Assembly (NCBI RefSeq): GCF_002283555.1
Contig: NZ_MVOI01000012.1
Location: forward strand, 3,931-67,930
DNA: 64,000 bases
Direction of reading: 5' to 3'
Source of the DNA: Rubrivirga sp. SAORIC476
GTDB lineage: Bacteria; Bacteroidota; Rhodothermia; Rhodothermales; Rubricoccaceae
Each line of letters opens with the position of its first letter. The stretch's first letter is position 1. Both the position numbers and the translations under genes were made by a program. A model generated the notes under the pieces. That model made no database searches. It had not been told where the DNA came from and saw only the letters and a program-made list of their open reading frames with translations. Shown here in pieces: positions 1 to 64,000 of the stretch.

Positions 1-368
1 ATAGAGTGACGTGTACCCGAATGTAGTGACTCCCCAGCCGCTGCGACCTTGACCATCCGGTCACCCAGCCCCAGACGACGCGCATCCCCCGCACGCATGC
101 GCCAGACCTTCACCTGCGCGTCCCACCGTCCGCCTGCCCCCTTCACCCGACGCGCCACCTCCGCCTCCCCCCACGCCACCCGCACCCCGACCACTGTGTC
201 CGCCCGAGGCGACCACGGCCCGGCATCCACCACCAGCTCCACGGTCGTCAGGCGTCGCTGGCGAGCGTCATCGAAGCGATAGCGGACGCACACCAGTTGC
301 TCCCCGTAGCGATCGACATACTGGCGAGTGCCCCGCTGGCCGGGCCGAAGGGTCTGCATCACGTGCAT
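1..368 (-). CDS. Partial small conserved protein, runs off left edge
   Basis: The frame opens at ATG 368 (or ATG 359, three codons later) and stays open to base 1, so 122 codons are visible and the C-terminus is missing. The reading begins MHVMQTLRPGQRGTRQYV. It continues with a basic, valine-rich stretch and a VKGAGGRWDAQVKVWRMR segment, then a LGLGDRMV tail. From memory this resembles a widespread small protein family of unknown function with the pattern LRPGxxGT...VCVRYRxD...VKxAGGRWxxxxKVW. No catalytic motif is visible. No Shine-Dalgarno sequence precedes either ATG. Codon usage is as GC-rich as the neighbours. The family link is recalled, not tested. Confidence 0.6.
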   Translation of the reverse strand, partial: MHVMQTLRPGQRGTRQYVDRYGEQLVCVRYRFDDARQRRLTTVELVVDAGPWSPRADTVVGVRVAWGEAEVARRVKGAGGRWDAQVKVWRMRAGDARRLGLGDRMVKVAAAGESLHSGTRHS

Positions 369-584
369 GGCAGCAGAGCGTAGAGCGCACCAACATACGG
401 AGCCGCTCTCCCCATCGGAGACACCGACCACCCACCCCGGCAACCTCCCCGACCGCGCACCAGACTCCGTCGGCGACGAGCGCCGCCGCGCCCCCATCAC
501 CTGCGGACCGTCCCTGCCCGCCCCCTACCTCGCCCGCCTCGGCACCGAGGCGGTCCAGCAGCGCCTCAGACCTAACCGGACGCC

Positions 585-636
585 GACTTCGACCCCGTAG
601 ACCTCGACTTCGACCTCGTAGACCTCGGTTTCGACC
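585..636. repeat. 21-bp imperfect tandem repeat, about 2.5 copies
   Basis: Unit 1 (585-605) and unit 2 (606-626) differ at one base, C versus T at the eleventh position. A partial third unit (627-636) follows. The array lies in the 287-bp non-coding gap between the left-edge gene and the stop of the glycosidase-like gene at 656. Because 21 is a multiple of three, the array keeps a reading frame on both strands, but no convincing gene uses it. The rest of the gap shows nothing recognisable. Confidence 0.7.
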
Positions 637-655
637 ATCCCTACGGACACCCTCC

Positions 656-3469
656 CTACCCCGCCTCCGCAGGCGCGGCGGCCACGTGAGCCAGCATCCG
701 GTGCAGCAGGTCCGTCCGCGAGCACACCGAGGGGGCCACGACCACGATGCGCGCGCCGGTCTCCTCGTTCTGGAGCAGCGCCGCGCACGGGTACCGCTCC
801 CGCCGCGGGCCCGTCACCAGCTGGTGCTCGCGCTCCGTAAACGCCAGCGGCGTGAAGGTCCACGGCTTCCGCACCGACCAGTCGGTGTAGACGACCTCCA
901 CGCGCTGGTCGGGGTCGACGACGCCGCCCTCCACGTCGAACACGCCCACGCAGTCCGTCTCGAAGCCGAACAGCCCGAGGCTGTGCTCCCAGGCCTGGAA
1001 GAGCGGCCCGTTGCCCCAGTAGACCGTGCCGTCGTGCTTCGGGTGCTCCATCGTGTGGCCTTCCCGCGGGTCGTAGTCCTGCCAGCGGCCGTCCGCCCAG
1101 GCCTTCCACCAGAACATGCCCGCGTGGCCGCCCATCTGCGCGCCCCCGTGGTAGTTGTTCTCGATGTCGATGCGCGGGAAGCGCGGCCCCAGCAGCAGCA
1201 GCGATCCGCCGCGCCCCAGGAAGCCGTCCACCATGTCCGTCACCGACGCGCCGCGCTTCGTCTTGAACGGCATCTCGTTGCCGACGATCACGAGCAGGTC
1301 GCCCGCGCCCTCCAGCGTGTCGATCTCGCGCGCCGCCACGTGCCGCATCCGCCCGAAGTAGCTCACCGCCGAGCGGATGAATCCCTGCAGGATGTCGGCG
1401 AACAGGCGCGGCTCGTCCATGAGGAACGGCCGCTCGACCGGCACCGGCGGCGGCAGCGGCGGCATCGCCAGCTCCCCGCTCCAGACGCGCTGCGGCGCGT
1501 ACGCCACCTCCAGTACGTGCGACGTGCCCGGCGTCAGCGAGACGAGCAGGTACTCGCTCGCGCCGTCCTCCTCCACCTCGGGGTCGATCTCGACGCCGTC
1601 GAGCGTCACCATCTCGACGGCCTCGCGCGGCGGCACGCGCAGCTCCAGCCGCTCGACTGCCGTCGCCTCCAGGGTCACGCGGACGCCGTCGGCGGTCTCC
1701 TCGTACGTCAGCCGCCCCGCCACCAGGTCGACCTCGGCCGACCACGTCTCCCACGACCGCGGCACGGCCGGAGCGAGGCGGAGCGTCCGCTCCCCGGGCT
1801 CCCGGATGCTGAGGCCGATCAGGCCGTACTGGACCGCGTCCAGCAGCGCGCCGGAGCCCGTGATGAACGCGTGGCCCACCACGTCGTCCTGGGCCCCGTC
1901 CTCGGGCTCCATGTACTCCTCGCACAGCCCCGGCAGCGTCGGCCATGCGAACGTGTCGACGATCTTCGACAGCACGTGCAGCCCACCCTCGGCGTCGTAG
2001 TTGTTGAAGCGCGCCTTCGCCTCGTGGGCCATCCACCACGGCCAGACGCGCCCGTTGTGGTCGTTGTCCGCCGGGACGTAGCGCATCGGCAGGTCCGTGG
2101 TGACCGTGCCGAAGGGACGCCACGAGCGCTCGCGGATCGTGTCGAGCGTGCGGTACCGCTCGTTGCGGCTCGCGATGCGCTCGACCAGCGCGATGGCGTT
2201 GTCGGCCAGCATCAGTGCCGTGTCCGGGATGCCCCACTGGACGGCGTTGTTGAAGTAGCCAGCCTCGTTCCAGAACGCGTCGTGGATCGACTGGCGGGAG
2301 CGCGCCGCGAGGTCGCGGTAGCGGTCCGCGTCGGCGTCGCGGCCGAGGGCCTCGCAGAGGAACGCCATCCGGCGGAGGCCCGCGAAGTAGAGCGCGTTCG
2401 AGTAGAGCGTCCGCTGCCCCTCCACGAGGCGGAGGAAGCGGCTGTGGTCCATCCACTCGGTCACGTCCACGATCAGCCCGTCCTCGTCGGCGTCGCGCGC
2501 GATCCAGACCTCCATCCACGGCTCGAAGGCCGCCACCATGCGCTCGGCCCAGGCCGTGTCGCCGGTGTGCTTGTAGACGCGCCAGACGAGCTTGAGGAGC
2601 CACCCGATCCCCTCCGCCGAGCCGCCCTGGCTGGTGTCGTCGGACACCTTGAGGTCGGTCGGGTCGTGCGCGGTGTGCCGCGCCGCCTCGTAGTCGAGCG
2701 TCGCCAGCACGGCGTCGGTGAGCCCCGCGGCCACGCCGCCCGGCCCGAAGCCCGAACCGAAGTCGCGGCTCCAGACGTCGCGCCAGCGGAAGATGTCGCA
2801 GACCATCTTGGAGCCCTCCCCGCCCGGCCGACCGTCGGCGTCGGGGGTCCAGTCGTAGCCCAGGAGCAGGTGCGCCTTGGCGAACTCGACGGCGCGGTCG
2901 AGGTCGGCGTAGGGCGTGCGCAGGCGGAGCCCGCGCCGGGCCGTCTGCTCGACCCACGCGTCGGCCGCAGCGAACGGATCGCCGACCGCGTCGGCCGCGG
3001 CGGCATCGCCCAGGAGGAATGCCGCGCGCTGCCCCACCTCCAGCCGGAGCCCGAGGCGGTCCGCCTCGGCTTCGTCGGGGCCGGAGTCGTCGGAGACCGC
3101 GAGCGGATCGGGCGTCCAGAGCGTCGCCACGTCGGTGCCTTCGCCTCCCTCGGGCGACGCCTCGGCGCCGAACAGCTCCAGGCGCCAGTCGGCGTCCCGG
3201 GCGGCCTCGACCAGGATCACCAGCAGCGTCGCGTCCGGCTGCGCCGCGACGGTGATCGCGCCGCGGTCGCCCAGTTCGTAGCGCGTCCGCCCCGGCGTGA
3301 CCACGGTGCGGACGCCGACCGAGTCGGCGGGCTCGCCGTCCACGAGGAGGCGGTAGCCCGCGGAGGGGCCTGCGAACACGAAGTCGGCGGAGGCCGCGCG
3401 GACGCGGGCGATCAGGCGGCCGTTGCCGACGACGGTTTCGACATCGTGGTCGAAGACGAGGGGATCCAT
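656..3469 (-). CDS. Six-hairpin glycosidase-like protein with C-terminal GATase-like domain
   Basis: This 937-residue protein without signal peptide is probably a cytoplasmic carbohydrate-active enzyme. An N-terminal beta-sandwich-like part (about 1-180) precedes an (alpha/alpha)6-barrel region (about 185-600). That region has the aromatic/acidic segments typical of glycogen-debranching and GH15/63/78-like folds: FRWRDVWSRDFGSGFG near 227-242, and later VWPWWMAHEAKARFNNYD and GLCEEYMEPEDG. A beta-rich linker follows. The last part (about 690-930) contains a GDLLVIVGNEMPF...GRGGSLLLLGPRFP core. This resembles the class I glutamine-amidotransferase-like domains attached to some glycosidases. 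Substrate cannot be read from sequence. ATG 3469 is chosen because a TAGCTTC -7 element lies 22 nt upstream. It stands alone, with no operon partner. Confidence 0.75.
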   Translation of the reverse strand: MDPLVFDHDVETVVGNGRLIARVRAASADFVFAGPSAGYRLLVDGEPADSVGVRTVVTPGRTRYELGDRGAITVAAQPDATLLVILVEAARDADWRLELFGAEASPEGGEGTDVATLWTPDPLAVSDDSGPDEAEADRLGLRLEVGQRAAFLLGDAAAADAVGDPFAAADAWVEQTARRGLRLRTPYADLDRAVEFAKAHLLLGYDWTPDADGRPGGEGSKMVCDIFRWRDVWSRDFGSGFGPGGVAAGLTDAVLATLDYEAARHTAHDPTDLKVSDDTSQGGSAEGIGWLLKLVWRVYKHTGDTAWAERMVAAFEPWMEVWIARDADEDGLIVDVTEWMDHSRFLRLVEGQRTLYSNALYFAGLRRMAFLCEALGRDADADRYRDLAARSRQSIHDAFWNEAGYFNNAVQWGIPDTALMLADNAIALVERIASRNERYRTLDTIRERSWRPFGTVTTDLPMRYVPADNDHNGRVWPWWMAHEAKARFNNYDAEGGLHVLSKIVDTFAWPTLPGLCEEYMEPEDGAQDDVVGHAFITGSGALLDAVQYGLIGLSIREPGERTLRLAPAVPRSWETWSAEVDLVAGRLTYEETADGVRVTLEATAVERLELRVPPREAVEMVTLDGVEIDPEVEEDGASEYLLVSLTPGTSHVLEVAYAPQRVWSGELAMPPLPPPVPVERPFLMDEPRLFADILQGFIRSAVSYFGRMRHVAAREIDTLEGAGDLLVIVGNEMPFKTKRGASVTDMVDGFLGRGGSLLLLGPRFPRIDIENNYHGGAQMGGHAGMFWWKAWADGRWQDYDPREGHTMEHPKHDGTVYWGNGPLFQAWEHSLGLFGFETDCVGVFDVEGGVVDPDQRVEVVYTDWSVRKPWTFTPLAFTEREHQLVTGPRRERYPCAALLQNEETGARIVVVAPSVCSRTDLLHRMLAHVAAAPAEAG

Positions 3470-3491
3470 ACTCGGGCGAAGGGAGACGCCG

Positions 3492-3498
3492 GAAGCTA
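3492..3498 (-). promoter_or_regulatory. Putative -7 element TAGCTTC for glycosidase-like gene
   Basis: Reads TAGCTTC on the minus strand, 22 nt before ATG 3469. It matches the Bacteroidota-type -7 consensus TAnnTTTG in most positions and recurs before many other genes here. No clear -33 TTG is seen. Confidence 0.5.
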
Positions 3499-3613
3499 AG
3501 CGCTTTCACCCTGCGCCCTGGTCAGGATTCGGCCGTTCCCGGCTGGCTCTCGTTCAGAACGCGTGTGCCGCCTGCTGGCGTTGCAGCGTCGCCTCACCGA
3601 GCCGTCCAACGCA

Positions 3614-3648
3614 CGACACCCCGCCCGGAGCATCCGGACGGGGCGTCG
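3614..3648 (-). terminator. Hairpin downstream of superoxide dismutase gene
   Basis: A GC-rich inverted repeat with CGAC-CCCCG-CCGGA arms around a gca loop and single mismatches. It sits 26 bp past the sod stop codon. There is no T tract, so it is only a candidate terminator. Confidence 0.4.
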
Positions 3649-3674
3649 CGACAGTCAGTGCGGAGGCGTGCAGC

Positions 3675-4289
<615 letters not shown>

Positions 4290-4366
4290 GGGATCGGGGT
4301 TGGGAAGGGTGCGGGTGATACCCGGTCCCGCGGACACCGTTTCCAAGCAGGCGCGGTGGCGCGCAG

Positions 4367-4948
4367 TCAACCCTGACGCTGCCCGTCTCCGTCTTCGATC
4401 GCCCCCAGCATCCTCGCCCGGTCCGCCTCGGTGAGTCGGCCGAGGCGGAGGAGCTGATCGAGGGCCGCCTCCACCGCCCGGCGGTCAGTCCCCTCGGCCG
4501 TCGGGTCGGCGGGCGGGGCAGCCGGGGGCCTCCCCCCCAGCGCGAGCACCTGCTGGAGGAACCGCTCGACGAACTCGGCCGCACCCGGCTGGCCCGAGAA
4601 GTCGAGCGTCTCCGTGACCGTCGCCCGCCCGCGGTTGAGGTCGATCTGGACCTCGCGCCCGCCCAGAAGCTTGCGCTTGGCCCGCACGCCCACCACGTCC
4701 TCGTAGCGGACCGTCCGCGCGGGCTGGAGGTCGTTGTTCTGGAACACGAGCCGGTCGGCGAGGAAGACGGCCCCGTCCTTCGCCGAGCCGAGGCGGGTGG
4801 CGTCGTAGAGCGCGATCACGTCGGCCGCGTCCACCTCGGGCGCGTAGTCGGCCAGGGCGGCGCGGAGCTTGGCGGCCGGGAGGTCGGGGGCGACGTAGAG
4901 CCCCAGGTCGGGGGCCGTCGGGAGGTAGTCGCGGAGGAGGGCGTCCAT
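4367..4948 (-). CDS. Hypothetical protein with PH-like domain
   Basis: This 193-residue soluble protein has no signal peptide. The middle (about 45-125) alternates strands in the way of bacterial PH-like domains: [22 protein letters not shown], then [20 protein letters not shown], then [10 protein letters not shown]. The C-terminal third is proline/alanine-rich, followed by a short charged helix ([26 protein letters not shown]). That helix resembles SHOCT-type C-terminal modules, where a LxxLGxLTxxE pattern is usual. Function is unknown. It lies 64 bp after the DUF2059 gene and 77 bp before sod, so it is probably in the tail of the complex I transcript. Confidence 0.7.
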
Positions 4949-5012
4949 GCTGGAACCGGAGAGAGCGGAGGCCTCCCTCCTACCCCGCCCCGCGTCCGCC
5001 GTTCTGCCCCGG

Positions 5013-5480
5013 CTAGTTCTGCGACTCCAGTTCGCGGACCCGCTCCTCGATGCGCCGCTCCAGCTCCGGCTGGCGCTCCAGGACCACCTGCTGGCCGATC
5101 TCCATGCCCTGCTGCATCAGCACCGGCATCAGCTGGATCGTCTTCTGGCCGAGGTCGGTCGCGTAGAACACGCCGAGCTCGCGCAGCTCCGCCTCGGTGT
5201 ACGCCTCGGCATAGACACGGGCGAGGTCGTCTCCCACGGCGTCCCAGCTCATGGCGTCGGCCATGAACTCCCGCATGATGTCCTCGAAGGGGCCCAACTG
5301 GGGGTTGGCCTGGAGCTGGGCGTCCATCACCGAGTCGATGCTCCGGGCCATGATGCCCTCCATGTCCATCTGCATCAGGAGGTCCACTGACGCCTGGAGA
5401 TGGGAGGCCGAGATGTCCTGCGCCCGCGCCGATCCGGCGGCGAGCAGGCAGAGGGCGGCGGCGAGAAAGAGGCGCTTCAT
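5013..5480 (-). CDS. Secreted DUF2059 family protein
   Basis: This 155-residue protein starts with a clear Sec signal peptide, MKRLFLAAALCLLAAGSARA, with cleavage likely after ARA. The mature part is helical and rich in Gln, Glu and Met (SVDLLMQMDMEGIMARSID, VYAEAYTEAELRELGVFYATDLGQK). The TEAELxxLxxFYxTxxGQK pattern is the hallmark of DUF2059, a family of unknown periplasmic function. Its ATG overlaps the TAA stop of nuoN by one base (TAATG), so its translation is likely coupled to complex I subunit N. Confidence 0.85.
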   Translation of the reverse strand: MKRLFLAAALCLLAAGSARAQDISASHLQASVDLLMQMDMEGIMARSIDSVMDAQLQANPQLGPFEDIMREFMADAMSWDAVGDDLARVYAEAYTEAELRELGVFYATDLGQKTIQLMPVLMQQGMEIGQQVVLERQPELERRIEERVRELESQN

Positions 5481-6961
5481 TACGGGGCGACCGCGACCAC
5501 GGCGTCCGCCCCGAAGGCGGCGAGCGTCACGTCGATGATGTGAGACGGCAGGATGCCCAGCAGCAGCAGCGCGATCCCGCAGACCACGATCACGGCTCCG
5601 GTGCCGCGGCTGACGGGGAACGCCAGCTTCGCGTTCTCGGGCGCGTCATCGGGGCTCTTCATCCACATCACCACGAGCACGCGGAGGTAGTAGTAGCCCG
5701 AGACCACCGAGGCGAGCACGCCCAGCACCGCGAGCCACGTCAGATCGGCGCGGACGGCGGCGGCGAACACGAGGTACTTGCCGATGAAGCCCGCCAGCGG
5801 CGGGAAGCCGGTCAGCGCGAACATGAACACGCCCATCGCGACGCCCAGGAACGGCTTCCGGTAGCCGATGCCCGCGAGGCTGTCGAGGTCCTGATCGGCC
5901 CCCTGCTCGGCGTCCCACTCCAGCGCGCCCATCACGCCGAAGGCGCCCAGGTTCATGAGCGTGTAGGCGAGCAGGTAGAACAGCGCGCCGCCGTAGCCCT
6001 CCGCCGAGCCTGCCGCCAGGCCCGCCAGGATGTAGCCCGCGTGGGCCACCGACGAGTAGGCGAGCATCCGCTTGACGTTGGTCTGCATCAGCGCGACCAC
6101 GTTGCCGCCCACCATCGTCACGGCAGCCACGATCACCAGCACCAGCTGGACCGTTCCGCCGACCAGCTCCGGCGGCAGCGCCCGCGAGAGCACCACCGCC
6201 AGGGCGACGAACGTCGCCGCCTTCGAGGCCGTCGACATGAACGCCGTCAGCGCGGTCGGGGCGCCCTGGTACACGTCCGGCGTCCACATGTGGAAGGGCA
6301 CCGCCGAGACCTTGAAGAAGAAGCCCACCAGCAGCAGGCCGACGCCCGCCAGGAAGAGGCCATTCCGACCGGTCTCTTCGAGCCCCGCGGCCAGACCGGT
6401 CAGGTCCATCGTACCGGTGGCGCCGTAGAGCAGCGCGAGGCCGTAGAGGAAGAAGCCCGTCGAGAAGGCACCCAGCAGGAAGTACTTCAGCGCACTCTCG
6501 TTGGCCGTCGACTCCTCGCGCACGAGGCCCGTGAGCACGTACAGACAGACCGACATCGTCTCCAGGCCCACGAACAGGGTCACCAGGCTGCCCGCGCTCG
6601 CGAGCGTCATCATGCCCGCGGTGGCGAACAAGATCAGGGCGTGCACCTCGCCATAGTTGCGCCCGATGCGCGACAGGTACGGCACCGTCAGCGCGACGCT
6701 GGCGATGGCGCCGATCAGGATGATCACGTTGGCGACGGCCGCGGGGCCGCCGACGAACACCTGCCCGTCGAAGGCGGTCCGCCCCTCACCGATGGCGAGC
6801 ATCTGGAAGCCGGCGGCGACGGCCATGCCGAGGCCCGCGATCCACGGAATGGCCGCGTCGTCGTTGCGGAACGCGTCGAGGACGACGACGAACACACCGA
6901 GGGCCGCCACCAAGAGGATGGGCCCGGTCGAGGCGAGGTCGGCGAGGAAGTGGTGGTACAT
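5480..6961 (-). CDS. nuoN: NADH-quinone oxidoreductase subunit N
   Basis: This 493-residue integral membrane protein is one of three antiporter-like, proton-pumping subunits of complex I. It has about 14 hydrophobic segments. Family residues are visible: the Glu in FVGLETMSVCLYVLTG, the Lys in ESALKYFLLGAFSTGFFLYG, the Lys in VGFFFKVSAVPFHMWTPDVYQGAP, and the MQTNVKRMLAYSSVAHAGY segment. It comes after nuoM, nhaD and phhB on the same strand. An inverted 7-bp repeat array fills the leader directly upstream (6977-7034). It is followed by a one-base overlap with the DUF2059 gene. Confidence 0.97.
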   Translation of the reverse strand: MYHHFLADLASTGPILLVAALGVFVVVLDAFRNDDAAIPWIAGLGMAVAAGFQMLAIGEGRTAFDGQVFVGGPAAVANVIILIGAIASVALTVPYLSRIGRNYGEVHALILFATAGMMTLASAGSLVTLFVGLETMSVCLYVLTGLVREESTANESALKYFLLGAFSTGFFLYGLALLYGATGTMDLTGLAAGLEETGRNGLFLAGVGLLLVGFFFKVSAVPFHMWTPDVYQGAPTALTAFMSTASKAATFVALAVVLSRALPPELVGGTVQLVLVIVAAVTMVGGNVVALMQTNVKRMLAYSSVAHAGYILAGLAAGSAEGYGGALFYLLAYTLMNLGAFGVMGALEWDAEQGADQDLDSLAGIGYRKPFLGVAMGVFMFALTGFPPLAGFIGKYLVFAAAVRADLTWLAVLGVLASVVSGYYYLRVLVVMWMKSPDDAPENAKLAFPVSRGTGAVIVVCGIALLLLGILPSHIIDVTLAAFGADAVVAVAP

Positions 6962-6976
6962 GGAGCGAGATAGCGG

Positions 6977-7034
6977 TCAGAGATCAGGAATCAGTTGTCA
7001 GCAGGAGCACTGACGCCTGAGAGCTGACGACTTA
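6977..7034. repeat. Inverted heptad array A (TCAG x4 / CTGA x4) before nuoN
   Basis: TCAG occurs at 6977, 6984, 6991 and 6998, a strict 7-bp period. After 8 bases the inverted core follows: CTGA at 7010, 7017 and 7024, and CTTA at 7031, again in 7-bp phase. The three bases between cores vary. The array fills almost the whole gap between the phhB stop and the nuoN start; its last unit contains the phhB stop codon. The two halves could pair through the 4-bp cores, forming a hairpin with mismatched 3-nt interruptions. Confidence 0.85.
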
Positions 7035-7325
7035 CAGGGCGTTGATGCGGCGAGCGAACTCGAGGTCGGTCTCGGTGACCTGGTTGTCGGCGTCGTGTGT
7101 CGAGAGCGCGAGGCCGACCCGGTTGTAGACGTTCGTGATCTCCGGGTGGTGGTCCATCGACTCGGCCTCGAACGCGACGCGCGTCAGGAAGGCGAAGGCC
7201 TCGCGGAAGTCTGCGAACTCGAAGTCCCGGGAGATCCAGGCGTCGCCATCCTCCGAGTCGTGAGTCCAGCCGTCGGGACACTGGGCCTCGACCTGGTCGG
7301 CCGTCAGGGGGTCGCGTGCAGGCAT
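7032..7325 (-). CDS. phhB: 4a-hydroxytetrahydrobiopterin dehydratase (PCD)
   Basis: This 97-residue single-domain enzyme of the pterin-4a-carbinolamine dehydratase family recycles the pterin cofactor of aromatic amino acid hydroxylases. The active-site signature is present: His59-His60-Pro61 in MDHHPEITNVYNRV, followed by THD at 76-78. The ATG overlaps the nhaD TGA by one base (TGATG), so it is translationally coupled to the antiporter. No aromatic amino acid hydroxylase lies nearby, so its presence in a complex I cluster is unexplained. In some bacteria PCD-fold proteins have other roles, such as transcription coactivation or molybdopterin-related functions. Confidence 0.92.
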   Translation of the reverse strand: MPARDPLTADQVEAQCPDGWTHDSEDGDAWISRDFEFADFREAFAFLTRVAFEAESMDHHPEITNVYNRVGLALSTHDADNQVTETDLEFARRINAL

Positions 7326-16340: not shown

Positions 16341-16400
16341 CACAGGCGTCCGCAACCGCGCGGGCGGGACGGCGACAGGAGGAGGACCGGTCCTGCCGCG

Positions 16401-17663
16401 TCAGGCCGACCGGTGGCCGCCGAGCAGGGGCAGGGTCAAGTGGAACGTGGAGCCCGCGCCGAGACCGGGGCTCTCCGCCCACAGTCGCCCTCCGTGCTGG
16501 ACCGCGATGGCCCGCGCGACCGTCAGCCCGACACCCAGCCCCTCGTGCTCTCGCTGGTCGCCCTGGGAGACTTGCTCGTAGGCTTCGAAGATGCGCTCCA
16601 GGTCCTCGGCCTGGAGTCCGCGGCCCTCATCGCGGATCCGAATGTGGACGCCTCCATCTCCCACCAGCGCGTCCACGGAGACCGGCGACGCCGGAGATGA
16701 GAACTGGACCGCGTTGCGGAGCAGGTTGGTAAACGCGAGCCGGATCCGGGGCCCGTGCCCCTCCACCTCCACTCCCTCCGGAAACCGGACCCGGATGTCG
16801 CCCTGGACTGACTGTGCGGCCTCGACCATCAGGCACCTCAGCGACACGACCCGTCCCGGATGCATCCCGAGGTCGGCATGGAGGCTCGCCATCACGTCGA
16901 GGGTCTCCACCACGTTCGTCATCCGGTACCCTGCCCGGACGACCGCGTCGGCGTACGGCGTCAGGTCGGCACGGACCTCCTCGGCGAGGATCTGCCCGAA
17001 CCCACGGACCGAGGTCAGCGGCGTTCGCATCTCGTGCGAGGTGATGGCCAGGAAGTTGTTCTTCAGCCGGTCGAGGTCGGCCAGCTTCTGGTTCAGCCGG
17101 AGCAGCGCGTCCTCGTAGCGCGCGTTGCGAATCGCGACGGCCGCCTGAGCGGCCACGACGAGGAGCGCTTCGGCATCGTCGCGCGTAAAGCCGCCCCGGT
17201 GCGGGTTGAGGACCTCCAGCACCCCGACCGGCCGCCCGTCGATGCGCATGGGAGCACCCAGCAGCGAGCGCGTGTCGAACCCCGTGTCGCCGTCGATTTC
17301 CGTGTAGTGCCGTCCATCGGTCTTCGCGTTCGAGGCGTATACCACCCGGTCCTCGGTGTAGATGGTCCCCGCGAGGCTCCCATGGATCGGGACCAGCATG
17401 CCGACCAGGTCGTCGCCGACCTGTCCGCTGGCGGCCTCGAACCGCAGGGCGTCCGCGTGCTCGTCGTAGAGCAGGATCGACGCCGCCTCACAGTTCGCGA
17501 CCGCCGCGGCGGTCTGCGTGATCACGCGCAGCAGCCGGTTCGTATCGCCGTACGTGTTCAGGGCGATGTTGATGTCGAGGAGCCGCCGCAACCGGTCGAG
17601 CGGAGTCGCGGTCGCGGACGGCGCGGCGGGCGCGAAGCGGCGAGGAGCTAGGGCGGTGTGCAT
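16401..17663 (-). CDS. GAF-domain sensor histidine kinase
   Basis: This 420-residue soluble kinase has no membrane segment. An N-terminal GAF domain (about 30-180; ASILLYDEHADALRFEAASG...VGVLEVLNPHRGGF) is followed by a HisKA dimerisation helix with the phospho-acceptor in AITSHEMRTPLTSVRGFG. A HATPase domain follows, with N-box NLLRNAVQF, G1 IRDEGRGL and G2 HEGLGVGLTVARAIA. No response regulator is adjacent, so the partner is unknown. The frame reaches back to 17801; ATG 17663 is chosen because a CATCTTGG element lies about 23 nt upstream, but ATG 17801 cannot be excluded. A 16-bp perfect palindrome lies at 17813. Confidence 0.88.
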   Translation of the reverse strand: MHTALAPRRFAPAAPSATATPLDRLRRLLDINIALNTYGDTNRLLRVITQTAAAVANCEAASILLYDEHADALRFEAASGQVGDDLVGMLVPIHGSLAGTIYTEDRVVYASNAKTDGRHYTEIDGDTGFDTRSLLGAPMRIDGRPVGVLEVLNPHRGGFTRDDAEALLVVAAQAAVAIRNARYEDALLRLNQKLADLDRLKNNFLAITSHEMRTPLTSVRGFGQILAEEVRADLTPYADAVVRAGYRMTNVVETLDVMASLHADLGMHPGRVVSLRCLMVEAAQSVQGDIRVRFPEGVEVEGHGPRIRLAFTNLLRNAVQFSSPASPVSVDALVGDGGVHIRIRDEGRGLQAEDLERIFEAYEQVSQGDQREHEGLGVGLTVARAIAVQHGGRLWAESPGLGAGSTFHLTLPLLGGHRSA

Positions 17664-17764
17664 CGGCGAGCCTGGGGGACAGGCCTCCAAGATGCGGGTC
17701 GAATCCTCCCTCCCGAGGGCCTGGCCCTTCGCGGCCGGGCTTTGGCTCTGCCCGATTCCACTAG

Positions 17765-17773
17765 CAAAAAGTA
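17765..17773 (-). promoter_or_regulatory. Possible -7 element TACTTTTTG for histidine kinase
   Basis: Minus-strand TACTTTTTG resembles TAnnTTTG and is the most AT-rich spot in the divergent region. It lies about 100 nt before ATG 17663 and would be inside the gene if translation began at 17801. Confidence 0.35.
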
Positions 17774-17812
17774 AACGCATCGCCTCGTGCATCCGGACCA
17801 TTCGGAACGGCC

Positions 17813-17828
17813 GTTCCGCGCCCCGGTA
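17813..17828. promoter_or_regulatory. Perfect 16-bp palindrome, operator candidate
   Basis: CGGAACGGCCGTTCCG is its own reverse complement. It lies 12 bp outside the longest possible kinase reading frame and about 40 bp upstream of the possible -7 element. This is a position fit for a dimeric regulator site. Confidence 0.45.
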
Positions 17829-18038
17829 GCGACGACCGATGAGGGGTAGATACGGAACCTTATGGGGGTCGGACTCGGCCGGTGTCCTGCCTATGAGAAG
17901 CCCCTCCCCGCCTTCGCAGGGCGCTCGGACTGATGCAGGCCGCCGCTGTCGCGTGCGTGGCAGATCTTGTCGGGGCTGCCCACACGGTCCGCCTGCTCCT
18001 CCCCGCGAGCGGGCGACGCTCGCCTCCCCGTCTCATCT

Positions 18039-18419
18039 ATGACCGAACCGATGCAACCCGCCCCCCCATCGAGCGACTGGCGCGCCGAGCGGCTGGCCCG
18101 GCTCCGCACGCTGATCCTCCTCGCTGACCCCGCGGTGGTCGAGGAGGTAAAGTGGCGGAAGCCCACGAACCCGGACGGCGTCCTGGCGTGGTCCCACGAC
18201 GGGCTGATCTGCACCGGCGAGACGTACAAAGACAAGGTCAAGCTCACGTTCGCTCGCGGGGCCGCGCTCGACGACCCGACCGGGCTGTTCAACGCCAGCC
18301 TGACCGGCACAACGCGCCGGGCCATCGACCTCCACGAGAAGACCGAGGTGGACGAGACCGCATTTCTCGCGTTGATCCGAGAGGCCGTCCGGTCGAACCA
18401 GGCGCGGGCCGCAGGCTAG
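18039..18419 (+). CDS. DUF1801 domain protein
   Basis: This 126-residue soluble protein of the DUF1801/YdhG-like fold has the recognisable core VVEEVKWRKPTNPDGVLAWSHDGLICTGETYKDKVKLTFARGAALDDP. The pattern VxExxKWxxP...F...V.LxFxxGA is characteristic. Biochemical role is unknown. ATG 18039 gives MTEPMQPAPP; ATG 18051 is equally possible. An earlier ATG in frame would add 24 low-complexity residues and was rejected. Confidence 0.8.
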   Translation: MTEPMQPAPPSSDWRAERLARLRTLILLADPAVVEEVKWRKPTNPDGVLAWSHDGLICTGETYKDKVKLTFARGAALDDPTGLFNASLTGTTRRAIDLHEKTEVDETAFLALIREAVRSNQARAAG

Positions 18420-18473
18420 GCGCCGCATGGGCGCATTCCCGGAAGCGTCACAGCCCGGCGCCGGGAGTCCCGG

Positions 18474-18480
18474 TAGCTTC
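18474..18480 (+). promoter_or_regulatory. Putative -7 element TAGCTTC for FKBP lipoprotein
   Basis: TAGCTTC lies 25 nt before ATG 18506. The leader in between ends in a CCCCC tract and has no Shine-Dalgarno sequence. Confidence 0.5.
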
Positions 18481-18505
18481 CCCGCTTCCTCACGGACTCT
18501 CCCCC

Positions 18506-19435
18506 ATGACCTTCCGCCTCCTCCTCCCCGCCGTCGCCCTGCTGGCGTTCGCCGGCTGCAACGGCTCCAGCTCCGCCGGGACCGCCAACCTCGACGGCAT
18601 CGCCGACGCCGATGCCTTCCAGCAGGTCTCGTACAACGTCGGCTATCAGTCCGCGCAGCAGTTCCTGCAGCAGGACTCGTCGTTCAGCTTCGCGCGCTTC
18701 GTCGACGGCTTCAACGCCGGCCTGGCGGGCGACTCGGTCGAGATCGCGTATGCGCTTGGCCTCCAGTACGGTCTGCAGGTGGGCCAGGACACGCTGGGCA
18801 CCATCGACCGCGAGCTGTTCCTGTCGGGCGTCCGTTCGGGCCTCAACGGCGACTCGCTGCGCCTCTCGCCGGAGCAGTTCCAGGCCGCTCAGGCCATCGT
18901 CGAGGACTCCGTCTCGATCCGCCAGATCCGGGCGCGCGCCAAGACCGACGACGCCGCAGCGCGGACGCTGACGCAGATCCAGGCCAACGCCGTCTCGGCC
19001 GACTCGTTCATGACGGCGGTCCGGGCCCGGCAGGGCGTCCGGGAGCTGGGCGACGGCGTGCTCTACACCGTCCAGACGGAGGGCGAGGGCGCCAGCCCGA
19101 CTGAGAACGATCGCGTCGCGATCCGCTACCGCGGCACGTTCATCAACGGCCAGGAGTTCGACGCCTCTGGTGAGGAGCCGGCCGTGCTCTCCGTCAACCA
19201 GGTGGTGCCGGGCTTCGCGGCGGCGCTCAAGGACATGAAGCCGGGCGAGACGCGCACGGTGTTCATCCCGCCGTCGCAGGCCTACGGCCTGATGGGCCAG
19301 CCCGGCCCCGGCGGTGAGGGCGGCGTGCCGCCGAACTCGGTGCTCCAGTTCGAGCTGACGCTCGTCGAGATCCTCGACATGACGCCTCCGGCCGGCACCT
19401 TCGGCCCAGGCCAGATGCGCTCGCCGGGTCGCTAG
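18506..19435 (+). CDS. FKBP-type peptidyl-prolyl cis-trans isomerase, lipoprotein
   Basis: This 309-residue envelope protein begins with a lipoprotein signal MTFRLLLPAVALLAFAGC, so the lipidated residue is Cys18. An FKBP N-terminal dimerisation-like region (about 30-190), rich in Gln and Ala, is followed by the FKBP catalytic domain (about 195-295). The catalytic domain has the usual landmarks: DRVAIRYRGTFINGQEFDAS, VVPGFAAALKDMKPGETRTVFIPPSQAYG, and PPNSVLQFELTLVEIL. It is likely a periplasmic folding helper. The upstream DUF1801 frame ends 86 bp before, and a TAGCTTC promoter is present, so it is probably transcribed alone. Confidence 0.93.
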   Translation: MTFRLLLPAVALLAFAGCNGSSSAGTANLDGIADADAFQQVSYNVGYQSAQQFLQQDSSFSFARFVDGFNAGLAGDSVEIAYALGLQYGLQVGQDTLGTIDRELFLSGVRSGLNGDSLRLSPEQFQAAQAIVEDSVSIRQIRARAKTDDAAARTLTQIQANAVSADSFMTAVRARQGVRELGDGVLYTVQTEGEGASPTENDRVAIRYRGTFINGQEFDASGEEPAVLSVNQVVPGFAAALKDMKPGETRTVFIPPSQAYGLMGQPGPGGEGGVPPNSVLQFELTLVEILDMTPPAGTFGPGQMRSPGR

Positions 19436-19455
19436 CGCCCCCGAGCTTCCGCTCT

Positions 19456-19487
19456 GCGGGCCGCTCCGATGCGTCGGGGCGGCCCGC
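19456..19487 (+). terminator. Strong hairpin after FKBP gene
   Basis: GCGGGCCGC (19456-19464) pairs with GCGGCCCGC (19479-19487), and inner CCGA pairs with TCGG around a 4-nt loop. It lies 20 bp past the stop codon, between convergent genes. There is no T tract after the stem. Confidence 0.6.
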
Positions 19488-19502
19488 TCTGCGTCAGGGG
19501 GG

Positions 19503-19526
19503 GCTTGGCCGCCGTCGCGGCCAAGC
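19503..19526. terminator. Second hairpin between FKBP and recQ genes
   Basis: A perfect 10-bp stem, GCTTGGCCGC and its complement around a CGTC loop. With the hairpin at 19456 it separates two convergent genes and could stop transcription from either side. No T tract. Confidence 0.5.
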
Positions 19527-19598
19527 GGGCGGCATGATCTCGACACCCCCAGGAGCGGCGGTGCCACGCCCTGCAGCGGCAGGCCGACCCCGAGCCGC

Positions 19599-21770
19599 CT
19601 ACGCCGCCTCGGCGACCAGTTCGAGCACCTCGGCGCCGTACTGCTCCCACTTGGCCGGGCCGACGCCCGAGACGGCCAGCATCTCGTCCTCAGAGGCGGG
19701 CCGAGACTGCGCGATGCCACGGAGCGTCCGGTCGTTGAAGACGACGTAGGACGGCACCCCCCGCTCCGTGGCGACCCCGGTGCGCCACTGGCGGAGGGCC
19801 TCGAAGAGCGCACCGTCGGCGCCGTCCAGCGGCTCCTCGGTGGAGCCGGAGCCCCGACTGGGCGAGCGGCTCCCGAAAGCGGGCACCTCGATGTCGATCG
19901 TCTCGCGGTAGTCGATGGCCTGGTCGCCGAGCGGCGTGAGTTCCACGACCGGGTACTCGTCCCCGCCGATGCGGAGGTAGCCCTTCAGCAGGAGGTCCTT
20001 GTAGATGCCGTCCACGGTGCCCTGCCCGAGGTGCTGCAGGCGCCCGAAGTAGGCGTGGCCCTCGTACTTGTCCATGCCCTTCGCCTTCGAGCCCGCCAGG
20101 ATCTTGGCGAGCGTCAGGCGGCCCACCGGCCACCGCATCCGGCGCACGGCGTCGAGCAGGCCGATGGCGACGCGCGAGGCCATCGGCACGTCGTCCCACT
20201 CGGGGATTTCCCCTGGCACGCGAGCCTCCAGCCGCACCCGCTGGCGGCAGGCGTCACAGCAGACCTCCGGCTCTACGGCCGTCTCGGCGGCGTCGCCAAA
20301 GTGGTCGAGGATGGTCCGGCGGCGGCAGTCCGAGGTCTGGGCGTAGCGGACGATGCCCATCAGCGACTCCATCTGGTCGCCCCGGTGCTTGTCGACCGAC
20401 GAGAGCGCGCGGTCGATGTCTCGCTGGACCCACTCGCGCGGGATCCAGCGCGCCGGGCCTGCGCGGTCGTCGCGCTCGGCGAGGGCGCCCGCGGTCACGA
20501 GGCGCCGGAGCACGTTGGGCAGCTTGGACGCATGGACCCCCGAGTCCTCGCTCATGGCGAGCAGGAAATCGGCGTCCGATGCCCCGGCGGTCGGGTCGTA
20601 TGCCTCGCCCATCGCGGCGATCTCTTCGTCGAGACGGACCGAGGCGCGCTTGACGTGATTCCACACGCGGCGGAGGTCGTCGACGGTCGGAGCCCCCTGC
20701 TCGATGAACCACTCCTTGAGCTGGCGGTCCTGAGGAGCGTAGAGCAGGAGCGCGACCGCGGGTCGTCCGTCGCGGCCCGCGCGCCCGGCCTCCTGGTAGT
20801 AGCTCTCCAGGGTCGACGGGATCGACCAGTGGGCCACGAACCGCACGTCGCCGCGGTCGACGCCCATCCCGAACGCGTTGGTGGCAACCACCGTGTGGAG
20901 GCGCCCGCTCACGAACTGCTCTTGCACGTGCGCCCGTTCGGCGTCGGGCAGCCCGGCGTGGTAGGCCTCACACGGCCGCCCGACCTGCTCGCGGACGAAC
21001 CGCGCCAGCGCCTCGCAGTCCTTCCGCGTGGCGACGTAGATCAGCCCAGCCTCGTCGGGCCGTGCGTTGAGAAACCGGTGCAGCACCTGCCGCTTCTGGT
21101 CGGCGGTGGCGGTGGCCTTGACCTCGAAGACCAGGTTGGGACGGTTGAAGCCGGTGACGAGGCGGGCGGGGTCGCGGAGGTCGAGCTGCGCGGCGATGTC
21201 GTCCTGCACGCGCGGCGTGGCCGTCGCCGTCAGCGCGACACAGGGCGGGTCGCCCATCCCCCGGCGAGCGGACGCCAGCGCGAGGTAGTCCGGCCGGAAG
21301 TCGTGGCCCCACTGGCTCACGCAGTGCGCTTCGTCGACGGCCAGCAGTGCCACGCCGACCTCCCGGAGCGTCTTCTGAAACGACGGCAGGCGCAGGCGCT
21401 CGGGCGCGGCGTAGACCAGCCGGAGACGCCCGCCTCGGAGGTCCGCCAGCACCTCGCGGCGCTCGGTCTGGCTCTGCGACGAGTTGACGTACGCCGCCGC
21501 GATGCCGCGCGCCCGGAGGGCGTCCACCTGATCCTTCATCAGCGCGATGAGCGGCGACACGACGACGGTGACGCCCTCGGGCTTGAGGAGCGCGCCGAGC
21601 TGGTAGACGAGGCTCTTGCCTGCGCCGGTCGGCATCACCACGAGCGCGTCCCGGCCTTCCAGCACCGGCCGGATGGCGTCCTCCTGACCCGGCCGGAGGC
21701 TCTCGAACCCGAAGTGCTCGCGGAGCGCGCCCCGCAGGGCGGCGGAGACGGCGGGGGGCGAGGCGGTCAC
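19599..21770 (-). CDS. recQ: ATP-dependent DNA helicase RecQ
   Basis: This 723-residue 3'-5' helicase serves recombination and repair. Walker A is MPTGAGKS (46-53), the DEAH box sits in LLAVDEAHCVSQWGHDFRPDY, and motif VI is in YYQEAGRAGRDGRP. The zinc-binding cysteines are in CRRRTILDHFGD...CCDACR. A winged-helix RQC region follows, and a C-terminal HRDC domain (about 645-720; LFEALRQWRTGVATERGVPSYVVFNDRTL...) completes the classic RecQ layout. Length is somewhat above the Escherichia coli enzyme because of the linker between RQC and HRDC. It stands alone. Confidence 0.97.
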   Translation of the reverse strand: MTASPPAVSAALRGALREHFGFESLRPGQEDAIRPVLEGRDALVVMPTGAGKSLVYQLGALLKPEGVTVVVSPLIALMKDQVDALRARGIAAAYVNSSQSQTERREVLADLRGGRLRLVYAAPERLRLPSFQKTLREVGVALLAVDEAHCVSQWGHDFRPDYLALASARRGMGDPPCVALTATATPRVQDDIAAQLDLRDPARLVTGFNRPNLVFEVKATATADQKRQVLHRFLNARPDEAGLIYVATRKDCEALARFVREQVGRPCEAYHAGLPDAERAHVQEQFVSGRLHTVVATNAFGMGVDRGDVRFVAHWSIPSTLESYYQEAGRAGRDGRPAVALLLYAPQDRQLKEWFIEQGAPTVDDLRRVWNHVKRASVRLDEEIAAMGEAYDPTAGASDADFLLAMSEDSGVHASKLPNVLRRLVTAGALAERDDRAGPARWIPREWVQRDIDRALSSVDKHRGDQMESLMGIVRYAQTSDCRRRTILDHFGDAAETAVEPEVCCDACRQRVRLEARVPGEIPEWDDVPMASRVAIGLLDAVRRMRWPVGRLTLAKILAGSKAKGMDKYEGHAYFGRLQHLGQGTVDGIYKDLLLKGYLRIGGDEYPVVELTPLGDQAIDYRETIDIEVPAFGSRSPSRGSGSTEEPLDGADGALFEALRQWRTGVATERGVPSYVVFNDRTLRGIAQSRPASEDEMLAVSGVGPAKWEQYGAEVLELVAEAA

Positions 21771-21855
21771 GGTCGAGGCGGGAAGACGAGGGGATACAGA
21801 ACGGGCCTGCGTGCCGGGACCCCAGCACCGCAGACGCCTCCACAGTCGGACGACT

Positions 21856-21878
21856 CGCTGACAGGTTTGTTGTCAGCG
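21856..21878 (-). terminator. Perfect 8-bp hairpin downstream of lipoprotein gene
   Basis: CGCTGACA and TGTCAGCG flank a 7-nt loop. It lies 23 bp past the stop of the lipoprotein at 21901 and upstream of recQ. No T tract, so termination is only suggested. Confidence 0.45.
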
Positions 21879-21900
21879 GCGCCGGGTCCGTCGGCTCGGA

Positions 21901-22479
21901 TCAGTCGAAGAACTGGACCGTGATGCGCACGTCGAAGTCCGCGATGGCGTCTCCGTTGCGGTCGAAGCCCTCCAGCGAAAAGGTCTGCGCGCGTCCGGTC
22001 TCGATGTCCGGCGCGTAGTCACGGAGCCTGAACGTGTACGACTCCGCCATCGCGTCGTCCGGGTTGGGGTCGTAGTCGAACAGCGCGAGGTAAAGCGGAT
22101 CGTCGAGGTCGCGGACGACATAGCCAGGGTCGACCTCCCACACGAGCGGAAAATCCACGACGCGCACGTCCTCAAACCAGGCCTGCCCCGTCCCGCCGAT
22201 GGGGAACACGATGTCGTCGTCGTCGCGGGCATTCAGCCGGTCGCCGCCCGGGTCGGACTGGTAGTCCACGTCGTCGTCGAAGAGCCGGAAGTAGATCTCC
22301 GGACCGTCGCTGAGCGGGTTGTTGCCGTCCCAGCCCTCCCCGGCCGGGTCGGAGAGCGGCGCGTCGTCGACGGTGATCTTGAGAATCTCAGCCGTGACCG
22401 GTGGGCCGGGCGTGTTCGGGCCGGAGTCGCAGCCCGCAGCGACCAGGAGGAGAACGACGAGAGAGCAGAGGACGCGCAT
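21901..22479 (-). CDS. Small lipoprotein, paralogue of the next gene
   Basis: This 192-residue protein has lipoprotein signal MRVLCSLVVLLLVAAGC, lipidated at Cys17. The mature part is rich in Asp, Tyr and Phe. A KITVDDAPLSDPAGEGWDGNNPLSDGPEIYFRLFDD segment matches the organisation of the neighbouring lipoprotein (VEDLDLDQPWDNPLTDDLPDIYVNI). The later FDRNGDAIADFDVRITVQF also aligns in spirit. No known family is recognised; the beta-rich, Asp-rich composition would suit a C2-like or calcium-binding fold, which is only a guess. A TAGCTTG element lies 22 nt upstream, so it probably has its own promoter despite the paralogue 52 bp upstream. Confidence 0.75.
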   Translation of the reverse strand: MRVLCSLVVLLLVAAGCDSGPNTPGPPVTAEILKITVDDAPLSDPAGEGWDGNNPLSDGPEIYFRLFDDDVDYQSDPGGDRLNARDDDDIVFPIGGTGQAWFEDVRVVDFPLVWEVDPGYVVRDLDDPLYLALFDYDPNPDDAMAESYTFRLRDYAPDIETGRAQTFSLEGFDRNGDAIADFDVRITVQFFD

Positions 22480-22501
22480 CGGAAGGCAGGGGGACCGTCT
22501 G

Positions 22502-22508
22502 CAAGCTA
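22502..22508 (-). promoter_or_regulatory. Putative -7 element TAGCTTG for lipoprotein
   Basis: TAGCTTG on the minus strand, 22 nt before ATG 22479, between the two paralogous lipoprotein genes. Confidence 0.5.
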
Positions 22509-22531
22509 CGGAGCCGCCACCTTCGCTCGCC

Positions 22532-22993
22532 TCACTCCCAGCGGACGAAGATCCGGACCCGCCCCTGCTCGTTCTCGAACGCGAGCGCGGTCGTCTCGCC
22601 GATCTCCTGGCCGGCGTACCGCTCGCCGAAGGTGAACGGACCCGCCGCGAACATCTGGTCATCTCCGGCGAAGTCGCGGTCCGCCACGGAGAGCAGGACC
22701 GTCGCATCGAGCGGGACCGCGTACTCGCCCGAGGCGGGGAACGTGAGCGGCAGCGCCTCGACGTTCTCCCGGACATCGCTCCGGAATTCAGGCGCGAAGA
22801 GGGCGCCCGTCTCGTCGTTGATGTTGACGTAGATGTCGGGCAGGTCGTCCGTGAGCGGGTTGTCCCAGGGCTGATCGAGGTCGAGGTCTTCTACCACCAC
22901 CCGCTGGATGGCGGCGGACTGGACGCCCTGCGGACCCAGGATGTCGCACGCCGGGAGCGCCAGGAGCAAGGCCAGGAGGAGCAGGGCACGCAT
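22532..22993 (-). CDS. Small lipoprotein, paralogue of the preceding gene
   Basis: This 153-residue protein has signal MRALLLLALLLALPAC, lipidated at Cys16. The mature domain contains VVVEDLDLDQPWDNPLTDDLPDIYVNINDE and TVLLSVADRDFAGDDQMF. The latter is a pattern reminiscent of C2-type domains, where Asp residues in loops bind calcium. It appears to be a shorter, diverged copy of the lipoprotein at 21901. Function unknown. The C-rich leader before ATG 22993 lacks a Shine-Dalgarno sequence. The divergent hisB promoter lies about 100 bp away. Confidence 0.75.
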   Translation of the reverse strand: MRALLLLALLLALPACDILGPQGVQSAAIQRVVVEDLDLDQPWDNPLTDDLPDIYVNINDETGALFAPEFRSDVRENVEALPLTFPASGEYAVPLDATVLLSVADRDFAGDDQMFAAGPFTFGERYAGQEIGETTALAFENEQGRVRIFVRWE

Positions 22994-23095
22994 AGGGGTG
23001 TCGGTGTGTGGGGCACCAACATCCCTCCCTGTCCGATGTCCGCCCTGCCCCATTCTCTCCACGGCATCTGGTCCGTCTGCACCAGTCTGCCGAGG

Positions 23096-23102
23096 TAGCT
23101 TC
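23096..23102 (+). promoter_or_regulatory. Putative -7 element TAGCTTC, 4 nt before hisB ATG
   Basis: TAGCTTC ends only 4 nt before ATG 23107. If this is the -7 box, the transcript starts at or inside the start codon (leaderless), or translation begins further in. No -33 TTG is evident. Confidence 0.45.
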
Positions 23103-23106
23103 TCGC

Positions 23107-23709
23107 ATGGCCGACCTCTCCCCCCGCTCCGCAACCGTCGAGCGCCGGACCGCCGAGACCGCGATCCGCCTGACGCTCGACCTCGACGCCGCCGCGCCGA
23201 CCTACGCCAACGCCACCGGCGTCGGCTTTCTGGACCACATGCTGGACCTGTTCGCGCGCCACGGCCGCTTCGGCCTCACCGTCGAGGCGGAGGGCGACCT
23301 CCACGTGGACGACCACCATACCGTCGAGGACGTGGGCATCTGCCTCGGGCAGGCGCTGGGCGAGGCGCTCGGCGACAAGGCCTTCATCACGCGCTACGGC
23401 GCGGCGACGGTCCCGATGGACGAGGCGCTGGCCCGCGCTGTCTTCGACCTCTCCGGCCGGGCCTACCTGGTGTTCGAGGCGCACTTCGACCGCGAGCGCG
23501 TCGGCGACCTGTCGACGGAGCTGGTGGAGCACTTCTGGTGGAGCGTCGCCGAGCACGCCCGGCTGACCCTCCACCTGGACGTGCTCCGGGGGATGAACGA
23601 CCACCACCGCATCGAGGCGCTCTTCAAAGCCGCCGCGCGGGCACTGCGGCAGGCCGTCGACCGCGACCCCGCGGGCGACCGGTTGCCGAGCACCAAAGAG
23701 GCGCTCTGA
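23107..23709 (+). CDS. hisB: Imidazoleglycerol-phosphate dehydratase
   Basis: This 200-residue monofunctional enzyme of histidine biosynthesis dehydrates imidazole-glycerol phosphate to imidazole-acetol phosphate. Metal-binding motifs are intact: GFLDHMLDLFARHGRF, DDHHTVEDVGICLG and HHRIEALFKAAARALR, plus VEHFWWSVAEHARLTLHL. The phosphatase half fused in enterobacterial HisB is absent. No other his gene is nearby, so the pathway is scattered. Start chosen at ATG 23107 (MADLSPRSATVERRTAET), which matches the family N-terminus; an upstream in-frame ATG would extend into the promoter. Confidence 0.96.
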   Translation: MADLSPRSATVERRTAETAIRLTLDLDAAAPTYANATGVGFLDHMLDLFARHGRFGLTVEAEGDLHVDDHHTVEDVGICLGQALGEALGDKAFITRYGAATVPMDEALARAVFDLSGRAYLVFEAHFDRERVGDLSTELVEHFWWSVAEHARLTLHLDVLRGMNDHHRIEALFKAAARALRQAVDRDPAGDRLPSTKEAL

Positions 23710-23746
23710 CGCGACGCGTGCCGCGCACTCAGCAAGAGCCGACCGA

Positions 23747-26461
23747 TCACCGGACGACGACGACCGGCCGCGTGACGAGTGTGCCGGCCGCCTCCAGCCG
23801 GACGACGTAGATCCCACCCGCCAGCGCCTCACTGCGGAGGAGGACCTCATGGCGTCCCGCGCTCATCGCTCCGGACGCCAGCACGGACACCTCTCGCCCT
23901 CGGACATCGACCACGGTGAGTTCGACCGGGCCCGCCTCGGGGATCGTGAACGCGACGCGAGAGACTCCCGTGGACGGGTTGGGCGCGATGCCCGTCAGCG
24001 CCACAGGACGTGCCCCCGCCTCCGTGGCCGCCACACGGTCCCCGATCTGGAGCACGAACCGGTCGGTCGCCTGCGTGCCGTCAGCGACATCGTCCATCGG
24101 GACCTCTGCGTGCGCGGGCCGCGGAACCAGCGCGAACGGGTACGCCGACCGCGTACGGAGGTCCACCTCGGTGCCGGTCGCGAGGTCGACCAAGACCGCC
24201 GGGAGCCCTGCCGGAAGTGCCGACGCATCCCACGACAGGGTGAACGACGTGCCCGTCCCACGCGCCTCGACGGCCAGCGGGATCGACGCGGACTCGAACG
24301 GCCGCACGTCGTACCCGACGAACGCCCCGTCGACGCGTGCACCGACGAGGGCGTAGGCCTCGGAGGGCGGCTGGAACTTGCGAACGTCCTCTGTCTCCTC
24401 GAAGCCGACCGTGGCATTCGGGACGAACCGAACGGTCAGGGCGCCGTCGCGGACCGTCCGCCCCGCTCGGTCCGTGCCCGTGAGCGCGAAGGCCAGCGCA
24501 GGAGACCGGGGGGCCGAGGACGGCGGCGACGCATCCAGTGCAGCAGCCTCCACAGGAATCCGCAACGTCCGGGCCCCGCCATTCACGCGAGGCCCTTTCG
24601 ACCGGACCCGGAACGCCTCCCAGGGTCCGATCGTGGCGGGCGCATCGTCCCAGGACCGCGCCGCGGCATCCCACACCCAGACGGGCGCAAGCGGACTGAG
24701 GTTGGCGCCTCCAGGCCACCCGGCGATCCCCGTCAGGTCGAGCGGGGTGGCATACGGATTGGCGAGGTAGTTGAACCGGGTCCCCATCGTGTCGAGTTCG
24801 ATGATGGGGACCTCCTCGTTCGGGGCACGCGGGGTAGCGAGCACGAACGGAAGCTCCACCCCGGCGCTCACGGTCGGGTTGCCGATGACGCGGTCGACAA
24901 TCCGCCAGCGGAAGGCATGGCCCGGGCGGACCACCTCCCCCGTCCCGGACGACACTCCCCAGTCGTTGGCCACAGGATCGTACTCGGTCCACAGGTTCGC
25001 CGGGGTCGCCGCGGGGTAGAAGCCGGGGACGCCGCGGACGAGCGACTGCGCGGCGAGGTCGTCCACGGTCAGCCCGGCCGACGGTGCCCCGAGGTAGCGG
25101 ATGCCCGCACTGCCCGTGATCTCGATCAGCCCGATCGCATCGACGCCCGAGGGCGCGAGGCGGCCGTGCAGCGCCCAGTCCACGGGCGACCGGTCGAACA
25201 CGTACGCGGCGCCGTCCACGACAGGGTCGGTGCTCTCCCCGATCGCCCCGACCAGCGCAGTCTCCCCGAGGAGTGCGACCGAGTACCCCAGTTCATCGCT
25301 CGCGCCGTGGCTGGCATCACCGGTCCCCGTCATTTTGCTCTCCAGACTCCATGTGCTCCCGCTCCGTGCGAAGGCGTAGACCGACCCGCTCTCCATCCCC
25401 CGGTCGTCGTCCCACGGGGCGCCAACGAGCGCGAGGTCGCCGGAGAGCGCGACCGAGTGCCCGAACTGGTCGAGGTCGGCCCCGTCGGGCGCGACCAGCT
25501 GCGCCTCTTCGGCCCAGTCTGCCCCCGTCCACCGGAACACGTACGCCGACCCGGTGCGGACGCCGTTCTCGGAATCCCGCATGGCTCCGATCAGCGCGCG
25601 GTCACCATCGAGCGAGACGGCATACCCGAACCACCCGGTCCCGTTGGCATCGGAGGCGGTCACCTGATCGACCTCCGCCCATCCGGAGCTGCCACGCTCG
25701 AAGAAATAGGCGGCCCCACTCCCCTGCCCTGCGTCGCCGTTCAGGAACGCGCCCACCAGCGCGCGGTCGCCGTCGAGCGACACCGCGATTCCGAACCAGT
25801 CCTGGCTGGACGGATTCAGCGGGAGCAACGTGGTCTCCAGCGACCACGTCGAGCCCGAACGAACGAACCCGTACGCGCGTCCCCCGAGAGGCCCCACTGT
25901 CGTTTCGAGAGGGGCACCGATCAGGGCGCGGTCCCCCGAGAGCGACACCGAGGAGCCGAAGGCGCCGCTGCTCTCGGGATTGCCAGACGCCAGCTTGGCC
26001 TCCTGGCTCCAGGTGGTCCCGGAGCGGACGAAGACATAGGCGGCTCCGTTTCCGGTTCTGCCGAACGAGTCTTCGCTCGATGCCCCCACCAGGGCGCGAT
26101 CTCCCGAGAGCGACACAGAGGAGCCGAACGCGTCGGTGGCCTCCCCATCCTCGGCGGCAAGAACGGCTTCCAGCGCCCACCCGAGGCCGTCGCGGACGAA
26201 CACGTAGGCCGAGCCCGTGTTCGGGCCGACGCCTGCCCCTCGGAGCACGCCCACGAGCGCCCGGTCGCCGTCGAGAGAGACCGACCAGCCGAAGTCGTCC
26301 CGCGTGGCCAGCCCCCCCTCGGTCGCACCGAGGACGCGGTGCATTGCGTCGTCGAGGCTGCCGGGCACGGCGACGCTGGGCGATGGCCCCATGGCCGCGG
26401 CTCCGGAGCCAATCGTGAGGAGAGCGATCAGCGCAGGGAGGCGGGCGAGGGCCATGGTCAT
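23747..26461 (-). CDS. FG-GAP repeat surface protein with T9SS sorting domain
   Basis: This 904-residue exported protein has an N-terminal hydrophobic signal (MTMALARLPALIALLTIGSGAAA). Residues about 50-420 hold about seven repeats of roughly 50 residues with the motif DxFGxSVSLSGDRALVGA...GSAYVFxRSGxxW. This is the integrin-like FG-GAP propeller pattern. A long beta-rich region follows. The last roughly 80 residues (PNPSTGVSRVAFTIPEAGPVELTVVDVRGREV...GGIYVVRL) form a type A T9SS C-terminal sorting domain. It is probably secreted and anchored at the cell surface. ATG 26461 or 26455 could be the start. It is convergent with hisB. Confidence 0.85.
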   Translation of the reverse strand: MTMALARLPALIALLTIGSGAAAMGPSPSVAVPGSLDDAMHRVLGATEGGLATRDDFGWSVSLDGDRALVGVLRGAGVGPNTGSAYVFVRDGLGWALEAVLAAEDGEATDAFGSSVSLSGDRALVGASSEDSFGRTGNGAAYVFVRSGTTWSQEAKLASGNPESSGAFGSSVSLSGDRALIGAPLETTVGPLGGRAYGFVRSGSTWSLETTLLPLNPSSQDWFGIAVSLDGDRALVGAFLNGDAGQGSGAAYFFERGSSGWAEVDQVTASDANGTGWFGYAVSLDGDRALIGAMRDSENGVRTGSAYVFRWTGADWAEEAQLVAPDGADLDQFGHSVALSGDLALVGAPWDDDRGMESGSVYAFARSGSTWSLESKMTGTGDASHGASDELGYSVALLGETALVGAIGESTDPVVDGAAYVFDRSPVDWALHGRLAPSGVDAIGLIEITGSAGIRYLGAPSAGLTVDDLAAQSLVRGVPGFYPAATPANLWTEYDPVANDWGVSSGTGEVVRPGHAFRWRIVDRVIGNPTVSAGVELPFVLATPRAPNEEVPIIELDTMGTRFNYLANPYATPLDLTGIAGWPGGANLSPLAPVWVWDAAARSWDDAPATIGPWEAFRVRSKGPRVNGGARTLRIPVEAAALDASPPSSAPRSPALAFALTGTDRAGRTVRDGALTVRFVPNATVGFEETEDVRKFQPPSEAYALVGARVDGAFVGYDVRPFESASIPLAVEARGTGTSFTLSWDASALPAGLPAVLVDLATGTEVDLRTRSAYPFALVPRPAHAEVPMDDVADGTQATDRFVLQIGDRVAATEAGARPVALTGIAPNPSTGVSRVAFTIPEAGPVELTVVDVRGREVSVLASGAMSAGRHEVLLRSEALAGGIYVVRLEAAGTLVTRPVVVVR

Positions 26462-26925
26462 CCGGGTCTACGGCGGAGAACCGCCGGTCACAGGTCATAC
26501 TGACGAGAGACAGGGTAGCCCAAAGCGGCAGAACGTCACTCGATCTCGCCCGGAAACGCATGCCCTCGCGATTCCTCGACGCGGGCGCCGACGTGTCTCC
26601 GTGCTTCAGTCTCCCATGGGTCGCTCTGCACGAACGGAGAGCCTGGCGGGCGACGATGGTTTCCGCTGTGGACGGCAACAGGACGTACGCGCCCCGTCGC
26701 GTGTGCCTCGCTGTGGACCATGGAGAGCCGGTCGGCCGAATGCATCGTCGGCAGTTGCTCAGCCTGCAGCGTCGCCACCCGCACCAGACCCGGAGACGCC
26801 CTCGTCCCAGACGGCCTCAGGCTGAGCCCGCGCCGACGGAGAGGCCTCGGGAAAGAGACCCTCACGCGGGGATCGGCGGCGCCACGGCAGGCACAACCCG
26901 GTCTCTTCGGCTCCCGTCTGCCACG
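26462..26925. other. Intergenic region, no gene recognised
   Basis: These 464 bp separate the FG-GAP gene from mazG. There is a small GGCGG/CCGCC hairpin right upstream of the FG-GAP start. No conserved protein, tRNA or repeat is seen; open frames here have Arg/Pro-rich compositions typical of non-coding GC-rich DNA. Confidence 0.5.
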
Positions 26926-27762
26926 TCAGCCGACCTCCCGTTTGGACGCCTCCCAGAGCGCGTCCATCTCCTCCAGTCCCGCCTCGGCCATGCGGTCGCC
27001 GAGGTGGGCCTCCACGGTCTGGAAGCGCCGGGAGAACTTGTCGACCGTCCGACGCAGTGCCGTCTCCGGCACCACACCCTGCAGGCGCGCATAGTTGACG
27101 ACGGCAAACAGCAGGTCGCCGATCTCGTCCTCCAGCGCATCCGCCGAGTCGGCGGCGCGGACTTCGTCGGCCTCCTCGCGGACCTTCTCCCACGCGTCGT
27201 CGGCCGAGGGAAAGTCGAAGCCGGTCGCGGCGGCTTTCTCCTGGACGCGCTCGGCACGGAGGAGGGCGGGCAGCGTCCCCGGCACACCGTCGAGCGCGGA
27301 GGGCGGGGCCTCCGTCTCCCCCGCCTCGGCCCGCTCGGCGCGCTTGATGGCCTCCCAGTTTCGGAGCACCTCGCCGGTCCCGGACACCACCTCGTCCCCG
27401 AACACGTGCGGGTGGCGGCGGACCAGCTTGGTCATCTCCGACCGCATCACGTCGGACAGGTCGAACGTGCCGTCGGTCTCGGCGATGTGGGCGTGGAAGA
27501 GGACGTGCAGGAACAGGTCGCCCAGTTCCTTCTGGACGTCGACCGGGTCGCCCGCGTCGATGGCATCGACCAGCTCGTAGGCCTCCTCGATGGTGAGGTG
27601 CTTGGTCGAATCGTGCGTCTGCTGGACGTCCCACGGGCACTCGCGGCGCAGGCGGCGCACGATCGCGACGAAGTCTTCGAAGAGCGGCGCGTGGGCCGCG
27701 GCCCGGTCGTCGTCGGAGAGCCCGAGGTCGGCGATGTCGTAGGGGAATGGGGTATGACGCAC
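26926..27762 (-). CDS. mazG: Nucleoside triphosphate pyrophosphohydrolase MazG
   Basis: This 278-residue enzyme hydrolyses nucleoside triphosphates to monophosphates and pyrophosphate (house-cleaning, and lowering alarmone levels in some bacteria). Two MazG domains are visible. The N-terminal one has [27 protein letters not shown] with the EExxE pattern and [17 protein letters not shown]. The C-terminal one has [34 protein letters not shown]. An Ala/Glu-rich linker separates them. It is divergent from ssb. Confidence 0.96.
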
Positions 27763-27931
27763 GGTTGACAGGGGGCTCGCGATATTTTTTGACGAGGAGA
27801 GGTTACGTCTCGGCCCCCGCCGGGGTCTATCCTCTCCCGCCCGCTTCGTCGGGCCCGATACGGCCAGCCACTTCCCGGACTGGCGGATTCATGTACCAGG
27901 AGGCGCCCTCGCCTCCGCAGCCCCACGCCCC

Positions 27932-28426
27932 ATGGCACGCGGCATCAACAAAGTCATTCTCGTCGGCAACCTCGGCGGCGATCCCGAGCTTCGCTACACC
28001 GGCAGCGGCACCGCCGTCTGCAACTTCTCCGTCGCCACGACGGAGTCCTACAAGGATCGCGACGGCAACCAGGTCGAGAACACCGAGTGGCACCGGGTCG
28101 TGGCCTGGGCCCGCCTCGCCGAGATCTGCGGCGAGTACCTCTCGAAGGGCCGCCAGGTCTACATCGAAGGCCAGCTCCAGACCCGGCAGTGGGAGGACAA
28201 GGACGGCAACACCCGCTACACGACCGAGATCAAGGCACGTGAGATGCAGATGCTCGGCGGCCGCGACGGCGGCGGCTCCTCGGACGACGGCGGCAGCTAC
28301 GACCAGTCGCCGCGTCCGCAGCGGCAGGCCTCCAGCAACGGCGGCGGACGCCCGCAGCAGCAGGCCAAGCCGTCCGGGCCGTCGGACGACTACTCGTTCG
28401 AGCCGGATGACGACCTGCCCTTCTGA
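27932..28426 (+). CDS. ssb: Single-stranded DNA-binding protein
   Basis: This 164-residue protein has an OB fold at residues 1-108 ([36 protein letters not shown]...[22 protein letters not shown]) and a Gly/Ser/Gln-rich tail. The tail ends in DDDLPF, the acidic tip that docks replication and repair partners. The ATG is preceded by a C-rich leader without Shine-Dalgarno. A strong terminator follows. The next gene is gldE-like, a gene order also found in Bacteroidota. Confidence 0.98.
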
Positions 28427-28456
28427 TCCTCCCCGGATCGGTCGAGCACCTCGCAC

Positions 28457-28495
28457 GCCGGGCGGTTCTCTTCGGAGGGCCGCCCGGCTTTGTTT
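28457..28495 (+). terminator. Rho-independent terminator of ssb
   Basis: A 9-bp perfect stem, GCCGGGCGG paired with CCGCCCGGC (28480-28488), is followed by TTTGTTT. It lies 30 bp past the ssb stop codon. Confidence 0.85.
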
Positions 28496-28608
28496 GGCCC
28501 GCCTCGGCCGCTCACCCCCCGAGGCGAGGCGGCGCGCGCGCGGCAGCATGCTGGGATCGTCCGCCCTTGCCCTTTCGACGAAGGAGTGGCGCCGAAACCC
28601 CCATCCTG

Positions 28609-28615
28609 TATCTTC
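28609..28615 (+). promoter_or_regulatory. Putative -7 element TATCTTC for gldE-like gene
   Basis: TATCTTC lies after the ssb terminator and about 92 nt before GTG 28708, so the downstream gene can be transcribed independently of ssb. Confidence 0.5.
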
Positions 28616-28707
28616 GTCGGATCGGCCTCGGCCGCGTCCCCTCTGGGCTCCGGCCCACCGTCTCGCCTGGTCCGCCGACCTTGGACCCCGCCTCTAGTCT
28701 GGCCCTC

Positions 28708-30027
28708 GTGGCCCTCCCCCTCGCTGACGTGCTCCCTGGCCTCACGGGCCTGGCGATTCAGACCGGCACGTTCGTACTTCTGCTGGCCCTGTCGGCCCTG
28801 TTTTCGGGGTCCGAGGTGGCCCTGTTCTCGGTCACCACGGGCGACCGAGAGGACCTCGCCGACGATGGCGGCCCAGACGCAGCGCGGGTGCTGCGCCTCC
28901 TCGACAAGCCCCGCAGGCTGCTGGCCGCCGTGCTGCTGCTCAACACCGTCGTGAACGTGGGCGCGGCCATCCTTTCGACGCGCCTCATGCTGCAGGCCGC
29001 CGAGGCGTTCGGCTGGACTCCGCTGGCGGCGCTCGCCGCCAACGCGGTCGGCCTGACGTTCGTCCTGCTGGTCACCAGCGAGATCGCCCCCAAGCTGATC
29101 GCGAGCCGACAGCCCGTCACCTTCGCGCGGACCGTGTCGGGAATGCTCTCGCCGCTGGTCCGGATGGTGACGCCAATGGCGGACCTCCTGGCAGGGCTCG
29201 CCACAGCCGTCCAGGCTCGCTTCCGCACCGAGGCCGAGCCCCTCTCCTCGGCCGACATCAAGTCGATGGCCGATGTGGGCGAAGCCGAGGGCACCATCGG
29301 CGAGGAGGAGCGCGCCCTGATCCACTCGATCGTCGAGTTCGGCGAAACGACGGTCCGCGAGGTGATGGTCAGCCGCGTCGACATGAAGGCGCTCAGCGCC
29401 GAGGCCGACCTGGAGGACGCGCTCGACCTGATCCGCACGAGCGGCCACAGCCGGTTCCCCCTCTTCCGGGAGCACCTCGACAACGTCCTCGGCGTGGTCT
29501 ACGCCAAGGATCTGCTCCCGTCGCTCGACGGCTCGGGGCGGACGCCCGACTGGGCGGCCATCGCACGAAGCCCTCTCTTCGTCCCTCCGGCCAAGCCGCT
29601 GGACGACATGCTGGCCGACTTCCAGGGCTCCAACACCCACATGGCCATCGTCGTGGACGAGTACGGCGGCACGGCCGGGCTCGTGACGCTGGAGGACCTG
29701 CTGGAAGAAGTCGTCGGCGAGATCCGAGACGAGTTCGACGCCGAGCACGAGCGGCTGGTCGAGGCGCTAGAGCCGGGCGTCTTCCGCGCCGAGGCACGCA
29801 TCGACCTGGACGACCTATCGGAGGCCATCGGCATCGAGTTGGAAACCGACGAGTACGACTTCGAGACGCTGGGCGGCCTGATCCTCCACCTCGCCGGTGA
29901 CATCCCCTCCCCTGGCGACGAGGTCGAGCACGAGGGCCTGCTGTTCCGCGTCGAGGGCGTCGAGGACAACCGCATCCTGGGAGTCCGCGTGGAGCGGTTG
30001 CCGGAACCCGAGACACCGGAGGCATGA
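28708..30027 (+). CDS. CNNM/CBS transporter-associated protein, GldE-like
   Basis: This protein of about 439 residues starts at GTG 28708 (TTG 28681 is an alternative; no suitable ATG exists). A CNNM/DUF21 membrane domain with about four hydrophobic segments ([21 protein letters not shown] at the start) is followed by paired CBS domains. These contain [38 protein letters not shown] and [35 protein letters not shown] CorC/HlyC C-terminal domain follows. Position directly after ssb matches the ssb-gldE order of Bacteroidota, where GldE is tied to gliding and T9SS. gldD is not seen next to it. A plain CorC-type Mg2+/Co2+ efflux role is the alternative. Confidence 0.85.
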
Positions 30028-30881
30028 GCCCGACTGCCCTGACCGCCCTGCTCCTCGTCGCCCTCGCCGCGTGTGCCCCGCCCGCCTCGGTCCCCGCCAC
30101 GACCGAGGCGGACGTGGACGCGGACGCGGTGGCCGACTGGTCGGCGGCGTTCGAGGCCGAGGGTGCCGTCGGGACGATGGTGCTGCTGGACACGCAGACG
30201 GGACGGACCACCCGGCACGACCCGGACCGGGCGGCTGAGCGGTTCTCGCCCGCGTCCACGTCCAAGATCTACAACAGCCTCGTCTTCCTCGACCGGGGCG
30301 TGATCTCCGACGTGGACTCCCTGTTCGCCTGGGACGGTGTGGAGCGGTGGGCGGAGGTCTGGAACCGTGACCACTCCCTGCGCTCAGGGCTGGAGGTCTC
30401 AGCGGTCTGGCTGTTTCAGCGCGCAGCCCTCCAGGTCGGCCGCGGTGGGTACGACGACGTCTTCGCAAGGGAGCCCTTCGGCAACAGCACGATGAGCGAC
30501 GCGCTGGAGACGTCGTGGCTGGACGGCACGTGGCGCGTCTCGGCCGACGAGCAGGTCGCCTTCCTCGACCGACTCCGCCGCGGAGCCCTGGCGTTCTCGG
30601 CCGAGGACCAGGCGACGGTCCGCGACATCCTCCCCGTGCTCGCCGAGGCGGGCGAGGTGCGGGTCAAGGGCAAGACCGGCTGGTACGTCCGCGAGCCCGA
30701 CCCGGAGCTCGGCTGGCTCGTCGGCTGGGTGGAGCGGCCCGATGGGGACCTGGTGTTCGCGATGAACGCGGAGCAGGCTTCCGGCGCATCGTTCGACATC
30801 ATGCGAGGTCGGCTGCGGATCGTGCGGGCGATTCTGGAAGGCGAGGGTCTGTGGCCGGTCGATCCGGACGAGGCGCCGTAG
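30024..30881 (+). CDS. Class D beta-lactamase-like lipoprotein
   Basis: This 285-residue protein has the lipobox LVALAAC, lipidated at Cys17, so it is tethered in the envelope. All serine beta-lactamase class D landmarks are present: STSK (78-81) with the nucleophile Ser78 and Lys81, SAV (126-128), FGN (152-154, where YGN is more usual) and KTG (217-219). It may hydrolyse beta-lactams, or it may be a BlaR/penicillin-binding relative; activity cannot be judged from sequence. ATG overlaps the gldE-like stop by 4 nt (ATGA), so it is co-translated. Confidence 0.85.
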
Positions 30882-30913
30882 CTTCGGGCCTTCACACCCG
30901 CGCCATCAACGCT

Positions 30914-32500
30914 TTGCCCGACGTCTCCCCCAACGACACCGCCGACGCCGTCGATCGCGGCGTATGGTCCTCGAAACTCGGCTTCGTGCTGGCCGCGAGT
31001 GGCTCCGCCATCGGGCTGGGCAACATCGTGTTCTTCGCCTCGAACGCCTACCAGTTCGGCGGTGGCGCGTTCTACGTGCCGTACTTCATCGCGCTGTTCG
31101 TGCTCGGCATCCCGGTGATGATCACCGAGTTCAGCCTCGGCACGATGACCGGGCGGAGTTTCCCGATGGCGCTGTCGAAGGTCGTCGGGGCGAAGGGCGA
31201 GTTCGTGGGCTGGTGGTCGCTCGGGAGCGCCCTGTTTATCACGATGTACTACATCACGATCCTCGGCTGGGCCTTCTGCATGATGGTGGGCGCGCTGTTC
31301 GGGCTGATGGAGGGCGGAGCGACGGCCCCGTTCGCACCGTTCCTCGAACCGAGCACTGGCCCCAACGCGACCGCGTACTTCTTCGGCATCCTCTCCTCCT
31401 GGTGGCCGATGATTGCGGTGATCGCGATCTGGGGCATGACGCTAATGGCGCTGCTGAAGGGCACCGAGACCATCGAGAAGACGGTCCGCGTGGCCGTGCC
31501 GTTGATGTGGCTGTTCATGATCGTGCTGATCATCCGCGGCGTGACGCTGCCCGGCGGCACCGACGGCGTGATGTACCTCTTCACGCCGGACCTCGCGGGC
31601 ATCGCCCAGCCGGACGTCTGGAAGGGCGCCTTCAGCCAGATGTTCTTCTCGCTGTCGCTCGGCCTCGGCACCATGACGGCCTACGCGAGCTACCTCCCGA
31701 AGGACTCGGACCAGGTCAACAACTCGTTCATGGTGAGCCTGCTCAACTGCGGGTTCGAGTACATCGCGGGCATCGCCATCTTCTCGATGCTGTTCGCCTT
31801 CGCCCTCAACCCGGCCGGGTCGACGCTGTCGCTCTCGTTCTTCGCCATCCCCCAGGGCATCGCGGCGTTCCCGTTCGGCGTCAAGCTGTTCGGCTTCGCG
31901 TTCTTCTTCCTGATCGTGATGGCGGGCGTCACAAGCGCGATCTCGCTCGTGGAGGGCATGGCAAGCGCGCTGATCGACAAGCTGGGCATCGACCGCAAGA
32001 AGGCGCTGCTGATGGTGGCCGTCCCCGGCCTGATCGGGTCCATGATCACGGCGCTCCCGTTCATCGTGGACCCCGGGCTGGCGGGCAACGGGACGGTGGG
32101 CCTCAACTTCCTCGACATCCTCGACCACTGGGCGTTCGGCTACAGCCTGCTGACGGTCGGCCTGATCGAGTGCGTGCTGCTCGGCTGGGTGTTCGGCGCG
32201 GGCAACCTGCGCGCGTTCGTCAATCAGCACTCGAAGCTCAAGCTCGGCGCGTGGTTCGACGTGCTGCTCCGGTTCATCATCCCGGCCATTCTGCTGACCG
32301 TCATCGTCTGGAACCTGGTGATCGACCTGACGGGCGAGCAGCTCTACGGCGCCGCCAACCCGCTCGGCTTCGTGGACTGGTTCCCGGTCGTGATTCCGAT
32401 CCTGTGGATCGTCGGCACCCTCTCTCTCGCGACGTACCTGACCCGGCAGCCGTCGGCCCCTGACCCGACGGAGTCCCCCATCGCCACCTTCGAGGCCTGA
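30914..32500 (+). CDS. Sodium-dependent transporter, NSS/SNF family
   Basis: This 528-residue protein has about 12 membrane segments and belongs to the neurotransmitter:sodium symporter family (LeuT fold), taking up amino acids or similar solutes with Na+. The signature is at the start: WSSKLGFVLAASGSAIGLGNIVFFASNAYQFGGGAFYVPYF, with GxGNxxxFxxxxxxxGGGxF. A second landmark is FSQMFFSLSLGLGTMTAYASYL in segment 6. No ATG lies upstream of the first helix in frame, so TTG 30914 (PDVSPNDTADAVDRGV) is taken as start. It lies 32 bp after the beta-lactamase-like gene, probably in the same transcript. Confidence 0.92.
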   Translation: MPDVSPNDTADAVDRGVWSSKLGFVLAASGSAIGLGNIVFFASNAYQFGGGAFYVPYFIALFVLGIPVMITEFSLGTMTGRSFPMALSKVVGAKGEFVGWWSLGSALFITMYYITILGWAFCMMVGALFGLMEGGATAPFAPFLEPSTGPNATAYFFGILSSWWPMIAVIAIWGMTLMALLKGTETIEKTVRVAVPLMWLFMIVLIIRGVTLPGGTDGVMYLFTPDLAGIAQPDVWKGAFSQMFFSLSLGLGTMTAYASYLPKDSDQVNNSFMVSLLNCGFEYIAGIAIFSMLFAFALNPAGSTLSLSFFAIPQGIAAFPFGVKLFGFAFFFLIVMAGVTSAISLVEGMASALIDKLGIDRKKALLMVAVPGLIGSMITALPFIVDPGLAGNGTVGLNFLDILDHWAFGYSLLTVGLIECVLLGWVFGAGNLRAFVNQHSKLKLGAWFDVLLRFIIPAILLTVIVWNLVIDLTGEQLYGAANPLGFVDWFPVVIPILWIVGTLSLATYLTRQPSAPDPTESPIATFEA

Positions 32501-32503
32501 TCC

Positions 32504-32926
32504 ATGCGTCCGCTCCTTCTCTGCGCCCTTCTCGTGGTCGCCGCTGGCGCCGCCGCCCAGGACATCGTGTCCGTCACCCCCGATTCCCCGACCCGCGGCG
32601 AGGTCGTCACGGTCACGTTCAGCGAACCCGTGGACTCGGTGACGGTCGTCTACCGCCCGGGCGCGGTCACGGCCGTGACCGAAGTGATGACCCCGGAGTC
32701 CGCCACGTTCCGGTTCACGCCGGAGCGGGCAGGCGTCGTGTCGGTGTCGTCGGGCGGCGCGAGCCAGAGCCTGTCGGTGCGCTACCTCGGCGTGCCCGTC
32801 GCGGGCCTCGTGGTGATGATCCTCGCTGGCCTGATCCTCTTCGGCGGCGCCGCGATCTCCATGCGCGCCCTGCTGGCGGACGGTGATCGCATCGAGATCG
32901 ACCCGACGCTATTCCCGGACACGTGA
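32504..32926 (+). CDS. Hypothetical exported protein with C-terminal membrane anchor
   Basis: This 140-residue protein has signal peptide MRPLLLCALLVVAAGAAAQ, a roughly 65-residue beta-rich domain (VSVTPDSPTRGEVVTVTFSEPVDSVTVVY, Ig-like in pattern) and a C-terminal membrane helix (GVPVAGLVVMILAGLILFGGAAISM). A short cytoplasmic tail follows. It starts 3 bp after the transporter stop and ends in a GTGA overlap with the next gene. No family recognised; it could be an accessory to the NSS transporter, as inferred only from position. Confidence 0.75.
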   Translation: MRPLLLCALLVVAAGAAAQDIVSVTPDSPTRGEVVTVTFSEPVDSVTVVYRPGAVTAVTEVMTPESATFRFTPERAGVVSVSSGGASQSLSVRYLGVPVAGLVVMILAGLILFGGAAISMRALLADGDRIEIDPTLFPDT

Positions 32927-33336
32927 TCCGGGCCGCGGTCCTCGCGCTGCTGCTGGCGGCGGGCCTCCCCGCCGCCTCCCAGCCCGTCGCCGACGCACTC
33001 CCTCGCGTCGAGTCGGTCCGCCTCGGTGACGGCCTGGACCCGCTGCCCGAGGCGGAGCGCCCCGACCCGCTGCCCGACGAGTGGATCGCCCGCGACAAGG
33101 CCATGCACCTCGGCGCGTCGTTCCTGCTGACGCTCGCCGGCCAGTACGTGCTGACGGACAAGGGGACGCTGACGAACGGCGAAGCGCTGCCTGTCGCCGC
33201 CGGATCGGCGTTCGCCCTCGGGCTGGCGAAGGAGGTGATGGACAGCCAGCGCGAGAGAGACCCCCACTTCTGCTGGCGCGACCTGGCGGTCGACGCGGTC
33301 GGCGTGGCGCTGGGCGCGGCGGTGATCTCCCTCTGA
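32923..33336 (+). CDS. YfiM/DUF2279-like envelope protein
   Basis: This 137-residue protein starts at GTG 32923 in a GTGA overlap. A signal peptide (IRAAVLALLLAAGLPAASQ) is followed by a linker and a hydrophobic domain. The domain has the pattern DKAMHLGASFLLTLAGQYVL...ALGLAKEVMDSQRE...FCWRDLAVDAVGVALG. The DKxxHxxxSFxLT...GxxKExxD...S.xDLxxDxxG signature recalls YfiM/DUF2279 lipoproteins of unknown function. Here no lipobox cysteine is visible in the signal. Confidence 0.7.
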   Translation: MIRAAVLALLLAAGLPAASQPVADALPRVESVRLGDGLDPLPEAERPDPLPDEWIARDKAMHLGASFLLTLAGQYVLTDKGTLTNGEALPVAAGSAFALGLAKEVMDSQRERDPHFCWRDLAVDAVGVALGAAVISL

Positions 33337-33385
33337 CGCGGCTGACGCCCGACCCGAAGCGGGCGGGTGGACAGTCTGTGGAGAC

Positions 33386-33393
33386 TAAGATTC
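33386..33393 (+). promoter_or_regulatory. Possible -7 element TAAGATTC for purF
   Basis: TAAGATTC, 64 nt before GTG 33458, in a locally AT-richer stretch of the gap. It is a weak match to TAnnTTTG. Confidence 0.35.
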
Positions 33394-33457
33394 CAGGCGG
33401 GCCGAACATGGGCCGCGAACGCTGGTAACCTCCGAGACCGGCTTCCCCCCAGACCCT

Positions 33458-34972
33458 GTGGACAAAGCGCGCGACCACTGCGGCATCTTCGGCGTGTTCA
33501 ACCACCCCGACGCTGCCCGGCTGAGCTACTTCGGCCTGCACGCCCTGCAACACCGCGGGCAGGAGTCGGCGGGCATCGTGACGAGCGTCTACGACGAGAC
33601 GAAGGGCCGCCGCGTCATGCCGGTGCTGAAGGACTTCGGGCTCGTCTTGGACGTGTTCACCGACAAGGCCCGCTTCGACGACACGCTGGTCGGCGACGCG
33701 GCCATCGGGCACACGCGCTACTCCACCTCGGGGAGCGCCACCAACCCGGCCAACATCCAGCCGTTCGTGGCGCACGACCGGGAGGGCCACTTTGCGCTCG
33801 CCCACAATGGCAACCTGTCCAACGCTCGGGCGCTTCGCGAGCGGCTCGTCGAGCGCGGGACGCTGTTCAGTTCGTCGTCGGACACGGAGTTGATCCTGCA
33901 CCTCGCCGCGCAGAGCCAGCAGGAAGGCCCGGTCGCCCGCATCGTGGACGCGCTGCACGAGTGCCAGGGCGCCTTCTCCCTCGTCATCCTGACGGACGAC
34001 GCGCTGATCGCGGCCCGCGACCCGAACGGCTTCCGCCCGCTCGCGCTCGGCACGCTGCCCGCCACCGATGGCCGCGAGCACCCGGCCTGGGTGGTCGCCT
34101 CGGAGTCGTGCGCGTTCGACATCATCGGGGCCGAGTACGTCCGCGACATCGAGCCGGGCGAGATCCTGGTGATCGACCGCGAGGGCGTCCAGCGCGTGGC
34201 CGAGGGCGGCGACTTCAACGGCGTCTGCATGCCGCGGCCGCACGGCGTCAGCCAGTGCGTGTTCGAGTACGTCTACTTCTCCCGCCCGGACTCGAAGGTG
34301 TTCGGGACGACCGTCGACAAAGTGCGCCGCAAGATGGGCAAGCGCCTCGCGCACGACGCGCCGGTGCCGTTCGTGGCCAAGGGCGAGGGCAAGCGGCCCA
34401 TCGTGATGTCCGTGCCGGACTCGTCCAACACGGCAGCCATCGGCTACGTCTCGGAGTCCAACAAGATGGGCAACCGGTGCAAGCTGGACATCGGCCTGAT
34501 CCGCAACCACTACGTCGGGCGGACCTTCATCTCGCCGGGGCAGTCGAGCCGCGAGCAACGCGTGCGGACCAAGTTCAACCCGGTCGCGGGCGTCTTGAAG
34601 GACCGGATTGTGGTGATGGTAGACGACTCGATCGTGCGCGGCACGACGGCGCAGGCGCTCGTCAAAATGGTGCGCGAGGCGGGCGCGGCTGAGGTCCACT
34701 TCCGCTCTGCCAGCCCGCCGGTCCGCTGGCCGTGCTTCTACGGCATGGACTTCCCGTCGCGCGAGGAGCTCGCCGCCAATAAGCACGGCGCCGTCGACAA
34801 GATCGCCGAGTGGCTGGGGGTAGACTCGCTGGGCTACCTCTCCGTGGAGGGGATGCTGGCGGCCGTCGAGGAGGCGCACGAGACGCGCGAGCGCTACTGC
34901 CACGCGTGCTTCTCGGGCGAGTACCCGGTGCCGATCGAGACGGGCGTGGTCAAGGAAGAGAACGACTGGTAG
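33458..34972 (+). CDS. purF: Amidophosphoribosyltransferase
   Basis: This 504-residue enzyme catalyses the first committed step of purine synthesis (PRPP plus glutamine to phosphoribosylamine). It starts at GTG (MDKARDHCGIFGVFNH). Cys8 would be the N-terminal nucleophile after removal of a 7-residue propeptide. The glutaminase domain (CGIFGVF...ALQHRGQESAGI...HNGNLSNA) is followed by the phosphoribosyltransferase domain, with PRPP loop VVMVDDSIVRGTT. Cys residues in GVCMPRPH, WPCFYGMD and RYCHACFSGEYP match the Fe-S-cluster-bearing Bacillus-type enzyme. Convergent with the orphan gene at 35015. Confidence 0.97.
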   Translation: MDKARDHCGIFGVFNHPDAARLSYFGLHALQHRGQESAGIVTSVYDETKGRRVMPVLKDFGLVLDVFTDKARFDDTLVGDAAIGHTRYSTSGSATNPANIQPFVAHDREGHFALAHNGNLSNARALRERLVERGTLFSSSSDTELILHLAAQSQQEGPVARIVDALHECQGAFSLVILTDDALIAARDPNGFRPLALGTLPATDGREHPAWVVASESCAFDIIGAEYVRDIEPGEILVIDREGVQRVAEGGDFNGVCMPRPHGVSQCVFEYVYFSRPDSKVFGTTVDKVRRKMGKRLAHDAPVPFVAKGEGKRPIVMSVPDSSNTAAIGYVSESNKMGNRCKLDIGLIRNHYVGRTFISPGQSSREQRVRTKFNPVAGVLKDRIVVMVDDSIVRGTTAQALVKMVREAGAAEVHFRSASPPVRWPCFYGMDFPSREELAANKHGAVDKIAEWLGVDSLGYLSVEGMLAAVEEAHETRERYCHACFSGEYPVPIETGVVKEENDW

Positions 34973-35003
34973 CCGCTCCGCCTCGGTGCGGAGTCGGAGC
35001 GGC
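34972..35003. terminator. Hairpin between purF and the convergent orphan gene
   Basis: GCCGCTCCG (34972-34980) pairs with CGGAGCGGC (34995-35003). It begins on the last base of the purF stop codon and may serve both convergent genes. No T tract. Confidence 0.5.
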
Positions 35004-35014
35004 CCCGGCCTCGC

Positions 35015-35434
35015 TCAGCTCCCCTGGCGGAGGTAGAAGCTGATGGCCGTCCAGCTCGGCTTGAGCCGGATGCTGTCGCTTTCCTGCTCCACCTCGATGG
35101 TGGTGCTGGCATCCCCCTTTTTCTTGAAGGTGATGGTGCTGCCCGCGCCCGAACAGCTGGCCTCGAACGTGTTGTGGCTCGCCTGGCTCCCCGTCACCTT
35201 CACGTCGACGGACCAGTCGTCCGACGCCTTGTCGAGCGTGACCGTCCAGTCCCCCGAGCCCGCGTGATAGTCGTACGATCCGCTCCCCGCGAAGTGATCG
35301 GAGGTGTAGTCGGTGACGTGTCCCGACCCGACTTTGATGTCGTCGTCGGAGATCCGAACCTCGCATTTCGCGTCGATCGAGCTCCCGGTCGGGAAGGCGT
35401 TGTCGGGTGGGTTGACGTGCTTGAGATCACACAT
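35015..35434 (-). CDS. Orphan small protein, Ser/Asp/Lys-rich
   Basis: This 139-residue protein begins MCDLKHVNPPDNAFPTGSSID. It lacks a signal peptide and has no membrane segment. It alternates short beta-like stretches with polar turns (VKVGSGHVTDYTSD, GSYDYHAGSGDWTVTLDKASDDW) and ends in SWTAISFYLRQGS. Composition is unlike the Ala/Leu/Arg-rich neighbours, with many Ser, Asp, Lys and His. I recognise no family. The all-beta, amphipathic pattern would suit a lectin- or pore-toxin-like sandwich, but this is only a guess. ATG 35434 is chosen because the sequence upstream in frame turns into low-complexity. Confidence 0.65.
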   Translation of the reverse strand: MCDLKHVNPPDNAFPTGSSIDAKCEVRISDDDIKVGSGHVTDYTSDHFAGSGSYDYHAGSGDWTVTLDKASDDWSVDVKVTGSQASHNTFEASCSGAGSTITFKKKGDASTTIEVEQESDSIRLKPSWTAISFYLRQGS

Positions 35435-35662
35435 GGTCGCTTGGCGGTTGGTGAGGTGTGCACCCGGGACGGAGCGTGGCACGCTGGACGCCGCCGGATC
35501 AGAGAACGGGTGACCCGAGTCGGTGGAGCAGGCCACGCCGCGACGATGCGAGACGCACGGGGCCGAGGCCCAAAGCTGCCGATCGAGCTGATGCCAACGT
35601 ATCGACCCGCCCGCTCGCCTCAACCCTATGATTACACGACTTAACTCACCAGTCCCGATCTC

Positions 35663-36214
35663 ATGAGAACACCCGAGTCCGCGCCCCTCCCCGATGCAGT
35701 CGTCTTCATCGCCGCCAGCGTCGACGGCTACATCGCCCGCCTCGACGGCTCCCTCGACTGGCTCCCCGAGGCAGACCCGCAAGAGGATTACGGGTACGCC
35801 ACGTTCATGGCGACCGTAGACGCCCTCGTGATGGGCCGCAAGACCTACGAGGTCGTCCGCGGGTTCGGGGGCGACTGGCCGTATGCCGGGACGCCGGTGG
35901 TCGTGCTGAGCCATGGCCAGCCGATCCTCCCCGAGGGCGCCGAGGTCGAGGTACTGGCGCTCTCCCCTGCCGACGTGCTGGCCGTTCTCGGCGCCCGCGG
36001 CGCCCGCCGCGTCTATGTGGACGGCGGGCAGACCCTCCAGGCGTTTCTTCGCGCCGGGCTCGTCCGCGAGCTCACTGTGACCCGGATTCCGGTCCTGCTC
36101 GGCGATGGCATTCCGCTCTTCGGCTCCCTCCCGGCCGATGTGGCGCTGACGCACGTCGAGACACAGTCCTTCTCGTCGGGACTCGTCCAGAGTCGCTACC
36201 GGATCGATGGCTGA
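35663..36214 (+). CDS. Dihydrofolate reductase family protein (RibD C-terminal fold)
   Basis: This 183-residue reductase-fold protein has VVFIAASVDGYIARLDGSLDWLPEADP at the N-terminus, VDALVMGRKTYEVVRGFG in the NADPH region, and RRVYVDGGQTLQAFLRAGLVRELTVTRIPVLLGDGIPLF at the end. This is the typical pattern of the YwjB/YyaP branch of bifunctional deaminase-reductase C-terminal domains. Substrate is unknown; it is not the folate enzyme FolA. It stands alone between the orphan and the DUF5916 gene. Confidence 0.88.
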   Translation: MRTPESAPLPDAVVFIAASVDGYIARLDGSLDWLPEADPQEDYGYATFMATVDALVMGRKTYEVVRGFGGDWPYAGTPVVVLSHGQPILPEGAEVEVLALSPADVLAVLGARGARRVYVDGGQTLQAFLRAGLVRELTVTRIPVLLGDGIPLFGSLPADVALTHVETQSFSSGLVQSRYRIDG

Positions 36215-36302
36215 CAGGAGGCAGGCCTCCGCATGAGCAGCCCGGCGTGGCCGATGGGGCGGGAATCAGGACGCGGCCGGTCGGCGGTCGAGGCTCCGCC
36301 GG

Positions 36303-36309
36303 TAGCTTG
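36303..36309 (+). promoter_or_regulatory. Putative -7 element TAGCTTG for DUF5916 gene
   Basis: TAGCTTG, 23 nt before ATG 36333. The leader between them is C-rich (CCACCCCACCCCC) with no Shine-Dalgarno. Confidence 0.5.
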
Positions 36310-36332
36310 CTCCACCCCACCCCCGGCCGTCC

Positions 36333-38546
36333 ATGTTCAGGCTCCTGCTGGCGCTCGCCCTCGCCGCCCCGCTCGCCGCCCAGCCGAGCGCTCCGACGGA
36401 CCCCGCCTCGGTCCCCCCGCCGACCGACCGAGAGGTCGCGGCCGTCTTCACCGACGAGCCTCCCCGCGTCGACGGCCACCTCGACGAACTGCTCTGGGAC
36501 CGCATCGAGCCCGTCCGCACGTTCACGCAGGTCTGGCCCGACACCGGCGAGCCGTCCACTGAGGCCACCGAAGTCCGGATCGCCTACGACCGCGACAACC
36601 TCTACTTCGCGTTCACCAACCTCGACGCCAACCCGGAGCTGATCCGCGCGAAGAACCTGGAGCGCGGCGGGCGCAACGACCGCGACGACCACGTCTACAT
36701 CGGCCTCGACACGTACCGCGACGGCCGCAACGCGTACCTCTTCGAGATGAACGCGCTCGGCACCCAGGACGACGCGACGGTCACGGACGAGGGCCTAACC
36801 ATCGACAGCTTCTCGTGGGACGCGGTCTACCGCTCGGAGACCGTCATCGACGACCGGGGCTGGACGATGGAAGTCGCCATCCCCTTCCGTCAGCTCCGCT
36901 TCCCCGAGGGGGACGACCTGTCGTTCGGGCTCATGCTCTCACGCATGATCAACCGCAAGAACGAGCGCGTGATGTGGCCGGAGATCGGCCTGGACCGCGG
37001 CAGCAGCTTCGCCGCCCTCGCCACGGTCTCCCAGTACGGCGTGCTGACCGGCCTCCGCGGCATCGCCCGCGGGCGCAACATCGAGATCAAGCCGTACGGC
37101 ATCACTGGCGGCCAGCAGTCGCGCCCGGACCTGGCCACCACCACCCCGACGCCCGACGTCTCGGCCGACGCGGGGGTCGACATCAAGTACGGCATCACCT
37201 CCAACCTGACCCTGGACCTGACCGTCAACACCGACTTTGCGCAGGTCGAGGCGGACAACGTGCAGGTCAACCTGAGCCGCTTCAGCCTCTTCTTCCCCGA
37301 GAAGCGGGAGTTCTTCCTCGAACGGTCGGGGCTCTTCGAGCACGGCGCTCCGCGGCAGGCACAGACCTTCTTCTCGCGGCGGATCGGGCTGAACGAAGAC
37401 ATCCTGGCGGGCGTCCGCGTGACCGGACAGCTCGGACCGGTGTCGGTCGGTGCACTCAACATCGAGACCGGCCCCGGCATGGGCGACCTCTTCGGCGGGC
37501 AGTCGACCAACAACACGGTCGTCCGCGCGCGCGCCGATGTGCTGCCGCGAGCGACGGTCGGCGGCATCGTGACGAACCTGGAGGCACCGGGCCGCAGCAA
37601 CCAGGCGGCGGGCGTCGACGGGCAAGTCAGGTTCGGCGCCAACAGCCTCGTCGAGGGCTGGGTGACCCAGGTCTGGGACTCCGACGACGCCCTCTCGAGT
37701 GCAGCGGGGCAGTTCACGACCCAGCTCGGCACCGACAAGGCCGCTGTCGCGGCGAGCTACACGAGCATTGGCTCGACCTACGCACCGGCCCTCGGGTTCG
37801 TCCGCCGGCAGGACCAGCGGGCCGTGACCGTCAACAGCGTGTACCGGCCGCTCGTCACGTGGTCGGCGCTCCCCATTCTGCGGCGCGTGGTGGCGGAGGC
37901 CGCCGGGTCCACGATCTCCGGGCAGGACGGCGACCTCCAGTCCAACTCGCTCGCCGCCGCCCTCACCGCCGACCTCTACCGCCGAGACCGCGTGTCGCTC
38001 GGCATCGAGCGCCAGTTCGAGCGGCTCGAGGACCCGTTCACGCTCCGCGACGGTGAGACGGTTGTCCCTGGCGACTACACGTTTGTGCAGGCGTCCCTCA
38101 GCGGCGAGACCGATTCGAGCCGCCCGATCTTCGCCTCCGCCTCGGCGTCGACCGGCGGCTTCTTCAGCGGCGACCGCACCGACCTCGGGGTCAACGTGGG
38201 CTGGCGCCAGTCGCAGCACCTCGTGCTGGAGGGCGGGCTCGACCACACCATCATCGACCTCGGCAACGGCAACTTCACGACGACCATCGGCTCGCTCTCG
38301 GCGCTCACGGCCTTCTCGCGCGAGCTGTTCGGGCGCACGCTCGTCCAGTACGACAACGTCTCGCGCCAGCTCCGCGTCAACGTCCGCCTCAACTGGATCC
38401 ACACGCCGGGCAGCGACCTGTTCGTGGTGTTCAACACCGCGTACGGCTTCATCGACGAGGGCGAGGACCCGTTCGACCCACGCCGGACCGTCGTCCTCCG
38501 CGACCGCGTCGCCGTGGTCAAGATGACGTATCTGGTACTGATCTAG
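36333..38546 (+). CDS. DUF5916 outer-membrane protein with CBM9-like N-terminal domain
   Basis: This 737-residue protein has signal peptide MFRLLLALALAAPLAAQ. The CBM9-like domain (about 40-210; PPRVDGHLDELLWDRIEPVRTFTQ...IAYDRDNLYFAFTNLD) is followed by a long beta-rich DUF5916 region. The region shows the family hallmark FFPEKREFFLERSGLFEHG at about 325-345. The rest is amphipathic strands in the manner of a beta-barrel, ending in the hydrophobic/aromatic strand VAVVKMTYLVLI. It is probably an outer-membrane protein for binding or uptake of carbohydrate. The last 29 bp overlap the convergent glycosyltransferase gene. Confidence 0.88.
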   Translation: MFRLLLALALAAPLAAQPSAPTDPASVPPPTDREVAAVFTDEPPRVDGHLDELLWDRIEPVRTFTQVWPDTGEPSTEATEVRIAYDRDNLYFAFTNLDANPELIRAKNLERGGRNDRDDHVYIGLDTYRDGRNAYLFEMNALGTQDDATVTDEGLTIDSFSWDAVYRSETVIDDRGWTMEVAIPFRQLRFPEGDDLSFGLMLSRMINRKNERVMWPEIGLDRGSSFAALATVSQYGVLTGLRGIARGRNIEIKPYGITGGQQSRPDLATTTPTPDVSADAGVDIKYGITSNLTLDLTVNTDFAQVEADNVQVNLSRFSLFFPEKREFFLERSGLFEHGAPRQAQTFFSRRIGLNEDILAGVRVTGQLGPVSVGALNIETGPGMGDLFGGQSTNNTVVRARADVLPRATVGGIVTNLEAPGRSNQAAGVDGQVRFGANSLVEGWVTQVWDSDDALSSAAGQFTTQLGTDKAAVAASYTSIGSTYAPALGFVRRQDQRAVTVNSVYRPLVTWSALPILRRVVAEAAGSTISGQDGDLQSNSLAAALTADLYRRDRVSLGIERQFERLEDPFTLRDGETVVPGDYTFVQASLSGETDSSRPIFASASASTGGFFSGDRTDLGVNVGWRQSQHLVLEGGLDHTIIDLGNGNFTTTIGSLSALTAFSRELFGRTLVQYDNVSRQLRVNVRLNWIHTPGSDLFVVFNTAYGFIDEGEDPFDPRRTVVLRDRVAVVKMTYLVLI

Positions 38547-39627
38547 GCGGACGCGCGCCCGATGTGGTCGGGACCGGCGGGGACAGCACTCTCTCGATGG
38601 CGCCGAGCGCGTCCCCGAGCCCGTCTGCACCGCCCAGCTGCCCTGAGAGTGCACCCGCCTCGGCGAGGAAGTCGGCGATGTGGGTGGCGCGCAGCGTGCG
38701 GTACACGGCACGGCCCCGGCCCATCCGCTCCAGGTAGGCCGCGTTCAGCCCCTGCTCGTAGATGCCCCGGTTCGGGACCGCGAGGATCGGCTTGCCGAGG
38801 TGGAGCGCTTCACTGAGCAGCGTGAAGCCTGCCGTGCAGACCAGCGCGCGGCACGACCCGAGGTCGGCGAGAAACGCGTCGCCGGAGGGCGGTCGGAAGG
38901 TGACGTTCGGCGGCCCGTCCACCACGCCGACGCCGTAGACCACGAATCGGGCATCGACCTTCGCCAGCGTGCGGGCCAGTCCTGCGGCCCCGGTCGACCC
39001 GTTGACGTAGACGAGGACGTGCTCGCCGTCGGTCGGCGTCAGCGCGCGGACCTCGGGGCGCAGGATCGGCGCCAGGTAGGTCGCCCGGCTCGGGTCGCGC
39101 AGCGGCGGGCGGAAGAACGTGGTGATGAGCCGTCGCGCGGGGTCGGGCGCCACGATCGACTGCACGGCCCGACTGGCGACGAACGCACTGAACGTGTTGA
39201 AGGGGCTCCCCTCCGGCGCCTCGGTCACCGCCTCGGTCACGACCTGCTGGTGATCGAGGCTGACCACCGGGATGCCGAGGCGGGATGCTGCGCGGTGAGC
39301 GTAGCGGTCGAAATCGGACACGACGAGGTCGGGCGCGAGACGTTCGATGTCCGTGGCGAGGCGACGGACGATGAGCGGGGACCCGAACACGGCGGCGGCA
39401 TTGCGGAAGCCGGTCGTAAGCAGCAGCAGCCGGTTTCGCCACATGACCTGTCGGAGCGTCGGCGCGGGGAGCACGGGCTCGCCGAGAGACTCCAGCACTG
39501 CACGCGCCGTCCCTCCTCCACAGAACGTGACCTCGTGGCCTCGCGCCCGCAGGCCGTGCGCGACCGCCAGCCCACGCGACGTGTGCCCCCGGCCCTGGCC
39601 GCTCAGCGCGTACAGGATGCGAGCCAT
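38518..39627 (-). CDS. Glycosyltransferase, MJ1255/VC2487-like (GT-B fold)
   Basis: This 369-residue protein begins MARILYALSGQGRGHTSRG, the donor/acceptor cleft loop typical of MurG-like and MJ1255-family glycosyltransferases. A hydrophobic middle (RQVMWRNRLLLLTTGFRN) is followed by a C-terminal nucleotide-sugar binding half with VLVYVNGSTG and VCTAGFTLLSEALHLGKPILAVPNRGIYEQGLNAAYLERMG. In related proteins this half includes the Glu that contacts the sugar. Substrate unknown. It overlaps the DUF5916 gene tail-to-tail by 29 bp. Confidence 0.85.
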   Translation of the reverse strand: MARILYALSGQGRGHTSRGLAVAHGLRARGHEVTFCGGGTARAVLESLGEPVLPAPTLRQVMWRNRLLLLTTGFRNAAAVFGSPLIVRRLATDIERLAPDLVVSDFDRYAHRAASRLGIPVVSLDHQQVVTEAVTEAPEGSPFNTFSAFVASRAVQSIVAPDPARRLITTFFRPPLRDPSRATYLAPILRPEVRALTPTDGEHVLVYVNGSTGAAGLARTLAKVDARFVVYGVGVVDGPPNVTFRPPSGDAFLADLGSCRALVCTAGFTLLSEALHLGKPILAVPNRGIYEQGLNAAYLERMGRGRAVYRTLRATHIADFLAEAGALSGQLGGADGLGDALGAIERVLSPPVPTTSGARPPRSVPDTSS

Positions 39628-39962
39628 GGGCTAGGCCTGCACCGGAGACATGCCCACGAGCACCGCCCTCACGGAGTCCAGATCCTGGTGACGAGGGGGG
39701 GCGGGCATGACGAGAGCAGCTCTGGAAACGGACGCGGGGACATCGAAGCAGGTGCCCGTCCATCGGACGACTCGGCACGTGAACCTCGCGAGGCCGACGG
39801 AAAGCTACGCGACCAGGCCGCGCGAGCGAGCAGACCCCACCGAGCCGCTAACCCACCATGACGGCCCGGAGACGGGCGGGGGCATCGTGGTCCACCCGAT
39901 GTACACCGTCGGCCACCCGTACCTGAACACCTTCGACAGCGGGGCGCTTCTGCACGTCGTAG
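39628..39962. other. Intergenic region with one weak ORF
   Basis: These 335 bp separate two minus-strand genes. A minus-strand TAGCTTTC (RC of 39799-39806) could be a distant -7 element for the glycosyltransferase. A plus-strand open frame crosses the region and contains a protein-like stretch (GGGIVVHPMYTVGHPYLNTF). It lacks a good start and runs into the antisense of the phosphatase gene, so I do not call it. Confidence 0.4.
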
Positions 39963-40748
39963 TCAGGCCCCGGCCGCCGCGTCCTCGTCGGGCTGGGCGG
40001 CCGGGTCGGCACTGCCTCTGCCCCCGTCCGGCGAGAGAACGCCGACGATGTCGGAGGTCGTGGCCAGGATGAGGCAAGCGCCCTCACGCCGAAGCTCGTC
40101 CTCGGTTCCGAATCCGCACAGCACCCCGACGGCCTGCGCCCCCCCCGCGCGGGCCGCCTGCATGTCGACCGTCGTGTCCCCGATGACGAGGCAGCGCTCT
40201 GGCTCGACCCCCATCGCCTCGGCGGCGAAGTAGAGCGGGTCCGGGAAGGGCTTCATCTGGGGCGTCGTCTGCGCGCCCGCGACGGCGGTAAAACAGTCCT
40301 GCACGCCGTGGTGCTCCAGGAACGCCCGGATGCGCCCTTCCTCACCCGTCGAGATTGCGCTGATCGGGTACCGGTCGCAGAGCTGGTGCAGCATCTCGGC
40401 GACGCCCGGTACCATGTCGTGGAAGTCCTCGTCTGCCGCATCCACCGGGTGCAGTTCCGAGCGGTCGCGCTGCCCGCGCACTCGTCCCAGGAGCCCCCCG
40501 ATGACGCGCTTGGCTGCCGAGAGCTCGTCGTCGAGGCCGAGGCGGTCGAGCGCTCCGTACGCCGTGTTGACCGGTGTCTCGGCCCCCATCACGAGCCGTC
40601 GGGCCAGTTCTGTGGCACGCCGGCCGCTGATCAGCGGAACGGCGTCCAACACGGCAGCGATCTGAGCGACGAGATGGTCGTCGGTGTCGGAGAGCGTACC
40701 GTCGACATCGAACACGAGAGCGTCGACGCGGGAGAGGTCGAGGGACAT
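39963..40748 (-). CDS. HAD-superfamily phosphatase (subfamily IA)
   Basis: This 261-residue hydrolase has motif I ALVFDVDGTLSDTDDH (nucleophile Asp in DVDGT), motif II ISAISTGEEG, Lys of motif III in QMKPFPDP, and motif IV VIGDTTVDMQAARAGGAQAVGVLCGFG. An alpha-helical cap lies between motifs I and II. It is phosphoglycolate phosphatase-like, but substrate cannot be assigned. A longer frame exists upstream; ATG 40748 is preferred because MSLDLSRVDALVFD matches family length. A Pro/Asp/Ala-rich tail ends the protein. Confidence 0.88.
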   Translation of the reverse strand: MSLDLSRVDALVFDVDGTLSDTDDHLVAQIAAVLDAVPLISGRRATELARRLVMGAETPVNTAYGALDRLGLDDELSAAKRVIGGLLGRVRGQRDRSELHPVDAADEDFHDMVPGVAEMLHQLCDRYPISAISTGEEGRIRAFLEHHGVQDCFTAVAGAQTTPQMKPFPDPLYFAAEAMGVEPERCLVIGDTTVDMQAARAGGAQAVGVLCGFGTEDELRREGACLILATTSDIVGVLSPDGGRGSADPAAQPDEDAAAGA

Positions 40749-40953
40749 CAGGAAGCGGGAATCGGAGGGAAAGGACTCGTGGAAGCCCGAACCCCGCGTC
40801 CTGTTTCCGAACTCAACGGTCGCGCGCTCCCACCAGAGCTCCCGCGCGACCTTCCGGTGCAGACACCCCGAGCGGACCACAGACTCGAGAATTCAAGCGC
40901 CGGGATTCACCCTGGGTGCCTCGCAATAGGCAAATCCACGGGAATGGTCCAGA

Positions 40954-40969
40954 CACGTGTCGACACGTG
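40954..40969. promoter_or_regulatory. Perfect 16-bp palindrome CACGTGTCGACACGTG
   Basis: The sequence is identical to its reverse complement and lies roughly midway between two divergent genes. It is a plausible dimeric repressor or activator site. Confidence 0.5.
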
Positions 40970-41071
40970 GCGATGGGGTCGCCTCCGTGGGGTGACGGCA
41001 GTCGGTCGCAGTGGGAAACTTCTGCTTGACGAGGTTTCTTTGGACCACGCAGACTTTTCGGGCACAACAGA

Positions 41072-41104
41072 TTGCACCACCGGCTTCATGTCCGCTACAT
41101 TCTG
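41072..41104 (+). promoter_or_regulatory. Promoter TTG-N21-TACATTCTG for the 25-residue peptide
   Basis: TTG (41072-41074) and TACATTCTG (41096-41104) are separated by 21 bp, close to the Bacteroidota TTTG-N19-TAnnTTTG pattern. It is the best plus-strand promoter match in the window. Confidence 0.6.
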
Positions 41105-41186
41105 CCAGGGTCAAGTTCCCGCTGTTGATAACTTTCTGCGGCTCGGGCGACACCCTCCGTCCCCCCTCACCACCACCCCCGCTCGG

Positions 41187-41264
41187 ATGAACCGCCTCAT
41201 CCCGACGATGTCCATCGCCGCCGCCCTGGTCGGCATCGGCGTCTACGTCGTGTTCCTGTTCTAG
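41187..41264 (+). CDS. 25-residue single-span membrane peptide
   Basis: The small gene encodes MNRLIPTMSIAAALVGIG followed by VYVVFLF and a TAG stop. The peptide is one membrane helix preceded by a single positive charge, so it likely inserts in the inner membrane. Support for a real gene comes from the setting: a good promoter 82 nt upstream, a C-rich leader like that of neighbouring genes, and a very strong terminator starting 19 bp after the stop. Function unknown; small hydrophobic partners of membrane complexes (for example oxidase accessory peptides) have this form. Confidence 0.6.
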   Translation: MNRLIPTMSIAAALVGIGVYVVFLF

Positions 41265-41283
41265 ACGGCCTGCCGTCTGGTGT

Positions 41284-41328
41284 GCGAGCGCCGCCCGGGA
41301 TTCGTCCCCGGCGGCGCTCGCGTCTTTT
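41284..41328 (+). terminator. Strong Rho-independent terminator
   Basis: A 12-bp perfect stem, GCGAGCGCCGCC with GGCGGCGCTCGC (41310-41321), has an inner GGG/CCC extension and is followed by GTCTTTT. It ends the transcript of the 25-residue peptide. Confidence 0.88.
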
Positions 41329-41340
41329 CGGGGGTCTCGG

Positions 41341-41928
41341 CTAGCCCGCCGCTGCCGCCACCTCGTAGACGGTGACGGGCCCGCCCGAGGCCGGGTCGAA
41401 CCGGCAGCCCGCCTCGACGCCCACGGCAGCTAGCGCCCCCGCATCGAGGTCACCTCCGTCCACCTCGGCCCAGCGCGCGTGCATGGCACCGAGCGCGAAC
41501 GGTGCGCCGGAGCCCATCGCCCAGAAGCGCGAGAACTCGTGGACCTCGCGCATGTCATACACGCCGAAGATGCCCGTCGGCGCGGCGATCAGAAGCGACA
41601 CCTGCGTGCTCTCGTACGGGTCCCCCTCCTGCTCGGTGTCTGGGTTGAGGTAATACTCCTCCTTGAGGACCGGGTGCAGCGCGCGGAACGTCTCGAAGAT
41701 GCCACGGCGCGAGCTGAGGTCGGCCTCCTCGAACCGCTCCAACGCGTCCTGGATCACCAGGTGGTGCGCCGTGTAGCCGACGACGCCGACGAACGCGTCG
41801 CCCACCGCGATGACCTTCTCCCCGGCCGCGTCGAGGTCGGGCGGCAGGCGGAGGTCGTTGAACGTGGTCAGCGCGTCCGAGGCAATGGCGATGCCGGACG
41901 GCGTGCGGGTGACAGTGAGGGTGGACAT
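41341..41928 (-). CDS. Proteasome-like Ntn-hydrolase-fold protein
   Basis: This 195-residue protein begins MSTLTVTRTPSGIAIASDALTTFNDLR. GIAIASDAL corresponds to the GVVxAaDxR segment of proteasome/HslV beta subunits. It continues with EKVIAVGDAFVGVVGYTAHHLVIQDALERF, ending in FWAMGSGAPFALGAM and VEAGCRFDPASGG. The layout is that of an Ntn hydrolase. A mature N-terminal Thr would need Met-Ser removal (Thr3) or cleavage elsewhere, so activity is uncertain. A 7-bp inverted repeat (GTACGAG/CTCGTAC, 41941-41971) lies in the 50-bp gap upstream, after mgtE. Partner ATPases are not in the window. Confidence 0.72.
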   Translation of the reverse strand: MSTLTVTRTPSGIAIASDALTTFNDLRLPPDLDAAGEKVIAVGDAFVGVVGYTAHHLVIQDALERFEEADLSSRRGIFETFRALHPVLKEEYYLNPDTEQEGDPYESTQVSLLIAAPTGIFGVYDMREVHEFSRFWAMGSGAPFALGAMHARWAEVDGGDLDAGALAAVGVEAGCRFDPASGGPVTVYEVAAAAG

Positions 41929-41978
41929 GGGATGGGGCAGGTACGAGAGGAGGCGAAGTCGCACCTCGTACTCTCGAC

Positions 41979-43358
41979 CTACAGGTACAGGATCGTCGCC
42001 GTGACGAAGAAGACGGTCAGGCCGAGGATGTCGTTGGAGACCGTGATGAAGGGCCCCATGGCGAGGGCCGGGTCGATGCCGACGCGTTCGAGCAGCAGCG
42101 GCACCGTCGCGCCGACCAGCGTGGAGAGGACGATCACGATCTGGAGCGCGAGCGCGGCCGTGAGCGCCAGCCGCGACGTGTCGTTGCCGAAGCCGGACAC
42201 CAGCACGATGCCCGCCAGCGCGACCGCCAGCACGGCGCCGTTGAGCAGCGCGACCGCCAGTTCCTTGCCGATCCGCTTGGCGAGGTCGCCCCGCCACAGG
42301 TCGCCCGAGGCGAGGCCCTGGACCGCGATGGCCGACGACTGGATGCCCGCGTTGCCTGCCATCGCCATCACGATGGGGATGAACAGCGCCAGCACCGGCG
42401 CCACCTGCAGCGCCTCCTCGAAGCCGACAATCACGAGCCCCGACACATACGCTCCCACGAGTCCCAGCAGCAGCCACACCAGCCGTCCCCGGCTGACGGC
42501 GAACACGCTCGACGACAGCTCCTCCTCGCCCGTGATGCCCACCGCGCGCTGGAGGTCCTCTTCGGCCTCCTCGCGGATGACGTTCATCACATCGTCGAAG
42601 GTGATGCGGCCCAACAGGCGGCCTCCCGCGGAGACGACCGCCAGCGCGACGAGGTCGTTGCGCTCCATGATGCGTGCCACCTCCTCCTGGTCGAGGTCCG
42701 GCTCGACGGAAACCACGTCCATCTCGGCGATCTCGTATACTGGGCGGTCCGCGGGCGAGAGCAGGAGACGCTTGAGCGGAATCACGCCCGCCAGCCGGTC
42801 CTCCGCGTCGACGGCGAACACGGCGAACACCGGGTCCACGGCGTCCGCGTTGGCCCGGACCGCCTCGGTGGCCTCCGCGACCGAAGCGGTGAGCGGGACG
42901 GAGACCACCTCGGTGGCCATGAGGCCGCCCGCGGTGTCGTCGCCGTAGCTGAGCAGCGCCTCGATGTCGATGCTGTCCTCCAACTGGACGAGCACGTCGT
43001 CCGCCTGGGTGACGTCCACATCGGCCAGCACGTCGGCCTGGTCGTCCGAGGCGAGCGGGTCGATCAGGGTGACCAGTTCGGAGGTCGAGAGGCCATCCAG
43101 CAGGTCGACGCGCTCGGCGCTCTCCAGCTCCGGCAGGATGCGGCTCGTGAGATCGTCCGGCAGCCAGCGGAAGGCGACTCGCGCGAGGTCGGCGGGGAGG
43201 TGCTGGAGCAGGTCCGCGATGTCGGCCGGCCGGAGGTCCCCGATGAGCGCGACCACGTGGCTCCGGTGCCCCGCCTCGACCAGCGCGGCGACGGCGGCGA
43301 CGAGGTCGTCGTCGAGCAGCGGAGGGGCGTCGGAGGGGGGGACGACGGGGTCGCTCAC
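41979..43358 (-). CDS. mgtE: Magnesium transporter MgtE
   Basis: This 459-residue Mg2+ channel-type transporter has an N-terminal helical sensor domain (about 25-130; DLRPADIADLLQHLPADLARVAFRWL), paired CBS domains (about 135-255; GGLMATEVVSVPLTASVAEATEAV...) and five membrane helices at the end. The conserved pore segment is MAMAGNAGIQSSAIAVQGLASGDL. It starts at GTG 43358, overlapping the rsmA stop by 4 nt (GTGA). No M-box riboswitch is possible at that position, so control is by the sensor domain or through rsmA transcription. Confidence 0.96.
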   Translation of the reverse strand: MSDPVVPPSDAPPLLDDDLVAAVAALVEAGHRSHVVALIGDLRPADIADLLQHLPADLARVAFRWLPDDLTSRILPELESAERVDLLDGLSTSELVTLIDPLASDDQADVLADVDVTQADDVLVQLEDSIDIEALLSYGDDTAGGLMATEVVSVPLTASVAEATEAVRANADAVDPVFAVFAVDAEDRLAGVIPLKRLLLSPADRPVYEIAEMDVVSVEPDLDQEEVARIMERNDLVALAVVSAGGRLLGRITFDDVMNVIREEAEEDLQRAVGITGEEELSSSVFAVSRGRLVWLLLGLVGAYVSGLVIVGFEEALQVAPVLALFIPIVMAMAGNAGIQSSAIAVQGLASGDLWRGDLAKRIGKELAVALLNGAVLAVALAGIVLVSGFGNDTSRLALTAALALQIVIVLSTLVGATVPLLLERVGIDPALAMGPFITVSNDILGLTVFFVTATILYL

Positions 43359-44182
43359 GGGCCGGGGGGAGCGGCATCGAGGCCGCCCAGGTAGCGTGCG
43401 AGGCGGACGAAGGCGGTCGGCGACACGGCCTCGGGGCGGAGCGTCGCTGCCCAGTCGGGAAGGTCGACGCCAGCCTCGCGGGCGAGCGGGCCGAGGCTGT
43501 TGCGGAGCATCTTCCGACGCTGCCCGAACGCCGCCCGGACCGTCTTCTGAAGCACCCCGAAAGGTACGTCCGGCGCCTCGGCGGACGCGAAGTCCAGCAC
43601 CACCACGGCGCTCTCGACGGCGGGTGGCGGGCGGAAGCAGAGCCGCGACACGTCGAGGATCTTCTCGGCGCGGGCGTAGAGCGAGAAGTACACCGAGAGG
43701 GTCCCGTACGTCTTCGAACCCGGCGGCGCCACCAGCCGGTCGGCCACCTCGCGCTGCACCATCACGACCGCTCGCGCGACGTGCTGGCGGGCGTCCAGCA
43801 GCCCGAACAGGATCGGTGAGGTGATGTAGTACGGCAGGTTGCCGACGACGGTGAGGCCAGCCCTCTCCTCGGTAGCCGCCGGCCGGCCGTCATTCCCCGC
43901 CTCTCCCGCCAGCGCGGCCCAGTGGACCTCCAGCACGTCGCCCTTGCGCACATCGAGAGCGGGGAAGCGACGGCGGAGGTGGGCGATGGCCTCGTCGTCC
44001 ACTTCGAGGGCGACGAGGCCCGGGTAGCGCTGCAACAGGTCGCCCGTCAGCGCCCCCTCCCCCGGCCCGATCTCGACCACGCGGCCGTCCGGAGGCGCCG
44101 CGACCGCCTCGACGATCCGGTGGATCGTGGCCTCATCGGTGAGGAAGTGCTGGCCGAGACCTTTCTTGGGACGAACCGACAC
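43355..44182 (-). CDS. rsmA: 16S rRNA (adenine1518/1519-N6) dimethyltransferase
   Basis: This 275-residue SAM-dependent methyltransferase (KsgA) starts at GTG 44182 (VSVRPKKGLGQHFLTDEATIHRIV), matching the family N-terminus. SAM motif I is VVEIGPGEGALTGDLL, motif IV NLPYYITSPILFGLL, and MVQREVADRLVAPPGSKTYGTLSVYFSLYA continues as expected. The C-terminal helical domain has FRPPPAVESAVVVL and FGQRRKMLRNSL. The gene overlaps mgtE by 4 nt. Confidence 0.96.
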   Translation of the reverse strand: MSVRPKKGLGQHFLTDEATIHRIVEAVAAPPDGRVVEIGPGEGALTGDLLQRYPGLVALEVDDEAIAHLRRRFPALDVRKGDVLEVHWAALAGEAGNDGRPAATEERAGLTVVGNLPYYITSPILFGLLDARQHVARAVVMVQREVADRLVAPPGSKTYGTLSVYFSLYARAEKILDVSRLCFRPPPAVESAVVVLDFASAEAPDVPFGVLQKTVRAAFGQRRKMLRNSLGPLAREAGVDLPDWAATLRPEAVSPTAFVRLARYLGGLDAAPPGP

Positions 44183-44274
44183 AGGTGCGAGAGCGAGGAA
44201 CCACAGAGTAGTCCCATGCGACGGCGGCACGAGCCCGTAGCGGATCCTCCTCTCTGTCTTCGCGAAGGGCTCAG

Positions 44275-46872
44275 CTACGAGGCATGGTCGCCGCGGCGGT
44301 ACCACAGCAGGCTCCCCAGCCCGATCGCGCCGAGGTAGGCGATCAGGGCTGCCATCCAGGAGATCAGCCGCCCCTGGCTTCGGGTCTCGGGCTCGAAGCG
44401 CAGGGTGACGATGTGGTTGCCTGCTGGGACGGGGATGCCTCGGAGCAGGTAGTCGGTCCGCAGGATCGGCGCGGCCTCGGTGCCCACACGGGCCGTCCAC
44501 CCGGCCGGGTAGTACACCTCGCTCGCCACCAGCAGGCGCGGACGGTCGGTGGTGACGCGGTAGACGATCTCGTCGGGCTCGAAGCGCTCCATGAGCACCT
44601 TCGCCACCGTCGAGTCGGGTGCCGGGCCGGTCAGATCGGCCACGTCCACCCCGTCGGGCGCCTCCGAGAGGAAGGCCACGCGCCGGAGGTCGGTCGCCGG
44701 ATCCCGGATGGTCTCGATCAGCTCGGCCTCATCGGGTACGACGGCGACAGAGTCGACCAGGAAGGCACGGGGCAGCGTCGACGAGTCCACGGCGACGACG
44801 AGGCCGGTCTGGGAATCCTGGAGCACGGGCTCGTAGCCCTCCACGAGGCCCGGCAGTACGGTGTATCGGGCCGACATCAGCGACATCGCGTTGCGGTTCA
44901 GACCCGTCGAGTCGTCCGGCAGCAGCTTGTCAAAGTAGTCCTGGATGAGCGCCAACTTGGCGCCGTGGTAGCCGCCGACGGACTCGTAGAAGTAGGACGG
45001 GACGGCGTTCTGCGACCAGTTCTCGGGAAGCACCCGGAAGTGACCGGGTCCGCCTGCCTCGCGGACCTGCTCGATGAGGTAGCGATCCGCTTCAGTCGGC
45101 TGGATCTGCGCTTCGATGCGCGAGGTGCGGCGCAGCGACGGGTCGTCCTCGTTGAAGTAGCGCCGCCCGACACCCCATAGGTCTATTGTGGCGAGGAGCG
45201 CGAGACCGGCCAGCGCCACCCAGGCGGGGATGCGACGCCACAGCAGCGCCGCGGCGAGGCCCACCGCGAGGAGCAAGAAGAAGAGCGAGCGCCCCGCGTC
45301 CGCGGAGAACAGATCGAAGCGCTCCGCCTCGGCATTCTGGAGGTACTGCGCGGCGGCCTGGCGGACCTGCGGGTCGGCGGGCGAGAGCCCGTTCTGCTGC
45401 GCGATGGCCGCGGCGACCTGGGCTCCCTCGTCCGGACGATCGAACGTGAGCGGCCCCCCGCCGGTGGCCCAGAGCCCCCCGATCAGGACGGCCATCACCG
45501 CGCCCGCCCCGAGCACCACGCGCCGCTTCCGGGCGTCCGCCTCGGGCGTCACCTCGCGGCGCTGGAGGTAGTACGCCCCCCACCCTGCCAGGAGGGCCAC
45601 GAGCAGGGCGACGATGATGAGCCACGTCTCGGGGACGCGGAACGCGCTGAACAGCGGCAACACCTCGAAGGCGAGCCGGTTCAGCATCGGCAGGTTCTCA
45701 CCGAGCGAGAACAGCACCATCAGAACGGCGGCGATGGTGAAGGCGAACACCGACCGCCGGGCGACGCCGACCGCGCCCACGATCGCCAGGAAGGCGATGA
45801 CCGGCCCCACGTAGTGCGGCCCCGCAGTGAACGGCTTGAGGCCCCAGTAGGTCGCCCCCCCGCCCCCGTACGCGTTCGGAATCACGAGCGTCAGCAGTTC
45901 GCTGAACCCCTGGCTCCATGCCATCGCGTACTCCCAGGCCAGTCCGCCGCCAGGACCCGCCGAGCGGATCGTGAAGGTCTTGTACTCGGCCTGGAGCAGG
46001 TACGGGTCGGCCACCATGGCCAGGGCCAGCACGGCGCCGACACCGAGCAAGCCGGTCGAGACGAGCCACGTCTTCGCACGGCCGTCGCGGACGGCCGATA
46101 TGCCCTCAGCCACCCACCACACCAGCGCCGCGATCACGACGTAGTACGTGATCTGGACGTGTCCGGCGCGCAGGTTGATGGACGCCGCGATGGCGAACCA
46201 CAGCATCAGCAGCACACTCATCATCTTGCCCGTCTCGGGCGAGCGGCGGACGAGGCCTGCGAAGGCCCACAGTAGCCACGGCGTGTAGGCCAGAGCGACG
46301 AACTTGGTGCTGTGGCCGGCCGTCAGGATCAGCGGCAGGTACGTCGTCAGTCCGTAGCCGACCGCCGCGATCACTCCTGCCAGCGACGATCGCGTCAGGT
46401 AGCGGACCAGGAAGTAGGTCCCCAGGAGGAGCACCAGCAGGTGCGCCAGCGGCCACAGTCCGGCTCTCCGGAACGCATTGACCACGCTGTCGACGCCCGG
46501 CACCGACGAGCCGCCGAGGATCATCGTGCCCGGCATCCCGCCGAACACGTTGGGCGCCCACTCCGGGCGCACGCCTGTCTCGGCCTCGTACGCGCGCATC
46601 GCCTCGGCGGTGGCCGCCCACTGCACTGTGTCGCCGCCGACGAGCGTCCGCCCGCCGAAGACCGTCGGGGCACAGAAGCCGACGGCCACCAGCACGAGGA
46701 AGCCGATGCAGATCGCCTGCTGCACCCAGTTCGGCTGGCGCTCCCAGAGAGAGGTTTCGCGCGTGACGGGGCCAGCGCGCCGGACGCGGCTGCGCTGCTT
46801 CCAGACTTCGTTGCCTTCGAGAGGCGCGGGGCCTCCCGCCGCTCCCGGGCGGCTCTTCCTCGACTTCGCCAT
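44275..46872 (-). CDS. YfhO family membrane protein (GT-C-like)
   Basis: This 865-residue protein has about 12 membrane segments in the first two thirds and a soluble C-terminal portion (about 590-840). After a basic cytoplasmic tail comes the first helix. A periplasmic loop follows with GGDTVQWAATAEAMRAYEAETGVRPEWAPNVFGGMPG, resembling the acidic first loop of GT-C glycosyltransferases. PSYFYESVGGYHGAKLALIQDYFD is a YfhO landmark. In Firmicutes YfhO modifies lipoteichoic acid; here, in a Gram-negative-type cell, the acceptor is unknown. It starts 8 bp after the stop of the lipoprotein gene upstream. Confidence 0.88.
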   Translation of the reverse strand: MAKSRKSRPGAAGGPAPLEGNEVWKQRSRVRRAGPVTRETSLWERQPNWVQQAICIGFLVLVAVGFCAPTVFGGRTLVGGDTVQWAATAEAMRAYEAETGVRPEWAPNVFGGMPGTMILGGSSVPGVDSVVNAFRRAGLWPLAHLLVLLLGTYFLVRYLTRSSLAGVIAAVGYGLTTYLPLILTAGHSTKFVALAYTPWLLWAFAGLVRRSPETGKMMSVLLMLWFAIAASINLRAGHVQITYYVVIAALVWWVAEGISAVRDGRAKTWLVSTGLLGVGAVLALAMVADPYLLQAEYKTFTIRSAGPGGGLAWEYAMAWSQGFSELLTLVIPNAYGGGGATYWGLKPFTAGPHYVGPVIAFLAIVGAVGVARRSVFAFTIAAVLMVLFSLGENLPMLNRLAFEVLPLFSAFRVPETWLIIVALLVALLAGWGAYYLQRREVTPEADARKRRVVLGAGAVMAVLIGGLWATGGGPLTFDRPDEGAQVAAAIAQQNGLSPADPQVRQAAAQYLQNAEAERFDLFSADAGRSLFFLLLAVGLAAALLWRRIPAWVALAGLALLATIDLWGVGRRYFNEDDPSLRRTSRIEAQIQPTEADRYLIEQVREAGGPGHFRVLPENWSQNAVPSYFYESVGGYHGAKLALIQDYFDKLLPDDSTGLNRNAMSLMSARYTVLPGLVEGYEPVLQDSQTGLVVAVDSSTLPRAFLVDSVAVVPDEAELIETIRDPATDLRRVAFLSEAPDGVDVADLTGPAPDSTVAKVLMERFEPDEIVYRVTTDRPRLLVASEVYYPAGWTARVGTEAAPILRTDYLLRGIPVPAGNHIVTLRFEPETRSQGRLISWMAALIAYLGAIGLGSLLWYRRGDHAS

Positions 46873-46880
46873 GGACGGAG

Positions 46881-47426
46881 CTAGATGTGGATCGGGCGCG
46901 CGAGGCGCCGGGCCTCGTCGGTCGCGCGCAGGGCAGCCGCCGTCGAAGGCGACACGTCGTTGATGGAGAGGCTCGTCACGCGCGCGGCGACCGTGCCCTC
47001 AGGCACCAGGATCGCTCGCACGTCGACGGAGATTCCGGCCTGGGGCGGCGAGCACGTGAGCGAAAAGATGGACGCGTCGAGCGAGCCGTCGGCGTACACG
47101 AACAGGGTGTCGTTGCGCGGCGTCGCGGCGAGCGGGCGCGGCAGACGGTCGCCGCTGAGGCCTACCGAGACGGCGTCGTAGAGCACCTCGATGGCCCCAT
47201 CGGGGGTCGGCGGGGGGTTGATGCCCACGCCCGCACCGACGGTGAGTTGAATGAACGGGTCGGCATCGGTGATGAAAGCGACCGTCAGCGTGTCGCCTGC
47301 CCCTGCCCCGTCGGCGACGATCAGCCCCCCATTGGTAGTCGTGCGCGAGGTCTCGAAGGAGCAGTCGCCCAGCGAGCAGCCGCCGAGGGCGACGCAGACG
47401 CAGAGCAGGGCGAGGAGGGGTCGCAT
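46881..47426 (-). CDS. Hypothetical lipoprotein
   Basis: This 181-residue protein has lipobox MRPLLALLCVCVALGGC, lipidated at Cys17. The mature part is beta-rich and contains two further early cysteines (CSLGDCSFETSRTTTNGG) plus one in FSLTCSPPQAG, perhaps forming a disulfide. No family recognised. Start ATG 47426 has a TATCTTAG -7 element 5 nt upstream, so a leaderless transcript is likely. It ends 8 bp before the YfhO gene and probably shares its transcript. Confidence 0.75.
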   Translation of the reverse strand: MRPLLALLCVCVALGGCSLGDCSFETSRTTTNGGLIVADGAGAGDTLTVAFITDADPFIQLTVGAGVGINPPPTPDGAIEVLYDAVSVGLSGDRLPRPLAATPRNDTLFVYADGSLDASIFSLTCSPPQAGISVDVRAILVPEGTVAARVTSLSINDVSPSTAAALRATDEARRLARPIHI

Positions 47427-47431
47427 GCTCG

Positions 47432-47439
47432 CTAAGATA
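47432..47439 (-). promoter_or_regulatory. Putative -7 element TATCTTAG, 5 nt before lipoprotein ATG
   Basis: Minus-strand TATCTTAG ends 5 nt before ATG 47426, implying a leaderless mRNA for the lipoprotein-yfhO pair. Confidence 0.5.
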
Positions 47440-47463
47440 GCCGACGCGGCAGGATGGCTCGGT

Positions 47464-48243
47464 TCACTCGACGGGTCCAAAAGCGGCCAGTTCCGCCTCG
47501 ATGAGGACGCGCACCCGTTCCATGAGGTCGGAGGCGTCTGCCCGCGTGAGGCCGTCAGTGGGAATCGGCTCGCCAAGGATGAAGCGCGTCTCGCCCGGCC
47601 GTGCCAGACGCATGTCGCGCGAGATCAGCCCTGCGTGGCCGACGAGCGTCACGGGCACGATGGGCACGCCCGCCTCGATGGCGGTCACGAACGGCCCGCG
47701 CATGAACGGCGCCAGCCGATGCCCGTGGCTCCGGCCCCCTTCGGGGTAGAGCAGTATCGAGTCGCCGCCTCGAAGCCGGTCCACGACCCGCCGCAGGTCC
47801 ACGACCGACTGACGGGGGTTGTCGCGATGGATGAAGAGGCACGCGGACTTTTCCAGCACCCACCCGACCACCGGCCAGTCCCGGATCTCGCGCCGGGCGA
47901 CGTAGAGGAACGGCCGCGGGAAGCCCAGCATCGCGACCGGGATGTCGAGCGAGTTGACGTGGTTGGACACGAACACGACCGCACTGTCGGGGAGAGGAGC
48001 GCGCTGCTCGACCCGGACCCGGATCCCCCACATGCCGAGAACGAAGCGTCCCCAGGGACGCATCCACGACCGGAGCGTCGACGCCGTCGGCTTCAGCGCC
48101 GAGTGGGCCACCAGCAGCGGGCTCATGGTGACCGTGAAGAACGCGGACCAGAACACGCACCACGCCGCCCACAGCCGTCGCCCCAGCGAGGGGGTCGGCG
48201 GGGAGAGATGGAGATGGAGATGGGGCGAGGCGGGAGTCGGCAT
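47464..48243 (-). CDS. plsC: 1-acyl-sn-glycerol-3-phosphate acyltransferase
   Basis: This 259-residue membrane-associated acyltransferase makes phosphatidic acid from lysophosphatidic acid. The catalytic NHVNSLD (NHx4D) lies about residue 92-98, the substrate-binding YPEGGRSHG (where FPEGTRS is usual) follows, and IVPVTLVGHAG is motif IV. A membrane segment precedes the catalytic block. It is preceded by a TAGCTTC element only 5 nt before the ATG, so the transcript may be leaderless. Confidence 0.92.
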   Translation of the reverse strand: MPTPASPHLHLHLSPPTPSLGRRLWAAWCVFWSAFFTVTMSPLLVAHSALKPTASTLRSWMRPWGRFVLGMWGIRVRVEQRAPLPDSAVVFVSNHVNSLDIPVAMLGFPRPFLYVARREIRDWPVVGWVLEKSACLFIHRDNPRQSVVDLRRVVDRLRGGDSILLYPEGGRSHGHRLAPFMRGPFVTAIEAGVPIVPVTLVGHAGLISRDMRLARPGETRFILGEPIPTDGLTRADASDLMERVRVLIEAELAAFGPVE

Positions 48244-48248
48244 GGTCA

Positions 48249-48255
48249 GAAGCTA
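48249..48255 (-). promoter_or_regulatory. Putative -7 element TAGCTTC, 5 nt before plsC ATG
   Basis: Minus-strand TAGCTTC overlaps the last codons and stop of the upstream TIM-barrel gene and ends 5 nt before ATG 48243. Confidence 0.45.
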
Positions 48256-49059
48256 TCCTCGCGCAGCGGCCGAACGCCGGGCCTGCCTGAGGGCACGCAC
48301 GAGCGCCGTCGCCGAGGCGAGGCCGGACGACCGCGGCGGCACCGGAAGCACGTCGATCACGAGGGGTGCCTCTACGCCCGCCTCGACCAGTGCGCCGAGG
48401 TGGGCGTCCCAGCCCAGCGTCCCCGCGCCGACCTCGGCCTCGCCCCACCCGTCGGCCTCCTGCCACCCGTCGCGCACCCCGACGCACCGCACCGGCACGT
48501 TCGCGGCTCCGAGCGCGGCGAGCCCCTCCCTCGGCGCTTCTCCGCTCATCAGGGCGTCCGCCGGTCGCCAGTCGGCTCCCACCGCGGGGTGGTCCACAGC
48601 AGCCAGCAGCCCGGCCAGCGCCGCGCCTGTCGCGATCGCCGTCCCGGCCTCGTTGCGGACGGCGAGCGTGAGGCCCAGCCGCTCGGCCCGCTCCCCGACC
48701 TGCCGGAGCGCCTGGGTCGCCGCCTCGGCATCGAAGCCGTCGGGGTCCGAGAGCGCGCCGACGCGAATCAACTGGCACCCGAACCGCGCCCCGAACGCGG
48801 CGACCTCGTCGAGTTGGTCGATCTCGTTGAGCCAGGACGCGCGCGACGCGACGCTCCCCTCGAACAAGCCGGGGTCGAGCGCGACGACCGGCAGGTCGGC
48901 CTCGTCAAGGCGCCGTCGCAGCGGCCCCTCCGTGACCGTCGGCACCCGGCCGCCCGCGATCGTGCGCAGGCAGACGCCCTCCAGGCCCCAGAACAGGGTC
49001 AGGCGGACGGCTCGAGCGGGGTCGTCCGTTGCGGCGTCGGTGGTCCAGGCAGGCGTCAT
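48253..49059 (-). CDS. Sugar phosphate isomerase/epimerase-like TIM-barrel protein
   Basis: This 268-residue protein has the xylose-isomerase-like barrel pattern: GLEGVCLRTIAGG, DLPVVALDPGLF, FGARFGCQLIRVGAL, RLGLTLAVRNEAGT (in the family usually VxIEN, here VRNE), VGADWRPADAL, VPVRCVGVRDG and LVIDVLPVP. Several metal ligands of true family members are not obvious, so catalytic ability is doubtful. ATG 49059 overlaps the stop of the M28-like lipoprotein (ATGA), and plsC follows after 9 bp. Confidence 0.72.
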   Translation of the reverse strand: MTPAWTTDAATDDPARAVRLTLFWGLEGVCLRTIAGGRVPTVTEGPLRRRLDEADLPVVALDPGLFEGSVASRASWLNEIDQLDEVAAFGARFGCQLIRVGALSDPDGFDAEAATQALRQVGERAERLGLTLAVRNEAGTAIATGAALAGLLAAVDHPAVGADWRPADALMSGEAPREGLAALGAANVPVRCVGVRDGWQEADGWGEAEVGAGTLGWDAHLGALVEAGVEAPLVIDVLPVPPRSSGLASATALVRALRQARRSAAARG

Positions 49060-49709
49060 GGGGTCGCGAGGGTGTCGGGGAGAGGGGCGTACGTGGCCTC
49101 GGCAAGGACGCGGGCAACCAGGGCCTCGGCGAGCGCGAGGGGGTCGGCGTCGGGCGCGAGGCGGACGACCGGGATGCCGTCGACCTGCGCGGGTCCGTCG
49201 GGCCCGATCATCACGACCGCGCGGATCGCGTCGCGGGGCCAGAGAGAACTGCGAAGCGCCTGCCGGACACCGTCCCCTGCAGGCCAGAACGAGACCTGCA
49301 GGCTCCGCTCGGGCTGGGACGTCCACCGCGACCGCTCGGCGAGAACCGCCACGGCTTCCAGCAGCGCCGCCACACCTGCTCCGTCGAGGCGCGTGCCGAC
49401 CACCACCAAGTCCGTCCGCCCCACCGGGTGATGGCCGGGGATGAAGCCGCCCACGATGGGCACGCCGAGGTCGACCTGGTAGCGACTCCTCCCGACGCCA
49501 TCGCGGAGGGGCGTCACCCCGTAGCGACGCAACGACCGCTCGAGAAAGGCCCGGCGTGGCGTGGTGGACGCCGCCTCGGCGAGGGAGTCGGCGAGGGCGG
49601 CGACATGACGAGCCGAAGGCCGCGCCGATGGACCCGCAGGCGTCAGGTCCCTCGGGCCCGAGCAAGCAGCCAGGGCGGCGAGGGTGAGAATGAGAGCGGC
49701 GATGCGCAT
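49056..49709 (-). CDS. M28 peptidase-like lipoprotein, apparently degenerate
   Basis: This 217-residue protein has lipobox MRIAALILTLAALAAC, lipidated at Cys16. The middle GGFIPGHHPVGRTDLVVVGTRLDGAGVAALLEAVAVLAE follows the M28 pattern (IPGxxP...xLVVVGAHxDxxG...DDxxSGVAALLEVARxLA). The zinc-binding His of AHxDH is replaced by Thr-Arg, and the Asp-Asp-Asn block is deleted. The enzyme therefore looks inactive, or the similarity is structural only. It is co-translated with the TIM-barrel gene. The strong terminator at 49715-49752 lies just upstream, so its promoter must be within the 65-bp gap. Confidence 0.7.
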   Translation of the reverse strand: MRIAALILTLAALAACSGPRDLTPAGPSARPSARHVAALADSLAEAASTTPRRAFLERSLRRYGVTPLRDGVGRSRYQVDLGVPIVGGFIPGHHPVGRTDLVVVGTRLDGAGVAALLEAVAVLAERSRWTSQPERSLQVSFWPAGDGVRQALRSSLWPRDAIRAVVMIGPDGPAQVDGIPVVRLAPDADPLALAEALVARVLAEATYAPLPDTLATP

Positions 49710-49714
49710 AGACG

Positions 49715-49752
49715 AAAAAGGGGCCGCCCGACGATATACGCCGGACGGCCCC
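49715..49752 (-). terminator. Rho-independent terminator of the outer-membrane protein gene
   Basis: On the minus strand GGGGCCGTCCGGC, a short loop, GTCGGGCGGCCCC and then TTTTT. It lies 23 bp past the stop of the gene at 49775. Confidence 0.88.
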
Positions 49753-49774
49753 AGGAGCGTAAGCCCGGTTCGAT

Positions 49775-50881
49775 TTACTCGAAGCCGACCGAGAGGCCGA
49801 CCGTGAACCCGAGGCCCGGCTGCACCGAGTTGGCACCTCCGATGCCGAGGCCGTACTCGAGGTACTCGTCAGGCGTGGCGCCCTTGATGTAGATCGAGGC
49901 CGGGAGGCTCGGCGGCGAGATGTTGAGGTACGGGACGACGGTGCCGATGTGGCTGCCGATGCCGCCGACGGTGCCGACGGACTCGAGCGTGGGCTCGTCC
50001 ATCCGGGCCTGCAGCTGGAGCGCCGCGCCGAGCTCGAAGACCGAGAACCGGAGACCCCCACCGAAGAGGAAGTTCAGGTAGTCGCCGCCTTCGGTGACCT
50101 CGGTGCCCGCGACGTCGTTGCCTGCCAGGTCGACGTTCGCGCCGCCGGACTGCAGGAAGAAGTAGTCGATGCCGCCCATGAGGCGGAACCGCTCGCTCGG
50201 GTAGTCGAAGTCGGCGCCGACGAAGATGGCGTCACGACCGTCCGAGTTGGACAGGTCCTGCGGGATGCGGTTGCCGCCCAGCGCCGCGACCGGGTCACCC
50301 AGCGTCTGCGGGTCGCCGAGGTCGAAGGCGTAGCCGGCGTGGACACCGAGGACGTTGCCGCGAGCCGTGCCGTAGACCTTGATCTGCTGCGGGCCGAAGC
50401 CGCTCTCCAGATCGCCGATGCCGAGGGTACCGACGGCACCTTCCGCCTGGAAGCTGTTCTTGGCGAGGCCGAGCTGTGCGCCCGCACCGACCGTGAAGCT
50501 CGGGAGCGTCAGGAAGTTGACCTGCGCACCGACGGCGACGCGCTGGGACTCGACCTGCCCGGCCGTGCCGACGGCGAGACCGGGGACCTCACCGACCGCG
50601 ATCGGGCGGACGTCGCCCTTCGTGTCGTAGATGTCCTGAGCGGTGCCGTAGGCGTACTGGACCCAGAACTTGATGGGAGCGGCGGCCGTCGGGCGGCCCT
50701 GGGCGTACGTGTCCAGGGTGATGGACTCCGGATCGTCCGAGGCGGTCTCGAAGACGCCCTGGGTGGCGTTCGCCTCGGTCCGAGGGGAGTCAGGGGTGGT
50801 CTTCTTCTTGTCGTCGTCGCCGTGGTTGGGGCCAAGGGCGAGCGAGCTGGCCAGGAGGCCGGCAAGTGCCAGTTGCAGCAT
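49775..50881 (-). CDS. Outer-membrane beta-barrel protein
   Basis: This 368-residue protein has an N-terminal signal MLQLALAGLLASSLALG, followed by a charged stretch (HGDDDKKKTTPDSPRTEAN). The rest alternates hydrophobic residues in strands (PIKFWVQYAYG, VAVGAQVNFLTLPSFTVGAGAQLGLA, VLGVHAGYAFDLGD, LNFLFGGGLRFSVFELGAALQLQARMD) and ends LGFTVGLSVGFE. A final strand with an aromatic next to last fits a porin-type barrel. Substrate unknown. It has its own C-rich leader and a strong terminator, so it is monocistronic. It is divergent from the dynamin-like gene. Confidence 0.78.
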   Translation of the reverse strand: MLQLALAGLLASSLALGPNHGDDDKKKTTPDSPRTEANATQGVFETASDDPESITLDTYAQGRPTAAAPIKFWVQYAYGTAQDIYDTKGDVRPIAVGEVPGLAVGTAGQVESQRVAVGAQVNFLTLPSFTVGAGAQLGLAKNSFQAEGAVGTLGIGDLESGFGPQQIKVYGTARGNVLGVHAGYAFDLGDPQTLGDPVAALGGNRIPQDLSNSDGRDAIFVGADFDYPSERFRLMGGIDYFFLQSGGANVDLAGNDVAGTEVTEGGDYLNFLFGGGLRFSVFELGAALQLQARMDEPTLESVGTVGGIGSHIGTVVPYLNISPPSLPASIYIKGATPDEYLEYGLGIGGANSVQPGLGFTVGLSVGFE

Positions 50882-51038
50882 AGGGGATCCTCTGAAGGGG
50901 TGTGGGGGACGGGGTAGGCAGCAGGCAGTCTCAGCCTGTGCGGTATCGCTTCCAAAGCCCCGACCTCCTCGTGGTTCCGAGTCGTCAGCGTTCGATGACC
51001 CGAATGCGGCCGCAGAGGCGGAGCGTAGCGCCCCCCCG

Positions 51039-51045
51039 TACCTTC
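51039..51045 (+). promoter_or_regulatory. Putative -7 element TACCTTC for dynamin-like gene
   Basis: TACCTTC, 22 nt before ATG 51068, followed by a leader with CCC blocks. Confidence 0.5.
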
Positions 51046-51067
51046 TTCGCACACCCTCCCCACGCCG

Positions 51068-52837
51068 ATGGACTCCCCTGCCCGCGTCGCCCAGGCCCTG
51101 CTCGACCGGGAGCGCGCGCTCCTCGGCGGCCTCGGCGCGTTGCTGGACCGGGCCGACGCCCCGCCGGAGACCCGCCGACGCCTCGCCGACCTCGCGACCT
51201 CGCTCGACGAACTGTTCCTGCTCGTGGTCGCGGGCGAGTTCAACGCGGGCAAGTCGACCGTCGTGAACGCCCTCTTCGGGCGGCGCGTCATGGAGGAAGG
51301 CCCGGTGCCGACGACCGACAAGATCACCGTCCTCCGCCACGGCGACGCCGACGCGACGCACCGTCGGGGCGAGTTCATCACCGAGCGCTCGCTCGACCAC
51401 CCGCTCCTCGAACACCTCGCGCTGGTCGACACCCCGGGCACCAACTCGATCGTCAAGGAGCACCAGGCGCTCACGGAGGACTACATCCCACGCGCCGACC
51501 TGGTCCTGTTCGTCACCAGCTACGACCGGCCGCTCTCCGACTCGGAGCGGACCTTCCTCGAGTATATCCGAGGCGCCTGGGGCAAGCGACTCGTGGTGGC
51601 CGTCAACAAGGCGGACCTCGCCGAGACCGAGGCGGCACTCGACCAGGTGCTCAGCCACGTCCGCGACGGGCTGGCCCGCATCTTCGCCGAGGCGGGCATC
51701 AAGGACGCCCGGCCGCCGCTGCTCTTCCCGGTGGCCGCGCGGCTCGCGCTCCAGGCCAAGGAGGCCGACCCCGACGGCTACCGCGCGGACGAGCGCTGGG
51801 AACGCTCCCGCTTCGCGCCGTTCGAGCGCTTCCTCACGGAGACGCTCACCGAGGGCGCCCGGCTGGCGCTCAAGCTGGCCGCCCCCCTCGACGCCGCCCA
51901 GACGCTCCTCGCCGAGGTCCGGCGGGGCATCGACGCGCAGCGGGAGGTGCTGGCCGAGGACGAGGTCCAGCTGGCCGCCCTCAACGGCCGCTTCGACGAG
52001 GTCCGCGCCCAACTCGACGAGATCGCCGGGCGGGCCGTGGCCGAAGTCGACCGCGAGCTGCTCGAGATGGAGAAGCGCGGCGTCCGCTTCCTGGACGACA
52101 CGATCCGCGTGTCGCGCCTCAACCTGATCCGCGACCGCAACGCATTCCGGGAGGAGTTCGACCGGCAGGTCATCCGCGACGCCGAGCAGCGCATCGAGAC
52201 CCGCCTCGGCGACGCCGCCGATGCCCTCCTCCGGCGCGTGTTCGAGCTCTGGAATGAGACCTACACACGCCTCGCCGACCTCCGGCGCGACGACGCGCGG
52301 GCGGAGAGCGGATTCCTCTACGACCGCGAGGAGGTCCTCCGCGATGTCCTCCGCGAGGCCCGCCGCACCATCGAGCAGTACGACATGGGCGAGGAAGCAC
52401 GGCGGCTGCTGGAAAACGCCCGTTCGGCGCTCACCGTCGGCGGCGCTACGGCGGTCGGGATCGGCGCGCTGGCGGTCGTGCTGATCGCGACGACGGCGTT
52501 CGACCTGACGGGCGGCATCCTCGCGACCGGCGCCCTGGCCGCGCTGGGCTTCGTCGTGCTCCCCGCCCAGCGCCGCCGCGCCGTCCGCGAGTTCTCGGCC
52601 CGCGTGGACACGCTGCGTTCCGAACTCCGCGGAGGACTCGAACGCGAGCTGACCGACGAGGTGGACCAGGCCATCGGGAAGGTCCGCGCCCTCGTGCTGC
52701 CGGTGGCCCGGCTGGCCCTGGACGCCCGCGCCTCGCTCGACGACCGCGCCGCCGAAGCCGACCGGCTCTCGGTCGAGGCGGACGCGCTTCGGTCGGCCGT
52801 GCGCTCCGACTTCGGGGTCGGGAACGTGGAGGGGTAG
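51068..52837 (+). CDS. Bacterial dynamin-like GTPase
   Basis: This 589-residue membrane-remodelling GTPase has P-loop GEFNAGKST (about 57-65), a G2 Thr in EGPVPTTDKIT, G3 VDTPGTNS and G4 VAVNKADLAE. A long helical stalk follows (about 260-430; many Arg/Glu/Ala), as in bacterial dynamins. Two adjacent hydrophobic segments at about 457-500 (ATAVGIGALAVVLIATTAF and LATGALAALGFVVL) would dip into or cross the membrane. A final coiled helical part ends the protein. A single gene is present; many bacterial dynamins come in tandem pairs. Convergent with the antiporter gene. Confidence 0.9.
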   Translation: MDSPARVAQALLDRERALLGGLGALLDRADAPPETRRRLADLATSLDELFLLVVAGEFNAGKSTVVNALFGRRVMEEGPVPTTDKITVLRHGDADATHRRGEFITERSLDHPLLEHLALVDTPGTNSIVKEHQALTEDYIPRADLVLFVTSYDRPLSDSERTFLEYIRGAWGKRLVVAVNKADLAETEAALDQVLSHVRDGLARIFAEAGIKDARPPLLFPVAARLALQAKEADPDGYRADERWERSRFAPFERFLTETLTEGARLALKLAAPLDAAQTLLAEVRRGIDAQREVLAEDEVQLAALNGRFDEVRAQLDEIAGRAVAEVDRELLEMEKRGVRFLDDTIRVSRLNLIRDRNAFREEFDRQVIRDAEQRIETRLGDAADALLRRVFELWNETYTRLADLRRDDARAESGFLYDREEVLRDVLREARRTIEQYDMGEEARRLLENARSALTVGGATAVGIGALAVVLIATTAFDLTGGILATGALAALGFVVLPAQRRRAVREFSARVDTLRSELRGGLERELTDEVDQAIGKVRALVLPVARLALDARASLDDRAAEADRLSVEADALRSAVRSDFGVGNVEG

Positions 52838-52887
52838 CGCGCAAGGCCACACGGGTGACGGCTCCCAGGCCGGCCCTTCCGCTGCCC

Positions 52888-54210
52888 TTAGCCGTTGGCT
52901 TTCCGCTCCTCCACCTCCGACCGCCGCGCGTACCACCGCATGATGGGCGTCACCGAGAGGCCGTGGACGACCACGCTCGCCGCGATGGTCGTCAGGACGA
53001 GGCCGAGCAGCAGGTCCGAAAACCCGTCGTTGAGGCCGTGCGTTTCGGCGAACATGAGGTAATAGACCGAGCCGATGCCGCGGACCCCGAACCACGCCAG
53101 GAGGTGCCGTTGCACGCCGGAGGTGGAGGACCCGAACATGCCGACCCAGACGGCCAATGGGCGGACCACCAGGAGCACGGCCGGGACGAACCACAAGGCG
53201 TCCACGCTCCATTCGGCCCGGTGCAGCAGGGCGCCGACCAGCACGACCAGCGCGACGGCGCCGATCCGCTCCAGCTGTTCCGAGAAGCCGAGCACGGCGG
53301 ACGCCATGTAGGCGGGCGCGACGTGGTCGTCGACGGCCACCTCTTCGGCCGCGCCTTCGTGGGCCATCGTTTCCACATCCTCGGCGGGCTCGTCGCCGGA
53401 CTCCCTCCGCTCCTCAGCGCGGAGCGCCAGCCCTGCCGCGAAGGCCGCCAGGAAGGCGTAGGTGCCGATGAGCAACGCGACTCCGTAGCTGAGGGCTACG
53501 AGGCCGAGCGCCAGGAAGTCGTCCGTCCCGACCGCTTCCTTGTGAACCCTCCTCAGGTGGACCACCAGCCGCCCGACGCCCATCCCGAGCGCTGCGCCGA
53601 CCGCCAGACCACCGAGAACGGCCCACGCCACGTCCACTGCCAGCCACCGACCGAGGCCGGTCCCGAGGTCGTGCAGGCCGAGCAGGCCGAGCCCCAGCAT
53701 CACGAAGGGGAACGCCGCACCGTCGTTGAACCCCGCCTCACCGGTCAGCGAGAAGCGAAGCCGGTCGGTGTCGTCCGGCGACTCGACCTGGACGTCCGAG
53801 GCGAGCACGGGGTCGGTGGGCGCGAGCACGGCTCCCAGCAAGATGGCTGCGCCCAGCGGAAGCCCGAGACCGACTACCCCGAGCGCCGCGATGCCGAACA
53901 CGGTGAGCGTCATCGAGATGGTCGCCAGCCGGACGGGCAGCTTCCAGCGCCCATCGGAGAGCGGCGTCCGGAGCTTCAGGCCCGCCGCGAACAGCGACAG
54001 GATGACGACGATCTCGGTGAGCACCTCCAGCACGCCTGCCTCATCCACCGGATCGATCACCAGCAGCCCGATCCCGAGCGGCCCGATCCCGAGCCCGACC
54101 AGCAGGTAGAGCTGAGCGGTCGAGAGCGGGAGTCGGCTGAGCGTCGTCTTCCCGAGCGCCATCAGCGTCAGAAGCAGGCCGGCGACGACGAACCAGAGGG
54201 CGAAGGGCAC
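52888..54210 (-). CDS. Cation:proton antiporter, CPA1/NhaP type
   Basis: This protein of about 440 residues has about 12-13 membrane segments. The unwound-helix region is GAVLAPTDPVLASDVQV (TDP) and the ion-binding pair sits in LTGEAGFNDGAAFPFVML (Asn-Asp), as in NhaP/NHE-type exchangers. A cytoplasmic loop with acidic residues (EERRESGDEPAEDVETM) lies late in the protein. It exchanges Na+ or K+ for H+; selectivity is not readable. GTG 54210 (VPFALWFVVAGLLL) is preferred to an ATG at 54276, which would add a polar Arg-rich stretch. Confidence 0.9.
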   Translation of the reverse strand: MPFALWFVVAGLLLTLMALGKTTLSRLPLSTAQLYLLVGLGIGPLGIGLLVIDPVDEAGVLEVLTEIVVILSLFAAGLKLRTPLSDGRWKLPVRLATISMTLTVFGIAALGVVGLGLPLGAAILLGAVLAPTDPVLASDVQVESPDDTDRLRFSLTGEAGFNDGAAFPFVMLGLGLLGLHDLGTGLGRWLAVDVAWAVLGGLAVGAALGMGVGRLVVHLRRVHKEAVGTDDFLALGLVALSYGVALLIGTYAFLAAFAAGLALRAEERRESGDEPAEDVETMAHEGAAEEVAVDDHVAPAYMASAVLGFSEQLERIGAVALVVLVGALLHRAEWSVDALWFVPAVLLVVRPLAVWVGMFGSSTSGVQRHLLAWFGVRGIGSVYYLMFAETHGLNDGFSDLLLGLVLTTIAASVVVHGLSVTPIMRWYARRSEVEERKANG

Positions 54211-54295
54211 GGGTATCGATGAGGGGAGGCCTCGCCCAACGCCCGGCGTCGCCCGGCGGTCCCAGCGGCATCGCACTCAGGGGCTCCCCCCTACG

Positions 54296-54946
54296 TCAGG
54301 TCGTCTCCAGGCGGAGGTCGTTTGCGAAGCGGCGCAGGACATGGGCCCGGCGTTCGGCCTCGGCTCGCCCGGCGGCGGTCTGCATGGTCGCCGGGAGGCG
54401 GAGGAGCTTGACATACAGGTGGTCGGTCGCCCAGCGACGGTCGTCCAGCGCCCGGGCCGACGGCTCGGCCGGGACCGGGTCGTCGGGGTGGACGAGCGCC
54501 GAGCCCATCGCGCCCGCGGTCGCGTAGAGCCGCGCGATGCCGATGGCGCCGAGCGCGTCCAACCGGTCGGCGTCCTGGACCACCTTCGCCTCGACGGTCT
54601 CGGGCGGGATGCCCGCCGAGAAGCTGTGCGCCGCGATGGCGTGGCCGACCGCGTCCAACCGCTCGGCCGGATACCCTTCCCCTGCCAGCCATACTACCGC
54701 TGCCTCCGCCGCCAGCGACGACGCCCGTGCGCGGTCCGGCGAGTCCTTCGGGACCGTCACGCCGTCGTGGAGCCACGCGGCCGGGACCACCACGCCGAGG
54801 TCGGCCCCCTCCGCCTCGGCCAAGCGGCGGGCCCACGCGACGACCCGGCGGACGTGCGCGAGGTCGTGCGCCGCATCCCCGACCATCACCTCGCCGAGGC
54901 GGGCTTCGCAGCGGGCGGCCCAGTCGCCGATCTCGGCCTCGGTCAC
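54296..54946 (-). CDS. HD-domain phosphohydrolase (YedJ/YpgQ-like)
   Basis: This 216-residue soluble protein has HD motif residues in [39 protein letters not shown] (H...HD) and a distal Asp in [25 protein letters not shown]. This is the typical arrangement of single-domain HD hydrolases such as YedJ and YpgQ, some of which act on nucleotides. It starts at GTG 54946, overlapping the leuS stop by 4 nt (GTGA), and is therefore co-expressed with leucyl-tRNA synthetase. Confidence 0.88.
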
Positions 54947-57759
54947 GCGACGACGAAGTTGACGAGGCGCCCCGGCACGGCGATCTCCTTGCGGAGCGTG
55001 CCCTCCTCCAGGTACCGCGCCACGTTGGGCTCGGCGCGCGCGGCGGCCAGCATGGCGTCCTTCGACGCGTCGGCATCCACGATGACCGTGCCGCGGAGCT
55101 TGCCGTTGACCTGGACGGCGATCTCGACCGAGTCCTCCTTGAGCAGGTCGGGGTCGAACGTCGGCCACGGCTCGTAGGCGAGCGTGTCGTCGTGGCCGAG
55201 CTGGTGCCAGAGCTCCTCGGCGAGGTGCGGCGCGAACGGCGCCAGGAGGAGCGTGAACGCCTCGGCGGTCTGCTGCGGGATGTGCCCCCACTTCGTCCCC
55301 GCGTTGACGAACTCCATGAGCGACGCGATGGCCGTGTTGAAGCGCAGGCCCTCGATGTCGTCGGTGACCTTCTGGATGGTCGCGTGGAGCACGCGCTGCT
55401 GCTCGCGCGTCGGCTCCGCGTCCAGCACCGTCGCCGACTTCGTTCCCGTGTCGGGGTCGAGGATGAGCCGGTAGGCGCGGGCCAGGAAGCGGTGGACGCC
55501 GTCGACGGAGCGCGTATTCCAGGGTTTGGCCTGCTCCAGCGGCCCCATGAACATCTCGTACAGCCGCAGCGAGTCGGCGCCGTACTCCGCCACGATGTCG
55601 TCCGGGTTGACCACGTTGCCGCGGCTCTTCGACATCTTGTGGGCCCGGCTGGTCACGCGGGCCTCCGGGTGGGCCGTCAGCACGAAGCCGTCGCCCTTCT
55701 TCTGCACATCCGACTCGGGCACGGAGACGGCCACGAGGAGCGCGCCGTCGCGGGCGTCCTGGTGGGTCGCCTCCCCGTCGTCGTCGTCGCGGCCGTAGAG
55801 GTCGATGGCGTGCTCGGCCGAGACCCAGCCGAACACCTCCCCGTCCTCGCCGAGACGGCGGAAGGCGGTGTACTCGACCTCGCCCAGGATCATGCCCTGG
55901 TTGACGAGCTTCTGGAACGGCTCGTCGGTGGACACGATGCCCGCGTCGAACAGCACCTTGTGCCAGAACCGGGCATAGAGCAGGTGGAGCACCGCGTGCT
56001 CGGCACCGCCCACGTAGAGGTCGACCGGCATCCAGTACTGCTCCTTCTCGGGGTCGACGAGCGCGTCCGGGTTGGTGGGGTCGAGGTAGCGGAGGTAGTA
56101 CCAGCACGAGCCCGCCCACTGGGGCATCGTGTTGGTCTCGCGCCGCGCGGGCATGCCGGTCTCCGGGTCCTCGGTCGCCAGCCAGTCCGTCGCCGCGGCG
56201 AGCGGGCTCTCGCCGGTGGCCGCAGGCCGGTACTCCTCCACCTCGGGCAGCGTGAGGGGCAGCGCGTCCTTGGAGAGCGGCTGCGGCGTCGTGCCGCCCG
56301 TCTCGTCCTGGACGTGGATGATGGGCATCGGCTCGCCCCAGTAGCGCTGGCGGCTGAAGAGCCAGTCGCGCAGCTTGTAGTTGACCTGAGGACGCCCGAC
56401 GCCGTTCTGCTCCAGCCACGTCGTCACGTCGGCCTTGGCGGCCGGCACCATGAGCCCGTCGAGGCGGACGCCCTGGTCGGCGATGTCGGAGACGGGTCCG
56501 TCGGAGGCGTCCGAGTTCATCAGCACGCCGTCGGCGCCGGTGAAGACCTCCGTCCACCCGCGCGGATCGTCGCTGTACTGGCCGAAGAGGAGGTCCGCCT
56601 CGGTGTCGGTGGGGATGTCCGGCCCGGCGTGCGCGGCCAGCCACGCGTCGGACGGGCGGACGACCGGCCGGATGGGCAGCCCGTGGGCGACGGCGAACTC
56701 GAAGTCGCGGGCGTCGTGCGCCGGGACGGCCATGATGGCGCCCGTGCCGTAGCCCGCGAGGACGTAGTCGGCGATCCAGATCGGCACCTTCTCCCCGTTG
56801 ACCGGGTTGACGGCGTGCGCGCCGGTGAACACGCCCGTCTTGGCCTTCTGCTCCATCCGGTCGCGCTCGGTCTTGCGCGCCGCCGCCTCGACGTACTCGC
56901 GGACCGCCTCGGCCTGGTCGGAACTCGTCACCTGATCGACGAGCGGGTGCTCGGGGGCAAGCACCATGTAGGTCGCCCCGAAGAGCGTGTCCGGCCGCGT
57001 CGTGAACACGCGGACCTGGAGCGCCGGGTAGCCGAAGACGGCGAAGTCGACCTCGGCGCCCTCGCTCTTGCCGATCCAGTTGCGCTGCATCGCCTTGACC
57101 GACTCGGGCCAGTCGAGGTCGTCCAGTCCGTCGAGCAGGCGGTCGGCGTACTCGGTGATGCGCAGCATCCACTGCCGCATGGGCATCTGGACGACCGGGT
57201 GGCCGCCGATCTCGCTCTTGCCGTCCACCACCTCTTCGTTGGACAGCACCGCGCCCAGCTCCGGGCACCAGTTGACGGGCGCGAAGGCCTCGTAGGCGAG
57301 CCCGCGCTCATAGAGCGTCAGGAAGATCCACTGGGTCCACTTGACGTAGGCCGGATCGGTGGTGTCCACCTCGCGGCTCCAGTCGTAGCTGAAGCCGAGC
57401 CGCTGGAGCTGGCGCCGGAACGTCGCGATGTTGCGCTCGGTGGTCACGCGCGGGTGGATGCCCTCGCGGATGGCCGCCTGCTCGGCGGGCAGGCCGAACG
57501 CGTCCCAGCCCATCGGGTGGAGCACGTTGTAGCCCTGCATCCGCCTGGCCCGCGCGATGATGTCGGTCGCCGTGTAGCCCTCGGGGTGGCCCACGTGGAG
57601 GCCCGCGCCAGACGGGTAGGGGAACATGTCGAGCGCGTAGAAGCCCGGCTTGCTGGCGTCGAAGCCGGGGTCGCCGGGTCCGGGCTGGCGGAACGTCTCG
57701 TGCTCGGCCCAGAAGGCCTGCCAGCGGGTCTCGATGTCGTCGTGCGGGTATCCGGCCAT
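54943..57759 (-). CDS. leuS: Leucyl-tRNA synthetase
   Basis: This 938-residue class I synthetase charges tRNA-Leu. The HIGH-equivalent is in [24 protein letters not shown] in [15 protein letters not shown]. The CP1 editing domain shows [22 protein letters not shown] and the editing Asp in [12 protein letters not shown]. Length is slightly above the usual 860-880 because of insertions around the zinc/leucine-specific region. ATG 57759 ([21 protein letters not shown]) is supported by a TAGCTTC element 28 nt upstream. The HD gene is coupled to its end. Confidence 0.98.
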
Positions 57760-57787
57760 GCCTGGGAGCGGTCTGTAGAGGAGGCTC

Positions 57788-57794
57788 GAAGCTA
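57788..57794 (-). promoter_or_regulatory. Putative -7 element TAGCTTC for leuS
   Basis: Minus-strand TAGCTTC, 28 nt before ATG 57759. No T-box or attenuator is visible in the short leader. Confidence 0.5.
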
Positions 57795-57935
57795 CCGCCC
57801 GCCTCGGCCGGAGATCCCCTGCGCCCGGCCCGGGGCGGTCCGCCTCGGCGTCTTCGGCGGGGGTTCGCGCGGGCAGCGGCCTGTCGCGCCCGGTCGGTGG
57901 ATGATGCCTGGGGACCGGATTCGTCGTATGCAGGG

Positions 57936-58742
57936 GTGAGCCGCCTTCCGCCCCTGCCCCTCGTGTTCTCCTCTCCCGCTGCCACGACCGCCCCAGCACC
58001 TGCCGCCGACATCGACGGCGTCGTCCACGCGCTCGACGGCATCGTGGATGACTGTCGCACCCGCGGGTGCCGCCTCGGGCTGTTCGCGGCGCTCTACCGT
58101 CGCGTGACGGTCGAGGTGAAAGGGCGCATGGACAAGGGCCAGTTCCGAGACGCCGACCGGATGGAGCGGCTCGACACGCAGTTCGCCAACCGCTACCTCG
58201 TCGCCTACGGACAGCACCGCGCCGGGGACACGCCGAGCCGCGCCTGGACTGCCGCCTTCGCCGCCCGCGACGACGATGGCCTCATCGTCCTCCAGCACCT
58301 GCTGCTGGGGATGAACGCCCACATCCTGCTCGACCTCGGCGTGACGACGGCCGAGATCGCACGAGCCCACGGCACTGCGGACCTCAAGCACGACTTCGAC
58401 GCCATCAACCGGGTGCTGGCGGACCTCGTGGACGAGATCCAGGACGAGATCGGGCGAACCTCCCCCCTGCTCCGCACGCTGGACCGCCTCGGCGGCCGGC
58501 TCGACGAGCGCCTCCTGGGGTACGGCCTCGCTCGCGCCCGCCGGCGCGCCTGGCGCCACTCGCTCGCGCTCCGCGCCGCGCCGGAACGCGTCGGGCCTCA
58601 CCTGATCGAGCGAATCGACGGCCGCGTGGAGCGGATCGCGTCCGGCATCCGCACGCCGCCACGCCGGGTCCGCATCGCGCTGGAGACCCTCCGCGAGGCC
58701 GAGCGGGAGCCCGTCCGCACCCTGATCGACCGGCTGGCCTGA
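57936..58742 (+). CDS. DUF5995 family protein
   Basis: This protein of about 268 residues has the core [53 protein letters not shown]...[35 protein letters not shown]. The ME.LD..FANRYL and [12 protein letters not shown] patterns are typical of DUF5995, an all-helical family of unknown function that may bind metal through its His residues. The start is uncertain: GTG 57936 or 57963, or ATG 57897. An Arg-rich C-terminal helix ends the protein. Confidence 0.8.
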
Positions 58743-58748
58743 GGCTGG

Positions 58749-59516
58749 CTACGCGGCCGAGCCGTGTGGCTGCGGATCTGCGTCATCCGGCCGGTTCCGC
58801 TCCTCGCGCACCTCCGACCGGCTCCGATACCGGGTCTCGACGACGTCGATCACGAGCAGGCAGGCGCCGAGCCACGTCGCGCCCGCCAGCCATCCGCCCA
58901 GCACGTCGGACAGGTAGTGGACGTTGAGGTAGACCCGGGACAGGCCGACGGAGAGAATCATCAGCGGCCCGATCACCACGGCCATCGCGCGAGCCCACGT
59001 CCGCTCGGTGAGGCGGAAGACGAGGTAGACCATCATGCCATAGAACACGGTCGAGGCGAACGCGTGGCCGCTGGGGAAGCTGAAGCCGGTCGCCTGGATG
59101 ATCTGGTCGGCGGGCCGGTCGCGAGCGAACAGCGCCTTCAGTCCGAGCACGACCAGCCCGCCCAGCCCCGACGCCGCAACCACCCGCAGCGCCGCCCAGT
59201 ACCGACGCGCGAGCACCAGCGCCAGCGCAACCCCCACCACGAAGCCGATCAGCGTCGCGTTGTTGCCGAACCACGTCACGGCGAGCCCGAGGCGGGGCGA
59301 CGCGCCGAACGTGTCGTACACGACCTCGTGCGCCATCGCGTCGAAGCGCGCGAGGTCGTCCGCCTCGGTGACCGCGTCGACGACCGACACGAAGCCTGCC
59401 AGGGCTGCGATCACGACCAGGAAGGCGACCGTGAAGCCGAGGCCGTACGGCACGCCGCGCGCGATCCGGCGGCGGAGGAACGGGACGATCGGGTGCGGGG
59501 GCCGGAGGTCGCTCAA
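58749..59516 (-). CDS. PAP2 family lipid phosphatase
   Basis: This 255-residue membrane protein has about six hydrophobic segments and the complete type 2 phosphatidic acid phosphatase triad: KALFARDRPADQ (KxxxxxxRP), FPSGHAF (PSGH) and SRVYLNVHYLSDVLGG (SRxxxxxHxxxD). It removes phosphate from phosphatidate, undecaprenyl pyrophosphate or similar lipids. The start is TTG 59516, forming a TTGA overlap with the stop of the upstream membrane protein gene. A charged tail follows the last helix. Confidence 0.93.
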   Translation of the reverse strand: MSDLRPPHPIVPFLRRRIARGVPYGLGFTVAFLVVIAALAGFVSVVDAVTEADDLARFDAMAHEVVYDTFGASPRLGLAVTWFGNNATLIGFVVGVALALVLARRYWAALRVVAASGLGGLVVLGLKALFARDRPADQIIQATGFSFPSGHAFASTVFYGMMVYLVFRLTERTWARAMAVVIGPLMILSVGLSRVYLNVHYLSDVLGGWLAGATWLGACLLVIDVVETRYRSRSEVREERNRPDDADPQPHGSAA

Positions 59517-60124
59517 AACAGCAGCACCAGCGCCGCGACGAGCCCGCCCGCGATGACGAGCCCGTTGAGGGCGACCGCCCCCAGCAACGCGAGGGCGAAC
59601 GGCAGGCTCGCCAGCCGCACGAACCGGAGCGCGCCGACCGCCTTCATCCATCCGCCCTTCGTCAGCAGCGCCAGGCCGCGGGCGGCCCAGAGCGAGCGCA
59701 CGAGGCGCCCAATGCGGCTCCCCTTGATCCGCCCGGCCGACGCGTCGGCGCGACCGGTCGCCGCCAACGCGGCCTGCTTGACCTGGCCGGGCAGGCTGGC
59801 GAGGTCGGCGAGGGTCCAGCCCGCGAGCGCGGTCGCCGCGGCGGGCAGCGCCAGGATCGCGCCGATCAGCGCGAGCGCGCCCGGCGTCAGAGGGGCCACC
59901 GCGTCGGCCAGCGCGGCGACGATCACGCCGACCGAGACGAGGCTGACGGCGGCCAGCCGGTACGCGAACCGCACGAGCGCGTCGATGCCGGGCAGCAGGC
60001 GCCCCAGCCGGGACAGCGCGCCGGACGAGTCCTCAGGGACGGCAGGGGCGAGGAGTCCCTCCTCGGCCTCGGTGGCAGGGGCGGGCGAGGAAGCGGAGAC
60101 GGGACGGACCGAGGTGGAATCCAC
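59513..60124 (-). CDS. Hypothetical membrane protein
   Basis: This 203-residue protein has a polar Ser/Pro/Glu-rich N-terminus (about 1-45), two closely spaced hydrophobic hairpin segments (about 55-105), a basic stretch (KGSRIGRLVRSLWAARG) and a final hydrophobic region (about 170-203). No motif is recognised. It is translationally coupled to the PAP2 phosphatase, so the two may act together on membrane lipids. Confidence 0.68.
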   Translation of the reverse strand: MDSTSVRPVSASSPAPATEAEEGLLAPAVPEDSSGALSRLGRLLPGIDALVRFAYRLAAVSLVSVGVIVAALADAVAPLTPGALALIGAILALPAAATALAGWTLADLASLPGQVKQAALAATGRADASAGRIKGSRIGRLVRSLWAARGLALLTKGGWMKAVGALRFVRLASLPFALALLGAVALNGLVIAGGLVAALVLLF

Positions 60125-60162
60125 GAGGCGAGTGGTGGGGTTGATGGGACTTCAACGCCACG

Positions 60163-60591
60163 ATGCCCATGCCGAGTTCGCCCGACCTCACCGCCGCCCT
60201 CCGCGACGCCCGCACCATTGCTGTGGTCGGGTGCTCGCCGCGCGGCTTCCAGACCAGCCACCGCATCGCGCGCTACATCCAGAAGGTCGGCTACCGCATG
60301 ATCCCCATCAACCCGAACCACGACGAGATCCTGGGCGAGACGGCGTACCCCTCCCTGGACGCCGTCCCGGACGACGTGGTGATCGACATCGTGGATGTCT
60401 TCCGCCGCCCGGAGTTCGTGGCCGACGTGGTGCGCGACGCCATGGAGCGTGCGGGGCGAACCGGCCGCCTGCCGCTCATCTGGACCCAGATCGGCGTCCA
60501 CTCCGACGAGGCCCGCGACCTCGCCGAGGCGGGCGGGCTACCCTACGTCGCCGACCGCTGCCTGATGGTGGACCACGCCGCGCTGGTCTGA
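60163..60591 (+). CDS. CoA-binding protein (YccU family)
   Basis: This 142-residue Rossmann-fold protein shows TIAVVGCSPRGFQTSHRIARYIQKVGYRMIPINPNHDEILGETAYPSLDAVPDDVVIDIVDVFRRPEF. The whole is typical of the CoA-binding domain found alone in YccU and at the start of acyl-CoA synthetases. The conserved LPLIWTQIGVHSDEAR and DRCLMVDH end the domain. Function in the cell is not established. ATG 60163 or 60169 could be used. Confidence 0.92.
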   Translation: MPMPSSPDLTAALRDARTIAVVGCSPRGFQTSHRIARYIQKVGYRMIPINPNHDEILGETAYPSLDAVPDDVVIDIVDVFRRPEFVADVVRDAMERAGRTGRLPLIWTQIGVHSDEARDLAEAGGLPYVADRCLMVDHAALV

Positions 60592-60698
60592 CCTCGCGAC
60601 CGGCAGGGCATCCGGAATGGATCGTGGGTACTCAGACCCTCGTCCTGAATGAGCGGAAAGGGCACGCAGGCGTCCCTCTCGCCCGGAATACAGGGCGC

Positions 60699-60706
60699 TA
60701 AGTTAG
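60699..60706 (+). promoter_or_regulatory. Putative -7 element TAAGTTAG for sulfatase
   Basis: TAAGTTAG, 24 nt before ATG 60731, lies inside a small inverted repeat GCTAAGTTAGC. A regulator bound there would cover the -7 box. Confidence 0.45.
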
Positions 60707-60730
60707 CCCAAACTCATCCAGGCCGACTCG

Positions 60731-62467
60731 ATGCCCGACCGCCGTCAGTTCCTCACGTCTCTTGGAGGCGCCGCTATCGGCTCCGCACTCGCGTTCCGCC
60801 CAGCGCCGTCGGGCTCTGGGAAGCCGCGCACGGACCCGCCGAACGTGTTCTTCCTGTCGATCGACGACATCAACGACTGGATCGGGGTGTACGGGGGCCA
60901 CCCGCAGGCGTACACCCCCAACCTCGACGCGCTTGCGCAGCGGTCGACGATGTTCACGAAGGCGTACTGCTCGGTCCCGCTGTGCCACCCGTCCCGGATC
61001 GCGACGATGACGGGCATCCGGCCGCACAATTCGGGGGTCTACGTGGCCCAGGTCGGGTGGCAGGAGCAGATCCCTGGCGCGGTGCACCTCGCCGACCACT
61101 TCCGGCAGCACGGCTACGAGACGCTGGCCGGGGGCAAGGTGTACCACCACACCGACCGGTTCGGCCCGCCGGGAGAGACGTGGCTCTGGGACCAGCAGCT
61201 GTTCCCGCCCCGCCTGGAGCACAACCCCAACATCGACGGCTCGCTCAACGGCATCCCGGCGGTCCGCGGCTTCGACTGGGGCACGCCCCAGGTGCCGATC
61301 GAAGAGTACGGGGACGAGAAAGTCGTTGCGTGGTGCCTGGATCGGCTCAACGAGCCCCGCACCAAGCCGTTCTTCTTTGCGGCCGGCATCTTCAAGCCTC
61401 ACCTGCCGTGGTACGCCCCCCAGGAGTTCTTCGACCGCTTCCCGGTCGAGGACGTCATCCTGCCCACGATCATCGAGGACGACCTGGTCGACGTGCCCCG
61501 CATCGGGCGCAACTTCGTCGACCGGTACACGCGGACGGAGCACATCGCCGAGCACGGGATCTGGGACGACGCCGTGGCCGCCTACCTCGCCACGATCTCC
61601 TACGCCGACGATCTGGTCGGCCGCCTGCTCGCGGGGCTGGCGGCGAGCCCCTATGCCGACAACACCATCGTGGTCGTGTGGAGCGACCACGGGTTCCACC
61701 TCGGTGAGAAGCTGCACTGGGAAAAGAACGCGCTCTGGGAGGAGGCGACCCGGATCCCCCTGTTCATCCAGGTCCCGCCCTCGTTGGGCGGCAGCGGAAT
61801 CGCGCCCGGTCGGGGCCAGGCGTCCGGGCGGACGGTCGAACTGGTGGACCTCTTCCCCACCCTGACCGATCTCTGCGGGCTCCCGACGCCAGAGCAGTGC
61901 GACGGCCGCTCGCTCGCGCCGCTCCTGGCCAACCCCGAGGCGGAGTGGGACCGCCCGGCGGTGTCGACCTGGATGTACAAGAACCACTCGCTCCGGACCG
62001 AGCGCTACCGCTTCATTCAGTACCGCGACGGGACCGAGGAGCTCTACGACCACGAGGTGGACCCGCTGGAGTGGACCAACGTGGCGGGCGACCCGGCCTA
62101 CGCAGCCGTCCGTGACGCGCTCGTGGCGCGGCTCCCCCAGACCAACCGGCCCGTCGACATCGACCCGGACCTGGACCCCGAGACCGGCGAGAACCTGAGC
62201 CTGAAGAGCTACCCCAACCCGTCCGCAGGTCCTGTCAACATCGAGTTCGTACTCCGCGAGCCGACCGAGGTCTCGGTGACCATCTTCTCGATGCTCGGCC
62301 GCGAGGTCCGCCAGCTCGCCGACGGCCGCTCCTTCGCCCCCGGCGTCCGCTCGATCCCCTGGGACGGCACCGACGACACAGGCGCCCGCCTGCCAGGGGG
62401 GATGTACCTCTGCGTCGTCCGGACGCTCGAGACCCACGAGACCCGGCGCATCGTTCTGCTGCCCTAG
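60731..62467 (+). CDS. Iduronate-2-sulfatase-like sulfatase with Tat signal and T9SS sorting domain
   Basis: This 578-residue exported enzyme has a twin-arginine signal, MPDRRQFLTSLGGAAIGSALA. The metal-binding Asp pair is 45-46 (FLSIDDINDW) and the formylglycine motif is Cys85-x-Pro-Ser-Arg89 in PLCHPSRIATMTG. Later metal ligands are in VWSDHGFHLGE. Family resemblance is to iduronate-2-sulfatases that desulfate algal or animal polysaccharides. Residues about 490-578 (SYPNPSAGPVNIEFVLREPTEVSVTIFSMLGREV...GGMYLCVV) form a T9SS type A sorting domain. Tat export followed by T9SS would be unusual. The gene stands alone. Confidence 0.93.
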   Translation: MPDRRQFLTSLGGAAIGSALAFRPAPSGSGKPRTDPPNVFFLSIDDINDWIGVYGGHPQAYTPNLDALAQRSTMFTKAYCSVPLCHPSRIATMTGIRPHNSGVYVAQVGWQEQIPGAVHLADHFRQHGYETLAGGKVYHHTDRFGPPGETWLWDQQLFPPRLEHNPNIDGSLNGIPAVRGFDWGTPQVPIEEYGDEKVVAWCLDRLNEPRTKPFFFAAGIFKPHLPWYAPQEFFDRFPVEDVILPTIIEDDLVDVPRIGRNFVDRYTRTEHIAEHGIWDDAVAAYLATISYADDLVGRLLAGLAASPYADNTIVVVWSDHGFHLGEKLHWEKNALWEEATRIPLFIQVPPSLGGSGIAPGRGQASGRTVELVDLFPTLTDLCGLPTPEQCDGRSLAPLLANPEAEWDRPAVSTWMYKNHSLRTERYRFIQYRDGTEELYDHEVDPLEWTNVAGDPAYAAVRDALVARLPQTNRPVDIDPDLDPETGENLSLKSYPNPSAGPVNIEFVLREPTEVSVTIFSMLGREVRQLADGRSFAPGVRSIPWDGTDDTGARLPGGMYLCVVRTLETHETRRIVLLP

Positions 62468-62474
62468 GCCCGCC

Positions 62475-63146
62475 TTAGCCCAGCCCGGCCTGGGCGACGA
62501 ATCGGTCCACCTCGGCCTGAAGGCGGTCGCGGAGCGCACCCAGCCGGGGGTCGTCCCGCGACCCGCTCTCGGCCAGCACGGCCTCGAAGAACCAGCGCTG
62601 GTCGGCCGCGCCTGCCGACAGGCCTCGGCGGCCCGGGGCGGACGTGAAGATGTCGATCCCGCACGCCAGGCTCGACGCCATCGAGTAGGCGTTGTGGAGC
62701 TTGTCGGCCAGCGACACCGCGACGGCCTCGGTGGGGCCGGCGGCGAGGGACGCCAGGTAGGCCTCCTTGCGAACGCGCCACGGCAACCACCCCCCGTCCG
62801 CGTCCACCTTCGGCTCGCTGACGGCCTCGACGATGCGGACGACAGACTCTCCGACCATCGCCTGGAGGGTCTCCCGATCGAGCGTCTCGCCCCGGCCGTT
62901 GGGGTCTTCCAGCGCGTCGTGGAGGAATGCGGCGGCGACCGCCTCATCGTTCCACCCGGTCCGTTGCACGGTCATGGCGACGGCGGTGACGTGGGCCATG
63001 GCCGGCACGCGAGCAGGCCGCCCGTCGGCGTCGAGGACGCAGGGGTCGGTCCATCGGCCTTTTCGGTAGGTGCCATCGTGCCACTCAGCGGCGATCTCGA
63101 TGGCGCGTTCGACCAGCGGGGAGAACGGGGCGATGGGGTCGGTCAC
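62475..63146 (-). CDS. HD-domain protein, SpoT/MESH1-like hydrolase
   Basis: This 223-residue soluble protein has metal-binding residues in VPAMAHVTAVAMTV (His), AAAFLHDALEDPNG (HD..ED) and VSLADKLHNAYSM (Asp). VSEPK...WRVRKEAYLASL lies between. This order (H, HDxxED, KExYL, LADKLHN) is that of the hydrolase domain of SpoT and of the small alarmone hydrolase MESH1. No synthetase or TGS/ACT domain is present. It may hydrolyse (p)ppGpp or a related nucleotide. It overlaps the bshC start-side neighbour by 4 nt (ATGA). Confidence 0.85.
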   Translation of the reverse strand: MTDPIAPFSPLVERAIEIAAEWHDGTYRKGRWTDPCVLDADGRPARVPAMAHVTAVAMTVQRTGWNDEAVAAAFLHDALEDPNGRGETLDRETLQAMVGESVVRIVEAVSEPKVDADGGWLPWRVRKEAYLASLAAGPTEAVAVSLADKLHNAYSMASSLACGIDIFTSAPGRRGLSAGAADQRWFFEAVLAESGSRDDPRLGALRDRLQAEVDRFVAQAGLG

Positions 63147-64000
63147 GTGTGGACGACGTGGTGGAGAGTGGCGTCCAGCGGCACGGCATCCGCCAGTTCC
63201 GTCAGGGCGTGGGCGCCGTGTCGGGCGACCACCCCGAGCGGACCGAGCGAGCGCTCCTGAAGCGCGCCCTCCGGCCAGAGCGCCGCCTGCGCCCGCGCGA
63301 GCCGCGCCCGCACGTCGTCGTGGTGCCGCTTCTCGACGCGGACTGTCTTGGTCGCCAGCGAGGCCAGCGCTTTCTCGACCTTCCGCCGCGCTGCAGCGAC
63401 GGCGGAGGTCATCGACCCATCGACCTCTTCCACAACAGGTTCGAGCGCGTCCACGGCGGCGAGCGCCGCGGAGGTGGCTGCTGCGAATGTCGCGTCGAGG
63501 TCGAGGTCCGTGGCGTCGAGGGCGAGGCGACGCCAGAGGGCGTGCAGTCGCTGCTGGGCGTCGACGGCGCCCGCGCCGAGGTCAGGCACGGAGAGGCCAT
63601 AGCGGTCCAGTACTTTCGCGACACCGGGCTCGACGAGCGTCAGGCTCAGCCGAGGCTCGATCACCGGCATCGGCACCCCGAAGGCCTCGTAGACCGGACC
63701 GAGTTGCGCGAAGTAGGCCGCCTCGCCGGGCCCCGCGACGTAGGCGGCCGTCGGCAGCAGCGTGTCCTGCAGGAGCGGCCGGAGGACCACGTTCGGGCTG
63801 ATCGAGGCCGGGTCGGCGTCGATGCGGGCGAGCAGGTCCTCGGCCGAGAGTTCCTCCTCCAGTCCGCGCCGGACGAAGCCGCCTCCCTCGACCGGGTCGA
63901 GAGGCGTCCGCGCATCGTCGCTCATCACAAAGAGGTTGACGGGCGTCGGGGTGACCTGGATGTGGAAGCCTGCCGCAGCGAGGGCCTCCGAGCGTTCGGC
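63143..64000 (-). CDS. bshC: Bacillithiol biosynthesis cysteine-adding enzyme, C-terminal part
   Basis: Only the last roughly 285 residues are in the window; the frame is open to base 64000. The visible part begins in a conserved block (AAAGFHIQVTPTPVNLFVMSDDARTPL), continues with ISPNVVLRPLLQDTLLPTAAYVAGPGEAAYFAQLGPVYEAFGVPMPVIEPRLSLTLVE and ends in a helical coiled-coil. This matches BshC, which adds Cys to glucosaminyl-malate in the last step of bacillithiol synthesis. Bacillithiol is used by many Bacteroidota and Deinococcota. It is coupled to the HD gene by an ATGA overlap. Confidence 0.92.
   Translation of the reverse strand, partial: AERSEALAAAGFHIQVTPTPVNLFVMSDDARTPLDPVEGGGFVRRGLEEELSAEDLLARIDADPASISPNVVLRPLLQDTLLPTAAYVAGPGEAAYFAQLGPVYEAFGVPMPVIEPRLSLTLVEPGVAKVLDRYGLSVPDLGAGAVDAQQRLHALWRRLALDATDLDLDATFAAATSAALAAVDALEPVVEEVDGSMTSAVAAARRKVEKALASLATKTVRVEKRHHDDVRARLARAQAALWPEGALQERSLGPLGVVARHGAHALTELADAVPLDATLHHVVHT

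Follow-up and report, generated by a model that had tools for sequence, protein, structure and literature searches.

What an inverted array of heptads is doing between phhB and nuoN in Rubrivirga sp. SAORIC476, and where such an array comes from, is the question raised by this locus. The window, that is, the whole stretch of DNA that was analysed, comprises 64,000 nucleotides. A sequence-only reading had taken the array for a nuoN leader made of four TCAG units facing four CTGA units. The array belongs to a widespread intergenic class, the members of which consist of a pair of arrays facing each other, each with about four units of 7 nt. The two genes and the parts of the array are as follows, in the direction of transcription.

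7032 to 7325, minus strand: phhB, pterin-4a-carbinolamine dehydratase, the upstream gene (PF01329, 5.4e-28).
7010 to 7034, no strand assigned: right arm, CTGA three times and then CTTA, period 7, ending on the phhB stop (read from the sequence).
7002 to 7009, no strand assigned: loop of 8 nt separating the arms (read from the sequence).
6977 to 7001, no strand assigned: left arm, TCAG four times, period 7, with the fillers AGA, GAA and TTG (read from the sequence).
5480 to 6961, minus strand: nuoN, the downstream gene, its start codon 15 nt from the left arm (TIGR01770, 413 bits against a cut-off of 332.6).

All unit starts given by the sequence-only reading were recovered (TCAG at 6977, 6984, 6991 and 6998; CTGA at 7010, 7017 and 7024; CTTA at 7031), and the 7-bp steps are exact in both arms. 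Its description as 4+4 is exact for the left arm; the fourth right unit, CTTA, carries one mismatch, and the array is hence 4 + (3+1). As it had also noted, this last unit includes the phhB stop codon (TTA at 7032-7034, TAA on the minus strand), and the array is neither a terminator nor a plain tandem repeat: the design is inverted, no terminator-like site (a GC-rich stem plus a T run) was found in 6700-7400, and elements on a phage contig described below also sit between head and tail genes, on which grounds a terminator was rejected. A search against Rfam returned six matches in 4800-14200, all under the gathering scores, none of them on this array and one on the nuoL-nuoM element described below. 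The arms show a weak excess of G over C (+2 in the polarity count, +3 in the core-free scan).

Chance, or ordinary low-complexity sequence, can practically be discounted as the origin of this arrangement. In a scan admitting any 4-mer core, periods from 5 to 13, three or more units per arm and a gap no longer than 40, the real window gave one inverted pair and 60 first-order Markov windows gave none. With a core-free score, in which four left-arm heptads are stacked on four reverse-complemented right-arm heptads, the phhB-nuoN spacer reached 42 (z 7.6; 0 of 100 shuffles as good), and with its two halves shuffled apart it gave z 7.8 at period 7 (0 of 200 as good) against −2.5, −0.6 and −0.1 at periods 5, 6 and 8. 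The comparison with shuffled and simulated sequence, which had been suggested along with the claim, thus bore the array out, and controls of period, arm order and polarity, given below, likewise contradict chance. In its favour, the accessible part of Rehm et al. 2015 (PMC4692102) reports heptameric repeats to be over-represented among the simple repeats of many bacterial genomes, and the available portion of a short-tandem-repeat survey reports no average enrichment in bacteria.

On the minus strand the gene order, from simple longest-ORF calls, is nuoJ, nuoK, nuoL, nuoM, a CitMHS-type transporter gene, phhB and nuoN. The transporter gene and phhB (7032-9145) lie between nuoM and nuoN, and by visual inspection a phhB-like gene end lies upstream of nuoN in 7/7 genomes with a readable spacer, six relatives included. 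When the 14 spacers of 60-220 nt in the window were tested with the core-free score, all four of those that belong to the nuo operon stood out, none of 100 shuffles equalling the real score in any of them (phhB-nuoN z 7.6, nuoL-nuoM 8.8, nuoK-nuoL 5.2, nuoJ-nuoK 8.1), and the other ten reached at most z 2.3. The three further elements are listed here.

10791 to 10873, no strand assigned: second inverted 4+4 heptad element, nuoL-nuoM spacer, left arm GAGTTCA GAGTGCG GAGTTCG GTGTTCG at 10791-10818 and right arm CGAACCC CGGACGC TCGACAC CGAACCC at 10846-10873 (with halves shuffled apart, z 7.3 at period 7).
13426 to 13494, no strand assigned: third inverted 4+4 element, nuoJ-nuoK spacer, core CGG/CCG, arms at 13426-13453 and 13467-13494 (with halves shuffled apart, z 6.9 at period 7).
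13048 to 13125, no strand assigned: fourth, weaker element, nuoK-nuoL spacer, left arm GGGAATC GGGATGG GAGAGGG ATGAGAG at 13048-13075 and a C-rich right arm at 13098-13125 (z 5.2 by the core-free score).

The nuoJ-nuoK element scores about equally as an inverted and as a direct array (z 8.1 vs 7.9). With halves shuffled apart, the nuoK-nuoL element gave z 3.2 at period 7 (0/200) and z 1.6 at period 8 (19/200). The cores of the four elements all differ (TCAG, GTTCG, GGGA and CGG).

The same scan was extended to about 0.83 of the 4.48 Mb of this genome (G000), the first part of the sample being centred on direct TCAG arrays. At a threshold of z 4.5, 193 spacers, those of the window included, contained 10 inverted, 1 direct and 2 period-8 inverted elements, and of the ten inverted ones nine fall in co-directional spacers (133 scanned), one in a convergent spacer (27 scanned) and none in divergent spacers (33 scanned). 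In all ten, four of which lie in the window, the left arm is the G-richer one, and about seven different cores occur among them by visual inspection. A further element, found via its TCAG core and missed by the score, lies between rpsM and a 38-aa ORF ending NPKHKQRQG, which we take to be rpmJ. Such a variety of cores makes it unlikely that the arms serve as arrays for one protein, and the idea that two protein arrays bind the DNA here loses ground accordingly. More generally, sites in DNA or RNA at which a protein recognises a 4-5 nt core recurring at 7-nt intervals appear quite improbable, given several cores per genome and four in one operon; constant cores and free fillers within each element would suit them, and S1, Csp or CsrA proteins are proposed for TAACTGA heptamers in the available text of MacGregor 2015 (PMC4679880).

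The phhB-nuoN spacer could be read in 7 of 9 family genomes, own included, the comparison leaving aside one genome whose contig ends in nuoN (G007) and one with no close nuoN (G001). The 4+4 array occurs in the own genome only. One relative (G008) has two units, another (G002) carries long heptad arrays that are built differently, and by eye no heptad array is present in the same-genus genome (G006) or in G005, G004 and G003. The site is thus not conserved: four of the six relatives, the same-genus genome among them, lack an array in the orthologous spacer, which speaks against a conserved nuoN leader, and a conserved regulator of nuoN is ruled out on the same ground. Absence from close relatives is what the sequence-only reading had itself named as counting against its leader interpretation. 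As a separate observation by eye, palindromic repeats of other kinds, for instance GGGGCGATTCATGAATCGCCCC or CCTCTGGCG-like ones, occur in nuoM or nuoN spacers of three relatives (G004, G002 and G008; L036, L041, L042, L047). By the core-free score at z 4.5, none of 44 spacers sampled from the same-genus genome held an inverted, direct or period-8 inverted element; G004 gave one of each in 56 spacers, and G043 gave 8 inverted, 6 direct and 1 period-8 inverted in 99 spacers, 5 of its 8 inverted elements scoring higher as direct arrays.

The search of the order that the sequence-only reading had recommended found a pattern of 3 TCAG plus 3 CTGA units in 5 of 114 genomes and a GTTC/GAAC version in 6 of the 114; the reversed-letter control pattern was found in none of them, and the reverse arm order in 0/10 genomes for the TCAG-type core and 0/10 for the GTTC-type core. 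One genome (G037) carries a stereotyped form, (GTTCAAN)4-loop-(NTTGAAC)4, in 21 elements, 11 of them being 4+4 and 6 of the 21 falling in 29 loci that were not picked around matches; GTGCAAN and GTTTCTN versions occur there as well. A stop codon lies within 12 nt of 17 of these 21 elements, the start-facing distance exceeds 100 nt in 11 of 17, and one element appears by eye to have a stop codon on one side and a terminator-like hairpin on the other. In G002, one element is placed between a tRNA-Gly gene and a tRNA-Thr gene.

Beyond the order, the inverted TCAG/CTGA form was found in at least 119 genome-contig stretches, the matches listed including Gemmatimonadetes, Nitrospira, Planctomycetota, Acidobacteria, Chloroflexi, Desulfobacterales, Myxococcales, Verrucomicrobia, Nostoc, Elusimicrobia and others. 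Across a sample of 395 genomes of the phylum, a stricter 4+3-unit pattern occurs in 17 and the reversed-letter control in 5, the control cores AGTC/GACT being ones that could themselves be cores of the design. In IMG/VR, at least 120 viral stretches carry the TCAG/CTGA form, against 8 with the reverse arm order and 6 with period 8, some of the viral loci being overlapping versions of one phage. A 34-kb phage contig (L330, L347, L348), with genes for terminase, portal, protease, capsid, tail tube and tape-measure proteins, holds 16 inverted heptad clusters, many of them among the head and tail genes and a few overlapping called ORFs. Several loops on this contig have a CTAAA..CGC-like motif in common by eye. 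Other viral contigs (L437-L442) represent a lineage in which the inverted TCAG/CTGA design has an 8-nt unit (TCAGCTAG and variants), with up to three elements per 10 kb. At L343, the arms of two elements (1176-1253 and 2255-2331) have unlike cores, GGGAGTA with GCGAATA, and in the second element the arms are swapped, as in the reverse complement of the first.

In samples unselected for period (G000, G004, G043 and the unchosen contigs of G037), 3, 1, 1 and 7 inverted pairs, respectively, were found at period 7 and none at periods 5, 6 or 8-13. Among the matches listed, period-7 totals were 145 for bacterial and 257 for viral loci, seeds included since the loci were fetched by a period-7 pattern, vs at most 11 at any other period from 5 to 13. 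Four is the commonest unit number: with a detection that requires three units, 317 of 632 TCAG-type arms among the matches listed have four exact core copies, 184 have three and 77 five, and 130 arms with other cores divide into 63, 41 and 20. The usual arm has four units with varied fillers; in some loci (L214, L026, L159, L189, L179), arms of about 8 to 16 near-identical units were seen, as expected from recent slippage.

Reverse complementarity between the left and the right arm extends to the cores and not to the fillers, and the G-richer strand usually runs 5' to 3' toward the centre. As seeded searches require reverse-complementary arms, the inversion itself was tested by the core-free scan and by comparing adjacent array pairs, which by exact 4-mers were inverted, direct or unrelated in 13/4/14, 30/13/23 and 12/3/8 cases in three sets, some of the direct pairs coming from one phage; by eye, several of the unrelated pairs are degenerate inverted ones, and in a few the cores do differ. 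G outnumbers C in the left arm of 26 of 30 elements, the four negatives being CAG-type arms, and in 16/16 with non-CAG cores, six of these from G037. Among the matches listed, 27 of 28 viral-locus elements with non-CAG cores, some of them mutual copies, follow the same polarity, so that 43/44 non-CAG elements overall do so, some being copies and the viral ones being among the matches listed; in G043 the rule fails in 2 of 8 elements, one of which is a tie. In single arrays, the G-richer strand points away from the nearest gene in 72 cases and toward it in 34 (P 0.0003). These counts omit L029, which has masked bases (period, polarity, unit-number, loop, adjacent-pair, core-free and half-shuffle counts), L030 (unit-number, loop and half-shuffle/single-array counts) and 11 of the 20 loci of one G037 set that were picked around matches (polarity, adjacent-pair and half-shuffle counts).

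Elements lie mostly in co-directional spacers and often touch the upstream stop codon. Among the matches listed, 84 of 126 elements are co-directional, 14 convergent and 11 divergent, 17 have a single called neighbour, and none lies wholly inside a called ORF. Divergent spacers are under-represented (11/109 element spacers among these matches vs 70/286 in the background, P 0.0013), and in co-directional spacers among the matches listed the element is closer to the stop side more often than to the start side (51 vs 30 cases, P 0.026). Three stricter regularities were tried and rejected. A fixed phase between the arms is not seen, loop lengths modulo 7 being spread with a mild excess in class 4 (67/316 TCAG-type elements among the matches listed). 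A stop codon in phase with the units, as suggested by TAAG at the present locus, finds no phase-0 preference, phases 0 to 6 numbering 10, 22, 12, 9, 11, 13 and 6 (n=83, among the matches listed), the largest being phase 1, as in TAG followed by C. Arrays of stops in all frames were set aside since several cores, by eye, contain no stop triplet.

The main rival to the reading preferred below is a selected RNA hairpin, intercistronic or in a 3' untranslated region, in which a ladder of paired cores following the stop codon would set mRNA processing, stability or the translational coupling of neighbours in an operon. We regard this as possible, if rather unlikely. The phhB-nuoN mRNA can fold into an imperfect hairpin immediately after the stop codon of phhB, and the RNA fold of the array (z −2.79, with 2 of 200 dinucleotide shuffles as good) is consistent with such a structure, as are the prevalence of co-directional and scarcity of divergent spacers, the positions of elements in nuo, near rpsM, among phage head and tail genes and between two tRNA genes, and, in G037, the closeness to stop codons and the element before a terminator-like hairpin. 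Core and partner are complementary over dozens of cores, though the searches required complementarity. The fillers argue the other way. Among the matches listed, facing fillers are Watson-Crick partners in 0.503 of cases vs 0.527 when shuffled inside the element (1997 of 2000 shuffles at least as good), and in the two freer filler columns (2-3) in 0.363 vs 0.386; in G037, with some elements counted twice, 44 of 168 pair vs 49-53 when shuffled. The filler order of the phhB-nuoN array ranks 25 of 36 by folding energy, which is not favourable, and identical heptads are not needed for a hairpin. A selected stem with covarying fillers was rejected on this evidence. Of the RNA ladder of 4-bp stems envisaged by the sequence-only reading, the pairing of cores is feasible and the tuning by selection finds no support; the compensatory-change analysis that it had recommended showed no covariation of fillers, in the G037 elements as elsewhere. 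Shuffling fillers between elements, again among the matches listed, lowered the pairing to 0.317, so fillers are more alike within an element than across elements, which implies that both arms share a unit family. Quadruplexes were likewise rejected: among the matches listed, the G3 four-tract motif occurs in 0 of 126 TCAG/CTGA elements and the G2 motif in 16, and the phhB-nuoN array, without G tracts, has neither.

Copying of whole elements does take place. In G037, the elements at L153 (15089-15184) and L159 (8415-8545) have a 22-nt loop stretch in common in opposite orientation with differing flanks, a sign of whole-element copying. Further copies with unlike flanks are found at L405 (reversed) and L425 (direct). 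Loops are similar in 31 of 670 pairs within groups vs 8 of 1988 between groups and unlike in 639 of the 670, among the matches listed, with several contigs being versions of one phage. Non-autonomous mobile elements of REPIN type, copied by a REP-associated (Y1) transposase, would account for such copies, and the fixed arm order recalls the two-ended logic of REPINs. They are nonetheless improbable as a general explanation, as loops mostly differ from one element to the next and G000 alone has a variety of cores. A Y1_Tnp match occurs in 6 of 10 element-bearing genomes, some of which are only 62-89% complete, and none was found in G000 (97.5% complete), G037 (89%), G043 or G060 (62%); this transposase was rejected as the common factor. 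A different origin would be double-strand-break scars, in which 3' ends are extended with heptamers by a telomerase-like enzyme and joined head to head, and telomere fusions have this same arm order and polarity of the G strand. This appears very improbable: arm lengths are set, and the RVT_1 model, the only one used, matched in 2 of the 10 genomes and in none of the other eight, so that reverse transcriptase as a common factor was rejected as well. As far as the accessible part of the report goes, DRT10 is a bacterial reverse transcriptase that adds tandem repeats, with 9-nt repeats and a protein-primed reaction (PMC12632851), the enzyme type lending the scars some plausibility and its details counting against them.

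Any account has to accommodate the observed architecture, period, commonest unit number, arm order, placement, patchiness and core diversity of the class. Differing cores together with a constant geometry point to a process or constraint that does not read the sequence, and argue against a single binding protein. We favour, with confidence and doubt about evenly balanced, inverted heptamer arrays that are born locally by a sequence-indifferent writing and tolerated in transcribed spacers, any function being putative. Each element would arise when a 7-nt unit is copied repeatedly into both arms, for example by slippage or by template switching from one arm to the other of a small hairpin where a spacer is transcribed; most elements would not be copies of one master sequence, and they may persist because transcribed spacers tolerate them. 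About seven cores among ten elements of the own genome, the 0/44 result in the same-genus genome and the absence from four of six relatives all favour local birth. Against it stand the whole-element copies, the lineage with an 8-nt unit and the exceptions to the G>C rule. A hairpin-copying model also predicts fillers that match in register, and the fillers show otherwise, and the four-unit mode, the fixed arm order and the closeness to stop codons call for more than a purely mutational process. Under local birth, the putative effect of the phhB-nuoN array on expression is likely modest.

Among known systems, the short tandemly repeated repetitive (STRR) sequences of cyanobacteria, named as nearest kin by the sequence-only reading, resemble the array as heptamer tandem repeats, and are known as direct repeats. 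REP and REPIN sequences are short palindromic intergenic elements with no heptad lattice and with one sequence family per transposase; the own genome has no Y1_Tnp match and has ten elements with about seven cores in 0.83 Mb. The TAACTGA heptamers of Beggiatoaceae, Cyanobacteria and Bacteroidetes share with the array the intergenic heptamer and the CTGA core; they differ in being direct and at start codons, the available text of MacGregor 2015 (PMC4679880) counting, for the key genome, 169 direct sets against a single indirect one, with start codons in most cases immediately downstream. The array contains no TAACTGA unit, and its arms are inverted, not direct. In a literature search, with most subscription papers outside its reach, no title or abstract described the design in other cores or a general polarity.

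The closest likeness is to the repeats of Rehm et al. 2015 (PMC4692102), in the accessible part of which GGGAATC and GGGGA(C/T)T heptamers of Xanthomonas and Nostoc are described, with four units preferred, and Calothrix heptanucleotides are mentioned. Two GGGAATC arrays are there convergent and close in 70 cases in Xcc and 75 in Xac; arrays lie between aligned ORFs, with 7-8% between divergent ORFs, and near or overlapping stop codons, and on our reading of that text the G-rich strand points away from the gene. The inverted 4+4 design, thought undescribed by the sequence-only reading, is thus in print for GGGAATC. The phhB-nuoN array has the same 7-nt tandem unit, about four units per arm, convergent arrays on opposite strands, position between aligned ORFs and proximity to a stop codon. 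It differs in its TCAG core, in the other cores of the other spacers and in lacking both G3 tracts and the GGGANTN unit. The four-unit number is explained in that paper, as far as available, by G-quadruplexes; with no G3 tracts in the array and no four-tract G3 motif in the 126 listed elements, this reason does not apply here. Since period, commonest unit number, arm order and placement recur in many cores without G3 tracts, a cause other than quadruplexes is needed. This would be a mutational process with a seven-base measure, or else selection acting on a property besides the sequence, and either would be new as far as is known. The matter is of some breadth, as the elements are common, occurring in many phyla, in phages and in several spacers of one operon. 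Tentatively, and with less confidence than in local birth itself, bacteria and their phages could share a sequence-blind writing of about four 7-nt units per opposed arm in transcribed spacers, with the G-richer strand centreward as in a head-to-head telomere fusion, of which the quadruplex repeats of Xanthomonas would be a special case.
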